Shown one piece after another: positions 1-53,109 of a stretch of 53,109 bases of DNA. A model generated the notes under the pieces. It made no database searches. It saw nothing but the letters and a program-made list of their open reading frames with translations, and had not been told where the DNA came from. Source of the stretch: Thermoplasmatota archaeon (lineage in GTDB: Archaea > Thermoplasmatota > E2 > UBA202 > JdFR-43); contig JAPDJP010000002.1 of the NCBI GenBank assembly GCA_029259055.1, forward strand, positions 1 to 53,109. Reading direction: 5' to 3'. Made by a program: the position numbers and the translations under genes. Within the stretch, counting starts at the first letter, position 1; each line of letters begins with the position of its first letter.

Positions 1-1
1 T

Positions 2-163
2 CCATATGAGGCGACTGCTGTTGCAATGAAGGCAATAGAGCAGGGAGTTGCAAGGAGAAAGCTGAGCAGACAAGAAATATATGAAATGGCTGAAGAAACA
101 ATAAAGTCAGCAAGAGAACAAACACAGCTTTTAATGAAACATGGTCTCATTAAAATGCCATAA
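2..163 (+). CDS. C-terminal fragment of a malic enzyme-like oxidoreductase (truncated by window start)
   Basis: Open frame from base 2: PYEATAVAMKAIEQGVARRKLSRQEIYEMAEETIKSAREQTQLLMKHGLIKMP*; resembles the malic enzyme C-terminus (A..A...GVAR). Confidence 0.55.
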   Translation, partial: PYEATAVAMKAIEQGVARRKLSRQEIYEMAEETIKSAREQTQLLMKHGLIKMP

Positions 164-167
164 GGCT

Positions 168-458
168 ATGGAAGAAACTAAGGAAGGAACAATTATCCAT
201 TTAAAAGTAAAAATTTCAAAGAGAGCAAGGTTTCCAGCAGGCTATGATGAATGGAAAAATAGAATAATTATAGAGGTGGATGAGGAGCCAATAAAGGGAA
301 AAGCAAATAGAAAAATTTTGGAAATCCTTTCCTCCTTTTTTAATTTAAAGACAAATGAAATATGCATTGCATATGGGGAAAGACAAAAGGAAAAGGGAAT
401 TTTAGTAAAAAAGAAAAAGGAGGAATTAATTAAAGCTATAGAAAATGAATTTAAATGA
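168..458 (+). CDS. DUF167 (YggU-like) family protein
   Basis: ORF 141..458; likely start is the ATG at 168, since 141 overlaps the upstream gene. 'EVDEEPIKGKANRKILEILSSFF' matches the DUF167 pattern (P..GKAN..L...L). Confidence 0.75.
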   Translation: MEETKEGTIIHLKVKISKRARFPAGYDEWKNRIIIEVDEEPIKGKANRKILEILSSFFNLKTNEICIAYGERQKEKGILVKKKKEELIKAIENEFK

Positions 459-873
459 GGCATTGGAGGAAATAGAAAAAGCCATAGAAGAAATTAAAGA
501 GAAAAATAAGAATGTGCCTATTTTGGTGGAAGGAGAAAAAGATGTTATGGCGTTGCAAAATTTGGGCATATCTGGCAAAATAATTACAATACATTGTGGA
601 AAAGAAATTGCTAATCTATGCGATTACATTGCTTCACATTATAAAGAAATTATTATTCTTACGGATTGGGACAGAAGAGGATGGAGGCTTTGCAGGGAAA
701 TAGAAAGAAATTTGGAAGGGAGAACAAAATGCATAACTGAATACCGCCTCATTTTTGCCAAAAATTCAATGGTTAAAGATATAGAAGGAATGCCATCTTT
801 CCTAAAAAATTTAAAAAGAAAAGTTAAGGAAAGAAGGCAAAGAAGATTAAGGAATTATAAGAAAAGCTTCTAA
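445..873 (+). CDS. Small stand-alone Toprim-domain protein (UPF0292-like)
   Basis: Toprim motifs 'ILVEGEKDVMAL' and 'IILTDWDRRG' in a 142-aa ORF. Confidence 0.75.
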   Translation: MNLNEALEEIEKAIEEIKEKNKNVPILVEGEKDVMALQNLGISGKIITIHCGKEIANLCDYIASHYKEIIILTDWDRRGWRLCREIERNLEGRTKCITEYRLIFAKNSMVKDIEGMPSFLKNLKRKVKERRQRRLRNYKKSF

Positions 874-2610
874 TTTGTCTTCATATACATTTCCATCTGA
901 AAACATTTTTACTTCTATTTCATGTTTGCCAATTGCTTTGCTAATTTCCCATTCAAATGGCTCTTCTTCATCTACAAATTTAAGCTGATTATCAATATAA
1001 AATTCTACTTTATCATAAGTTCCTTTCACTTCTACATTCATGCTACCAATTATTATTGTTTTATCAGATGGTAATTTCATTATTTCTTTGCCCATAATGT
1101 ATAAATATCCTTCTTTTGGTTTAGTTATGCCCCCTACTTTTATATGCAAGAGCGGCGATGCCCACCATATTCTACCTTTTATAACTTCAACACCATCACT
1201 TGTATTCAAAATTTCTACATAACTTTCGTTTGTCCTTTCTTTTATAATCCTCAAATAAGGATTTTTGCCGTATACGCTTGGCAATGTGACATTTCCGTAT
1301 ACGCTATCTACTCTTGCTAAAGCAACAACATAAACATCTGTTGCATTCTCTGGAATTTTTATTGTTTCTTTCCATACTTTTCCATCCCAGTATGTTCCCC
1401 CTTTATATTTTCCCCTATAATCATCGTGTAATTTCCCTTTTATTCCATTTTCCAAAGGATTACCATCAAAACTATACATAATGTATGTTTCATCTACAAC
1501 CAAACATCCATAAACTTGCCATTCTACACTAACATTCCCACTTGCAAATGAATTGTTTTTTGTCAGCCATCTTATGTAAGGCTGAGCCAAATCTGTTTGG
1601 TGCAAAACAAATCTTATAACTTCTGCAATATATCCTTTTTCCTCATCTCCAAACTGCCATTCTGAAGGGTCCTTAACCCTTGACATTTCTGGAGAAATCC
1701 ACAAAATTCCGCATCCATCATAATTCCCAAATCTTTCATCATTAACAAATTCATCTTCAGCTGGACAAAGTTTTACATTTGCTCCATAAGCCCAAGCTGC
1801 AATGCATCCTGGCGCCTCATAGCCAACTGTTGTTGGTATAGTGCCAATGTTATTTTCGTTTAAATCCCCTCCATAATCCCCCATATAATCTCCCAGTCTT
1901 AAACTGGCAACATGATAAAAATTGAAGTCCGGAGGAACATAACTATATTCCTTGCCAGAAATTGGACTCTCTGCTATGGCATCTGCATGGGTTGAACTCC
2001 ATGGATATAAAATCATTCTCGCTCCTCCATGAAAATCTGCTCCTACTCTAATTGCATGATTATTTATGAATTTCCATAATGTTTTTCCATTTACACTTCC
2101 CCATAATTCAGAATTTACTCCCCGCCAATCATAATCTGCTTCTCTATTTAAATCCCAGTCATTTGCATCATATCTCTGGCGGTGGTCAAATCCATATGGA
2201 TTGTGGCTTATTTCAATGTATATTTCTCTGTTATCAATCAACCATTTCATCCATGCATCTCCCTCATCAACAGCTTTTTCTAAAAACCATTTTGTAAACC
2301 AGTATAAGCCTATAGTTCCAACAGTTTCATCTCCATGAGGTGAGCCTAAAAATAAAACTTCTGGTTTTAAAAATCCATTACTTTCATTTGTTATTCTTAC
2401 ATAGTACAAATCATATCCTCCTGTTGCTTTTCCAAGTCCATACAATTCATTTGCCTCAAAAATTTCAACATAATTTGGATATTTTTCTTCTAAGCTTTTA
2501 TACCATGCTACCAATTCAGCATAGCTGGAAGGCTTTCTCTTTTCATTTTCTGCATGAGACAAACCAACTAACATAAAAAGAGTTATTCCTACTACAATTA
2601 ACTTTTTCAT
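847..2610 (-). CDS. Secreted M14-family zinc carboxypeptidase with C-terminal Ig-like module
   Basis: N-terminal signal peptide (MKKLIVVGITLFMLVGLSHA); 'LGSPHGDETVG' (HxxE) and 'ADFHGGARMILYPWSS'; C-terminal 'PKEGYLYIMGKEI...VEFYIDNQLKF...GKHEIEVKMF'. Confidence 0.85.
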   Translation of the reverse strand: MKKLIVVGITLFMLVGLSHAENEKRKPSSYAELVAWYKSLEEKYPNYVEIFEANELYGLGKATGGYDLYYVRITNESNGFLKPEVLFLGSPHGDETVGTIGLYWFTKWFLEKAVDEGDAWMKWLIDNREIYIEISHNPYGFDHRQRYDANDWDLNREADYDWRGVNSELWGSVNGKTLWKFINNHAIRVGADFHGGARMILYPWSSTHADAIAESPISGKEYSYVPPDFNFYHVASLRLGDYMGDYGGDLNENNIGTIPTTVGYEAPGCIAAWAYGANVKLCPAEDEFVNDERFGNYDGCGILWISPEMSRVKDPSEWQFGDEEKGYIAEVIRFVLHQTDLAQPYIRWLTKNNSFASGNVSVEWQVYGCLVVDETYIMYSFDGNPLENGIKGKLHDDYRGKYKGGTYWDGKVWKETIKIPENATDVYVVALARVDSVYGNVTLPSVYGKNPYLRIIKERTNESYVEILNTSDGVEVIKGRIWWASPLLHIKVGGITKPKEGYLYIMGKEIMKLPSDKTIIIGSMNVEVKGTYDKVEFYIDNQLKFVDEEEPFEWEISKAIGKHEIEVKMFSDGNVYEDKLEAFLIIP

Positions 2611-2662
2611 GTTATGAATTTTCTATTCAAATAAAATATTTTCTTGACAGAATCAATTTAAT

Positions 2663-3232
2663 TTAATCTTGTCTTTCTAATTCCTGTATCGAGAACCAAT
2701 AAATCAACAAATCTTTTTCTTTTTTCTCATAATCTTTGAATTCTTTGCTTATTATTTCCCAAAATTTTTTATTGTGTCTTCTTTCTTTTAAATGAACTAT
2801 TTCATGAAATACAACATATTTTATTAAATCATAAGGCAAATATTTGAGTAGTATATTGAAGGATAAATTTCCCTTATTACTACAACTTCCCCATTTAGAT
2901 TTTAGCCTTCTAAAATAAATTTTGTTAATATTAACTCCAAGTTTTTTGGAAAATTTCTTTGTTAGCTTTTCAATAATATTTTTTAGCTCTTCCTCGCTTC
3001 TTTTCTCTATTTTCTTCTTTTTTGCTTTTTTCTTTGCTTCTTCTATAATCAAACTTTTCCTATATATCCAATCCTTATATTTCTCAATCAGTTTTCTTTC
3101 ATCTTTGTAGTTTCTTGGTAATACTAGCAATAATTTCCCTGTTTTAAACTCGAGCCTAGGATACTTTATGTTGCGGTAATCTATTTCGTATTCTATCTCC
3201 TTATCGTAAATTTTAACTAGCATAATTCTCAA
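2663..3232 (-). CDS. SprT/YgjP-like (DUF45) zinc metallohydrolase associated with the R-M locus
   Basis: 'VVFHEIVHLKERRHNKKFWEII' (HExxH...H) and 'KSKWGSCSNKGNLSFNILL', typical of YgjP/DUF45; overlaps the 3' end of hsdR. Confidence 0.85.
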   Translation of the reverse strand: MRIMLVKIYDKEIEYEIDYRNIKYPRLEFKTGKLLLVLPRNYKDERKLIEKYKDWIYRKSLIIEEAKKKAKKKKIEKRSEEELKNIIEKLTKKFSKKLGVNINKIYFRRLKSKWGSCSNKGNLSFNILLKYLPYDLIKYVVFHEIVHLKERRHNKKFWEIISKEFKDYEKKEKDLLIYWFSIQELERQD

Positions 3233-6221
3233 CGCTTTTCATCAACTTTTCATATAACTTATCTCTTTCTTCCTTTGTTAATCCATATCTTCTTATAAAT
3301 CGGCGAATTTCTTTGCCAATATTTTTTCTAGCTGTTTGTTGAATGACCCAGTTTGGATACATATATTGTTGTAATTTGTTGACTAATTCCTTAACATCAT
3401 CTATTAATTCTTGCCTCCTCCCGACTTTTTCTTCTAAACTAAGCAAAATGGAATATTCAAGCTTATCCAAGCCCATTTCCTTTTGCCTTTTATTTAATTC
3501 TTGTATTTCTTTCCAAATTTTTACTCCTTCTTCATATATTCTCTCAAAATCTTTATTTTTCTCTTTCCACATTTTTAAAATCCTTTCTACTTTGTCAACG
3601 ACGCTTTCGTAAATAGGATTTTTCTCTCTTTCTACTAAAACAAATTTGTTAAGAGTAAAAACAATATTTGCAGCTCTTTCTTCCTTATTTTTAACTTTTT
3701 CCTCCAGCTTCTTTATGTAATTTTCATCAAATTCTATTATTGGTAGATTTTCTTTTAGTTCCCCAATTTCTGTTGTTGCATAAACATGCCTTACTGTTCT
3801 TCTAAAATATTCTCTGACTCTTTCATCTATTTCCTCTTTCCTTCTATCAACAATTCTTATGTAATAGACGTATATGCGCGAGAGCCATGTAAATTCTTGG
3901 TATAGCTCTGCTTTTATTATATCTGGACCAAGTAATTCAAAAAGTTTTCTTAATTTTCTATAACCTTTCAAAAATTCTTTTGCTTTTTTATCATCCGTCG
4001 ATAAAATTTCAAATGTTTTTCTTAATGTTGGCATTTCTAAATTTTTAGGTATCCCTTCAAATATGCTTAACAATTTATTAGTTAAATCTGCAAATTCTTT
4101 TCTTAATTCTTCAATGTCATAAATTGCCCCCTTAATATCTTCCTTACTATATATTTCAAACGCTTTTTCTAACTCTTTAAACAATCCAATGTAATCAATT
4201 ATGAGTCCTGCTTCCTTAACATCATCATAAGGACGATTTGTTCTCGCTATAGCTTGTAATAACCTATGCTCTTTCAATGGCTTATCTAAATACATTGTTT
4301 GCAAAATAGGAGCATCGAAGCCAGTTAGCAACATATCAGTAACAATTAATATTTTTGGCATCTCATCTTTTTCTTTAAATTTATCAACAATTTCTTTCCT
4401 TATTTCTTCTATTTCTTTTCCTTTAAATCTTTCTTTTAACTCCTCAAAATATTCTTGGATTATTGTTGGATCTTTAATGTTGAACGTCATAACAACCTCT
4501 GAATATTCTTTAGGCAATAGTTTGTCAAGTTGTCTTTTATACAAAACGCAAGCTTCTCTATCAACAGCAACAACCATTGCTTTGTATTTTCCATCAACCT
4601 CTTCCTTAAAATGTTTTGCTATATCTTCAGCAATTCTTCTTATTCTCTTTGGATTCTTCAACACAACCCTTATTTTATTCAATTTTCTCCTTACTTTTTC
4701 TTCTATTTTTCCTCTTAAATCTTCTGGCAATTCTTCGAATTCTTCTTTTAGAAATATCTCTAACAAATCTTTATCCAAATGTATTCCTTTTTCATCCTCT
4801 AATCGAGGCATATAAACAATTTTTAGGGTAAAACCATCTTTTATCGAATCTTCTATGAAATATTTGTCCAGATATTTTTCATATGGAGGATTGCTAAATT
4901 CTTCATATGTATCTCTTCCTTTCTTAGCTAAAGGTGTGCCAGTAAAAGCAAAGAAAAATGCATTTCTTAAGATGCTCCGCATTTGGGCAGCAAGCAAACC
5001 GTATTGGCTACGATGCCCCTCATCTATTAAAGCTATAACATTTTTTCTTTGCATTATAGTTTCTTTTGTTTTAGATAATTCTTCTAATTCCTTTTGCAAA
5101 TCATCTAGTTCCTTTGGATTGAATTTATGGATTAATGTAATGAATATTCCTTTCTTTCCTTTGTATTCATCATGCTTTATCATTCTTTTTAAGTCATTTA
5201 TTGATTCAATAATTTCTGGCTTAGTTATATCTAAAGCATTAAATTCTTGTCTTAGTTGCTCTTCTAATTCTCTTCTATCTACAATGAAAAATATGGTTGG
5301 ATTTTCTAATTCTTTCAAATAATATAATTTGTTTGCTGCAAAAATCATTGTTAATGTTTTGCCTGAGCCTTGCCAATGCCATATTAAGCCTTTATTCAAT
5401 TCTTCTTTTCCTTTTAAGTTATTTAAAACTCTTCTCACAATAGCATTTGCAGCCCTATACTGCATATATCTTGCAATAACTTTTGTTGCCTCTCCTCTTT
5501 CTTCTCTTATGAAAATGAAGTTTTTGGTTAAATCAAGCAATTTTGATGGAGAAAGCATTTCTATGGTAGCATCTAAAGAGTCTTTACCATCTTCTTTCCA
5601 TTCATAGATTTTTACATTACTAAGCCATGGAACTATGGGAAAATATTTTGCAATTTGCTCTGCAGCTATGCCAATTTGCACATATTTAAATAACTCTGGC
5701 ACTTTCTTTTCATAGTTCTTTATTTGCTTATAAGCATCATACCAGCTTACCGACATATCTAGGGGATTTTTACATTCAATAATAACAAGAGGAATTCCAT
5801 TTACATATAGCACAATATCAACTCTGATTGGCTCTTTTTCTTTCCCTTTATACCAAACTTGCCTACTTACAATAAATTCATTTTTATCAATATCTTCAAA
5901 ATCAAATAGCTTAACATTTTTTACAATTCTTTCTTTTTCAATTTTTATATTCACTCCATTTTTTAAAAAATATAAAATTTGCTTTACTCCTTCTATTCCA
6001 GCTCCTTTCAACTTCAATTTATTTATTACTTTCCTTATTCCTTCCTCATCTAACCCTTCATTTATTCTCGTTATAGCATTTGTTAAATTTCCAGTAAGTA
6101 ATGGCTCTTCCAAGCTATCTCTTTGCAATTCTTTTGCATCCAAAAAATGCCATCCTTTTTTAATTAGCTCATTAATGATGTAATCCTCTACTGCTGTTTT
6201 CTCTGGAGAACGAGGTATCAT
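3213..6221 (-). CDS. hsdR: Type I restriction enzyme R subunit
   Basis: 1002 aa; nuclease motif 'IPLVIIECKNPLD', Walker A 'WHWQGSGKTLTMIFA', DEAD-like 'IDEGHRSQYG', 'FTGTPL', 'TDMLLTGFDAP', 'QAIARTNRPYDD'. Confidence 0.95.
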   Translation of the reverse strand: MIPRSPEKTAVEDYIINELIKKGWHFLDAKELQRDSLEEPLLTGNLTNAITRINEGLDEEGIRKVINKLKLKGAGIEGVKQILYFLKNGVNIKIEKERIVKNVKLFDFEDIDKNEFIVSRQVWYKGKEKEPIRVDIVLYVNGIPLVIIECKNPLDMSVSWYDAYKQIKNYEKKVPELFKYVQIGIAAEQIAKYFPIVPWLSNVKIYEWKEDGKDSLDATIEMLSPSKLLDLTKNFIFIREERGEATKVIARYMQYRAANAIVRRVLNNLKGKEELNKGLIWHWQGSGKTLTMIFAANKLYYLKELENPTIFFIVDRRELEEQLRQEFNALDITKPEIIESINDLKRMIKHDEYKGKKGIFITLIHKFNPKELDDLQKELEELSKTKETIMQRKNVIALIDEGHRSQYGLLAAQMRSILRNAFFFAFTGTPLAKKGRDTYEEFSNPPYEKYLDKYFIEDSIKDGFTLKIVYMPRLEDEKGIHLDKDLLEIFLKEEFEELPEDLRGKIEEKVRRKLNKIRVVLKNPKRIRRIAEDIAKHFKEEVDGKYKAMVVAVDREACVLYKRQLDKLLPKEYSEVVMTFNIKDPTIIQEYFEELKERFKGKEIEEIRKEIVDKFKEKDEMPKILIVTDMLLTGFDAPILQTMYLDKPLKEHRLLQAIARTNRPYDDVKEAGLIIDYIGLFKELEKAFEIYSKEDIKGAIYDIEELRKEFADLTNKLLSIFEGIPKNLEMPTLRKTFEILSTDDKKAKEFLKGYRKLRKLFELLGPDIIKAELYQEFTWLSRIYVYYIRIVDRRKEEIDERVREYFRRTVRHVYATTEIGELKENLPIIEFDENYIKKLEEKVKNKEERAANIVFTLNKFVLVEREKNPIYESVVDKVERILKMWKEKNKDFERIYEEGVKIWKEIQELNKRQKEMGLDKLEYSILLSLEEKVGRRQELIDDVKELVNKLQQYMYPNWVIQQTARKNIGKEIRRFIRRYGLTKEERDKLYEKLMKSVENYAS

Positions 6222-6565
6222 ATTTCCTCCATAATTTTTTTAATTTGCCTTTCGAATGAAGGAATATCTTCCTTTATTGTCTTCCAGACTGTTTTATAAC
6301 TAACGCCAAAATATTCGTGAGTAAGCTTATCCCTCATTCCAGCAATTGCTTTCCATGGAATTTCAGGATATTTTTCTTTTATTTCATTTGGAATGTTTTT
6401 AACTGCTTCCCCAATTATCTCAAGTCTTTTAACAACAGCATCTTTGGTTTTTTCATCTTCTAAAAACTCTTCATAGTCCATTTCTCCAACATATTCTTTT
6501 ATTCTTTTGATCGATTCAATGATATCTTCGAATAATACTCTAACATCTCTTTTAGACATAAACAA
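6218..6565 (-). CDS. HEPN-domain toxin (HepT-like, DUF86)
   Basis: 'EIIGEAVKNIPNEIKEKYPEIPWKAIAGMRDKLTHEYFGV' with the Rx4-6H motif; preceded by an MNT nucleotidyltransferase. Confidence 0.9.
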   Translation of the reverse strand: MFMSKRDVRVLFEDIIESIKRIKEYVGEMDYEEFLEDEKTKDAVVKRLEIIGEAVKNIPNEIKEKYPEIPWKAIAGMRDKLTHEYFGVSYKTVWKTIKEDIPSFERQIKKIMEEI

Positions 6566-6842
6566 CTTCCTCCATTACATATGGTTTTATTCTTTCCTTT
6601 AAAGCATCTTTTTCAACCAAATCAACTTTTCTCCCTAATTTTTGGCTCAAATATTCTTCAAGCTCCATGAATTTAAACAAACCAATTGGCTTCTCAAACT
6701 CTATTAAGATATCTATATCACTCTCCTTCCTCTCTTCTCCTCTAACACATGAGCCAAATAATCCTATACTCTTCACACGATACTTTTTCCTAATATAAGG
6801 TAATTCCTTCTTCAATACTTTCAATATTTCTTCTTTTCTCAT
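6552..6842 (-). CDS. Minimal nucleotidyltransferase antitoxin (MntA-like)
   Basis: 'IGLFGSCVRGEERKESDIDILIEF' (GSx10DxD) in 96 aa; overlaps the HEPN ORF. Confidence 0.9.
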   Translation of the reverse strand: MRKEEILKVLKKELPYIRKKYRVKSIGLFGSCVRGEERKESDIDILIEFEKPIGLFKFMELEEYLSQKLGRKVDLVEKDALKERIKPYVMEEVVYV

Positions 6843-6931
6843 CCCATAACAACATTAGAAAATCCTTTATTATGGTTTTGAAAAATGAAATTATACCAAC
6901 AACTTTATAATACATTAACATTGTTTTTACT

Positions 6932-7105
6932 ATGCAATTAAAGGAAATTGAAAAAGAAATTAATGAAATAAAGGCAATGCTTCAGCGTATTGAAAATATG
7001 CTTGCTTTAAGATTAATTGGTATTGATGAACCTTATGAAGATGAATTAAAGGAAATTCAAGATTATGAGAAAAGAAAAAAAGAGGGCAAGATAAAGACAA
7101 CCTGA
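6932..7105 (+). pseudogene. Small coiled-coil antitoxin-like ORF, apparently frameshifted near its 3' end
   Basis: MQLKEIEKEINEIKAMLQRIENMLALRLIGIDEPYEDELKEIQDYEKRKKEGKIKTT*. A neighbouring frame immediately downstream reads EKSIDEFYEE*, a plausible original C-terminus. Confidence 0.45.
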
Positions 7106-7152
7106 AAAATCAATAGATGAATTTTATGAGGAATAATGATGATATTATGGCG

Positions 7153-8157
7153 TTATGTTTCTATAAATTTTTTAATTTGGTTATATATTTCATCGCACTT
7201 TTTAGCAGTCTCCTTTTTGCCTTTTTTCTTCGCTATATCGCTAAATTCTTTAAATATATCTAATTTCTCTCTTGGTATTTGCCTATTCTCTCTAATTGAA
7301 TTTTCTATTTTCTTTTTACCAATTTCAACAAACTTTGTGGGAAATTCCTCCTCTTCTTCAAGGAGTTTTTTCCAAAATAGGATCACTCTTTCCTTAATTG
7401 AATAATCGAATGTTGACTGATTAATGTCTGTTTTCGTCCATACCTCCCAAATGTACTCGCTGCTCCTGCAAAAAACATTTAAAAAACCTCGATCAATTGC
7501 TGATAAAGCAACATTACATAACTCCTGCAACCCGAATCTCACCCAGAAATGTTTCTTTGTTACAGAGGCATGATATGATATTTTCTTATACTCTTCTTTT
7601 ATATGGTCCATTACAAATGTCTTTTTTATCGCCCAACTAAAAAGAGGAATTATAAGAATAATGCAAAACATCGCCAATATAAAGGATAAGGTTGCCACAT
7701 CATCTGATTTCCTGTTTGTTCCATTTATGTAAAGAGGAAAGAATATCGAAAACATAAAAAGACAAATGTAAATAAGAAACCAGCCATTTAAAAGAATTCT
7801 TCTATGAAAATCTAGTGTATACCTTTGTGCAGAAATTTGTACAGTTAAAACTAGTAAAGTAAATAAAATGATAAAGATTGTAGCGGAGATAAGCGAAATA
7901 TTGCTAAGGAGGTCATTGGTATTCTCCACTTGGATAGGAAAAACATTAAAAATCCATAACAAGCACACTATAAAGACAAATATGGAAACAAATACCATCG
8001 TCAATTTCCATGGGTCATGATAGTAGATTCTGTAGTATTTTAGTCTATTGTAAAATGTATTCTTTATTTGTTCTTCTCGACCATTTTTTCCGAGAATGTG
8101 CAAAGAAACTACAACCCATACAAATAAAATTCCACATAATATATATTCACATATCAT
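7153..8157 (-). CDS. Multi-TM membrane protein of unknown function in the R-M operon
   Basis: 334 aa, about four hydrophobic segments in the N-terminal half, charged cytosolic-like C-terminus; starts 2 nt after the hsdS stop. Confidence 0.75.
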   Translation of the reverse strand: MICEYILCGILFVWVVVSLHILGKNGREEQIKNTFYNRLKYYRIYYHDPWKLTMVFVSIFVFIVCLLWIFNVFPIQVENTNDLLSNISLISATIFIILFTLLVLTVQISAQRYTLDFHRRILLNGWFLIYICLFMFSIFFPLYINGTNRKSDDVATLSFILAMFCIILIIPLFSWAIKKTFVMDHIKEEYKKISYHASVTKKHFWVRFGLQELCNVALSAIDRGFLNVFCRSSEYIWEVWTKTDINQSTFDYSIKERVILFWKKLLEEEEEFPTKFVEIGKKKIENSIRENRQIPREKLDIFKEFSDIAKKKGKKETAKKCDEIYNQIKKFIET

Positions 8158-8158
8158 C

Positions 8159-9460
8159 TTATAACTCTCCTAACACCTTTTCCACATTCACTCTTTTTCT
8201 TCCAGTAAGCAAATCATTCATAAGCCCTCTTTTTATCCTTTCCAGTTTTTCTTTCCTCCTCCTCTCCAACTCCAGCTTTTTATCTACCGTAGAAAGAATT
8301 TCTGCGATTTTTTGTTGTTCTGGAAGAGGAGGAAGAGGAATGAGTAGGTTTCTAATATAATTTTGTGGAATTCCTTTTATAGTTGTTCCTCTCGAAAATG
8401 ATTCAAATAATCTATTAACTTTAGGGGAATTAAAATACCATGTAATAAACAATGGGTTTATTTTTGATTTATCAAGAATAACCCCAGTTAAATCTTGGTT
8501 GATGGCCACATCTATTAGATTGATTGCTGATTTTCCAATCCCTACCCTTGTAGCAACTATTAAGTTCCCTTTCGGAACTATTTTTGCAGCGCTGTTTTTT
8601 AGACCTTCCCTTGTTATGTACTGCTCGATTGAGGTCTCATCAATATAATGCTTGGTTATATGCACACTTCTAATCCATGGGATCTCTCCATTCCAATATT
8701 TTGGCTCCTTAGTAGAAGGGGTGCCACCGCTTACAAATTCTTTTGTAATCTCCTTTATCCTTACCACCTTCCATTCCTTTGGAATTTCACAACCTAACTC
8801 CTTGCTATACTTGAATTCCTTGTGTCCTATGCCTTTTGTGAGCAATTTTTGCATTAGCCCTTTTTTCAATCTTTCTGTTTTGGCTATAGCTTCATCTACT
8901 TTTTGTATTGCCTCATCTACTGTAGAAAGAACTTTTGCAATGGCTTTTTGTTCTGGAAGAGGAGGAAGGGGAATGAGGAGTTGTAAAAATTCTCTTTTAG
9001 GTAAGTTTCTTAAACCAGTAGAGGTTTGTTGTAAACCCTTGAGAAAATCATAATATTTGTGAGAATTTAAAAAATAATAGAGATACCTTGGATAAACATT
9101 TTTTGGGCGAATTCTAATCATGAAATTTGAAAAAAGATATATTTGATCATTGTTTGGCTGTTCAAACAAGGCAGCCCTGCCGATTAAATGTGGTGAGCCA
9201 CTTGAGCCAACTATTAAAATATCTCCATCCTCCAAACGATATTTTTCTATTTTATCATTTGGAACTTTTCTATAGCTGACAGTTGATAAATCTATTTTTC
9301 CGTCGTGTGTAATTTCGGTAGAACGAATTATAGGATAGGATTTTTCATTTGGCATAGGCTCGTCTCCCCATATTCCATTCTGACAAGAGGCAATCACTTC
9401 TCGCAACTTTGTGATACTCCAATTGGCAGGATATTCTTTCATTTTATTTCTCCTTATCAA
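8159..9460 (-). CDS. hsdS: Type I restriction enzyme specificity subunit
   Basis: Two-fold architecture with 'LIPLPPLPEQKAIAKVLSTVDEAI' and 'LIPLPPLPEQQKIAEILSTVDKKLE' after two target-recognition regions. Confidence 0.95.
   Translation of the reverse strand: MIRRNKMKEYPANWSITKLREVIASCQNGIWGDEPMPNEKSYPIIRSTEITHDGKIDLSTVSYRKVPNDKIEKYRLEDGDILIVGSSGSPHLIGRAALFEQPNNDQIYLFSNFMIRIRPKNVYPRYLYYFLNSHKYYDFLKGLQQTSTGLRNLPKREFLQLLIPLPPLPEQKAIAKVLSTVDEAIQKVDEAIAKTERLKKGLMQKLLTKGIGHKEFKYSKELGCEIPKEWKVVRIKEITKEFVSGGTPSTKEPKYWNGEIPWIRSVHITKHYIDETSIEQYITREGLKNSAAKIVPKGNLIVATRVGIGKSAINLIDVAINQDLTGVILDKSKINPLFITWYFNSPKVNRLFESFSRGTTIKGIPQNYIRNLLIPLPPLPEQQKIAEILSTVDKKLELERRRKEKLERIKRGLMNDLLTGRKRVNVEKVLGEL
8284..8344 (-). 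repeat. hsdS conserved-region repeat, copy 1 (partner at 8917..8977)
   Basis: 61-bp near-identical DNA: 'ctaccgtagaaagaatttctgc...gttctggaagaggaggaagaggaatgag' vs 'ctactgtagaaagaacttttgc...gttctggaagaggaggaaggggaatgag'. Confidence 0.75.
8917..8977 (-). repeat. hsdS conserved-region repeat, copy 2
   Basis: Direct repeat of 8284..8344, encoding 'PLPPLPEQ.AIA.VLSTVD'. Confidence 0.75.
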
Positions 9461-10458
9461 ATCATCTTTTCATACTCACTCTTTTCCCCAGCAATAAAAA
9501 TAATTATGCCATCGTCTCCACGAATTATTGGTAATGCATATATTATCTTATTTACCTCTATTTCCAAAGCCCGTCTTATTTTTTCTACCCTGTCACTTTT
9601 CAATCTATCTGCCTTAATCGGTGCTAAGATGCCATTATCTTCTATTCCCACTATACATATTATAAATGGTCTTTTGGAGATAGTTTCGGATAGTTTCTCC
9701 GCTATTTTTTTATGATCCCCCACAAAACAATCCCTCGATTTAAATTCTATTATACCATCCTCGAGTTTAGTAAGTTGTTTTTCAAAGGATATTTCGTTGC
9801 AAAGCTTTTGTTTAAATCTTCTTAAAAAACAATTTAGAGGTGCTTTAGCATCTGAAATTAATAATTCGAAAATAGATGCCTCTATAAACCTTTTTAAATT
9901 TCTATCAAGAAGATTTGTATTGTTATAATATTTTAGAACCAACATTGTCAAATTACTCAGGTTGATCTCATTCAAGATACTCATACTACCTATTTTTAAT
10001 GGAGAATGTGAGTATGAAGCTCCTGCATGAAAAATATTTATCTCTTCCCCATTTACGAATCTTTTGTAGAGATCGTCCAAATAACTTTCCCTAATATCTA
10101 TTAATTCATTGATAAATAAAATATCTATGTATGGATTTTTCTTTTCAATCACAGTTATTACGTCTCCATTCTGGATCTTTATTAACTTATCTTTCTCATC
10201 ATAAAATTTATGGGTATATGGATCCATTGAATTGGCAATCTCTTTGTATTTTCTCTGATAATAAGTTATTTGGTATTTTTCGGCAGAGTAGTCTTGTAAA
10301 AAGTCTTTCGTATTTTTGTAAACTTTTTTTCCTACCCTAATCTGTTTAACTGTAAGAAATTCAATGGGATTAGAGAATCTTATTTTTCCTTCGGTAAATT
10401 CAGGATGTTTTTTAATCCATTGCTCTATCTCGTCCTCATTTATTTCGAAAACATTCAC
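9457..10458 (-). CDS. Possible AlbA_2/Schlafen-like domain protein in the R-M operon (GTG start, or continuation of an upstream frame)
   Basis: C-terminal 'GIIEFKSRDCFVGDHKKIAEKLSETISKRPFIICIVGIEDNGILAPIKADRLKSDRVEKIRRALE' resembles AlbA_2 (E-[FY]-K ... iiGi.d.G). 4-nt overlap with hsdS. Confidence 0.55.
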   Translation of the reverse strand: MNVFEINEDEIEQWIKKHPEFTEGKIRFSNPIEFLTVKQIRVGKKVYKNTKDFLQDYSAEKYQITYYQRKYKEIANSMDPYTHKFYDEKDKLIKIQNGDVITVIEKKNPYIDILFINELIDIRESYLDDLYKRFVNGEEINIFHAGASYSHSPLKIGSMSILNEINLSNLTMLVLKYYNNTNLLDRNLKRFIEASIFELLISDAKAPLNCFLRRFKQKLCNEISFEKQLTKLEDGIIEFKSRDCFVGDHKKIAEKLSETISKRPFIICIVGIEDNGILAPIKADRLKSDRVEKIRRALEIEVNKIIYALPIIRGDDGIIIFIAGEKSEYEKMI

Positions 10459-10538
10459 TATACCATCAATTTCTGAATATATTCGATAATATCCTCCAAA
10501 ATGATAAAAAATCTCTTTTTGTGGTAACCCTAACCAAT

Positions 10539-11033
10539 CTACAAATGATTCTGTAGCATATTTTTCAAAATATCTACCAAAATATTTTCTTTTCTTTGAA
10601 TAAATTGCACATATCTCAAAACATTATCTGAATCCAGCATTCTTGGGATAGTTTTCCATTCTGGTGTGATGGTCTCTTCTCCGTATATACTGTGGCATAA
10701 AAGAACTAGATTTTTCGTTACTATTCCAAGTGCATATTTACTTTCTTCCCTCATCCTAGTTTTCATACTATCTGTAAAATCATTGAGTAGCTCTTCCATC
10801 CCTTCTTTATCTATATTTGGATAATTGTTAAGTAATAATATTACCCATTTTTTCGGGTTTGTTCTAAGTTCAACTTCATCTAATCTTTTCTCTCTGGGGG
10901 AGGGTAAGCCTGATATAACTAATTTTATTCTCTCGATGTCTTTTTTATCCGAAATAATCGCTAAATCAACTTTTTCTTCTTTTATTTTCTTTGAAAATGC
11001 AAAAATGTTATCTCTTCTTTCCCCCACTTTCAC
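10539..11033 (-). CDS. Hypothetical protein between hsdM and the AlbA_2-like ORF; possibly the N-terminal part of a frame-split gene
   Basis: The track ORF begins inside hsdM; a GTG at 11033 overlapping the hsdM stop (GTGA) gives 'VKVGERRDNIFAFSKKIKEEKVDLAIISDKKDIERIKLVISGLPSP...'. Confidence 0.55.
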   Translation of the reverse strand: MKVGERRDNIFAFSKKIKEEKVDLAIISDKKDIERIKLVISGLPSPREKRLDEVELRTNPKKWVILLLNNYPNIDKEGMEELLNDFTDSMKTRMREESKYALGIVTKNLVLLCHSIYGEETITPEWKTIPRMLDSDNVLRYVQFIQRKENILVDILKNMLQNHL

Positions 11034-12556
11034 CCTACCTCCTTCAAATACTCTTCTATTTTTTCTTCCACCTCCTTTATTTCTTCCTCTATTTTCCTTA
11101 GTTCTTGCCATTCTTTGTTTATATCGATTTCTTCTATTTCTTCTTCGGGGAAGACATAAAGGGTTACATTGAGATTGTAGTCATTTTCTTTTATTTCATC
11201 TATGGAAACAGCTCGAGAAAAGCCTTCTATTTCTTGGAAATTGTGATAAGTGTTTGCAATCTTTTTTATATGCTCTTTGCTTAGCCTATTTAATTTTCTT
11301 ACTTCTGGATGTTGTTCATATTCTTGGCTTGCATTTATAAAGAGAATTTTTCCTTTTCTTTCTTTAGGCTTATTTTTGTTGAAAATGATTATTGCTCCTG
11401 GGGCTCCAGTATTGTAAAACAATTTTTCTGGAAGTAAAATAATGCAATCTATTAAATCCTCCTCAATTATTCTTCTTCTTATTGCCTTTTCCTTGCCTCC
11501 TCTAAATAAACAACCATTGTCTATAACTATGCCTATCCTGCCATTTTCTTTGGCAAAATAAATCATATGCTGAATCCATGCCCAATCTGCTGACTGGCGA
11601 GGAGTAAAACCATATTTAAAGCGCTGTTTCCACATCTCTCCTTTTTTAAGCGTTGTTTCATCATATCCATCCTGATTCCATGGAGGATTTGTTATGCATA
11701 TATCGAATCTCTCTTCCTTAAATTTTGGAAAGAGTAAAGTATCTCCATGAGCAATATGATGATTCATTATATCATGAATGTAAAGATTCATTTTGCACAA
11801 AGCATAAGTTGTCAAATTTGCTTCCTGCCCATATAAAAATAGTTTATCTGCCTCTTCTTTCCCAAATTTTTCTTTAACATGATTGTATGAAACAATAAGC
11901 ATTCCTCCGGAACCACAAGCTGGGTCATAAACGGCCTCATTTGGCTTTGGGTTCAAAATTTCCACCATTAATTTTATTACTTCTCTTGGGGTGTAGACTT
12001 CTCCTTCTTTTGCTTTTTGAGGAGCGAAGTAATGCAAAATCCATTCATATGCATCTCCTAAAATATCTGGCGATACATGAGTAAGTTTTTTCTCGCTAAA
12101 AAGCTCAATAAGTTGCCTTAAAATTTCTAGATTTTCCCTATTTGAAGTAAATTGAATGAAATCAACGCTATCGACAACATTCTGCAAATCTGGATTTAAT
12201 TCCGCAATTTTCTTTAAAGCTTTAGATAATGTTTCTGGCAAGGTAGCAACATTTTTTCTTATATTTTCCCATAAATATTCTTCTGGCAAATTAAAGGTAT
12301 GCCAAACTTCATTCTTTGCTTCTTCTCTCGCTTCTTCCTCGTTAAGTCCATCCTTTAAAGCTTCTTCATATGCTTGCTGATATTCCATTTCCCATTTATC
12401 ACTTATTCTTTTAAGGAAAAGTAAAATGAGAATAAACTTATAATCAACTCTTGTCCTGATCAAATCAGCAGCTTTTTTAAGAATAGCTTCAATTTCTCCT
12501 CTCGTTAATTCAACTCTTTTATTGCTAGCAAAATCATCCAATGGTTTTATTGGCAT
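11030..12556 (-). CDS. hsdM: Type I restriction-modification DNA methyltransferase subunit
   Basis: N6-adenine methylase motifs 'VYDPACGSGGMLIVS' and 'DICITNPPWNQDGYD'; HsdM-type N-terminal helical domain. Confidence 0.97.
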   Translation of the reverse strand: MPIKPLDDFASNKRVELTRGEIEAILKKAADLIRTRVDYKFILILLFLKRISDKWEMEYQQAYEEALKDGLNEEEAREEAKNEVWHTFNLPEEYLWENIRKNVATLPETLSKALKKIAELNPDLQNVVDSVDFIQFTSNRENLEILRQLIELFSEKKLTHVSPDILGDAYEWILHYFAPQKAKEGEVYTPREVIKLMVEILNPKPNEAVYDPACGSGGMLIVSYNHVKEKFGKEEADKLFLYGQEANLTTYALCKMNLYIHDIMNHHIAHGDTLLFPKFKEERFDICITNPPWNQDGYDETTLKKGEMWKQRFKYGFTPRQSADWAWIQHMIYFAKENGRIGIVIDNGCLFRGGKEKAIRRRIIEEDLIDCIILLPEKLFYNTGAPGAIIIFNKNKPKERKGKILFINASQEYEQHPEVRKLNRLSKEHIKKIANTYHNFQEIEGFSRAVSIDEIKENDYNLNVTLYVFPEEEIEEIDINKEWQELRKIEEEIKEVEEKIEEYLKEVG

Positions 12557-12601
12557 CCATTTTACATAATTTATTTCTCTTTAAACTTTTCTAACAGAAA
12601 A

Positions 12602-13519
12602 TTGAAATTTTTTATCTCTTTTTTACATATGAAACTCCCAAAAACGGGTCATGAATTGCTAACATGTTATTTTCCTTTTTATATAGACGCTTATGAAGGA
12701 TGCAGCCATAAATGCATATATTGTTATGCGGAAAATTACCTAAAAGAAAGAATAAGAGCTATTAAATTAAAAAATTTGAAAAGCGAAATAATAAAAAGAA
12801 AGATTCCGATAAGATTGGGAGCAAGAACAGATTGTTTCCAAAAAATAGAAAGAGAAAAAAAGATAACCAGAAGCATTATTGAAACCTTAAATTCATATAA
12901 TAATCCATATCTTATTGTTACAAAAAGTCCATTGGTGGCGGAATATACAGATATACTGGAAGAAAAACTTGCAGTTATTCAATTCACGATTACAACATTA
13001 AATGAGGAAATTGCAAGAAAATTGGAACCATTTGCCCCTCCGCCAGCGCAGAGAATAAAAGCTATGAAAGAGTTAAGCGAGAGTGGTTATAATGTTATTA
13101 CGAGATTTTCTCCAGTAATTCCAGATATTAATTTAGGAGAAGCGAGCCAAATAATGGAAAAAGTTGAATCGAAGCATATTATTGTAGAGTTTTTAAGAGC
13201 AAGAGAAGAAGTAGTGAAGGCATTAAACTTAAAAAATTATAGCAAAAGGGGATATTATTATAGATATGATATGGATAAAAAAATTAAAGCATATGAGAAA
13301 TTAAGAGAAATTTCTCATAATTTTGGTTTAAAATTTAGTATTTGCTCTGATGGTGACGCCATACCATATTACTTAAACGATACAAAAAATTGCTGTGGTA
13401 TCAATTTCAAAGGCGTTGAAAGAATAGCTCCAGTTGTTTATGAAGAAGCAAAAAACAAGAAAAAAGTTACTTTAAAAGATATGGAAAAATATTGGCATCC
13501 CTTACGCAAAAATTTATAA
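12602..13519 (+). CDS. Radical SAM protein, spore photoproduct lyase-like family
   Basis: 'DAYEGCSHKCIYCYAENYL' (CxxxCxxC), 'IPIRLGARTDCFQKIE', 'YNPYLIVTKSPLV'-type region. Start may be the ATG at 12629. Confidence 0.85.
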   Translation: MKFFISFLHMKLPKTGHELLTCYFPFYIDAYEGCSHKCIYCYAENYLKERIRAIKLKNLKSEIIKRKIPIRLGARTDCFQKIEREKKITRSIIETLNSYNNPYLIVTKSPLVAEYTDILEEKLAVIQFTITTLNEEIARKLEPFAPPPAQRIKAMKELSESGYNVITRFSPVIPDINLGEASQIMEKVESKHIIVEFLRAREEVVKALNLKNYSKRGYYYRYDMDKKIKAYEKLREISHNFGLKFSICSDGDAIPYYLNDTKNCCGINFKGVERIAPVVYEEAKNKKKVTLKDMEKYWHPLRKNL

Positions 13520-13585
13520 AGGCATGGTTGAGGGGAGATTTTGAAAGATATGTTTATGGATTGAAATGGTGTGGAGACTACTATA

Positions 13586-13951
13586 TTATAACTCATCATA
13601 CTTCTTGTTCACACCCTTAGATTTTTCTACAGGATATCTTTTTTCGTTTATCTCCAACTTTTTTATTAAAGCGGAAGATAAATCTATATCATATTTTTCT
13701 GAAAATCTTAAAATGAAATAAAGGATATCCGCAAGCTCCTCCTCCACTTTCTCTCTTTTTTGCAACATTATTTTTATCTCATCATCCTTGTTTTTAAATC
13801 TAAAAATTTCTAATAATTCTGAAGCTTCTGTAACTATTCCTATAGCTAAATCTTTTGCTGTATGAAATTTGTCCCATTCTCTCTCCTTACAAAACTTTTT
13901 CACTTTATTTTTAAGCAGGCTTATTGTCGTTAAATCATCTTTCATCCTCAT
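13586..13951 (-). CDS. MazG-like nucleotide pyrophosphohydrolase
   Basis: 'DLAIGIVTEASELLEIFRFK', 'EKVEEELADILYFILRFSEKYDID' (ExxE...ExxD). Confidence 0.9.
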   Translation of the reverse strand: MRMKDDLTTISLLKNKVKKFCKEREWDKFHTAKDLAIGIVTEASELLEIFRFKNKDDEIKIMLQKREKVEEELADILYFILRFSEKYDIDLSSALIKKLEINEKRYPVEKSKGVNKKYDEL

Positions 13952-14061
13952 ATAACAAAAACTAAAAGCATTCCCAGTATTAAAACATAAAGCAAAATAA
14001 GAAATTTCATTCTTTTTTCATCCCACTGTTCTGCTGTCAATATTTTCATATTTATTTTCAT
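13948..14061 (-). CDS. 37-aa single-TM microprotein upstream of the MazG-like gene
   Basis: Own translation: MKINMKILTAEQWDEKRMKFLILLYVLILGMLLVFVI*; stop overlaps the mazG-like start (ATGA). Confidence 0.45.
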   Translation of the reverse strand: MKINMKILTAEQWDEKRMKFLILLYVLILGMLLVFVI

Positions 14062-14171
14062 CGTATCACTATTTATAAGTAAAAGGGGATGAAAATGCAT
14101 TTATAAACTTTTCGCAATAAGTTATATCAAATCGCAATTTTATTATATGCTATTACGTTATTTTAATGTAA

Positions 14172-15254
14172 ATGAAAACCTTGGTTCTATGTGTGGATAG
14201 GGATAATGATTTAGGAAGAAAGGCAAAAATTAAGTCACCAATTATAGGAAGAGAAGCAAATTTAAAAGCAGCTCAAGCTTTAGCTTTAGCAGATCCTGAA
14301 GATTCAGATGTAAATTGTCTTTTTGCTGCTATTGCTACTTATGATAAACTTGAAAATGCTGAAATTGCGACAATTTGTGGAGATGTAAATGTTGGTATAA
14401 TATCAGATGAAAATTTAGCTTCTCAACTTGATGAAGTTCTTGCAAAAATAAAGCCAGATAGAATAATATTGGTTAGTGATGGTGCAGAAGATGAATACAT
14501 TCTTCCAATAATTGAATCTAGAATGAAAATAGACGCGGTCAAAAGAGTAGTTGTTAAACAAAGTCAAACTTTAGAGGGAGCATATTATTTAATAAAAAGG
14601 TTTATGGATGATGAGAAACTGCAAAGGAGATTCATGCTACCAGTTGCGATAATTTTATTAATATGGGGCTTATCCGCCTTGTTGGGCTCTTTGGCCATTG
14701 GATTTGCATCTATTCTGGTTGTGCTTGGTCTCTACCTATTGATGAGGGTTCTTCATTTAGAAAATGTTCTTGCAAAAATTGGTAAGGAAATTGTTATAGG
14801 GCTAAAAATGGGAAGGATGACAGTATTTTCTTCAATATTAGCTATTTTTATTATAATTATATCTATGGTCTCTGCTATAAAGGTATTGGCGAATCAGCAA
14901 ATGGAAACAGCAGAATATGCTGTAAGATTTGTAAATGAAATTCTGTGGTGGTTTATAATTGCCATTTTAATTATTGCTTTAGGAAGGTTTATAGATGCAT
15001 ATTTTAAGGAAAGAAGAGTTCTGTGGAGTTATTCAATACTCCCCTTTACTTTAATAGCCTTCGGTTTAATTCTGTCCGCATCGCTAAACATACTTATTGA
15101 AGTAATTCATGAAAAATCCTTGCATTCCATATTCACTGAATATGTATTGTCTATTCCATTTCTAACAAAAATAACAGGTGGCATTTTAGTTGCATTTATT
15201 GGTAGCGTTTTATACCATATAATTGAGGACATGTATAGGGAGGAAAAGAAATGA
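14172..15254 (+). CDS. DUF373 family multi-TM membrane protein
   Basis: 'KTLVLCVDRDNDLGRKAKIKSPIIGREANLKAAQALALADPEDSDVN' is typical of archaeal DUF373; several TM segments. Confidence 0.9.
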   Translation: MKTLVLCVDRDNDLGRKAKIKSPIIGREANLKAAQALALADPEDSDVNCLFAAIATYDKLENAEIATICGDVNVGIISDENLASQLDEVLAKIKPDRIILVSDGAEDEYILPIIESRMKIDAVKRVVVKQSQTLEGAYYLIKRFMDDEKLQRRFMLPVAIILLIWGLSALLGSLAIGFASILVVLGLYLLMRVLHLENVLAKIGKEIVIGLKMGRMTVFSSILAIFIIIISMVSAIKVLANQQMETAEYAVRFVNEILWWFIIAILIIALGRFIDAYFKERRVLWSYSILPFTLIAFGLILSASLNILIEVIHEKSLHSIFTEYVLSIPFLTKITGGILVAFIGSVLYHIIEDMYREEKK

Positions 15255-16753
15255 TAACCTATATATACATCCTAATCCTAATTTTTGCAATTTGGTTTTT
15301 GATACTATATATTGCTAACAAAAAATTAAAGAAGTATGGGTTGGAGGTAATGGGACCTCTTCTCATGTGGAAAACAAAAAAAGGAAAAAAATTTATAGAA
15401 AAAATATCGAAGAAAAAAATATGGAAACATTACGGAAATCTCTCCATCACAATTTGTATAATTGCAATGATTTTTACCACGATTCTTTTATTATGGAATC
15501 TCATAATATCCTTCCAAATTCCTCCTCAGAGAGCCCCCTCCCCCCGCCTTATTTTAGGCATACCCGGAATAAATCCAATAATACCTGTTGGTTATGGTAT
15601 TATTGCAATAGCAATTGCAATAGCAATTCATGAAATCTCTCACGGTATCTTAGCAAAATTTGGTAAAATAGAAATTAATTCCTTAGGTTTGCTTTTTCTA
15701 ATATTTCCGATTGGAGCTTTTGTTGAGCCAGATGAAGATAAGTTAAAGAAAGTTAGCAGGCTTAAAAGAAGCAGAGTATTTGCAGCAGGCCCATCTTCCA
15801 ATATTATAATTGCTTTCGTATGCATTCTTTTGTTAGCGTTTGTTTTCTCTCCAGCAATTCAATCAAAAGAAGAAGGAGCGATTGTATTGAAAGAATTCAA
15901 TTCCATAAAAAAGTGGAGTATTATTACAAAAGTTGATGGCGAGAAAATAGAAGCAGATGATTTAGAAAACCTAATTCCAGGAAAATTCTACAATATTACC
16001 TTTTACTATTCAGGAGATTATTATACAGAAAGAATCCTTTATGGATTGTGTATGAATGATATTGTAAAGAATTCACCTGCAGAAAAAGCAGGGTTTTCTG
16101 AAGGATTTATTATATATAGAATTAATGATACCTATTTGGGAAAGTGGGAAGATTTTAGAGAATTTATGGAAAATAAGAAAGCGAACGAAAAAATAAGAGT
16201 TTATTATTATAATGGAGAGTTTTTAAATAAAACAATTGTTCTTGCAGATAAATATGAATTTACAGGGATAGAAAACGATAAAGGGAAAGGATTTTTAGGA
16301 ATAGGAGCTTATGGATTAGTGGATTTAACAGTGAGTGATTCATATTTTAAAAATTTATTAAATCCTTTGAAAACAAATTTCAATTTATATGCCATAAGAA
16401 ATAAATTCTTTTCCTTCCTTACATTACCATTTGCTGGTTTATCACCTCTACCCAGAGAATTAACAACAATTTATACTCCATCCAATTATTTTTGGATTCT
16501 CTATAATATTGTTTATTGGATATTCTGGCTGAATTTTGCAATAGGCACGTTCAATGCTCTTCCAGCTATTCCATTAGATGGTGGTTATATTTTTAAAGAT
16601 GGTGTTAGTTTCCTAATTTATAGAATAGTAAGAAAAAAGGAAAAAAGCGACAAGTTATCAACAGCCCTTGCAAATGCAATTTCCGTATTTATTTTAATCT
16701 GCCTTTTCTCAATAGTATTAATACCAAGACTTAGGTCATTCATTTCTTTTTAA
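15251..16753 (+). CDS. Site-2-protease-like M50 membrane metalloprotease with PDZ domain
   Basis: 'IAIHEISHGILAKFG' (HExxH), 'NALPAIPLDGGYIF' (LDG), PDZ-like 'NDIVKNSPAEKAGFSEGFIIYRIND'. Confidence 0.9.
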   Translation: MITYIYILILIFAIWFLILYIANKKLKKYGLEVMGPLLMWKTKKGKKFIEKISKKKIWKHYGNLSITICIIAMIFTTILLLWNLIISFQIPPQRAPSPRLILGIPGINPIIPVGYGIIAIAIAIAIHEISHGILAKFGKIEINSLGLLFLIFPIGAFVEPDEDKLKKVSRLKRSRVFAAGPSSNIIIAFVCILLLAFVFSPAIQSKEEGAIVLKEFNSIKKWSIITKVDGEKIEADDLENLIPGKFYNITFYYSGDYYTERILYGLCMNDIVKNSPAEKAGFSEGFIIYRINDTYLGKWEDFREFMENKKANEKIRVYYYNGEFLNKTIVLADKYEFTGIENDKGKGFLGIGAYGLVDLTVSDSYFKNLLNPLKTNFNLYAIRNKFFSFLTLPFAGLSPLPRELTTIYTPSNYFWILYNIVYWIFWLNFAIGTFNALPAIPLDGGYIFKDGVSFLIYRIVRKKEKSDKLSTALANAISVFILICLFSIVLIPRLRSFISF

Positions 16754-19700
16754 TAAATAGGAAGCCCAGACACATCAGCACAAATAGTATGAAAGGAGGA
16801 ATTATCCAAATTGTTTCTTTAGCTTTTTTCTCTACTTTTTCTCCATATTTTCTAACTTCTTTTAATGTCAGACTATAATAGTAATCATAGATTCCGTCTC
16901 CATCAACATCAAACAGTAGTTCATTCTTTCCATCTCCATCAATATCCATTTTCTTTATGTTTCTGCTCTTATTTTCATCCCTATCCCAATAAATATATCT
17001 ATTTTCTTTTTCAATCCACAATAAGTAACCCATTTCTTTTCCAATACTTACATTAATTGTTTGACTTCTATTTTTAGGATTTGCTCCCAAAGTTATTTCA
17101 ATTAAATCTGGAACATCGTCCAAATCATAATCCTCCGGTATTTCAAAAGAGAATTTTGCTGTAACATTATAATTTAGATTTGCAGATGCATCAACAGCTT
17201 TTATGTAATAATAATATACTCCCGGCTTGTAAGTATCTGCGTAATAATAAATTTTATCTTTTTTCTTCATTTCGTGTTCAATTTCTTCATCATCATCATA
17301 AATAATAAATAGAATGACTTGGGATAATCCGCTTTCATCATCTATATATGCCGATATATTTACTTCTTCATTTACCACTTGTCTAGCACTTGGAGGCTGT
17401 ATGGACACAGCTTTTATTGTGGGTGGCTCGGTTTCAATGTCTTCATATACAATTCTAAATGTTTCTTTTTCACTTTCTCTCATGTTTTGCCAAGTTGCTG
17501 TATCAAAAGCCTTTATAATGAATTCATAATATCCAATAAAATTGAAAGTAATATTTGCATAGAATATATCAGTGCATCCTATTCTTTTCATATTGTAAGA
17601 TAATTCTTCACTATCATTAAATACTACAACTACCGCTTTATCTATAGTTGTATCATTATCAAAGATTGTTGCAGATATATTTACATATTTACCCATTGCC
17701 TGTTGGGAAGGAAATCTTATATTTTTGATAACTGGAGGTTCATAATCATCTACCTTTCCTATCCTTATATCTTTTATAACCATGTTATTTTTCAAATTCT
17801 TATCATTTTCACAATCAATTTCGACTTTTATGTTATAAATTCCTTTTTGAGCTTTCCATTTTATTAGAAGTTTTTCCCACCCTTTTCTCTCTATAAATTT
17901 TTCAATGCTTTCATTTGTCAATAAAACAAAATCATCTTCATCAATTCTTTTTTCATATATTCTTATCTTTGCTGTTGCATTTGCGAATCCAAGGTTATGA
18001 ACAATTATTGATATATTTATTGTTTCGTTTTCAGCCGGATTACTGGGCAGAAAAGTAACATCTTCCATGTCTATTTTCAAATCTGGCATGGGTAATACTT
18101 TGACATATGTTGCAAACCAATTGTCTTTCATTTCCCATTCTGGTATCCTACCTTTCTCATTTACTCTAGCCAAAACATTCCATTCCCCATTATATTCTTC
18201 CTTTCCATATGTTGCTTGCCACTCAAACTCTATCTGTTTTGTTTCCCCTGCTTCTAATCCAGCAAAAGATTTCCTCATTTTTATATAGTCTCCTCCTTCC
18301 TGATATATCGCTAGAGTAACATTTACTGGTTCCTCAGGCGAAACATCCCTGGGGCCATGATTTTTTACATAAACGATGAATTTACCAGTTTCTCCTTCTT
18401 TTAAATCGGGAACATCGACTTTAAATATATCCAAATTTGCGGCAGCATCAACATTTATTATGAAGCTTTTCTCTACTCTATAATCTGAACCATCCGATAG
18501 TATAATATCCAATCTCCATTTCCCAATTTCTGTTCCACTAGTAAATTCATAAAAATCATTTATATACCATTTTCTTCTATTGGTTGCATCTTCTGGCATG
18601 AAAGAATATCCCAAATCATCAATATATATGGTATTTTCTGCTCCTTCTGCATTTGCAACTAGCCTCATTTCAATACCAACAACTTTTCCTCCGCTTTTCT
18701 TCCATGAATCTATTATGTGCTCCGGAATCTCATATTTATGCCATTCTCCATCTGTTACAAGATCAGCTAAATAAATTGTATGGAATTTTGGTTTTGTTCC
18801 AACAGTTAGAAGAGTATAGTTTAAATAACTATATTGAGAAAATTTTTCTATGCAATACCAGAAATATAGAGGGGGAAGATTTGATACTGATATACCGTAT
18901 GTAATGTTTTGCCTAAATCCTGCCATATCATTTTCCTTTACTTTCTCCTTTTCAAATTCCCATTTACCTTCGTAATTATTAAGCCTTAATTCAACAGCTT
19001 TCTCTCCACTATGAACAACGCTTGTTTGCAATTTTGCTACGGTTGTCTGCTCATCAGAATACAATAAATGAGTGTAATCTTCCTCAAAACTTGGGTCCGG
19101 AAATGGCATAGAAACCTTAACCAATTTTGATTTTGGAGAATATAAGTTGGCAACAACTTCTTTGGGAAAGGCACTGCTTTCTACTTCAATACGTTCTATA
19201 GCATTTTTTCCCTCCACACCCGCTATGTAATTATCCACGCCCTTAACTTCAGCCCACCATCCATGACTTTCGTTTTTGAATAAATCTACAAAAACATTTG
19301 GTGTTTCAATCCAAAAAGAATCTAAATAAGCATATACCTCATGACTTTCTGTAGTAACAACAGATTGAGTTACTTCCAATTTAAATGATAAAGTCACAAA
19401 ATTTTTCCCTTTAAGATAATTGGTTATATTTTTGTTTATTTCTATCCATCCTCCCGTAGAATATCCTCCCTGTATGGATTGGCCATCCAATAATAAGCTC
19501 CACTCAACTCCATCTATACTGGAATATACATAAACTTTTGCATGCAACATATAATACGTTTGTCCTTCATCAGGAACTTTAAAATTCTGATAAATCTTTG
19601 CATAACTTGGGAGCCACACATACCCGCCCCCATAAAGCCCTCTTGCATAAATCTTATAGCATTGGTCATGTTCAATAGGGTCTTCGGCATACCCCATGTT

Positions 19701-20618
19701 CCATTTTATTGGTCCTTCTGTTACATTTTTCCAATGGTTAGTTTTCTCTTCAAATTCTCCATTTTTTATACCAAATCCTATTTTTCCAAATTCTCCTTTT
19801 TTATAACCATTTTCGACAGTATCCCAATAAATGTAATAATATCTTCTTTCATGGGGAGCTATCGAATCTTCCATAACCCAAATTAAAGTTATATTTGCGT
19901 TTTCCTTTGCATCATAATCATGACTAAATATTATTTCTCTCCCAACATTTCTAAAAGGTATCCATGTATTGTTGCTTAGCATATATTCTATTACTCTTAC
20001 CGAATTTGGATAGAAAGTTCTTTTAGCGAAACTACCCGCTTGATTATACGAGATTTTGTCCATTAAATATGAAAAATTTATGTTGCAATATACCATCTTA
20101 TTAGCAAAGGTATATCCTTCTCTTTCTCCAATCATGGATACAGATATTGGCACTCTATAATGCCACCTGCTGTCCCACCATGTGGCGTTATAGGGGAGAG
20201 GAGGAAAAGGGGGATAAGTGGGTTTTTCAACATAAATGTCTATGCTGACAAAATTATTATCTTCATTTTCTTCCTCAATTTTTCCGTTATAATCTGCAAA
20301 TATAAATAGAGTATGCTCTCCTTCCTCTGCAAACCAATACAAAGTAATTTCCTTCTCTTCATTGCTTTCTAATGCATCTATTTTTACTTCATCAACTGCT
20401 TTCGTTCTATTATCAACAAATAAAGCAATTTCTATATTTTCTGCCTTACTTCCAGCATTTCCCACAATAAAAGTGACTCTTACTTGGTCTCCTTCATATA
20501 TTTTTTCAGGGAAAATTTGAACATTTTTAATATAAATATCGGGTAATGATTGAGCAGTAATATATGGTATAAGGAATATTGCCAAAATTAATATGGTTTT
20601 TATCCTCAATTGCATCAC
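16740..20618 (-). CDS. Very large secreted/cell-surface protein with CARDB-like and DUF2341-like regions and C-terminal TM anchor
   Basis: Signal peptide; 'LPDIYIKNVQIFPEKIYEGDQVRVTFIVGNAGSKAENIEIALFVD' (CARDB); 'WWDSRWHYRVPISVSMIG' (DUF2341-like); 'DIDGDGKNELLFDVDGDGIYDYYY' (Ca-binding-like); C-terminal 'IWIIPPFILFVLMCLGFLFIKKK'. Confidence 0.8.
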   Translation of the reverse strand: MMQLRIKTILILAIFLIPYITAQSLPDIYIKNVQIFPEKIYEGDQVRVTFIVGNAGSKAENIEIALFVDNRTKAVDEVKIDALESNEEKEITLYWFAEEGEHTLFIFADYNGKIEEENEDNNFVSIDIYVEKPTYPPFPPLPYNATWWDSRWHYRVPISVSMIGEREGYTFANKMVYCNINFSYLMDKISYNQAGSFAKRTFYPNSVRVIEYMLSNNTWIPFRNVGREIIFSHDYDAKENANITLIWVMEDSIAPHERRYYYIYWDTVENGYKKGEFGKIGFGIKNGEFEEKTNHWKNVTEGPIKWNMGYAEDPIEHDQCYKIYARGLYGGGYVWLPSYAKIYQNFKVPDEGQTYYMLHAKVYVYSSIDGVEWSLLLDGQSIQGGYSTGGWIEINKNITNYLKGKNFVTLSFKLEVTQSVVTTESHEVYAYLDSFWIETPNVFVDLFKNESHGWWAEVKGVDNYIAGVEGKNAIERIEVESSAFPKEVVANLYSPKSKLVKVSMPFPDPSFEEDYTHLLYSDEQTTVAKLQTSVVHSGEKAVELRLNNYEGKWEFEKEKVKENDMAGFRQNITYGISVSNLPPLYFWYCIEKFSQYSYLNYTLLTVGTKPKFHTIYLADLVTDGEWHKYEIPEHIIDSWKKSGGKVVGIEMRLVANAEGAENTIYIDDLGYSFMPEDATNRRKWYINDFYEFTSGTEIGKWRLDIILSDGSDYRVEKSFIINVDAAANLDIFKVDVPDLKEGETGKFIVYVKNHGPRDVSPEEPVNVTLAIYQEGGDYIKMRKSFAGLEAGETKQIEFEWQATYGKEEYNGEWNVLARVNEKGRIPEWEMKDNWFATYVKVLPMPDLKIDMEDVTFLPSNPAENETINISIIVHNLGFANATAKIRIYEKRIDEDDFVLLTNESIEKFIERKGWEKLLIKWKAQKGIYNIKVEIDCENDKNLKNNMVIKDIRIGKVDDYEPPVIKNIRFPSQQAMGKYVNISATIFDNDTTIDKAVVVVFNDSEELSYNMKRIGCTDIFYANITFNFIGYYEFIIKAFDTATWQNMRESEKETFRIVYEDIETEPPTIKAVSIQPPSARQVVNEEVNISAYIDDESGLSQVILFIIYDDDEEIEHEMKKKDKIYYYADTYKPGVYYYYIKAVDASANLNYNVTAKFSFEIPEDYDLDDVPDLIEITLGANPKNRSQTINVSIGKEMGYLLWIEKENRYIYWDRDENKSRNIKKMDIDGDGKNELLFDVDGDGIYDYYYSLTLKEVRKYGEKVEKKAKETIWIIPPFILFVLMCLGFLFIKKK

Positions 20619-20730
20619 CTCTAATTAAAAATTAAGTTATATAATTTATGGTATATATAATCTAATAACATAATCAATACCCTCCATATATTACCAAGCC
20701 TGTGCAGAAAAACATGATAATTTTAACATT

Positions 20731-23700
20731 TTATCCTGAGGAAAGCTCTCCAATTTGGAGAGCTATATAATGCTGTTTAATATTCATTTCTTCCATGTTT
20801 CCAACATTATCTACTGCATAAAAATGCAGTTCAACAAGCCCTAATACTTCATACTCTCCAAAATATATTTCGATGGTTGATGCATAAGTTGTTTTTTCTC
20901 CTATTTTAGTTTCCACAATATCATCTCCATCTTTATCACTCCATATTTCATAATAAATAAAATTTATTCCCGATAAATCATCTGTTGCATTAAGCCATAT
21001 AGGCGTTTCAGGCGTTACTATATAACCATTCTCCCAGTTTGGCTCACCCACTTCCTCAGTTGTAACAGGTGGAGTGATATCTTCATCGGATGGATAATAA
21101 TAGATGGTGACACTATCATTTCCTTCATTTCCAGCAGCATCTTTTGCATATACCATAATTTTGTTCCAATCAGGATGTAGGGCAAGAGTAAAAACAAATT
21201 CATAAAATGTTAGATTATCAACTTCCCAAGAATCGCTCATTTCGCCTCCCTCCCATTGATGATAGTAACCAAATTCTATTACGCCAACGTTATCTGTGGC
21301 AGTTCCATTGACTATAATGCTGCTTTCGTTGATTTTTGCTTCTTCTGGAGGATAAATGATGGTTGTCGTTGGCGGTTGAGTATCATTCGGTGGTTTTTTT
21401 GTTACGACAATAATACAGGAGTCTTGGTCCGTTTGATAGTGTCTATTTGGGATACTATCTGTTCGAGCATCATTAAGAAGGTAGTGGTCATCCCATACAG
21501 TCAAGGTAACAACATATCGTCCAGGACCAAAACGATGCGTGGCACTAACTCCGTCTGCATCCTTATCATCGTTTGCCTCATCAACCCCGTCCTTATCCCA
21601 GTCACCGTTATCGGTATTTACTGTATCATTAAAATCCCAGTAATATTTTTTTATATATCCGTCAGTATCAGACGAACCGCTTCCATTAAGTGTTATTTCT
21701 ACGAAATTTTCATTTGGCTCCAATTCAAATGATTGATCGGGTCCAGCATCTGCACAAGGTTTATAGTACCGGTGTAGAAATTCATCCCATTGAGTATCAT
21801 CTCTAAAAAGCAAATTGATCGCTTCTCTCCATGGATGGGGAAGGGGAGCTTTTCCCCATTCTGTTGTGAAATCATGCGCATAAACTGCTAAGGAGTCGGC
21901 ATCATTTCGAAGTTTAGATGGCCATGGTCTGTCAAATGGATCCCCAATTTGATCATTATTGAATATTTTTGCCTGATATCGTGGAAAATATATCGAGATA
22001 CCATTAGAGTTAGGATGGTTAACGCCATGCCTTTCATGAATAACAGATGCATCAAGAGATTGGGTTACATCATACCAGTGTTGTTTATAAAATGTCCAGA
22101 TGCCTGCATCAAATGCAATTTGAATAGCAAAATCTCTTAAATCAATGAAATTTTTGTCACCATATTTTTCAGTCATAAACAAATCGGTTTTAACATCAAT
22201 TTGACAATTATCATCTGTGTCACCATGCTTAGCAAATTGCTTGTCTCTTGTATCTCCCCAATCCTCCATCCCGGATTTTAAATCCATTCCGAATTTGCTA
22301 ACCTGTTTTGCCAATGCTTCAATGTAGTTTCCTAATCTTACAGCACTAAGCGTATATTCTCTTTTTTGAGAACGAAAATAACTATTCTCCTTAGCTTGAG
22401 CAAAATAATCAACGAATTTTTTAGCAATATTTTCTGAGGAATCAAATGGATTTTGCTGAATGTAACTGAATATTTCTTTATAGGCGATATTTGGCGCCCA
22501 CATTATTTCTTGGGATGCTATCATTATGTCAGCTAAGTCCCTTATTTGGTATCCTACTTCTATCATAGCCATGAGACAGGCAGGATAAAAACCTACAATA
22601 TCAAAATGCACACCACCGCCTTGAAGAGCATTACGAAGTTCGTGCATGAATAACCAGTCATTGTTGGTATCATCTGGCAATGCCCCCTTCCATCCATTTC
22701 CATGACCTGCCATAATTAACATATAGCGTTTTGCAGGATAATGTTTTTCTGTCCATGTTATAAATTCAGAAAGATGAACAGGATCACCGGTATTTTTTTC
22801 TCCTATATCAGGAGCATTATCTGGGTGATATGCCCACACAAATCGATCAGGAGAATAGTAAATATCACCGTGTCTCGAATGATATACTAACTTAAAGTCA
22901 TGAGGAACATTTAATAGAATGCCACGAAATGTTCCTCCTCGTTTCCCTATATATAGCTCTCCCTCCTCATTATAAATTACCTGATTATACAAATCCTTCC
23001 CATCTATCTGGAAGATTAAGTTAATATTTGGATCAAAAATTTTGGGGCAAACTTTCTCCAATTTATTTAATAAGCCATAAAGAATTCTTTCAACTTCAAC
23101 ATTTGTATCTCCCGCCATATAAAACATGATGGTCCACTCTTTCTGAAACGAAACAGAACGTGCAGTAGGCATTTCTTCTGCGATAAATCCAAACAAATCT
23201 AAGTTGCATCTTCCAGGCGATTGTTGAAATGCATCTTTCCCTCCAGCTAAATCCCAATCTTGTGATGTGTTTGTATCATTTGAATAGAAATCTCTGCCAA
23301 TAGATGATCCTTCTTCTGCGGTAATTAATAAAGAGCCTATAGGCATCCCTTTTTCCATTGGGTTGAAATACTCTCCTTCATTCCATATTCCTGCTTCCAT
23401 CGCATAGGTATATGCTGCACCTGGTGTATAGTTTCCTTCATAACAATATGAAACAAAATCAATAATTGTATTTGTGCTAGGTTTTCCTTTATATAATGCA
23501 CATTCATCCATAGCATTGTCAAAAATTTCCCCATCGATGCCTACATAATACGTACCGTTTCCATCTGAAAAATCATCATCGTTGATGCCAGTTCCAAAAT
23601 GGACTATAAGATATGTATTATTCGGAAACACCCAATCGGGTAAAGTTGCTTTTGCAATGCCATCGGAATTGCTAATTGTCCAGTCCTTTATTCTAATACT

Positions 23701-24168
23701 CTCTCCAGCATTATAGAGTTCAATCCATTCTTTGCCCATATCCTCTCCTTTTGGATCCGCCATGATTTCATTTATGACTACATGAGGTTTTCTTTTTGGA
23801 AAATTTATTATAAATACACTTACCTTATCGCTTTCGTTTCCTCCAAAAGCAATAGCTTTTATGATGTGTTTCCCTATAACCTTCTCATTCCATATATATG
23901 AGTAGGGTGATGTATAATCACTAAACTTTAACTCATCATCAATGTAAATATCGATGCCATCAGCATCGTCCGCCTCAACTTCTATTGTTATTCTTCCAAG
24001 TATAAGAGTAATTCCTATTGCTGCCACTTCTCTATCAAAAATGTATAGATATCCTTCTTTTGGCTTAACTATCTCAACATTACTATTTAAATCAGTCATA
24101 AACTTTCCAACTACACAAGTGCTAGCAAACAGCAATATAACTATTATTTCTTTCCATATTCTCTTCAT
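20731..24168 (-). CDS. Secreted clostripain-like (C11) cysteine peptidase with Ig-like, lamin-tail and PKD domains
   Basis: Signal peptide; 'PKEGYLYIFDREV' module; LTD-like 'VVINEIMADPKGEDMGKEWIELYNAGES'; C11 'WTIMFYMAGDTNVEV', 'MLIMAGHGNGWKGALPDD' (His), 'VGFYPACLMAMIEVGYQ' (Cys); PKD 'LNGSGSSDTDGYIKKYYWDFND'. Confidence 0.88.
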   Translation of the reverse strand: MKRIWKEIIVILLFASTCVVGKFMTDLNSNVEIVKPKEGYLYIFDREVAAIGITLILGRITIEVEADDADGIDIYIDDELKFSDYTSPYSYIWNEKVIGKHIIKAIAFGGNESDKVSVFIINFPKRKPHVVINEIMADPKGEDMGKEWIELYNAGESIRIKDWTISNSDGIAKATLPDWVFPNNTYLIVHFGTGINDDDFSDGNGTYYVGIDGEIFDNAMDECALYKGKPSTNTIIDFVSYCYEGNYTPGAAYTYAMEAGIWNEGEYFNPMEKGMPIGSLLITAEEGSSIGRDFYSNDTNTSQDWDLAGGKDAFQQSPGRCNLDLFGFIAEEMPTARSVSFQKEWTIMFYMAGDTNVEVERILYGLLNKLEKVCPKIFDPNINLIFQIDGKDLYNQVIYNEEGELYIGKRGGTFRGILLNVPHDFKLVYHSRHGDIYYSPDRFVWAYHPDNAPDIGEKNTGDPVHLSEFITWTEKHYPAKRYMLIMAGHGNGWKGALPDDTNNDWLFMHELRNALQGGGVHFDIVGFYPACLMAMIEVGYQIRDLADIMIASQEIMWAPNIAYKEIFSYIQQNPFDSSENIAKKFVDYFAQAKENSYFRSQKREYTLSAVRLGNYIEALAKQVSKFGMDLKSGMEDWGDTRDKQFAKHGDTDDNCQIDVKTDLFMTEKYGDKNFIDLRDFAIQIAFDAGIWTFYKQHWYDVTQSLDASVIHERHGVNHPNSNGISIYFPRYQAKIFNNDQIGDPFDRPWPSKLRNDADSLAVYAHDFTTEWGKAPLPHPWREAINLLFRDDTQWDEFLHRYYKPCADAGPDQSFELEPNENFVEITLNGSGSSDTDGYIKKYYWDFNDTVNTDNGDWDKDGVDEANDDKDADGVSATHRFGPGRYVVTLTVWDDHYLLNDARTDSIPNRHYQTDQDSCIIVVTKKPPNDTQPPTTTIIYPPEEAKINESSIIVNGTATDNVGVIEFGYYHQWEGGEMSDSWEVDNLTFYEFVFTLALHPDWNKIMVYAKDAAGNEGNDSVTIYYYPSDEDITPPVTTEEVGEPNWENGYIVTPETPIWLNATDDLSGINFIYYEIWSDKDGDDIVETKIGEKTTYASTIEIYFGEYEVLGLVELHFYAVDNVGNMEEMNIKQHYIALQIGELSSG

Positions 24169-24180
24169 TTAACCACCCAA

Positions 24181-24205
24181 AAATACAATCCAAAAGATTG
24201 TATTT
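24181..24205. promoter_or_regulatory. 10-bp perfect inverted repeat just upstream of the clostripain-like gene
   Basis: AAATACAATC-caaaa-GATTGTATTT, ending 12 nt upstream of the minus-strand ATG at 24168, immediately before an SD-like ggtgg. Confidence 0.5.
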
Positions 24206-24351
24206 TAAACATTAATAGTAACTTCTTTATAAATTTTTTTAAGTTTAGTTTGGTTCTGTGCTATGCTTTGTCCTAGTTTTATTTATTGCAACCACATTGC
24301 CAGCCATGTCTTGCCTAAAAATTAAAAAATGTTTCCTTTATATGGAAGAAG

Positions 24352-26658
24352 ATGGGAACATTAGAAATTGTTGAGCATATCTCAAAATTGCTAAAAGAAG
24401 CAAAAAGATATAATGAGAGGAGAATGGTTGTATTAGCTGGAGATAGAGAAAAAAGCTATAACATCCTTTTCTCTTTTATTGCGGATTTCAAAGGAAAAAT
24501 TGCATTATTATCCTATCCAGAAATGAAAATAAATGGTATAGATTGTTTCCATTTAAAAGATTCAGGAAAACTTCTTGGTACAACATATGACTTACTAATT
24601 TTGGACATATATTATTCCTTCCAACCATCAGATGTTGGAAAGTTATATGGTATTGTAAGAGGGGGAGGACTAATATTTTTAATAGTTCCTAAGCTCGAAG
24701 AATGGAAAGAAATGTTAAACAGATACCATTATAGAATACTTACTCCACCATTTAAAGAAAAGGATATAAGAAAGAACTTCATTCCTTGGTTTATTAAAAA
24801 ACTGGAGGAACATAAAGGAATAGCAATTATTGAAGATGGAGAAATCATAAAAAAAGGATTTTATAAAAGTGTAAAAGAGGAAAGAAAAAAACCAATTTTA
24901 CCAAATGAAAGAAATTTTAATGATATTGCTTATAAACTTGCAATCACACAAGACCAAGTAGATTTTATAAAATTGTTAGAAAATTTAATAGAAAAGCCAA
25001 ATCCAATAACAACTGTTGTCTTAAAAGCAAATAGAGGGAGAGGAAAATCGAGTGCAATAGGAATTGCATTACCAGCCTTAATTGAGAGACTATTAGAATA
25101 TAAAAGAAATATGAGAGTAATGCTTGTTGCGCCAGATATTAAAAATGTCCAGGAAATTTTTAGATTTGCGGAAATTGTTTGGAAAAAAATGGGATATAAG
25201 CCTAATAAAAGAAAATTAAATGGAGATATATTTGAAATATCTATTCAGAATGCAACCATTGATTATCATAAACCAATAGATGCTATTGAAAGGTATGCCG
25301 ATATTATAGTTGTTGATGAAGCTGCATCAATTCCCCCAAATATACTGCTTCAATTCTTGGAAAAAACAAATAGAATAATTTACTCATCAACTATACATGG
25401 TTATGAAGGAGCAGGAAGAAGCTTTTCGATAAGATTTTTAAAAAGATTGAGGGAGAAAAAAACAAAATTGTTTGAATTTGAAATGGAAGAGCCGATTAGA
25501 TACAGTAGACACGACCCAATAGAAAAATGGGCTTTTGATACACTCCTTTTAGATGCAGAAGCTCCAGATGTAAAAGAAATTGATTTGAAAGAAGTAGCAT
25601 ATGAAAAATTCGATATGAAAAATATTTTAAAGGAAGAAGAAAAATTAAGAGAATTTTTCGGAATCCTAATACTTGCACACTACAAAAACAATCCAAATGA
25701 TTTGGCAATACTTTGCGACGCCCCCAACCAGCTGGCGAGGGCATTAAGTTATAAAGGGAAAATAATTTGTTCCATGCAAATTGCTTTAGAAGGAAATATG
25801 GATAAAGATGATTGCAACCGCTTGTATTATGAATCTGCGATGCTTCCAGGAAATGTTATCCCACAATTGATGGTTAGGCACTATAGAAAGAAAAAATATG
25901 GGAAATATAAAGGAATAAGAATTGTTAGGATAGCTGTTCATCCGGATTTATTTAGACATGGAATTGGCTCAAAAGCATTAGAAAATATAATAAATGAAGC
26001 AACAGAAATGGGGATGGATTATGTGGGAGCGAGCTTTGGGGCTACAATAGCCTTATTAAAATTCTGGATGAAAAATGGGTTTCTTCCAATGCATATGACA
26101 ACAAGTAGAAATGAAGTTAGCGCGGAATTTTCTGTTACAGTAATTAAGCCTCTCAACAAAGAATTTGAAGAAGAGCTAAAATGGATGAGAAAGGAATTTG
26201 TAAAAAGATTCATGTATTGGCTTATTGAGCCATTGAGAGATTTGAATACAAATATTGCTTTAATTATATTGGAATCATACGAAGGAGAAAAAAATGATTT
26301 AGGATTGGACGACAATGAACTAAACAGAATATTGGCATATATATGGCGAGCTGGTCTTACATACAAGACAGTTAAAGATTGTTTATTTAAATTGGCTTAC
26401 AACTTTTTCTTGGGCAATAGAAAAAATTTATTAAGCAGAAATGAAAAATTACTTTTATTGGCTAAATGTCTCCAGTGTAAAAGTTGGGACCGAGTAGCAA
26501 ATATTGTTGGATTAAGTGAAGAAAAATGTAAGGAAAAGTTAATGAAAATTGTTGAAAAGCTGATATTAACATATTATGGTGATAGGGATGAAGTGCTTGA
26601 ATTTCAAAAAGAAATACAAAGATATGCTGAAAAAAGGGAAGAAAATAGCGACTCTTAG
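24352..26658 (+). CDS. tmcA: tRNA(Met) cytidine acetyltransferase
   Basis: 768 aa; 'LKANRGRGKSSAIGIALPALI' (Walker A), 'IIVVDEAASIPPNILLQFL', 'ATIHGYEGAGRSFSIRFL'-type motif, GNAT 'RIVRIAVHPDLFRHGIGSKAL'. Confidence 0.95.
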   Translation: MGTLEIVEHISKLLKEAKRYNERRMVVLAGDREKSYNILFSFIADFKGKIALLSYPEMKINGIDCFHLKDSGKLLGTTYDLLILDIYYSFQPSDVGKLYGIVRGGGLIFLIVPKLEEWKEMLNRYHYRILTPPFKEKDIRKNFIPWFIKKLEEHKGIAIIEDGEIIKKGFYKSVKEERKKPILPNERNFNDIAYKLAITQDQVDFIKLLENLIEKPNPITTVVLKANRGRGKSSAIGIALPALIERLLEYKRNMRVMLVAPDIKNVQEIFRFAEIVWKKMGYKPNKRKLNGDIFEISIQNATIDYHKPIDAIERYADIIVVDEAASIPPNILLQFLEKTNRIIYSSTIHGYEGAGRSFSIRFLKRLREKKTKLFEFEMEEPIRYSRHDPIEKWAFDTLLLDAEAPDVKEIDLKEVAYEKFDMKNILKEEEKLREFFGILILAHYKNNPNDLAILCDAPNQLARALSYKGKIICSMQIALEGNMDKDDCNRLYYESAMLPGNVIPQLMVRHYRKKKYGKYKGIRIVRIAVHPDLFRHGIGSKALENIINEATEMGMDYVGASFGATIALLKFWMKNGFLPMHMTTSRNEVSAEFSVTVIKPLNKEFEEELKWMRKEFVKRFMYWLIEPLRDLNTNIALIILESYEGEKNDLGLDDNELNRILAYIWRAGLTYKTVKDCLFKLAYNFFLGNRKNLLSRNEKLLLLAKCLQCKSWDRVANIVGLSEEKCKEKLMKIVEKLILTYYGDRDEVLEFQKEIQRYAEKREENSDS

Positions 26659-26917
26659 AATGGGTATTAAGAATTATAAGAAAAACGAGGTCGTAAAAAT
26701 AGTTGCGGGAGGGGAAAAGTTAGGATTAGCCAGAATTATTGATGTAAGGCATATACAATGGAATGATATAAAGAAAAAAGATGTTTTAATGGAAGGTTTA
26801 AAAAGAAAAAAAGATTTGGAAAAAGAACTCAGAAAAATTTATGGTAAATTTGGGAAAAATAAAGTTTTTACACAAATAATATTTGAATTTATAGGTGATG
26901 AAAATGGAAGAAAATAG
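26588..26917 (+). CDS. ASCH-domain protein
   Basis: 'MKCLNFKKKYKDMLKKGKKIATLRMGIKNYKKNEVVKIVAGGEKLGLARIIDVRHIQWNDI' is ASCH-like; the start at 26588 fits best and overlaps tmcA. Confidence 0.75.
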   Translation: MKCLNFKKKYKDMLKKGKKIATLRMGIKNYKKNEVVKIVAGGEKLGLARIIDVRHIQWNDIKKKDVLMEGLKRKKDLEKELRKIYGKFGKNKVFTQIIFEFIGDENGRK

Positions 26918-28235
26918 ATTCGAAAGAGTTGGAAGTCACTCCCATATAAGAGGGCTTGGATTAGAAGGATTGAAAGCAAAAGAAGTTGGCGATGGCTTAG
27001 TAGGACAAATTGAAGCAAGAGAAGCTGCAGGAATAGTTGTTGATATGGTAAAAAAGGGAAAATTTGCTGGGAGGGCGATTTTGCTGGCGGGCCCGCCTGG
27101 CACTGGCAAGACTGCAATTGCAGTGGGAATAGCAAAGGAATTGGGTAAAGATGTACCTTTCGTTTCTATCTCAGGCTCGGAAATTTATTCTGCAGAAATG
27201 AAAAAGACGGAATTTTTGATGCAAGCAATGAGAAAAGCAATAGGGGTAAGAATTCATGAAATGAGAAAAATTTATGAGGGAGAGGTGGTGGCTTTAGAAA
27301 TAAACAAGATTCCTCATCCTTATAACCCATATCAACAAATTCCAAAATCAGCTGTAATAAAGTTAAGAACAAAAGATGAGGAAAAACAGTTTAAAGTTGA
27401 TGAAACATTTGCTCAATATTTGATTCAGCAGGGAGTAGAAATAGGAGATGTTATACAAATTGATGCAGATTCGGGTAGAATAGTAAAACTTGGGAAAACT
27501 GAAAAAGCATTAAAGAAAGAGGCATTGGATTTAACCTCGGAAAAGCCAGTTGAGGTGCCAGAAGGAAGCATTGCAAAAGAAAAAGAATTTGTTTATGTTG
27601 TTTCATTGCATGATTTAGATTTGGCAACATCGAGAAGAGGTAGTTTCTTTAGTCTATTTTTTGGTGGGAAAGAAGAAATAACTAATGAAACAAGGCAGGA
27701 AGTAGATGAAATGGTTAAGAATTGGGTGGATGAGGGGAGAGCCGAGATAATTCCAGGGGTTTTGTTTATAGATGAGGTGCATATGCTTGATATAGAGGCT
27801 TTTGCTTTTTTAAACAGAGCAATGGAATCCGAGTTAGCTCCTATTATAATTTTGGCATCAAATAGAGGAATTGCAAAAATAAGAGGAACAGATTTAAAAG
27901 CTCCTCATGGAGTTCCTTTAGATTTGATTGATAGGTTGTTAATTATAACTACAAGGCCTTATAATAAGGAGGAAATAAGGAAAATACTAGAAATAAGATT
28001 GATAGAAGAAAAAGTTGAAATGGAAGAAGATGCTTTGGAATATTTAACAGAAATAGGAGAGAAAGCATCCCTGAGATATGCTGTCCAGCTGATTGCGCCT
28101 GCTTCGAATATTGCATTATACAATAAAAGAAGAAAAATAAGCAAAGAAGATGTAAAAGAAGCAGAAAAATTATTTGCAGATGTAAAGCGTTCAATGAAAT
28201 ATTTAAAAGAATATGAGGAGATGATGTTATCCTGA
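26895..28235 (+). CDS. TIP49/RuvB-like AAA+ ATPase
   Basis: 'GRAILLAGPPGTGKTAIAVGIAKELGKDVPFVSISGSEIYSAEMKKTEFLMQAMRKAIGVRI', 'PGVLFIDEVHMLDIEAFAFLNRAMES', characteristic of TIP49. Confidence 0.95.
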   Translation: MMKMEENRFERVGSHSHIRGLGLEGLKAKEVGDGLVGQIEAREAAGIVVDMVKKGKFAGRAILLAGPPGTGKTAIAVGIAKELGKDVPFVSISGSEIYSAEMKKTEFLMQAMRKAIGVRIHEMRKIYEGEVVALEINKIPHPYNPYQQIPKSAVIKLRTKDEEKQFKVDETFAQYLIQQGVEIGDVIQIDADSGRIVKLGKTEKALKKEALDLTSEKPVEVPEGSIAKEKEFVYVVSLHDLDLATSRRGSFFSLFFGGKEEITNETRQEVDEMVKNWVDEGRAEIIPGVLFIDEVHMLDIEAFAFLNRAMESELAPIIILASNRGIAKIRGTDLKAPHGVPLDLIDRLLIITTRPYNKEEIRKILEIRLIEEKVEMEEDALEYLTEIGEKASLRYAVQLIAPASNIALYNKRRKISKEDVKEAEKLFADVKRSMKYLKEYEEMMLS

Positions 28236-28766
28236 TTTTATGATTTTTAGGATATCTTTAAATTCTTCTTTATCAGCCGATTCAAGCATTTCATAAATAG
28301 CTGTTTCTGCAGTTGTTGGTATTATGCCATTCGTTATCATTTTTTGTATTGCCACTTCTTTATCTTTTTCCTTCCTTGAACCAGTACAATCAGTTGCAAC
28401 ATGCACTTCATATCCCTCCTTTAATAAATCAAGGGCGGTTTGCAAAACGCATATATGAGTTTCTATTCCTATTAACAAGCATTTTCTTTTTCCTTCCTTT
28501 TTAATCCTTTCTTTAAATTTTTCTTCCCTGTAACAGCTAAAAGTTATTTTTTCAATAGGCTCTATTTCAATTTCCCTCCTTATTTCATCAACTATATCCC
28601 CTAATTTTCTTTGCTTCGTCACAATTATTGGAATATTAAATATTTTCGCTGCTTTAATCAATTTTTTAGCATTTTTTAAAATCTCTTCTCCATTCTCAAT
28701 ATGAGGTAGCATTTTTTCTTGAAAATCAATGACTATTAGAATAGTATCATTTTTTGAAAGCATCAT
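28227..28766 (-). CDS. Isochorismatase-family cysteine hydrolase
   Basis: 'TILIVIDFQEKMLPHI', 'CLLIGIETHICVLQTALDLLKEGYEVHVATDCTGSR' (catalytic D/K/C). Confidence 0.9.
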   Translation of the reverse strand: MMLSKNDTILIVIDFQEKMLPHIENGEEILKNAKKLIKAAKIFNIPIIVTKQRKLGDIVDEIRREIEIEPIEKITFSCYREEKFKERIKKEGKRKCLLIGIETHICVLQTALDLLKEGYEVHVATDCTGSRKEKDKEVAIQKMITNGIIPTTAETAIYEMLESADKEEFKDILKIIKSG

Positions 28767-29365
28767 AGTTCTGCTTCAAAATCTTCCGTAGTATATTTGA
28801 ATTCTTCATCACTTTTTATCTCTCCTCTTGCTTTTAAAACCTCCCTTGCCAATAACCAATAAGTTAAAGCTAAGGCTTTCCTTCCTTTATTGTTTACTGG
28901 TATAATCAAATCAACAAACCTTGTTTCATTATTTGTATCGCAAAGTGCAACAATTGGTATTCCTATTTTGATTGCTTCCGCCATCGCCTGCTTATCTCCA
29001 ATTGGGTCATTAACTACTAAGATATCCACCTCATGATAGTTTTCTGACAGAGGATTTGTTAAAGTGCCAGGTAAGAATCTTCCAGGTTGAGCAATAAACC
29101 CACATGCTTCGCTCAATTTCATAATTGGTTTTCTTGCGTAATGGCGAACCGCAGCAACCATTACTTTATCTGGTTCATATCTTGCAAGAAGCTTTGCTGC
29201 ATATCTTATTCTCTTATCAGTTTCCTCAATATTTATTAGATATAGACCATCATTTCTTACTCTTGCAATAAATTGTTTCATATGGGCTGTTTTTTGCTGT
29301 GTGCCTATTTCCGCCCCACATGAGATGTACATTTCTTCTGGAACCAACAACTTCTTCTCTTCCAT
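28763..29365 (-). CDS. rps2: 30S ribosomal protein S2 (archaeal uS2)
   Basis: 'GRFLPGTLTNPLSENYHEVDILVVNDPIGDKQAMAEAIKIGIPIVALCDTNNETRFVDLIIPVNNKGRKALALTYWLLAREVLKARG'. Confidence 0.97.
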   Translation of the reverse strand: MEEKKLLVPEEMYISCGAEIGTQQKTAHMKQFIARVRNDGLYLINIEETDKRIRYAAKLLARYEPDKVMVAAVRHYARKPIMKLSEACGFIAQPGRFLPGTLTNPLSENYHEVDILVVNDPIGDKQAMAEAIKIGIPIVALCDTNNETRFVDLIIPVNNKGRKALALTYWLLAREVLKARGEIKSDEEFKYTTEDFEAEL

Positions 29366-29373
29366 TATGCCAC

Positions 29374-29571
29374 CTATACAGCAGGGCCTTTTATAAGTTT
29401 TCCTCTCCTTCTAACCGTAATTGGAATCAATCCTTTTTCAAATTCTAACATCGCAAGCTGAACAGGATCAACTACCCCTTTTGGGGGCTTTATCAGTAAG
29501 GGGGCGCCCATTGCGATTTGCAATGCCCTTGCTCCTACTATTCGAGCCTTTTCAAATCGTGTATACTTCAA
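29374..29571 (-). CDS. rpoK: DNA-directed RNA polymerase subunit K
   Basis: '[26 protein letters not shown]...[21 protein letters not shown]' is the RPB6/RpoK signature. Confidence 0.95.
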
Positions 29572-29791
29572 ACTTATCCCCTTAAAATAACGTAAAAAAG
29601 GTATATAGTATGCATTTAAAAACTTTACTTTTATTTTTATTTTAAAAGCATCGTTTTATTTCTTTTCATCATTGCTAAGCATAGAATCATATTTCCACAT
29701 CTTTTAATTTCTTTATAAAATGCTTTATTTATTTTAGTTTTAGTTAAAATTTATAATATGACAGAATTTTAAACGCGATAGATATTACATC

Positions 29792-30280
29792 ATGGAAGAG
29801 ATAAAATATAAACCGATAGGAATTATTCACTCCCCGTTTAAAAAACCAGAAGGAGTGCCAATACAGTCAATAGTTGCTAAAGGTATAAGTGGAAAAGTTG
29901 AGATTTTTCCGGAATATGTTGATGGTTTAAAAGACCTCGAGGGTTTTTCCCACATCATTTTAATATACCATTTTCATTTATCTAAAAAAGCATCATTAAA
30001 AGTAAAACCATTTATGGATAAGGAATTGCGTGGTGTTTTTTCAACACGCTCTCCAAGCAGACCAAATCCAATTGGTATATCAATAGTACGCCTTATCAAG
30101 ATTGAAGAAAATATACTTCATATTCAAGATGTTGATATAATAGATGGAACCCCGCTTTTGGATATTAAGCCATATGTTCCCGAATTTGATGTAAGAAAAG
30201 TTAATAGCATAGGCTGGCTTGAGAAAAATATACACAAACTTCCAGTATCGAAAGATAATGGGAGATTCGTTAAAATTTAA
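29792..30280 (+). CDS. TrmO/TsaA-like (UPF0066) tRNA methyltransferase family
   Basis: 'YKPIGIIHSPFKKPEGVPIQ', 'LEGFSHIILIYHFH', 'RGVFSTRSPSRPNPIGISIVRL', 'DGTPLLDIKPYVPEFD'. Confidence 0.92.
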   Translation: MEEIKYKPIGIIHSPFKKPEGVPIQSIVAKGISGKVEIFPEYVDGLKDLEGFSHIILIYHFHLSKKASLKVKPFMDKELRGVFSTRSPSRPNPIGISIVRLIKIEENILHIQDVDIIDGTPLLDIKPYVPEFDVRKVNSIGWLEKNIHKLPVSKDNGRFVKI

Positions 30281-30306
30281 AAGTTCGAAATATTTCAAAT
30301 GGTATA

Positions 30307-30436
30307 ATGCTGGCGGGCGCAGGCATTGGCCCCAGCAATTTCTTTTTTGCTTATAGTTCCTGCTGGCAATATTATGGCAATAATATTTATATTTACTTCT
30401 GAAGTAATTTCTTGGAAACTTGCTTTGGCAGAATAA
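30307..30436 (+). pseudogene. Decayed fragment of a multi-TM permease (DUF318/ArsP-like, tentative)
   Basis: Frame 1: MLAGAGIGPSNFFFA...; frame 2 from 30353: IVPAGNIMAIIFIFTSEVISWKLALAE*. Joining them across the T-rich stretch gives a continuous hydrophobic permease-like sequence. Confidence 0.4.
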
Positions 30437-30453
30437 TATATTGGAGCAATATT

Positions 30454-30555
30454 AAGATACCAAAAGAATTAAGAAAGGAAATAAAAAAAGAGGATGATAT
30501 AAAAATCTCTGGAAGAGTACCAAGCGTTGAAGAAATAAAGAAATTGTTAAAATAA
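30454..30555 (+). pseudogene. C-terminal remnant of a small thioredoxin-like (MTH895/TM0996-type) protein
   Basis: Open frame reads KIPKELRKEIKKEDDIKISGRVPSVEEIKKLLK*; 'GxVPSVEEIKKLL' is typical of the C-terminus of this family. No N-terminal CxxC half remains. Confidence 0.4.
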
Positions 30556-30587
30556 GAAATATGAAGCAATAAGAAGCTATACAACGA

Positions 30588-30660
30588 TGCGGGCGCCGGG
30601 ATTCGAACCCGGGCATTGAGCTTGGAAGGCTCACATCCTAACCAGCTAGATCACGCCCGC
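30588..30660 (-). tRNA. tRNA-Gly (anticodon UCC)
   Basis: Minus-strand sequence gcgggcg-tg-atctagctggttaggat-g-tgagc-cTTCCaa-gctca-atgc-ccggg-ttcgaat-cccgg-cgcccgc-A: 7-bp acceptor, 5-bp anticodon and T stems; CCA not encoded; no intron. Confidence 0.95.
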
Positions 30661-30720
30661 TCAATCCATAAAAATGCACTATAATTTAAATTTTGCTCAA
30701 AAAATAAAAGGGGAGGAGAA

Positions 30721-32283
30721 TCAGCTTACTCCTAGAACTAATGGTCCCAGCATAAAGCCTTCCGCTGTTTTGCTTACTCCATCCGCAGTTACTGTTATTG
30801 TTACTGGACCAATACCGAATACAAATCCTGGACCAACATCCTTGCTCTCTCCAGGATTCAACACATCAATTGTTCCCTCCGTAGATTTTCCTATGAATAC
30901 CATTCCAGATATTTCTACCTTCCAGTTGACATTTTCTGCTGGCAATGTTCCTATATTTGCTATTGTTGCTTTTACTCCAAATCCTCCAGAAATCTTCTCA
31001 ATGCTTATTATTGGTGCTGGGAATGTACTATAATATATGTCCTTATTTCCATTTCTTGTGTCAACCCAAACAATTCCTCTTGAACAAATGTCAACAGCAT
31101 GTTCTTCCATTGATACTGTGCCATCTACTTCATTTATCTGTACGGGTTCTTCCCATGTTGCTCCCTTATCCTCTGATTTCATGAAGTATACATTTCCATT
31201 TGATACATATGCAAGATATATTGTGCTACCGCTAACATAAATTGCTGGATAAAGTTCATCATCTTCTCCACTTGTTATTTGTGTTTTTGTCCATGTGTTG
31301 CCATCATCATTTGAATATTGCATAAAGATATCCCAGTTTCCATTTTCATTGGTACAATATACTATGTAAACCTCGCTTCCAACTCCATCTGCATCTGCAT
31401 ATCTGCAATCATAATCTCCTTCATCCAAGTAGAATTGCCATTCTGTATATTCAATATCTGGTTCAACCAATGGATCTATCTTCTTGTATACAAGCTTGTA
31501 ATGTTCTCCATCATAATAGCTCCATACTAAGTGCATATAGTTTTCAACATTAGCCATTGCTGGATAGCTTGCCGGTGCTGTTGCCAGACGGGATTGAGCA
31601 TCGAAATAGAATACTCCTCCAGATATATCGGTGAATACGTATTCTAGGATTGGACAAGCTGCTATATCATATCCTCCATATCTCTCATGGAATACTTTCA
31701 TTGCTGTAAATGATCTTCCATAATCCTTGTTTTCATATATACAGTTGTCATCTACATATGTATACAAGAAGTCACTTTCATCTCCTGGTACCCAGTAATA
31801 TATTTCCCATGTTGTATCATCTGTTATATCCGGAATTAAATAGAAACCGCTTGTTTCTCCCTCTGCGCTAGCGCGTAGATAAACGCCATATAATCCTGAG
31901 AATTCAGGCGCTACTACCTTTCCAAAGCTTGAATACCATGCTATTCCTTCTGGCATTACTAAGTAGCCATTCCATGTGCTACCATCTGCTGAATACGCAA
32001 ATCCAAAGCCACCTTCTATAGCACTTACTAGGTGACTCCATGTTACAACAATATTTCCAGCAGGATCTATTGTCATAAATGGCAATATGTCTTCTTCTGG
32101 ACTATCCGCGGTAATAAGAACATTTCCTTGATTAACTGTTGTTGGACTCAATTTTACTATATTTGGTTCGATTTTTACTGCGTTATCGAAGTTAAAAAGT
32201 TTGTTTTCCTTTGCGTTCTCGTTGGCTATCGTTATTAAACTAGCCATTACCAATATACCCGCTACTAATATCGCCTTTTTCAT
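30721..32283 (-). CDS. Secreted protein with BNR/sialidase-like repeats and C-terminal CARDB-like domain
   Basis: Signal peptide; 'YSNDDGNTWTKTQITSGEDDELYPAIYVSGSTIYLAYVSNGNVYFMKSEDKGATWEEPVQI' (S.D.G.TW boxes). Confidence 0.75.
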   Translation of the reverse strand: MKKAILVAGILVMASLITIANENAKENKLFNFDNAVKIEPNIVKLSPTTVNQGNVLITADSPEEDILPFMTIDPAGNIVVTWSHLVSAIEGGFGFAYSADGSTWNGYLVMPEGIAWYSSFGKVVAPEFSGLYGVYLRASAEGETSGFYLIPDITDDTTWEIYYWVPGDESDFLYTYVDDNCIYENKDYGRSFTAMKVFHERYGGYDIAACPILEYVFTDISGGVFYFDAQSRLATAPASYPAMANVENYMHLVWSYYDGEHYKLVYKKIDPLVEPDIEYTEWQFYLDEGDYDCRYADADGVGSEVYIVYCTNENGNWDIFMQYSNDDGNTWTKTQITSGEDDELYPAIYVSGSTIYLAYVSNGNVYFMKSEDKGATWEEPVQINEVDGTVSMEEHAVDICSRGIVWVDTRNGNKDIYYSTFPAPIISIEKISGGFGVKATIANIGTLPAENVNWKVEISGMVFIGKSTEGTIDVLNPGESKDVGPGFVFGIGPVTITVTADGVSKTAEGFMLGPLVLGVS

Positions 32284-32616
32284 TTTATGCCTCCGAAAAT
32301 TATATACAAATTAGTTTTAAATAATTATCGCTTGTTTAGATTGATGATGTGTAAGCTATGGATAAAGTAAACGTGCATATTGAATTGCAGTTCTTAATAT
32401 TTCCTTTAATTTTTCTAAGAGTATTTTATTGAAATTCCTTATTCTCTTTAACGTCTCTTCCGGTGAAAAATTAATTCATTATTGGTAGCTCTTAAACTCC
32501 TTCATATCTATGTAAGGGTTTGAAGCCAGAAGTATGCGCCTTTAATCAGTTAAAAATTTTAAATTTGTTTCATCCTTACTTTTATAATTTCAAAACATCA
32601 CATGAATAACCTCAAA

Positions 32617-33138
32617 CTAGAATATTCTTGGAATAAACCTCCATTTTACATCCCTCATATATTTTTCATAATCTCTCCCAAATTTTTCCAATAAATATTT
32701 TTCTTCCTCTAAGGCAGTAAGTACATATCCTATTGAAATGAATACAGCAATTATCACTGGAAGTAAACTACCCCACAATAAAGCAAAACCTAGAGAATTT
32801 AGCATCAATCCCAAATAGCCTGGATGCCGTATCTTCGAATAAATTCCCTCGGTTACGATTCTTTCGATTTTCTCGGTGTTATCATGTGCCTGTTTATGGT
32901 ACCTATGCGATAATCCATGAATCCACCCACCAATTATAAATAATAGAATTCCTATCCACAAAAAATACTTTGAGAATGGAATCGGCAAAATTTTAAAATA
33001 AAAGCCGAAGAAAACAGAAAATGCTAAAATACCCCATTCAATTATTCCTCTTTTACTAGGCTTCATCAGAAGATACCTTTTAAACACGTTTCTTCTTTCC
33101 CCTTTCATATAGTTTTCTTCCCTTTTTAACTTCTTCAA
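32617..33138 (-). CDS. Isoprenylcysteine/phospholipid methyltransferase-like (ICMT/PEMT) membrane protein
   Basis: 'VTEGIYSKIRHPGYLGLMLNSLGFALLWGS...EEEKYLLEKFGRDYEKYMRDVKWRFIP'. Confidence 0.88.
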   Translation of the reverse strand: MKKLKREENYMKGERRNVFKRYLLMKPSKRGIIEWGILAFSVFFGFYFKILPIPFSKYFLWIGILLFIIGGWIHGLSHRYHKQAHDNTEKIERIVTEGIYSKIRHPGYLGLMLNSLGFALLWGSLLPVIIAVFISIGYVLTALEEEKYLLEKFGRDYEKYMRDVKWRFIPRIF

Positions 33139-33227
33139 GCATTATCATAAAAAATTTTACTCTTATTTAAAAATTTATCCGAATTCGCGGTACTACTGTT
33201 TATTTTAATTTTTTATGAAAAAAATTA

Positions 33228-34323
33228 ATGTATGTATGTGGTATCACCTTTCTGTTATTCCAATATACTATTGCATCTTCCTCAGCGGATGATAAACTTG
33301 ATCAACAACAAATGCAGACAGGGGAAGTAGCTATTCTTTGCGAAAGATGGAAATGGGCATAAACTTTTGTTCCTACTATGCCAATTTTGACTAGAGTAGA
33401 ACTCCTTTTGTACAAAAAGAGGGATGTAAACGATGTAACCCTTTCTATTAAAAAATATGTTTTAGGAGAAGAGCTTGCAAAAGTTACGTGGAGTTTGATA
33501 TAGAAGATATAAACGTTATACCTGGGGAGGTATATTATATAATACTACTGGTGGCGATAATGTAGAGAACTATTATGTATGGGTTGGTTCATCTATAGAT
33601 GTATATTCGGATGGAGATGCTTGGATTTGGTGGAAAAGTAGCGATGAATGGGAAATATGGAATAGATCTGATGCTCCAGCTTTTGATTTTTGCTTTAAAA
33701 CGCATGGGATAGGAGAATGGGAAAAAGAGCCCAAAGAAAAATGGATATTCATGCTATATGATGATGCGGATTTTAAACATGCATACGGTCCTTTATACCA
33801 TTTTTGGCTTGAAGCTTATTCTGGAAAAGGAGTAGATGCGGTTGTTTTGCAAGATACGGAAAGAGGAGGAAAAATATGGCATATTGCCGAACAAATTGTA
33901 GAATTTGTTAGTAATTTAGGCGGAACATGGGCACCTTATAGAACAATAAGTGCAATAAGAACAGATAAAATAAATGATCTTGCCAATGCAATTAATAAGT
34001 TGTGCATTGATTTAATAGTGGGCTGGATAAAAAATTATAGACTTGTAAAAGAGGCGCATGACAAAACATTTATGCTAGGAATGCAATCAGCAAGAAAATA
34101 TCAACTTTACGACCTATTTGATTTTTCCGAAAATTTGAGGGAGACAAGTGTTAGCGCAAAAATAAAGAAAGATCTTAACACCTTACAAGAAGCCATAAAT
34201 GAAGCAGTATTTGCGGAATATCATGGTAGCCATGAAAGAGCATATGGTTTGGATTTTCCCAAAAATACTTTGTGGGACGAATTTCTAGCAATATTCGTTC
34301 TTTCTTGTGAAATTTTTAAATAA
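33228..34323 (+). pseudogene. Decayed secreted clostripain-like peptidase (nonsense plus frameshifts)
   Basis: Signal-like MYVCGITFLLFQYTIASSSADDKLDQQQ... then in-frame TAA at 33360 ('WA*TFVP', compare 'YAQTFVP' in the 38363 ORF), TAG at 33501, frame change to 'EFDIEDINVIPGEVYYI', then 'LYNTTGGDNVENYYVWVGSS...FDFCFKTHG...KWIFMLYDDADF...YGLDFPKN'. Confidence 0.7.
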
Positions 34324-34363
34324 AAATATAACCAACACTAAACTAAATAAAAGAAAGAAGAGG

Positions 34364-34386
34364 ACCTGGCTACTCGCGAGCCAGGT
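34364..34386 (-). terminator. Candidate hairpin/terminator overlapping the albA stop codon
   Basis: Perfect 8-bp inverted repeat ACCTGGCT/AGCCAGGT around a 7-nt loop, followed on the minus strand by a pyrimidine-rich tract (cctcttctttctttt). Confidence 0.55.
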
Positions 34387-34651
34387 ATATCTCTATGCAG
34401 GAGACATTCACCTTATTTCCTTGGTCGTTTGTTAGTTCTTCTGTGTAGATTTTTACGTCCTTTATCTGTGCGTCAGTGACAAATCTTCTTCTTACAATCT
34501 CTGCAACATCTACTGCGCGAGATATTGCTCTCCCCCTCGCTTTTATTGCAACTTGCTGTGCGCCAGAGTTCAGTTGTGTAATTGCAGCCAACACATAATT
34601 CATTGGTGGCTTATTCCCCACGTATACCACATTTTCCAGTTGCTCTGCCAT
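34370..34651 (-). CDS. albA: Chromatin/RNA-binding protein Alba
   Basis: '[51 protein letters not shown]' is diagnostic for Alba. Confidence 0.97.
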
Positions 34652-34744
34652 TTTTATCCCTCCTCATGAGAATAAGAATCTATAATATAAATCTATCGCT
34701 CAACAAAAAGATTTTTTTGGCGATTTTTATTACATTGGGATATA

Positions 34745-36235
34745 ATGAAGAAAATTAAGCCGAAAAGAGCATTGATAAGTGTTTATGATAAAAGAGGTTT
34801 AGAAGATTTTTGTAAAGCATTGCTGAAAGAAAATGTTGAGATCTATGCAACATCGGGAACAAGAAAGTTTTTGGAGGAAAAGGGAATAAAAGTTAGGGAA
34901 GCGGAGGAATACACTGGATTTGAAGAATTACTAGGGGGGAAAATAAAAACATTGCATACAAACATTCACGCTGCAATTTTAGCCAAAGAGGATGAAATAA
35001 ATGAAATAGAAAGGAAGGGAATAAAAGCATTTGACATGGTTGTATGCAATTTTTACCCATATGAATTGGGCATCGAAAAAATGGATATAGGTGGACCCGC
35101 AATGACTAGGGCAGCTGCCAAAAACTGGCACCGCGTAATAATAATTTCTCACCCAAGCCAATACGAAATGGCGATTCATCATTTAAAAGAAGGTTTTGAT
35201 GAGAAAATTAGAAAAGAGCTTGCTATAGAGGCGTTGAAAAGAACAGCTTATTATGATGCTATGCTAATAAAAAATTATTTCGATTTTAATGATTTGCTTG
35301 TTTATCCATTTATAAAAAAATTTGATTTGAGGTATGGTGAAAATCCTCACCAAAAAGGAGCTTTTTATATAAGAGAAGAATATAAAGGAGCCTGTATAGC
35401 AAATGCTTTTCAATTGCAAGGAAAAAAACTCTCATATAATAACATCTTGGACGCGAATCATGCAATAGAATGTGTAAAAGAATTTGAGGAGCCGTGCGCA
35501 GTCATTGTAAAACATGCCACCCCCTCCGGAATCGCCTGCGCGGATTCCATAGAAAAGGCGTGGGAATATGCTTTCGAAACGGATGTGTATTCTCCCTTTG
35601 GAGGAGTTGTTGCGGTTAATAGGCAGGTAAATGCGAAATTGGCGGAAAAGTTAATAAAAATCTTCCTTGAAGTAATAATAGCTCCTTCTTTCAGTCGAGA
35701 AGCTCTGGAGATATTGAAAACAAAGAAAAATCTAAGACTTTTAAAAGTTGATGGATTGGATAAAGAAAAAAGAAAAACGGAAATAGAAATAAGAAGCGTT
35801 GAGGGAGGACTACTTTTACAGGAAAAAGATGTAAAAGAATTTAATCCAGAAGAATGGAAAGTAGTCACAAAAAATAAGCCATCTAAGGAGGATTTAGAAT
35901 CAATGTTATTTGCAATGAAATGCGTTCGCCATATAAAATCTAATGCAGTTGTTTTTGTAAAAGGAAAAAGAACAGTCGCAATAGGAGGAGGGCAAACAGC
36001 AAGAGTAGACGCGGTATGGATCGCCATTCACAAAGGAAAAGAGAAAATCAAGGATTCTATAATGGCATCTGATGCCTTTTTCCCATTTAGAGATGCTGTC
36101 GATTTGGCAGCTAAAGCAGGAGTAAAAGCAATTGTTCAGCCAGGTGGCTCAATAAGAGATGAAGAAGTAATTAAAGCTGCTAATGAGCATGGAATAATAA
36201 TGGTATTTACTGGACAAAGATGTTTCTTACATTAG
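34745..36235 (+). CDS. purH: Bifunctional AICAR formyltransferase/IMP cyclohydrolase
   Basis: 'ALISVYDKRGLEDFCKALLK', 'GGKIKTLHTNIHAAILA', 'KKFDLRYGENPHQKGAFY', 'KHATPSGIACADSIEKAWEYAFETDVYSPFGGVVAVN'. Confidence 0.97.
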   Translation: MKKIKPKRALISVYDKRGLEDFCKALLKENVEIYATSGTRKFLEEKGIKVREAEEYTGFEELLGGKIKTLHTNIHAAILAKEDEINEIERKGIKAFDMVVCNFYPYELGIEKMDIGGPAMTRAAAKNWHRVIIISHPSQYEMAIHHLKEGFDEKIRKELAIEALKRTAYYDAMLIKNYFDFNDLLVYPFIKKFDLRYGENPHQKGAFYIREEYKGACIANAFQLQGKKLSYNNILDANHAIECVKEFEEPCAVIVKHATPSGIACADSIEKAWEYAFETDVYSPFGGVVAVNRQVNAKLAEKLIKIFLEVIIAPSFSREALEILKTKKNLRLLKVDGLDKEKRKTEIEIRSVEGGLLLQEKDVKEFNPEEWKVVTKNKPSKEDLESMLFAMKCVRHIKSNAVVFVKGKRTVAIGGGQTARVDAVWIAIHKGKEKIKDSIMASDAFFPFRDAVDLAAKAGVKAIVQPGGSIRDEEVIKAANEHGIIMVFTGQRCFLH

Positions 36236-36401
36236 ATAAGATAATTACCTTCAAAGAATAATTTTATTCTTGCCCGATACGTTTTTATTTCGTCGTTTTT
36301 CCAATAATACTTCAAAAATCCTCAATAGAGTCTGGTGAAGAACTCACCAATTCTATTGCTTTTATTTATATGATAATTAACTCACTTAAAAATTTTAAAC
36401 A

Positions 36402-37073
36402 ATGAAGAATTCTATTTTTATGCTAAAAGTAGGTGTTCTTGCATCAGGAAGGGGAACGAACTTACAAGCAATTATCGATGCTTCTGAAAAGAAAATGATA
36501 AATGCGGAGGTAGTTGTTGTTGTGAGTGATAATGAAAAAGCATTTGCTTTAGAAAGAGCAAAAAAACATGGTATAGATGCATATTTTATTGATGCGAGCA
36601 ATAAAGAAAAACATGAAAAGAAGATTGACGAAATATTCAGGAATTATGATGTAGGGCTTGCTGTTGGGGCTGGTTATATGAGAGTTCTTTCGCCATGGTT
36701 TATAAAAAGATGGTACGGAAAAATCATAAATATACATCCTTCTCTGTTACCATCCTTTAAGGGAATAGATGCCCAAAGACAGGCTTTAGAATATGGAGTA
36801 AAGTTGGCGGGATGCACCACCCATTTTATGGATGAGAAACCAGACCACGGACCAATTATTCTTCAGGCAGCCATTAGAGTCCTTCCAGATGATGATAGGG
36901 ATAAGCTGGCAGAAAGAATTTTAAAGGTTGAGCACCAAATTTTGCCAAGAAGCATTGATTTATTTGAGAAGAAAAGACTAATTATTGAAGGAAGAAAGGT
37001 AAAAATCTTGCCAGGAGATTCATGGCTCCCCAAATATAGTTATCCTGATGTTCTTTATTCATATGGCTATTGA
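36402..37073 (+). CDS. purN: Phosphoribosylglycinamide formyltransferase
   Basis: 'KVGVLASGRGTNLQAIIDA', 'IINIHPSLLPSFKGIDAQRQALEYGVKLAGCTTHFMDEKPDHGPII'. Start may be the ATG at 36420. Confidence 0.95.
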   Translation: MKNSIFMLKVGVLASGRGTNLQAIIDASEKKMINAEVVVVVSDNEKAFALERAKKHGIDAYFIDASNKEKHEKKIDEIFRNYDVGLAVGAGYMRVLSPWFIKRWYGKIINIHPSLLPSFKGIDAQRQALEYGVKLAGCTTHFMDEKPDHGPIILQAAIRVLPDDDRDKLAERILKVEHQILPRSIDLFEKKRLIIEGRKVKILPGDSWLPKYSYPDVLYSYGY

Positions 37074-37116
37074 TGATAATACATAAAAATTTTATACAAA
37101 AAATTAAATTACGCTT

Positions 37117-38328
37117 ATGAAGGGAATAATTTTTGTTGTAACACTTCTGTTTTTAACCCAGATAATTTTTCCATACAATATAGAAAGTCATTCATTGAAT
37201 AACACCCTTTATGTTGGAGGCTCCGGCCCAGGGAATTATTCTTCAATACAAGCAGCGATAGATGATGCAAAGGATGGATATACAATTATCGTATATCCAG
37301 GTACTTATAACGAAAATATAATTGTTACAAAACAATTAACAATTATTGGGAAGGATAGAGATGCTACAGTAATTGATGGAGGAATGAAAAGTGATGTTGT
37401 TTTAATAACAGCAGATAATGTTAAAATCCAAGGATTTACAATTACAAACAGTGGAGATATTGATAATTATGCGGGAATAAGGATACATAATTATACATAT
37501 TATTGCGAGATATCCGATTGTTCTATTTTGAATTCTAATAGAGGCGTTTTTGGATATTATATATACCATGCTACCATAAAAAACTGTACCATATCCAATA
37601 TTTATAGAAAAAGTGGCGTTGCATTATATTACTCAAATCATAATTGCATCTGGAATCTCACAATCAATGATATTAATTGGACAGGAATATATTTTTATGG
37701 AGGAAAATACAATACAATAAAGAAATGTAATATTTCGAACTGTGGAGCCTATGGCATAACTTTAGATTATTCAGATTATTGTATCGTTTCAGATTGCGAA
37801 ATCAAAAACTCATTAAATGGAATAAAATTGGCCAAATCAAATTATAACGAGTTTCTTGGAAATGTAATAACGGGAAGTGTCGGAAGTGGAATAGTTTTTT
37901 ATGTCGGTTCAAACGAAAATACGATTTCATCCTGTTACCTATATAAAAATGGTTATAATGGAATATATATGAGAAGATGCAGAAATAACTGGATAGAGAA
38001 AAACCGGATAGAAGAAAACAATAGAAGCGGAATATATATGGAGTCATCAAATGCAAACACCATAAGTAGATGTAATATTATAAAAAATAGGCAGTGTGGG
38101 GTTTATCTAAAAAGATGCTTGGAAATAATTGTAAATTACAGCAATATATATGATAGTGGTTTTGGTATAGGAATATTTGCTAATGAAAGCTATTGTGATG
38201 CACGCTATAATTATTGGGGAACTATATTTGGTCCACTAACTTTTGGCTTGCTTGGAGACGGAATTGCATGGGTAGGAGATGCTAACATAAAATTTTTCCC
38301 ATGGAGCATCTTTAAAAACCAATGGTAG
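37117..38328 (+). CDS. Secreted right-handed beta-helix (NosD-like) protein
   Basis: Signal peptide; 'YSSIQAAIDDAKDGYTIIVYPGTYNENIIV', repeated 'N.I..C.I.N...GI.L' turns, C-terminal 'ARYNYWGTIFGP'. Confidence 0.88.
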   Translation: MKGIIFVVTLLFLTQIIFPYNIESHSLNNTLYVGGSGPGNYSSIQAAIDDAKDGYTIIVYPGTYNENIIVTKQLTIIGKDRDATVIDGGMKSDVVLITADNVKIQGFTITNSGDIDNYAGIRIHNYTYYCEISDCSILNSNRGVFGYYIYHATIKNCTISNIYRKSGVALYYSNHNCIWNLTINDINWTGIYFYGGKYNTIKKCNISNCGAYGITLDYSDYCIVSDCEIKNSLNGIKLAKSNYNEFLGNVITGSVGSGIVFYVGSNENTISSCYLYKNGYNGIYMRRCRNNWIEKNRIEENNRSGIYMESSNANTISRCNIIKNRQCGVYLKRCLEIIVNYSNIYDSGFGIGIFANESYCDARYNYWGTIFGPLTFGLLGDGIAWVGDANIKFFPWSIFKNQW

Positions 38329-38362
38329 CGTAAATTTTTTCTTTTTCTTTCTTATTTTTGTT

Positions 38363-40003
38363 ATGAAAAAGTTATTCTGCTTTATCGTTGGTATCTTATT
38401 TTTAATTCCCGTTGGAATAAATGAAAAGAATAAGGGTAATAATGCTGATTGCTCTTTTCCTCCTGTTGCATTAATGGGGAAATATATTTACAAAGGAAGA
38501 ATAGGAAAAGAAATTGTTTTTGATGCTTCAGCAAGCTATGATTCAAATAGAGATAGGCTATGTTATAGGTGGGATTTTGATAATGATGGAGTTTATGATA
38601 CTCCATGGATTTCTTCGCCAAAAATAAGACATGTGTATGAAAATGCTTATGATGGATATGCTAAATTACAGGTAAGTGATGGAAAAGCTACTGATGAATG
38701 CCTTTTTAGAGTTATAATAAAAAATACAGAAAATATTGATCAAAGCCAGGAGAATATGGATGGATATGTTAAAATATATGGTACATATAGATATGCTCAA
38801 ACCTTCGTTCCTTCAAAGTTAATGTTGAAGGGAATAGATATATACATAGCAAGAAAGGGGTTTGCCAGTAGCGAAAGCAAAGGGACAAGCAAACTACTGA
38901 CCATCCTATCCGAGAGATTCTTCCCGATAATGAAAGCTTTGATTCTTTCGGGTGTAAAAAGAATAAATGTTGGTAATTTTTCAGCCAATGCAGGCGTTCA
39001 GAGTATGTTTCTTGGCGATCTTTCCGTATATCTCTTCGAAGGAAGCCCAGATACAGAGCTTCACTATATTGCAAGCTTTACAATATCTCCAAGAGATGTC
39101 TCAAAATCTGGTGGATGGATTCATCTCAACATAACCGAGGAGTTAAAGTGGAACACAACCTATACCATACAGTTGTTCCAGAATGGGGGTAATGCAAGGA
39201 ATTATTACATGTGGTATTATGGAAATAATAACCCTTATAAGAATGGCTCAGCATATTCATCATCATCCTATGGAAATTGGATAGAAGAGAGCTTTGATTT
39301 CTGCTTCAGAACCTATGCTGAGCCAACAGGAGAAGAGCCAGATGGCGTTGAGGAGAGATGGGCTGTGTTGTTTGCTGATCCGAACTCTTTTAGTTCCACC
39401 GAAGATCTAATCGATACTAAAAATTGCCTTATCCACCACGGATGGAATGCGGATCATATAAAGACTATCGTTATAGAGAATTTTAGGAATGATGTTGAAG
39501 CAGGCTTGGAATGGCTTGACAGCATGGAGGATATGGATGATACCATAATGATTATGTATACTGGACATACTAAGCCATTTAGTTTCTTTGATCCCTCAAA
39601 CTGCGCATCCCAGAAAATCGTCATGATCTTTGACAGTTGTTACTCAGGAAAAGCAATAGATGCATTGAAGGGTGAAGGGAAAGTTATTCTCACATCTGCA
39701 GACGAGGAACATACATCTCATAATTTGGGAGAATGCAAAAATAGCATCTTTATTTATTTCCTCGTAGATGAAACTGGATGTTATAGCAATAGATGGGGTT
39801 TTCCGACACCAAATATAGGAAAGGATGGTGCATTCGCGAGAGAAGACTGCGATTTGAATAAAGACGGCTGGATATCGGCAGAAGAAGCATTTAAATGGGC
39901 TTCTTACTGGACTGACCACGACTTAGAGTACTTTGGTTATGAACCACAGTATCCTCAGATTTACGATGGATATGATGGAGAACTGCTGGTAACAAAAGTA
40001 TGA
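38363..40003 (+). CDS. Secreted caspase-like (clan CD) cysteine peptidase with N-terminal PKD domain and EF-hand-like loop
   Basis: PKD 'FDASASYDSNRDRLCYRWDFDNDG'; peptidase 'TIMIMYTGHTKP...QKIVMIFDSCYSGKAI' (His...DSCYSG); 'DLNKDGWISAEEA' EF-hand loop. Confidence 0.8.
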   Translation: MKKLFCFIVGILFLIPVGINEKNKGNNADCSFPPVALMGKYIYKGRIGKEIVFDASASYDSNRDRLCYRWDFDNDGVYDTPWISSPKIRHVYENAYDGYAKLQVSDGKATDECLFRVIIKNTENIDQSQENMDGYVKIYGTYRYAQTFVPSKLMLKGIDIYIARKGFASSESKGTSKLLTILSERFFPIMKALILSGVKRINVGNFSANAGVQSMFLGDLSVYLFEGSPDTELHYIASFTISPRDVSKSGGWIHLNITEELKWNTTYTIQLFQNGGNARNYYMWYYGNNNPYKNGSAYSSSSYGNWIEESFDFCFRTYAEPTGEEPDGVEERWAVLFADPNSFSSTEDLIDTKNCLIHHGWNADHIKTIVIENFRNDVEAGLEWLDSMEDMDDTIMIMYTGHTKPFSFFDPSNCASQKIVMIFDSCYSGKAIDALKGEGKVILTSADEEHTSHNLGECKNSIFIYFLVDETGCYSNRWGFPTPNIGKDGAFAREDCDLNKDGWISAEEAFKWASYWTDHDLEYFGYEPQYPQIYDGYDGELLVTKV

Positions 40004-40059
40004 TATCCGGTAATAAAAATCCATCCAAATTTTCTTATATTATTTTTTCATAAGCAATT

Positions 40060-41055
40060 ATGATTGACATTGTTACAAGGAATCTTAAGGAAGTGGTTAC
40101 GATAGAAGAGCTTGAAAAATTGCTACAAAAGGAAGAAAAAAAAGCTTATATTGGCTTTGAGCCATCTGGGCTGGTTCATTTGGGCTGGCTAATGTGCGCT
40201 GACAAGGTTAAAGATTTGGTTGAGGCTGGTTTCAATGTTAAAATTTTGCTTGCTGACTGGCACGCATGGATTAATGATAAGTTAAATGGAAATATGGATG
40301 CGATAAAAACTTGTGGGGAATACATTAAGGATGCCTTTAGGGCAATGGGTGTTAAAAATGTGGAATATGTATATGCTAGCGATTTGGTAAAAGATGATGA
40401 ATATTGGCGTTTAGTTTTAAAAATAGCAAAGGAAACCACGCTTGCAAGAGTAAAAAGAGCAATGGATATAATGGGAAGGAAGGCTGAAGAAGCTGAAAAA
40501 GATGTTTCTAAATTTTTCTATCCTTTAATGCAAGTGGCAGATATATTTTATTTAGATGTAGACGCCGCCTTAGGAGGATTGGACCAACGACATGCTCATA
40601 TGCTAGCTAGAGATGTTTGTAAAAAACTCAAAATGAAAAAGCCAATTGCATTGCATACTCCAATAATTTCTAGCTTACAAGCAAAAGAAAGGATGGATGC
40701 AAAAATGTCAAAATCAAAACCTTCTTCCGCCATTTTTATTCATGATGGATATGATGAAATAAAAAAGAAAATAAGAAAAGCATATTGTCCAGAAGGTATA
40801 ACAGAAGGAAATCCTGTAATAGAAATTGCAAAGCATATTGTTTTTCAACATTTTGAAGAAATAGAAATTGTGGGCATATCTTACAAATCTTATGAAGATT
40901 TGGAGAAGTCTTTTATTAGGAAAGAATTACATCCTCTCGATTTAAAAACAGCGATAGCAGATTATTTGGAAAAAATTTTATCCCCAATAAGACAATACTT
41001 CGAAAAAAATCCAAATAATTTACAGAAATTATTAAATTATATGCAAAATAAATAA
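40060..41055 (+). CDS. tyrS: Tyrosyl-tRNA synthetase (archaeal type)
   Basis: 'KAYIGFEPSGLVHLGWLMCADKVKDL', 'LGGLDQRHAHMLARDVCKKL', 'DAKMSKSKPSSAIFIHD' (KMSKS). Confidence 0.95.
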   Translation: MIDIVTRNLKEVVTIEELEKLLQKEEKKAYIGFEPSGLVHLGWLMCADKVKDLVEAGFNVKILLADWHAWINDKLNGNMDAIKTCGEYIKDAFRAMGVKNVEYVYASDLVKDDEYWRLVLKIAKETTLARVKRAMDIMGRKAEEAEKDVSKFFYPLMQVADIFYLDVDAALGGLDQRHAHMLARDVCKKLKMKKPIALHTPIISSLQAKERMDAKMSKSKPSSAIFIHDGYDEIKKKIRKAYCPEGITEGNPVIEIAKHIVFQHFEEIEIVGISYKSYEDLEKSFIRKELHPLDLKTAIADYLEKILSPIRQYFEKNPNNLQKLLNYMQNK

Positions 41056-41057
41056 TC

Positions 41058-41768
41058 ATGATAAAAGTTGGGTGTTGTGGATTCCAAGGAAAAAAACAAG
41101 ATTATTTTAAAAAGTTTGAAGTAGTAGAAATACAGCAAACATTTTACAAACTCCCAAAAATTGAAACAGCCAAGAAATGGCGAGAGGAGGCGCCGCCTAA
41201 CTTTGAATATACAATGAAAGCTTGGCAACTTATAACTCATAAGGCAACAAGTCCTACTTATAGAAAAGCTGGAATAAAAATAGAGGAGGATAAAAAAGAT
41301 AAATACGGATTCTTTCAGCCTACTCAAGAAGTTTTTGAGGCATGGGAAAGTTGTAAGGAATTTGCAAAGGAATTAAATGCAACAATAATTATTTTTCAGT
41401 GCCCAGCGGCTTTTAAGGAAAATGAAGAAAACATAAATAACATAAAACAGTTTTTTTCTAGTATTGAAAAAGATTTTATTTATGCTTGGGAACCGAGAGG
41501 AGACTGGAAAAAAGAAACTATAATGGAGATATGCCAAGAATTTGATATAATTCATTGTGTCGATCCTTTTAAAAACGAAAGTTACTATGGCATGCCAAAA
41601 TACTATAGGCTTCATGGTATAACTGGATATAATTATGATTACAGCATGGATGAACTAAAGAAATTATACGAGATTTGTAAATTGAATGAAAATGTATATT
41701 GTATGTTTAACAATACGAAAATGCTAAAAAATGCGCTGGAATTTAAAAAAATTATAGAAAAATTTTAA
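41058..41768 (+). CDS. DUF72 family (YecE-like) protein
   Basis: 'KVGCCGFQGKKQDYFKKFEVVEIQQTFYKLPKIETAKKWREEAPPNFEYTMKAWQLITH' and 'YYRLHGITGYNYDYS'. Confidence 0.9.
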   Translation: MIKVGCCGFQGKKQDYFKKFEVVEIQQTFYKLPKIETAKKWREEAPPNFEYTMKAWQLITHKATSPTYRKAGIKIEEDKKDKYGFFQPTQEVFEAWESCKEFAKELNATIIIFQCPAAFKENEENINNIKQFFSSIEKDFIYAWEPRGDWKKETIMEICQEFDIIHCVDPFKNESYYGMPKYYRLHGITGYNYDYSMDELKKLYEICKLNENVYCMFNNTKMLKNALEFKKIIEKF

Positions 41769-41787
41769 TACACTAATTATAACTTAT

Positions 41788-42243
41788 ATGATGTGCTTAT
41801 TGCTGATAGATGATGAACAGGAGATGCACGAACTGTTGAAAAACTATTTTCCAGATATTGATATTTATTCAGCCTACAATGGTGTAGAAGGCATTAGACT
41901 ATATAAGGAATTAATCAAGAATAATAAGAAACCGCTGGTTATAATAGATTTAAATTTATCCGGAGGAAAGAAACTTAAAGATTTAATAAAGCAAATTAGG
42001 GGAATAAAAATGGATGGAATAAGAACAGCTAGAGAAATACTTAGAATTGACAGAAATGCAAATATAATCGGTCTTACCGCATATGCTGATTCTGAATGGG
42101 GAAGAAGATTATTAGAAGTTGGAGCAAAAGAAATTTTTGATAAGAAAGAAGGATTTGAGAAATTCGTAAAGAGAGTTAGGGAATTGCTAACTAATCATTA
42201 TATATTCTTTTTATATTATTCTTATGCCAAAAATAGTTATTAA
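41788..42243 (+). CDS. Stand-alone response-regulator receiver (REC)-like protein
   Basis: 'CLLLIDDEQEMHELLKNYF...KPLVIIDLNLSGG...MDGIRTAREILRIDRNANIIGLTAYADSEWGRRLLEVGAKEIFDKK'; the single-domain ORF has an insertion after the phospho-acceptor Asp. Confidence 0.75.
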   Translation: MMCLLLIDDEQEMHELLKNYFPDIDIYSAYNGVEGIRLYKELIKNNKKPLVIIDLNLSGGKKLKDLIKQIRGIKMDGIRTAREILRIDRNANIIGLTAYADSEWGRRLLEVGAKEIFDKKEGFEKFVKRVRELLTNHYIFFLYYSYAKNSY

Positions 42244-42505
42244 AAAAGACGGAAGAAAAGAGGATTTTATTCCAGAAAAAATTGTTGTATCAGCAATAAA
42301 AACGGGAGCAAGTGTTGATGTAGCAAGGAATATTGCAAGAAAAATTGAAAGCATTGAAAAAGAAGAGATTGAAACTAAAGAAATAAGAGAAATAGTTTTG
42401 CATGAATTAAAGAGCATCAATCCAGTATGGCATGAGCGATGGATTGCATATGACAAAGGAGTTAAAAGATTATATAAACATTATAAACATGGACTATATG
42501 AATAA
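42224..42505 (+). CDS. Stand-alone ATP-cone domain protein
   Basis: 'PKIVIKKDGRKEDFIPEKIVVSAIKTGASVDVARNIARKIE...EIETKEIREIVLHELKSINPVWHERWIAYDKGVKR'. Confidence 0.82.
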   Translation: MPKIVIKKDGRKEDFIPEKIVVSAIKTGASVDVARNIARKIESIEKEEIETKEIREIVLHELKSINPVWHERWIAYDKGVKRLYKHYKHGLYE

Positions 42506-42567
42506 TTTTCCATTATTATTTCATCATTGAATAATAAAATTTATTTTTATATTATTCTTTCATATTC

Positions 42568-44685
42568 ATGAAAAAAATTGTTATTGCAATATTGCTTGTA
42601 TTAATAACGGTTACTTTAAATTTTAAAGCTGAAGAAATGCCAAACATTGTTTATGTGGATGATGATTTTAATGAAAGTACTGTAGGGTGGAATATAACCC
42701 ATTTCAACAAAATACAGGATGGAATAAATGCTGTTGGAGAAAATGGTATTGTATATGTATATGATGGAATATATAATGAAAGCATAGTTATAAATAAAAC
42801 AATAAGCCTTATCGGAAAAAATATTCCATTGGTTAGAGAAATAAATGTTGAAAAGGCGGCAGAAATTAAAAATTTTGAAATCAGAAAAGGAGGAATAAAT
42901 ATAAATGCTTCAAACTGCCAAGTTGAAAATTGTAAAATATATGATTGTAATAAAGGAATAAGCATTACTTCCAACAATAGCACAATTAAAAACTGTATAA
43001 TCCAAAATAATACCTACGGAATTTATATAAAAGGAAATTCAAACTTAATATATTCAAACAATTTTATTGAAAATGATATTAACGCGTATGAAGAAGGAGA
43101 GAATATATGGTATAATGATAATACAGGAAATTATTGGTATGATTATGATGGCACAGATGAAAATGGAGATGGAATAGGTGATATTCCATATGAGATAAAC
43201 GGAAACTTTGATGATTATCCATTAATTTCTCCTATAGATTTATATCCTCCTTCAATAAATTTAACGATAAATGGTACATTAGGCAATAACGGATGGTATA
43301 TAAGCGATATAAATGTAACATTGAGTGCTACAGATGGTTATATAAATTATAGTATTGATGGTATATGGTATGAAAGCAATGAAAGTCTTGTTGAATTTTT
43401 ATTGGGGGAGGGAATACATGAAATAAAATATTACGCAATAGATGAGAAGGAAAATAAAGGAAGAATAGAAGAAGTAGAGATAAAAATAGATAAAACCCCA
43501 CCTTCCATTTCATATTTTTTAAACCCATCTTCACCAAACGGAAATAATGGTTGGTACGTAAGTAACGTTGAAATTTACCTATCAGCAAGTGATGAGAACG
43601 GCATAGATGAATTAAATTATAAAATTGATAAAGGTGGATGGGAAGATTATACTGGATTTTTCTTGATACAAGCTGAAGGATTGCATAATATATATTTTAG
43701 AGCAATTGATATTGCTGGAAATGAAAAAATAGAAAATGTTTCTCTAAAAATTGACAAAACACCTCCATATGTAAGTTTTAATATGGATAAAATAATCAAA
43801 GGAGAATATGAAATTAAATGGGATGCTTATGATGAAATTTCAAATTTAACGAATATCTCCATTTTATACTCTCCAGATGGCCAAGAATGGCAGGAGGTGG
43901 CGAGCTTTAATGGGAGCGTTACTTCTTATAAATGGAGAACTTATAATTATACGGATTCAAAAAATGCTTTTCTAAAAATTATTGTCCAAGATTCAGCTGG
44001 GAATATTGGAAATGAAACTTCTCAATTTGTTCTTGATAATTCCCCTCCATTTGTTAAAATAAATGAGCCAAAAGAAGGAAAATATTTTGGGAAAGATGAA
44101 TATGGAAACATTATAATAGAAATTGAATGGGAAGCATATGATGAAATTGATGAAAATCTGGATGGAAACATAACCATTGAATATTATGATGGAGAATGGA
44201 ACGTATTAGTTAAAAATTATAGTAATACCGGAAGATACACATTTAATGCAAAAGATTGGGAAGATGGTGTTTATAATATAAGGGTAAAAGCAAAAGATGA
44301 TGCTGGCAATGTTGGCATCGCTGAATCTGGAAATATTACCATTGATAAACAGCCTCCTTCTATTTATATATCAAAGCCTATGGAAGGATATCTATATATA
44401 AATTTATTTGGAAGGGAAATTTTACCACCTATTCCAGTTCCAGAAATTTATGATGTGATAGTAGTTGGAAAAATAACTGTAGAAGTTGTTGCAACAGATG
44501 CTCATTCTGGCATACAGAGGGTAGAGTTAAAAGCTGATAATTCTTCATATGTTGCTTATCAGCCTCCCTATAAATGGGAATGGAATCCTTCCTTAGGAGT
44601 ACATTCTCTAAAAGCAATTGCTTATGATAATGCTGGCAATTCTAAAGCTTGCGAGATTGAAAAAGTATTATGCATTAATTTATAA
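42568..44685 (+). CDS. Secreted beta-helix plus multiple Ig-like domain protein
   Basis: Signal peptide; NosD-like repeats ('GIYIKGNSNLIYSNNFIENDINAYEEGENIWYNDNTGNYWYDYDGTDENGDGIGDIPYEI'); repeated 'NGNNGWYVSNVEIYLSASDENGID' Ig modules; C-terminal 'PMEGYLYINLFGREI'. Confidence 0.85.
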   Translation: MKKIVIAILLVLITVTLNFKAEEMPNIVYVDDDFNESTVGWNITHFNKIQDGINAVGENGIVYVYDGIYNESIVINKTISLIGKNIPLVREINVEKAAEIKNFEIRKGGININASNCQVENCKIYDCNKGISITSNNSTIKNCIIQNNTYGIYIKGNSNLIYSNNFIENDINAYEEGENIWYNDNTGNYWYDYDGTDENGDGIGDIPYEINGNFDDYPLISPIDLYPPSINLTINGTLGNNGWYISDINVTLSATDGYINYSIDGIWYESNESLVEFLLGEGIHEIKYYAIDEKENKGRIEEVEIKIDKTPPSISYFLNPSSPNGNNGWYVSNVEIYLSASDENGIDELNYKIDKGGWEDYTGFFLIQAEGLHNIYFRAIDIAGNEKIENVSLKIDKTPPYVSFNMDKIIKGEYEIKWDAYDEISNLTNISILYSPDGQEWQEVASFNGSVTSYKWRTYNYTDSKNAFLKIIVQDSAGNIGNETSQFVLDNSPPFVKINEPKEGKYFGKDEYGNIIIEIEWEAYDEIDENLDGNITIEYYDGEWNVLVKNYSNTGRYTFNAKDWEDGVYNIRVKAKDDAGNVGIAESGNITIDKQPPSIYISKPMEGYLYINLFGREILPPIPVPEIYDVIVVGKITVEVVATDAHSGIQRVELKADNSSYVAYQPPYKWEWNPSLGVHSLKAIAYDNAGNSKACEIEKVLCINL

Positions 44686-45645
44686 AATCTGGTCAAACTC
44701 GTAAGATTTCCTCTCATTAAATAAAATCTGGGCTTCAATTGGAGTTAGTATTGGTTTTTTGTATTTTCCCGCATCATCAATAGCAACTCTAGGACAAGCT
44801 GTAGAGATATAACAATCAAAATCAAAATAATTTAATTTTTCATCAATATTATTCAAAAAAATCAGGTGAGCTTTTTTGCCAGCGTTTTCCACCAATTTTT
44901 TCATTTTTTTTGCTAATCTTATTCTTCTCTGTCCCAATTTTATACAAACTATTATGCCGAATTTTTTTGCCTCCATTGCTTTTGCAATCATAGCATATCT
45001 TTTTTTTATTATTCTATTTGCTATTTCCTCCACCTTGTATACTCTTTTTTCGATAGGATTAAAAACAACAACATCCTTCTTTGTAGCAATATAAAGTCCG
45101 ACAGGATGGAAAAATCCGTCTCCTATATACAAGAAATTGTTTATTTGCGAAGAAATCTGCATAGCGGATGAAAAATCGCAACCCAATATTTGACCATCAT
45201 ATGCTGTTCTCCTGCTTTTCTTTCCAATAAAAACTTTATAACCATTTTCTTCCAAAAATTTTTTGCATTCCCAAATTTTATGGACGAAAGGTGTTATGCT
45301 TACAAGTCCCACTTTTTTACCATTATATTCAAAAGTTCTTTTTAATTGCTTTATATCAAAGTTATATTTTGCTTCAATAAAAGATAATTTATACTTTAAA
45401 TAGGGCATTTTTGCTTCTCCTATAAATATGATTCTGTCGCATCTTTTGAAATCCTCTTCTAAAAAATCGCAAGCACCATAACAAGGTTCTAGAAGAAAAA
45501 CATTTATTCCTTTTTCCTCCAAAAAATTCAATATTTTGCTCGCATACGGAAAGAAACCTTCAGGTAATTTTATTCCGATTTTTTTTCCTTTCTTCGCTTC
45601 CTTTAGTAATTTCTTCTCGTCTATTTCATAATATTTTATTTTCAT
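44680..45645 (-). CDS. dph2: Diphthamide biosynthesis radical SAM-like enzyme Dph2
   Basis: 'VFLLEPCYGACDFLEEDFKRCDRIIFIGEAKM', 'GQILGCDFSSAMQISSQINNFLYIGDGFFHPVGLYIAT', 'ISTACPRVAIDDAGKYKKPILTPIEA'. Confidence 0.93.
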   Translation of the reverse strand: MKIKYYEIDEKKLLKEAKKGKKIGIKLPEGFFPYASKILNFLEEKGINVFLLEPCYGACDFLEEDFKRCDRIIFIGEAKMPYLKYKLSFIEAKYNFDIKQLKRTFEYNGKKVGLVSITPFVHKIWECKKFLEENGYKVFIGKKSRRTAYDGQILGCDFSSAMQISSQINNFLYIGDGFFHPVGLYIATKKDVVVFNPIEKRVYKVEEIANRIIKKRYAMIAKAMEAKKFGIIVCIKLGQRRIRLAKKMKKLVENAGKKAHLIFLNNIDEKLNYFDFDCYISTACPRVAIDDAGKYKKPILTPIEAQILFNERKSYEFDQIL

Positions 45646-45679
45646 TTTTTATTTTTTAATGTTTTATTTATTTCTTTAT

Positions 45680-46258
45680 TTATTTATGTTTATTATTATT
45701 AATAGTGTTAATCATTTTTTTTATACTAACCACATCATTAACTTCAATATCAACTATCGTTTTTATTTCCATTCCAATTTCTTTTTCTATATCTTTCTTA
45801 TTTCCCTTATTTATCGCAATATATATACCCTTTATTTTTACTCCCATCTCTTTAAATGCTGAAACAACGGCTTTTAATGTCCCTCCAGTGCTTAAAACAT
45901 CATCTACAATAACAACTTCTTCTCCTTTTTCAATACCATTTATATACAATTTCTTCTCTGAATATCCTGTTTTTTGTATAATTTCTTTCTCTCCAGGTAA
46001 TCCATATTCTCTTTTTCTTATAATATTGAAAGGAATACCAGTTTTCAATGACAATGCTGTCGCAATAGGAATCCCCATAGCTTCCATTGTAACAATTTTA
46101 TCGCATTTAGGCATTTCTTTTAAAATTTCCTCAACAACTTCATTTAACAAATCTGGCTCAATATACGGTATACCATCTGTTATAGGATGAACAACATAAT
46201 TATAATCTCCTTTTTTTACTATGGGGGCTTTCTTTAAAGATTCTACAAGTTTTCTCAC
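45680..46258 (-). CDS. hpt: Archaeal-type hypoxanthine/purine phosphoribosyltransferase
   Basis: 'GDYNYVVHPITDGIPYIEPDLLNEVV' and PRPP loop 'EEVVIVDDVLSTGGTLKAVV'. Confidence 0.92.
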   Translation of the reverse strand: MRKLVESLKKAPIVKKGDYNYVVHPITDGIPYIEPDLLNEVVEEILKEMPKCDKIVTMEAMGIPIATALSLKTGIPFNIIRKREYGLPGEKEIIQKTGYSEKKLYINGIEKGEEVVIVDDVLSTGGTLKAVVSAFKEMGVKIKGIYIAINKGNKKDIEKEIGMEIKTIVDIEVNDVVSIKKMINTINNNKHK

Positions 46259-47340
46259 TTTATCACCTCTTCCAAATCATTTACAAATTTATTAATCATA
46301 TCCTTTTCCACATGCGGCATCAAAACCACCCTTATAATTTCATTTTCCTCATCTATCCCCACATACCATCCCTTCTTCTTTAATTCTTCCGCCACCCTTT
46401 CAACATTTTTTAATTTTATTGCAACAATGTTGAGCACGGGCTTTACATATTCTATTTTCTTTTCATCAAGTAATTTTGTTAAATAAGCCGTTTTATTCAT
46501 ACATTCTTCCACAATTTTCTTATATCCTTCATATCCCAAAAAATGCATCACCGCATACGCGGAGGCTGCGGATGCCCCCGGCCTTGTACCTAATAGAGAA
46601 GCTTGAAATTTTGTGTGGGTGCATTTGCTCCTTACTTTTATTTCTTCTAGCCATTCCTTTTCCCTTAAAATTAAAAATCCACAAGGTATACAGGCCATTC
46701 CCATTTTATGGCCATCTACGCATATACTGCTTATTTTCGCTCTGAAATCGAAAACTTTATTGCTTATAAATGGAATTACAAATCCTCCAAAAGCTGCATC
46801 CACATGAACAAATATATTTTCATCATAGCATATATCTGCTATTTCTTCTATTTCATCAATATATCCAAAATTTGTATTACCAGCTATTGTTACAACGCAT
46901 GCTGTCTTTGAAGAAATTTTTTTCTTGACTTCATTAGCTTTCATATAATATTTACAATCAATAACCTTTAATTTTAAATTTAATATAGAGGAGGCCTTTA
47001 AAAATGAAAAATGAGCTTGTTTCGGTAGAACAATTTCATTTTTATTGCTAAGTAATTTAAAAATCCACATTGCAACTATATTGCTTTCTGTTCCTCCTGA
47101 GGTTAATAGGCCTGCATAAGTTGGAGGAGCATGAAGGAGATTTGCAATCCATTCAATTGCTTTTTCTTCCAATTCCTTTGTTCCTTTAAATAATTCATAA
47201 TCTCCAAGATTTGTTTCAATAAACATTTTATATGCTTCTATAGCAATTTTATGAGGGGGCGTACACATAGAACCGAGTATTTGTTTATATTTAGCATCCT
47301 TTTCCCTTATTTTCTCTAATTCATTTAATATATCCCTCAT
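46255..47340 (-). CDS. mfnA: PLP-dependent tyrosine/aspartate decarboxylase (MfnA family)
   Basis: 'ILGSMCTPPHKIAIEAYKMFIETNLGDYELFKGTKELEEKAIEWIANLLHAP...GLLTSGGTESNIVAMW', 'VHVDAAFGGFVIPF', 'SICVDGHKMGMACIPCG' (PLP Lys). Confidence 0.92.
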   Translation of the reverse strand: MRDILNELEKIREKDAKYKQILGSMCTPPHKIAIEAYKMFIETNLGDYELFKGTKELEEKAIEWIANLLHAPPTYAGLLTSGGTESNIVAMWIFKLLSNKNEIVLPKQAHFSFLKASSILNLKLKVIDCKYYMKANEVKKKISSKTACVVTIAGNTNFGYIDEIEEIADICYDENIFVHVDAAFGGFVIPFISNKVFDFRAKISSICVDGHKMGMACIPCGFLILREKEWLEEIKVRSKCTHTKFQASLLGTRPGASAASAYAVMHFLGYEGYKKIVEECMNKTAYLTKLLDEKKIEYVKPVLNIVAIKLKNVERVAEELKKKGWYVGIDEENEIIRVVLMPHVEKDMINKFVNDLEEVIK

Positions 47341-47705
47341 ACTACTTCCACTTCCACTTCATTTCCATTATAATCATATGCTTTCCATGAAAAATCATCA
47401 TAAGGATATGCTATTATGATATGGATTTTTCCGTGCTTTCTAAAAGTATATAAATCTCCTTCCGATGGATATGGATTCCCGCTCGGATGGGAATGAACAG
47501 TTCCAACTATTGAATAATCGATAGGAGCCATATAAATGTTGAAGGTTGCATGCCTTTTTCCGTATGTCATTTGGGGGAGTAAAACAAACTCTTCTATAAT
47601 ATTTTCTTTGCCTACAGAAAGTAGGGCTAAAAATTCTCTTGGATGTAATTCTTTCGCTGCCTCCTTTATTGTTTCAAGACATTCTTTTTTAATTTTCCAT
47701 TTCAT
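47337..47705 (-). CDS. JAMM/MPN metalloprotease-like protein
   Basis: 'HPREFLALLSV...IVGTVHSHPSGNPYPSEGDLYTF' (E...HxHPx7SxxD). Confidence 0.9.
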   Translation of the reverse strand: MKWKIKKECLETIKEAAKELHPREFLALLSVGKENIIEEFVLLPQMTYGKRHATFNIYMAPIDYSIVGTVHSHPSGNPYPSEGDLYTFRKHGKIHIIIAYPYDDFSWKAYDYNGNEVEVEVV

Positions 47706-47744
47706 CTTATCTTTTTATATTTTTATATTTTATAATTTATAATC

Positions 47745-48539
47745 CTATTTATAACTAAGTTTTTCATATATTCTATTATAAAAACTATCTTTCAATTTTA
47801 TAAATCTTGCTTTCCTTTCTGATTTGACAATTTCTAACTCATCATTAGGGGACATGTTATAAATATGTAATCCATCTATTGCAATTTTCGCTGTTTTCTC
47901 AACCTCTATCTTAATTTTTCTATCAGAAGGTATAACAATTGGAGGGGAGAGATGGCGAAAAGGTGCTATGGGGGCGATAACAAAAGCATTTAAACATGGT
48001 TCAATAACTGGTCCTCCCACTGACAAAGCATAACTTGTTGAGCCCATAGGAGTTGCAATTATTAAACCATCTCCAAATATGCTTTGTGTTAAAATACCAT
48101 TTATATACAATTTTAAAAGCAAAATTTTACCAATATTTGCAGTATGAATAGCTACCTCATTTGCCGCATCTGGTAATTCATTTCCATTCAAAAAAGCCTT
48201 CAATTTTATTCTTTCTTCTATATAATAATCTCCATTTTTTACTCTTTTTATAGCTTCTTCCGCCTCTTCAGGCTCCACTTCTGTTAAAAAACCGATTCTA
48301 CCAGTATTTATTGAAAAAATGGGTTTTGTTGTATGTTGCAACGTCATCAAAATTGTTCCGTCTCCTCCTACAATTATTATTTTATCCGCTTTTTTTCCAA
48401 TCTCTTCCATTGAGTATCCTTTCATTCCCATATATTCTGCTATCTTTTTTTCAAGAATAACATCTTCTAGCATTCCATATATTTTTCTGCCTATTAAAAA
48501 TGATTCTTCTGAAGGCTTACAAATCAATCCCCAGCTCAT
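47745..48539 (-). CDS. nadK: NAD kinase
   Basis: 'IIIVGGDGTILMTLQHTTKPIFSINTGRIGFLTEVEPEE' (GGDG, NxGxxGFLT), 'DGLIIATPMGSTSYALSVGGPVIEP'. Confidence 0.96.
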   Translation of the reverse strand: MSWGLICKPSEESFLIGRKIYGMLEDVILEKKIAEYMGMKGYSMEEIGKKADKIIIVGGDGTILMTLQHTTKPIFSINTGRIGFLTEVEPEEAEEAIKRVKNGDYYIEERIKLKAFLNGNELPDAANEVAIHTANIGKILLLKLYINGILTQSIFGDGLIIATPMGSTSYALSVGGPVIEPCLNAFVIAPIAPFRHLSPPIVIPSDRKIKIEVEKTAKIAIDGLHIYNMSPNDELEIVKSERKARFIKLKDSFYNRIYEKLSYK

Positions 48540-49318
48540 TTTACCCCCCCAATCAATTTTTTTAATATTTCATTGCTGGCAACAGCGAGCACGCTACTCC
48601 TTATATTTAAATTTAGAGGAACATTTAAAATTTCCCCATTCGCATTATAAACTTCCCCTCCCGCTTCTCTTACAATTAAACATCCAGCAGCAAAATCAGT
48701 TACTCGCAAACTTTCCTTAGGCATAAAATAAGCATGAATAGCCCCACTCGCAACCAAGCACATTTCCAGCGCCGCCGCGCCCATCGCTCTTATTGTATGC
48801 AATTCAACAAGCTTCCATGTTTTTTCATTACCTGATTCCCCCAAAGTTAAACAATATATTATATCCGAATAATCTTTGCTAACTTCTATTCTTTTTCCAT
48901 TCAAAAAAGCACCATCATCCTTAAAAGCTTCATAGACATCCCCTGTTGGTATATTCTTTACTATTCCATATTCAATATCTTCAATATTTTTTCTTCCTAT
49001 AGCAATAGAAATCCCATAAAAAGGGATGCCATGAAAAGCATTTCTTGTTCCATCTATTGGGTCTAAAACAATAATATATTCTTTCCCATTGTCAATATAT
49101 CCTATTTCTTCTGATAAAATATTTGCTTCTTTACCAATAATATCTAAAGCGATTTCCTCCGCTACTTTATCTATATACAAAGTTGGTGTACCATCTGCTC
49201 CTATTTCTATTTCTATTCCAAATTTATTTTTATCTTCTTTTTTTATCCTTTTATCTATTGCTTCGATAGCTTCTTTTGCAATATCAATTAATTTATCCAT
49301 TAGAAGGAAATAAATCAA
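48536..49318 (-). CDS. Inositol monophosphatase/FBPase-family phosphatase
   Basis: 'ILSEEIGYIDNGKEYIIVLDPIDGTRNAFHGIPFYGISIAIG', 'SLRVTDFAAGCLIVREAGGEVYNANG'. Start may be the internal ATG of 'MDKLIDIAKEAIEAID'. Confidence 0.93.
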   Translation of the reverse strand: MIYFLLMDKLIDIAKEAIEAIDKRIKKEDKNKFGIEIEIGADGTPTLYIDKVAEEIALDIIGKEANILSEEIGYIDNGKEYIIVLDPIDGTRNAFHGIPFYGISIAIGRKNIEDIEYGIVKNIPTGDVYEAFKDDGAFLNGKRIEVSKDYSDIIYCLTLGESGNEKTWKLVELHTIRAMGAAALEMCLVASGAIHAYFMPKESLRVTDFAAGCLIVREAGGEVYNANGEILNVPLNLNIRSSVLAVASNEILKKLIGGVK

Positions 49319-49557
49319 CCATTATATTTTTTATTCTCTTTAATTTCATTAATGATTCTTTCTATCATATCAATCCACTTTATAAATGCATTACATGCTG
49401 CTCTCAAATTTGATATACTGTTTGCTTCTATTTCAAAAAATAATTTTTTATCTTTTAAATAACATTTCACATTCACTTTTGGAGCTTCTTCATATCTTAA
49501 TGCATTATAAATTGTTTCATTATATTTGCTTCTTATTTCTAACTTTATCTTATGCAT
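49315..49557 (-). CDS. pcc1: KEOPS complex subunit Pcc1
   Basis: 80-aa ORF 'VKCYLKDKKLFFEIEANSISNLRAACNAFIKWIDMIERI', typical of Pcc1, between rpoP and the exosome operon. Confidence 0.82.
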   Translation of the reverse strand: MHKIKLEIRSKYNETIYNALRYEEAPKVNVKCYLKDKKLFFEIEANSISNLRAACNAFIKWIDMIERIINEIKENKKYNG

Positions 49558-49698
49558 TTATCTTGCTTTCAATTTTTTGGCAATTGTTCCTCTTTCTTTA
49601 TAAAAAATTTTTCCTCCACAATATGGACATCTAATACCCATTCTCTCTGTATCTATATCAACGTTTTTTCCACATTTTGCACACTTATAAGCAATCAT
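49558..49698 (-). CDS. rpoP: DNA-directed RNA polymerase subunit P
   Basis: Not in the ORF track; own translation MIAYKCAKCGKNVDIDTERMGIRCPYCGGKIFYKERGTIAKKLKAR*, a Zn-ribbon Rpb12/RpoP. Confidence 0.93.
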   Translation of the reverse strand: MIAYKCAKCGKNVDIDTERMGIRCPYCGGKIFYKERGTIAKKLKAR

Positions 49699-49699
49699 A

Positions 49700-49969
49700 T
49701 TATCTTCCTAAAATACTTTTAATGCTCTTTTCAACATCTCTTCCAGTCAATGTTCTAGGAAGATAGGCTCCTCCAGCAAACTTTGCATTGCATTTCCTAC
49801 AAACCCATATTCCAGTGCTTTCTCTTTTTACTCTTTTCCTTCCGCATCTTGGGCAAAGATGCCATTGCCTTTGCTTTTCCTCAATAGCTTTTATTCTGTA
49901 TCTTATTTTAACTCCATATCTTGGCCCATACCTTCCAGCTGACTTAACTTTTTTGGTTCTCTTTGCCAT
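49700..49969 (-). CDS. rpl37ae: 50S ribosomal protein L37Ae
   Basis: '[68 protein letters not shown]'. Confidence 0.96.
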
Positions 49970-50756
49970 TTCCTTCCCCCAGCAATTTCCTTATCTTCTT
50001 TGCATGAATCTGCGCACGCTTTATAATATTTTTTATTTCATCAATTGTAAAACTTCCTCTTAATCCTTTCTGCATCGCTCTTATATCTCCATTTTTATCC
50101 AGTGCAACAGTAAAACGAGCTTGTGCAATTTGTTCTTCCTCCAAGCAAGGATCCACGACTATAAAATTCTCGTATTTAACAAATGTGCAACTAACAGGAG
50201 GAGAGCCAACAGGTAATGGCTTGTTTTCTCCTAATCCATATCTTTCATTTGGTATAATTGTATTTTGCAACGCTGCAGAAGCTGCTAATGAACATGCATC
50301 GAATAAATTCCCGTCATAATCTAGAACATGTAAATCTATGAATACAATCCATACTTTTTCTCCAGGCTCTATACAAAGCTTATCAAAAGGAATGTATTTA
50401 GATTCTCTTATTCCTCGATCAACCACTCTTGCAAGTTCAATTGCATCTGGAGTTGGCGGACCAGGCTCAAATTCTGGAGAAGCTAAAGGAGGAAGTTCTG
50501 CAGAAGTTGTCATTGCTCCTTCTTCAGGCGAATCGGGATATGGTTCTCCTACCTCCAATTTTATTCCAGCTAAGACCATTGTATTTCCTATTTTTACCCT
50601 CGCTGAGCCCTCCGCCTTCTTTATTATATTCCTTTCTATTTTTATTGGCCTGTATTCGTCAGCGCTTCTTCCATCCGGTCTTTTCTTTTCTTTTGCAAGC
50701 CTGGCCAAATAATCTTTTTTTATGGCAGATACCCTTTTAACTTCCGGTATTTCCAT
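49944..50756 (-). CDS. rrp42: Exosome complex subunit Rrp42
   Basis: '[73 protein letters not shown]'. Confidence 0.96.
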
Positions 50757-51463
50757 TATTTCACCTCAAAAGTTTTATATTTATTTAATAAAGCCTGCCT
50801 TTGCAGTTTTGCAACTTGCTTACAACCCTTTATAGCAAGCTCTAAAGCTTCCTCAAATTCTTTATACGTTAAATGTCCATCCATTTGAAGCAATAAAATT
50901 TCCTCAGTTCTTGGAGCTATGGCAACTGGCAAATCAGCCTCTCCCTCCTTATCTTCCTCACTCGTTAAATCCAAGACTACAACACCATCAACCTTTCCAG
51001 CTGCACATGCAACAGGTATATCTCTCATAGGAATGCCAGCATCCGCCAATGCGACAGCAGCAGCGGTTATTCCAGCGCATCTTGTGCCAGCCTCAGCATC
51101 GAGTACTTCTATACATATATCAATAGTTGTTCTAGGGAAAAGTTCTGTAAATATTACGCTTTCTAATGCTTCTGAGGTAACTTTTGATATTTCTGTGCTT
51201 CTTCTATCCGGACCTGGACGCTTTCTCTCTTCAACACTAAATGATGCCATGCTATAGCGAGCATTTACCAACGCTTTTGTAGGGTCTTGTATATGGCGGG
51301 GTAATGCTTCTCTTGGTCCGTATACAGCAGCCATTATTTTGTTTCCTCCCCATTCCAAATAGCATGAGCCATCCGCCCTATATAATACGCCTGCTTCAAT
51401 TTTTATAGGCCTTAATTCATCTGGCTTTCTTCCATCTATTCTTATTCCATCCTTTATCAACAT
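50756..51463 (-). CDS. rrp41: Exosome complex exonuclease Rrp41
   Basis: '[85 protein letters not shown]'. Confidence 0.97.
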
Positions 51464-52117
51464 TTAACCACCTAACATTTTTATTATCCTTTCAGTTAGC
51501 CCAAAAGTATGAGCTTCTTTTTCAATTTTTCTTAAAGCTTTGATGAGCAAATTAACGTTTTCATCTTCTCCTTTTATCCATATTCTACCATTTTGGCCGA
51601 CAAATATCCAGCATTTTGTATATCTTTTCAGTATATTAAGCATGGAAGCATTTTTTCCTATTACTCTTGGAATTTTTGAAGGTTGTATTTCTATTATTAT
51701 ACCATCTTCTATTTTTCTGCATGGCTTGCTTTTCATTGTTATTTCTATATTTCTTGCTTCATCGATTAATTTAATTATAGCTACAATTACGTCCCCAACC
51801 CTTAAATATTTATACGTTTCTCCGTATTCCATTTTCCAAGGAACTTCTTCCATTGTTAAAAATGCAGGATAGGGAGCATTTATATCAACGATCCAAGCAT
51901 TTTTGAAAACTTCTTGAACTACCCCTATAACTGTATCTCCAACATTTGGATCATATACTCCTGACAATGGTATCACATTGACATACTTTCCTTTCTCTTC
52001 TAATATTCCTAAACGAGATGAATATATTTTATCTCCTTCTTTAAATGTTCCCTTCCCTGGCAGTTTGCTTTTTGCATCTCCTACAATACTTCCAGGCAAA
52101 ACTATTTCCCGCATCAT
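51464..52117 (-). CDS. rrp4: Exosome complex RNA-binding subunit Rrp4
   Basis: S1 and KH regions: 'VVQEVFKNAWIVDINAPYPAFL', 'IEIQPSKIPRVIGKNASMLNILKRYTKCWIFVGQNGRIWIKG'. Confidence 0.96.
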   Translation of the reverse strand: MMREIVLPGSIVGDAKSKLPGKGTFKEGDKIYSSRLGILEEKGKYVNVIPLSGVYDPNVGDTVIGVVQEVFKNAWIVDINAPYPAFLTMEEVPWKMEYGETYKYLRVGDVIVAIIKLIDEARNIEITMKSKPCRKIEDGIIIEIQPSKIPRVIGKNASMLNILKRYTKCWIFVGQNGRIWIKGEDENVNLLIKALRKIEKEAHTFGLTERIIKMLGG

Positions 52118-52809
52118 TTTAGTAGCCTTGTTACAACCTCTCCTTTTGTAATTGCATTTAGTTTATCGTAAAGCTGGGTTTGCATACCAGCAGGTATTTC
52201 CAATATGCATTTAAAAGAACCATCTGATAACCATTCTTCCTTATGCATTTTTCCCATATTTATTAATTCTCCATATGCTCTACCAGCATATTGTGCTGGT
52301 ATTCTAATTTCAATTTTCACATTTTCAATACTAATTGGTAAGATAGGGCGAATGGCATCGATAACTTTCTTTATTTGTTCTTCAACCGGCTTGAAAGCAT
52401 CAATATGAACACCAGCTTCTTCAATAGCTCTTTCTATTCTATCTCTTGGATGAGGAAGTTTTGTTCTTGGATCCATTGAAGAACGAGCTATATAATCTAC
52501 TATTGCTTTTCTTTTCCTTTCTTGCATTTCTCTCCTCTGTTTAGTAGTTAGCTGGAAATCTCCTTCCTTTATAATTTTAATTGCTATTTCAGCAACATCT
52601 GTTGTCCCAAAAACTTCTTTTAATGATTCTTCTGAAGCTTTGTCTCCTTTTCTAGCATCTTTAAAAATTAAATCTATTGCCAGATAATCGAGAATATTTA
52701 TCTGCTTTCCTTCCAATATCATTTCCACCGCTTTTGGATCAACCAATATTTCAAAATGCTTTCCTTTCTTATCATATCTTGCAACAATTGCCTCCTCCAA
52801 TGAAACCAT
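52114..52809 (-). CDS. sbds: Ribosome maturation protein SBDS/SDO1 homolog
   Basis: 'VSLEEAIVARYDKKGKHFEILVDPKAVEMILEGK', 'TTDVAEIAIKIIKEGDFQLTTKQRREMQERKRKAIVDYIARSSMDPRTKLPHPRDRIERAIEEAGV'. Confidence 0.97.
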   Translation of the reverse strand: MVSLEEAIVARYDKKGKHFEILVDPKAVEMILEGKQINILDYLAIDLIFKDARKGDKASEESLKEVFGTTDVAEIAIKIIKEGDFQLTTKQRREMQERKRKAIVDYIARSSMDPRTKLPHPRDRIERAIEEAGVHIDAFKPVEEQIKKVIDAIRPILPISIENVKIEIRIPAQYAGRAYGELINMGKMHKEEWLSDGSFKCILEIPAGMQTQLYDKLNAITKGEVVTRLLK

Positions 52810-53108
52810 TATTCCTCACCAACCATCTCAAAATATTTTTCAATGTCTTTTTGGGGTAATATACTAAATATTTTTCCTTCTTCTATTACTCCTATCTCAA
52901 CAGCTTTCTTTTCTATTTTCTTTTCTGTCGCATGCATCAAAGCCTTTAGCCCTAAAACAATCGCTTCATCTCTCTCCATCCCTTCCCTATAATTCTTCTC
53001 GAAATATTCTATTGCCAAATCTCTCCCTTCTCCTTCAGCGGTAGCTTTATATTCCATCATTGCTCCGGAAGGATCTGTTGCAAATAAGCGTGGTCCAGTA
53101 GAATCAAC
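52809..53108 (-). CDS. psmA: Proteasome alpha subunit, C-terminal part (gene continues beyond window end)
   Basis: Frame open through the window edge: VDSTGPRLFATDPSGAMMEYKATAEGEGRDLAIEYFEKNYREGMERDEAIVLGLKAL... Confidence 0.92.
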   Translation of the reverse strand, partial: VDSTGPRLFATDPSGAMMEYKATAEGEGRDLAIEYFEKNYREGMERDEAIVLGLKALMHATEKKIEKKAVEIGVIEEGKIFSILPQKDIEKYFEMVGEE

Positions 53109-53109
53109 T

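What the first reader, a model, noticed from the sequence alone, without database searches (positions are those of the whole stretch)
2663..12556. Expanded type I R-M island: HsdM-X-AlbA_2?-HsdS-membrane protein, then MNT-HEPN-HsdR-metallohydrolase
The HsdM, HsdS and HsdR subunits are all present but separated by non-canonical genes on the same strand. The upstream block is hsdM, unknown ORF, AlbA_2-like ORF, hsdS, multi-TM ORF; the downstream block is MNT, HEPN, hsdR, YgjP/SprT-like. Junctions are mostly 4-nt overlaps or gaps of a few nt (11030/11033, 9457/9460, 8157/8159, 6218/6221), implying co-translation. Recurrence across genomes would suggest a composite defence system rather than plain R-M. 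Individual families are established; a combined system is inference.
Basis: partly seen in the sequence, partly recalled or inferred. Interest (0 to 1): 0.75.

Follow-up and report, generated by a model that had tools for sequence, protein, structure and literature searches.

The report
Restriction operon carrying swappable extra genes
This archaeon carries a classical DNA-cutting antiviral system whose operon holds extra toxin-like, membrane and Schlafen-fold genes that related archaea swap in and out of the same two positions; the general idea is already known, but one of the extra gene families is new, and here that gene is broken by a frameshift.

Summary
The locus is real, with intact hsdM, hsdS, hsdR, MNT, HEPN and YgjP genes. 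One reading error matters: the 'unknown ORF' (10539-11033) and the 'AlbA_2?' ORF (9457-10458) are one gene, here called X, about 525 aa, split by a single-nucleotide frameshift near 10561-10580. Intact homologues of 516-601 aa exist in 17 other archaeal loci. X matches no Pfam, NCBIfam or PADLOC model, but a model of its closest intact relative gives Schlafen nuclease domains as the best PDB hits, and the E-x4-E-x-K signature is near-invariant. X lies beside type I hsd genes in 8 of 17 full-length loci, and one distant archaeon has the same order, hsdM-X-hsdS-[cargo]-hsdR-YgjP. Over 34 complete related archaeal operons, 19 carry extra genes in the hsdM|hsdS or hsdS|hsdR slot; YgjP follows hsdR in 29 of 39. 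The cargo is interchangeable: the membrane protein recurs without X, and X recurs without it. So this is not one obligate composite machine. It is a type I R-M backbone with swappable embedded accessory genes, like the phage-protective RRDM island of E. coli. New: the archaeal X family and the membrane-protein family. Effector function is inferred.

The parts
11030..12556 (-). hsdM, type I N6-adenine methyltransferase subunit (508 aa), motifs DPACGSGG and NPPW intact
10539..11033 (-). gene X, 5' piece (164 codons from a GTG overlapping the hsdM stop by 4 nt); N-terminal domain with invariant F86, H114, N137 in 18 homologues
10561..10580 (-). stretch in which the reading frame of gene X changes (T4 and A5 homopolymers); all 17 other full-length homologues are open across it
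9457..10578 (-). gene X, 3' piece; C-terminal Schlafen-fold domain with E425-x4-E430-x-K432 and G463-I-E (numbering of the read-through protein)
8159..9442 (-). hsdS, specificity subunit with two target-recognition repeats (ORF opens at TTG 9460; likely start ATG 9442)
7153..8157 (-). membrane protein, 5 predicted TM segments plus a cytosolic helical tail; unknown family, 66% identical homologue in the same slot of a sister genus (L066)
6932..7105 (+). small 57-aa ORF in the gap between the two blocks, opposite strand; weak DUF5646 similarity (E=0.008, below cut-off)
6552..6842 (-). MNT nucleotidyltransferase (MntA/PDC-S09-like), GS-x10-D-x-D motif intact
6218..6559 (-). HEPN RNase (HepT-like), R-x4-H-x-Y motif (RDKLTHEY) intact; overlaps MNT by 8 nt and hsdR by 4 nt
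3213..6221 (-). hsdR, restriction/translocase subunit (1002 aa) with HSDR_N nuclease, GSGKT and DEGH motifs
2663..3223 (-). YgjP/SprT-like metallopeptidase, HEIVH; standard companion 3' of hsdR (ORF opens at TTG 3232, likely ATG 3223)

Best explanation
This is an archaeal type I restriction-modification operon with a stable backbone, hsdM-hsdS-hsdR-YgjP, and two intergenic slots (hsdM|hsdS and hsdS|hsdR) that hold interchangeable embedded accessory genes. HsdM2S methylates host sites and HsdR translocates and cuts unmodified DNA; this part is established for the family and the motifs are intact. The embedded genes most likely act as a second layer that halts growth or kills the cell when restriction fails or is inhibited, as PrrC does (inferred). 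Here the cargo is a Schlafen-fold protein X, predicted to be a nucleic-acid-binding protein or RNase; a 5-TM membrane protein, a possible membrane effector; and an MNT-HEPN pair, in which HEPN is an RNase and MNT silences it by AMPylation (shown for the family elsewhere, not here). X is frameshifted in this contig, so in this genome it is either recently inactivated or mis-assembled; intact copies exist in other archaea.
For: Backbone and families. X is one gene. Same order hsdM-X-hsdS-cargo-hsdR-YgjP in L049, a member of another phylum, with homologues of HsdM (1e-214), X (1e-166), HsdS (1e-69), HsdR (1e-231) and YgjP (1e-26). X next to type I hsd genes in L009 and L008 (DHVE2), L015 (Freyarchaeota), L046, L048, L049, L054 and the window: 8 of 17 loci, binomial p about 2e-12 at an assumed 1% background. 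Slots: 34 complete operons, slot 1 filled in 15, slot 2 in 18, either in 19; YgjP in 29 of 39. Cargo families in those slots include HEPN, MNT, PIN, DUF3800, PLD, SIR2, Mrr, Schlafen/AlbA_2 and membrane proteins. Swapping in close relatives: L066 (82% HsdR identity) keeps the membrane protein but has two other genes in place of X. The own genome has only 3 MNT genes, so MNT next to hsdR is not explained by abundance. X fold: best PDB hits SLFN13, SLFN11, SLFN14, SLFN5, E=9.5e-4 and weaker, most with probability 0.99-1.00; E-x4-E-x-K conserved in 17-18 of 18. Precedent: the E. coli RRDM island HsdM-HsdS-DarTG2-HsdR-M48 protects against phage (PMC12255303); PrrC in prrI and HEPN genes in R-M operons (PMC3506569, PMC3710099).
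Against: No activity was tested. X is broken in this contig. About half of the full-length X loci have no hsd genes within about 9 kb, so X does not need type I R-M. The TM protein is clearly known from only one other genome. The AF2 model has 7 rows, mean pLDDT 67.6, and an unresolved N-terminal half; a profile search of PDB sequences found nothing. The hsdR loci were chosen by similarity to the window HsdR, so slot frequencies are not a census of type I systems.
Confidence: 0.72

Rival explanations
1. Obligate composite defence system: X, membrane protein, MNT-HEPN and YgjP work with HsdRMS as one machine in which every part is needed.
For: Tight gene overlaps; the whole order is nearly repeated in L049.
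Against: Cargo comes and goes independently: L049 has X but HEPN339-PIN instead of TM and MNT-HEPN; L066 has TM without X; L082 and L087 have MNT-HEPN directly before hsdR; L068, L070 and L072-L074 have no cargo. Two probable transcription blocks in the window.
Confidence: 0.08
2. X is a regulator: an AlbA_2/Schlafen-like DNA-binding protein that controls expression or assembly of the R-M enzyme rather than an effector.
For: AlbA_2 domains are often DNA-binding (general knowledge); X often lies inside or next to the hsd operon; canonical AlbA_2 genes sit in both slots of L101, one of them with an HTH domain.
Against: X has no recognisable HTH; the conserved E-x4-E-x-K pattern matches the carboxylate spacing of Schlafen nuclease sites (spacing from own knowledge of SLFN13 E205/E210); X also occurs without hsd genes.
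Confidence: 0.25
3. Chance clutter in a defence island: accessory genes merely landed between hsd genes.
For: R-M loci lie in islands with high turnover; the congeneric genome G001 gave no match to this HsdR and has different genes next to the shared flank.
Against: X with hsd genes in 8 of 17 loci, p about 2e-12 at 1% background; same slot in distant archaea; same-strand, overlapping insertion; YgjP in 29 of 39; only 3 MNT genes in the genome.
Confidence: 0.05
4. X is a dead gene here: the frameshift is real and the locus now works as type I R-M plus MNT-HEPN (and perhaps the membrane protein) only. This is compatible with the best explanation for the operon family.
For: A single frame change in an otherwise conserved ORF; both halves are still well conserved against L049 (63% and 47% identity), which fits a recent event.
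Against: The same pattern is expected from a one-base assembly error in a homopolymer; no reads or second assembly could be examined.
Confidence: 0.45

Closest known systems
RRDM island of enteropathogenic E. coli (RptR-HsdM-HsdS-DarTG2-HsdR-M48), PMC12255303
   Same: Type I backbone in the same order, a toxin-antitoxin pair between hsdS and hsdR, a metallopeptidase gene after hsdR; shown to protect against phages
   Different: Toxin pair is DarTG2, not MNT-HEPN; an RptR repressor gene is present there and not here; no gene between hsdM and hsdS; bacterial
PrrC/EcoprrI (anticodon nuclease embedded in a type IC locus), PMC3506569
   Same: Toxin-like RNase gene embedded in the hsd locus; the model for a back-up that fires when restriction is inhibited
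   Different: PrrC is an ABC-ATPase/HEPN fusion; the window has a separate HepT-like HEPN with an MNT, plus X
HepT/MntA (type VII toxin-antitoxin)
   Same: Adjacent overlapping genes, R-x4-H-x-Y and GS-x10-D-x-D motifs
   Different: Both score below NCBIfam equivalog cut-offs (45.0 and 52.8 against 60); embedded in an hsd operon
Embedded defence candidates (PADLOC PDC, 'guilt-by-embedding', Payne et al. 2024 preprint, known here only through citation in PMC12988326)
   Same: The MNT matches PDC-S09 (E=4e-33); the idea of defence genes embedded in other defence operons is theirs
   Different: X and the membrane protein match no PADLOC-DB 2.0.0 model
Schlafen / SLFN_AlbA_2 (PF04326)
   Same: C-terminal domain fold and E-x4-E-x-K signature
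   Different: No Pfam match; long N-terminal part of unknown fold; found only in archaea in the collections searched

Membership tests
Type I restriction-modification system | HsdM with methyltransferase motifs I and IV | tested here: met
   PF02384 E=1e-122, PF12161 E=9e-15; DPACGSGG and NPPW in the sequence
Type I restriction-modification system | HsdS with two target-recognition domains and conserved helices | tested here: met
   Methylase_S two stretches; repeats LPPLPEQKAIAKVLSTVDEA and LPPLPEQQKIAEILSTVDKK
Type I restriction-modification system | HsdR with PD-(D/E)xK nuclease and SF2 motor | tested here: met
   TIGR00348 744.5 bits, HSDR_N, SWI2_SNF2; ECK, GSGKT, DEGH
Type I restriction-modification system | m6A at a bipartite motif; restriction in vivo | not testable with these tools
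   needs methylome and plating assays
HepT/MntA type VII toxin-antitoxin | RNase motif R-x4-H-x-Y in HepT and GS-x10-D-x-D in MntA | tested here: met
   RDKLTHEY and GS-CVRGEERKES-DID in the translations
HepT/MntA type VII toxin-antitoxin | NCBIfam equivalog score | tested here: not met
   45.0 and 52.8 bits against 60: same superfamily, not called as equivalogs
HepT/MntA type VII toxin-antitoxin | Toxicity and neutralisation by AMPylation | not testable with these tools
   biochemistry needed
Schlafen / SLFN_AlbA_2 (gene X) | Profile match to PF04326 | tested here: not met
   no match for the window pieces, L008, L009, DL31, T. profundus or Freyarchaeota X
Schlafen / SLFN_AlbA_2 (gene X) | Schlafen core fold | tested here: met
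   Foldseek best hits SLFN13, SLFN11, SLFN14, SLFN5, about 120 columns, E=9.5e-4 and weaker, on a homologue (L015) model with good C-terminal confidence
Schlafen / SLFN_AlbA_2 (gene X) | Carboxylates E-x4-E and a downstream acidic residue | tested here: met
   E425 18/18, E430 17/18, K432 17/18, G463 18/18, E465 14/18; equivalence to SLFN13 residues is from own knowledge, not aligned here
Schlafen / SLFN_AlbA_2 (gene X) | RNA cleavage | not testable with these tools
   needs purified protein
RRDM-like island | hsdM-hsdS-[toxin pair]-hsdR-metallopeptidase order | tested here: met
   reference order from PMC12255303
RRDM-like island | DarTG2 toxin pair between hsdS and hsdR | tested here: not met
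   MNT-HEPN occupies that position
RRDM-like island | RptR-type repressor upstream of hsdM | tested here: not met
   a radical-SAM-like gene on the other strand (12602-13519) lies there
PrrC/EcoprrI | ABC-ATPase fused to HEPN anticodon nuclease | tested here: not met
   HEPN is a 115-aa stand-alone protein
MADS (mad2/mad5) | NCBIfam MADS equivalog scores | tested here: not met
   90.1 bits against 720 and 77.2 against 400

The most novel reading that the evidence does not exclude
X founds a new archaeal family of Schlafen-type ribonucleases that guard restriction systems: kept silent by, or waiting on, the HsdM/HsdS complex and released when restriction is inhibited, so that an animal-type antiviral nuclease fold does in archaea what PrrC does in bacteria. 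The family is independent of hsd subtype, because it also sits in a methyltransferase-helicase-PLD operon of Thermococcus profundus.
Probability: 0.3. Interest if true: 0.65.

Novelty: new variant of a known kind. Interest (0 to 1): 0.45.

Why it matters
It shows that archaeal type I restriction operons have two insertion slots filled by exchangeable toxin-like genes on a backbone shared with bacteria. It gives a defined list of untested candidate effectors, above all the X family, which database annotation misses entirely. If X cleaves RNA, it links Schlafen nucleases of animals with restriction-associated suicide systems of archaea and is directly testable with intact homologues.

Tried and rejected
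Single-protein scan of genome contigs with the 3' piece of X found nothing; the alignment scan found five loci, all archaeal. Viral contigs: no homologue of X; phage records: none. PADLOC PDC-S51 match to the X 5' piece (E=0.005) vanished with intact homologues. A profile search of PDB sequences found nothing. Foldseek against viral models gave no hit at E <= 0.001. Hits to methyltransferases (NNMT) have rmsd of 13-16 and come largely from the low-confidence part; rejected. The G107 match to X is a 27% stretch in a 666-codon open frame beside unrelated genes; rejected. Programmed frameshifting was considered and rejected: every other full-length homologue is one open frame and no canonical slippery heptamer is in phase. 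A shared X-plus-membrane-protein module was considered: the proteins next to X differ in family between loci, so this is not supported. An empty insertion site could not be shown: only one flank is shared with the congener.

Full report
What is there. The window is a whole contig (G000:C8) of a 1.34-Mb archaeal genome. Two X homologue genomes of the same phylum are titled DHVE2 group archaea, which places the window in Thermoplasmatota (inference). On the minus strand the genes read hsdM, X, hsdS, a five-TM protein, then after a 310-nt gap MNT, HEPN, hsdR, YgjP. The catalytic motifs of HsdM, HsdR, MNT, HEPN and YgjP are intact by direct reading. The gap holds a 57-aa ORF on the other strand, so two transcription units are likely.

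One gene, not two. The 3' frame is open upstream of its GTG and reads ...FEKYATESFVDWLGLPQKEIFYHF..., which aligns with intact proteins that continue without a break from the sequence of the 5' ORF. A read-through query matched 581-codon open frames in two DHVE2 genomes over residues 52-513, DL31 over 8-490, and later a 516-aa protein in Freyarchaeota (39%) and a 556-aa protein in L049 (E about 1e-166). The frame change falls in a T4/A5-rich stretch at about 10561-10580. Whether it is a mutation or an assembly error cannot be told from one contig.

The X family. No Pfam, NCBIfam or PADLOC model matches X. HMM searches found it in 17 of 393 sampled genomes of the phylum of Natronococcus and 6 of 227 of the phylum of Freyarchaeota, several of these partial, and tblastn in 72,556 plasmids found only three archaeal records. 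An AlphaFold2 model of the Freyarchaeota protein is confident for about residues 230-516 and poor before that. Its best PDB matches are Schlafen domains. Across 18 full-length members E425, E430, K432 and G463 are near-invariant, as are H114, N137 and F86 in the N-terminal part.

Company of X. Type I hsd genes lie within about 9 kb of X in the window, two DHVE2 genomes (hsdR-hsdM-hsdS-X-157 aa TM protein), Freyarchaeota (X, HARE-HTH, a 330-aa gene, hsdR, hsdM, HEPN, hsdS), L046, L048, L049 and L054. That is 8 of 17 full-length loci from the genome searches, p about 2e-12 if 1% of random loci had hsd neighbours; counting the two related DHVE2 loci once gives 7 of 16 and about 1e-10 (1% is an assumed generous background). 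In Thermococcus profundus X follows a methyltransferase gene and precedes AbiEi/AbiEii and a helicase-PLD gene. In DL31 it precedes an AlbA_2 protein and a TM protein.

The operon family. Close HsdR homologues were taken from two phyla and their surroundings fetched. Among 34 loci with all three hsd genes in order, 15 have extra genes between hsdM and hsdS, 18 between hsdS and hsdR, 19 in either; a YgjP-like gene with HExxH follows hsdR in 29 of 39. Bacterial plasmids also have an SprT/YgjP metalloprotease next to hsdR, as does Haloarcula, so YgjP is an ordinary companion. Cargo includes PIN, HEPN, MNT-HEPN, DUF3800, PLD, SIR2, Mrr, canonical AlbA_2 and membrane proteins. MNT stands directly before hsdR in the window and, with or without a HEPN gene between them, in L082, L085, L086, L087 and L090, although the window genome has only three MNT genes in all.

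Exchange. L066, with HsdR 82% identical to the window, keeps the membrane protein (66% identical) after hsdS but has a 238-aa and a 351-aa gene where the window has X. L049 keeps X but has a 339-aa gene and a PIN gene in slot 2. L082 and L087 keep MNT-HEPN. Thermoplasmatota loci L068, L070 and L072-L074 have no cargo. The congeneric genome G001 gave no match to this HsdR and has pdxS/pdxT-like genes beside the shared flanking gene. Cargo genes are therefore replaceable and the island itself is accessory.

How it most likely works. The R-M core methylates self and cuts foreign DNA (family knowledge; motifs shown). YgjP is of unknown role. MNT-HEPN is a toxin-antitoxin pair of the HepT/MntA type (motifs shown, equivalog cut-offs not met). 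X and the membrane protein are inferred to be further effectors or sensors. That embedded genes back up restriction is shown for PrrC (PMC3506569, PMC3710099) and proposed generally for HEPN genes in R-M operons; an E. coli island with the same gene order protects against phages (PMC12255303). For this locus it is inference.

What is new. Embedding of toxin-like genes in type I operons is known, and the MNT is already a PADLOC embedded candidate, PDC-S09. New here, as far as these libraries show, are the X family with its Schlafen fold and its link to R-M systems across several archaeal phyla, the membrane-protein family, and a count of slot occupancy for one archaeal operon family. The novelty search was limited to open-access PMC papers and the named libraries.

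Limits. The neighbourhood tables use automatic longest-ORF calling with an 80-aa cut-off and a sample chosen by HsdR similarity; several loci are cut by contig ends; no activity was measured.

Noticed in passing
window 6932-7105 (+): 57-aa ORF between the two blocks, opposite strand, rich in charged residues, weak DUF5646 similarity; looks like an orphan antitoxin-type protein.
   Followed up: partly
L056 (G466:C1:1544501-1564500), 8697-11327: X homologue split into two pieces by an insertion of about 1 kb with a 316-aa opposite-strand ORF: a second, independent disruption of X.
   Followed up: no
L013 (Thermococcus profundus plasmid NZ_CP014863.1), 6797-17343: Methyltransferase (Eco57I type), X, AbiEi-like, AbiEii, helicase with PLD domain on one strand: a restriction-like operon with X that is not type I.
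   Followed up: partly
L091, L092, L094, L095, L097, L099, L101, L102: Tandem paralogous hsdM genes before a single hsdS in many loci from the phylum of Natronococcus, which suggests heteromeric M subunits.
   Followed up: no
L101 (G498:C30): Canonical AlbA_2 proteins with RecG-like C-terminal domains in both slots, and a DUF4062-looking protein in slot 1.
   Followed up: partly
L100 (G590:C1): SIR2-domain gene between hsdM and hsdS and an Mrr nuclease gene between hsdS and hsdR.
   Followed up: partly
L015 (Freyarchaeota), 11673-13732: HARE-HTH protein and a 330-aa protein (weak DUF3644 similarity) between X and hsdR, plus a HEPN gene between hsdM and hsdS.
   Followed up: partly
L011 (halophilic archaeon DL31 plasmid), 6125-10107: X followed by a stand-alone AlbA_2 protein and a membrane protein with a C-terminal zinc ribbon, about 10 kb from a DUF1156 methylase-helicase cluster.
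   Followed up: partly
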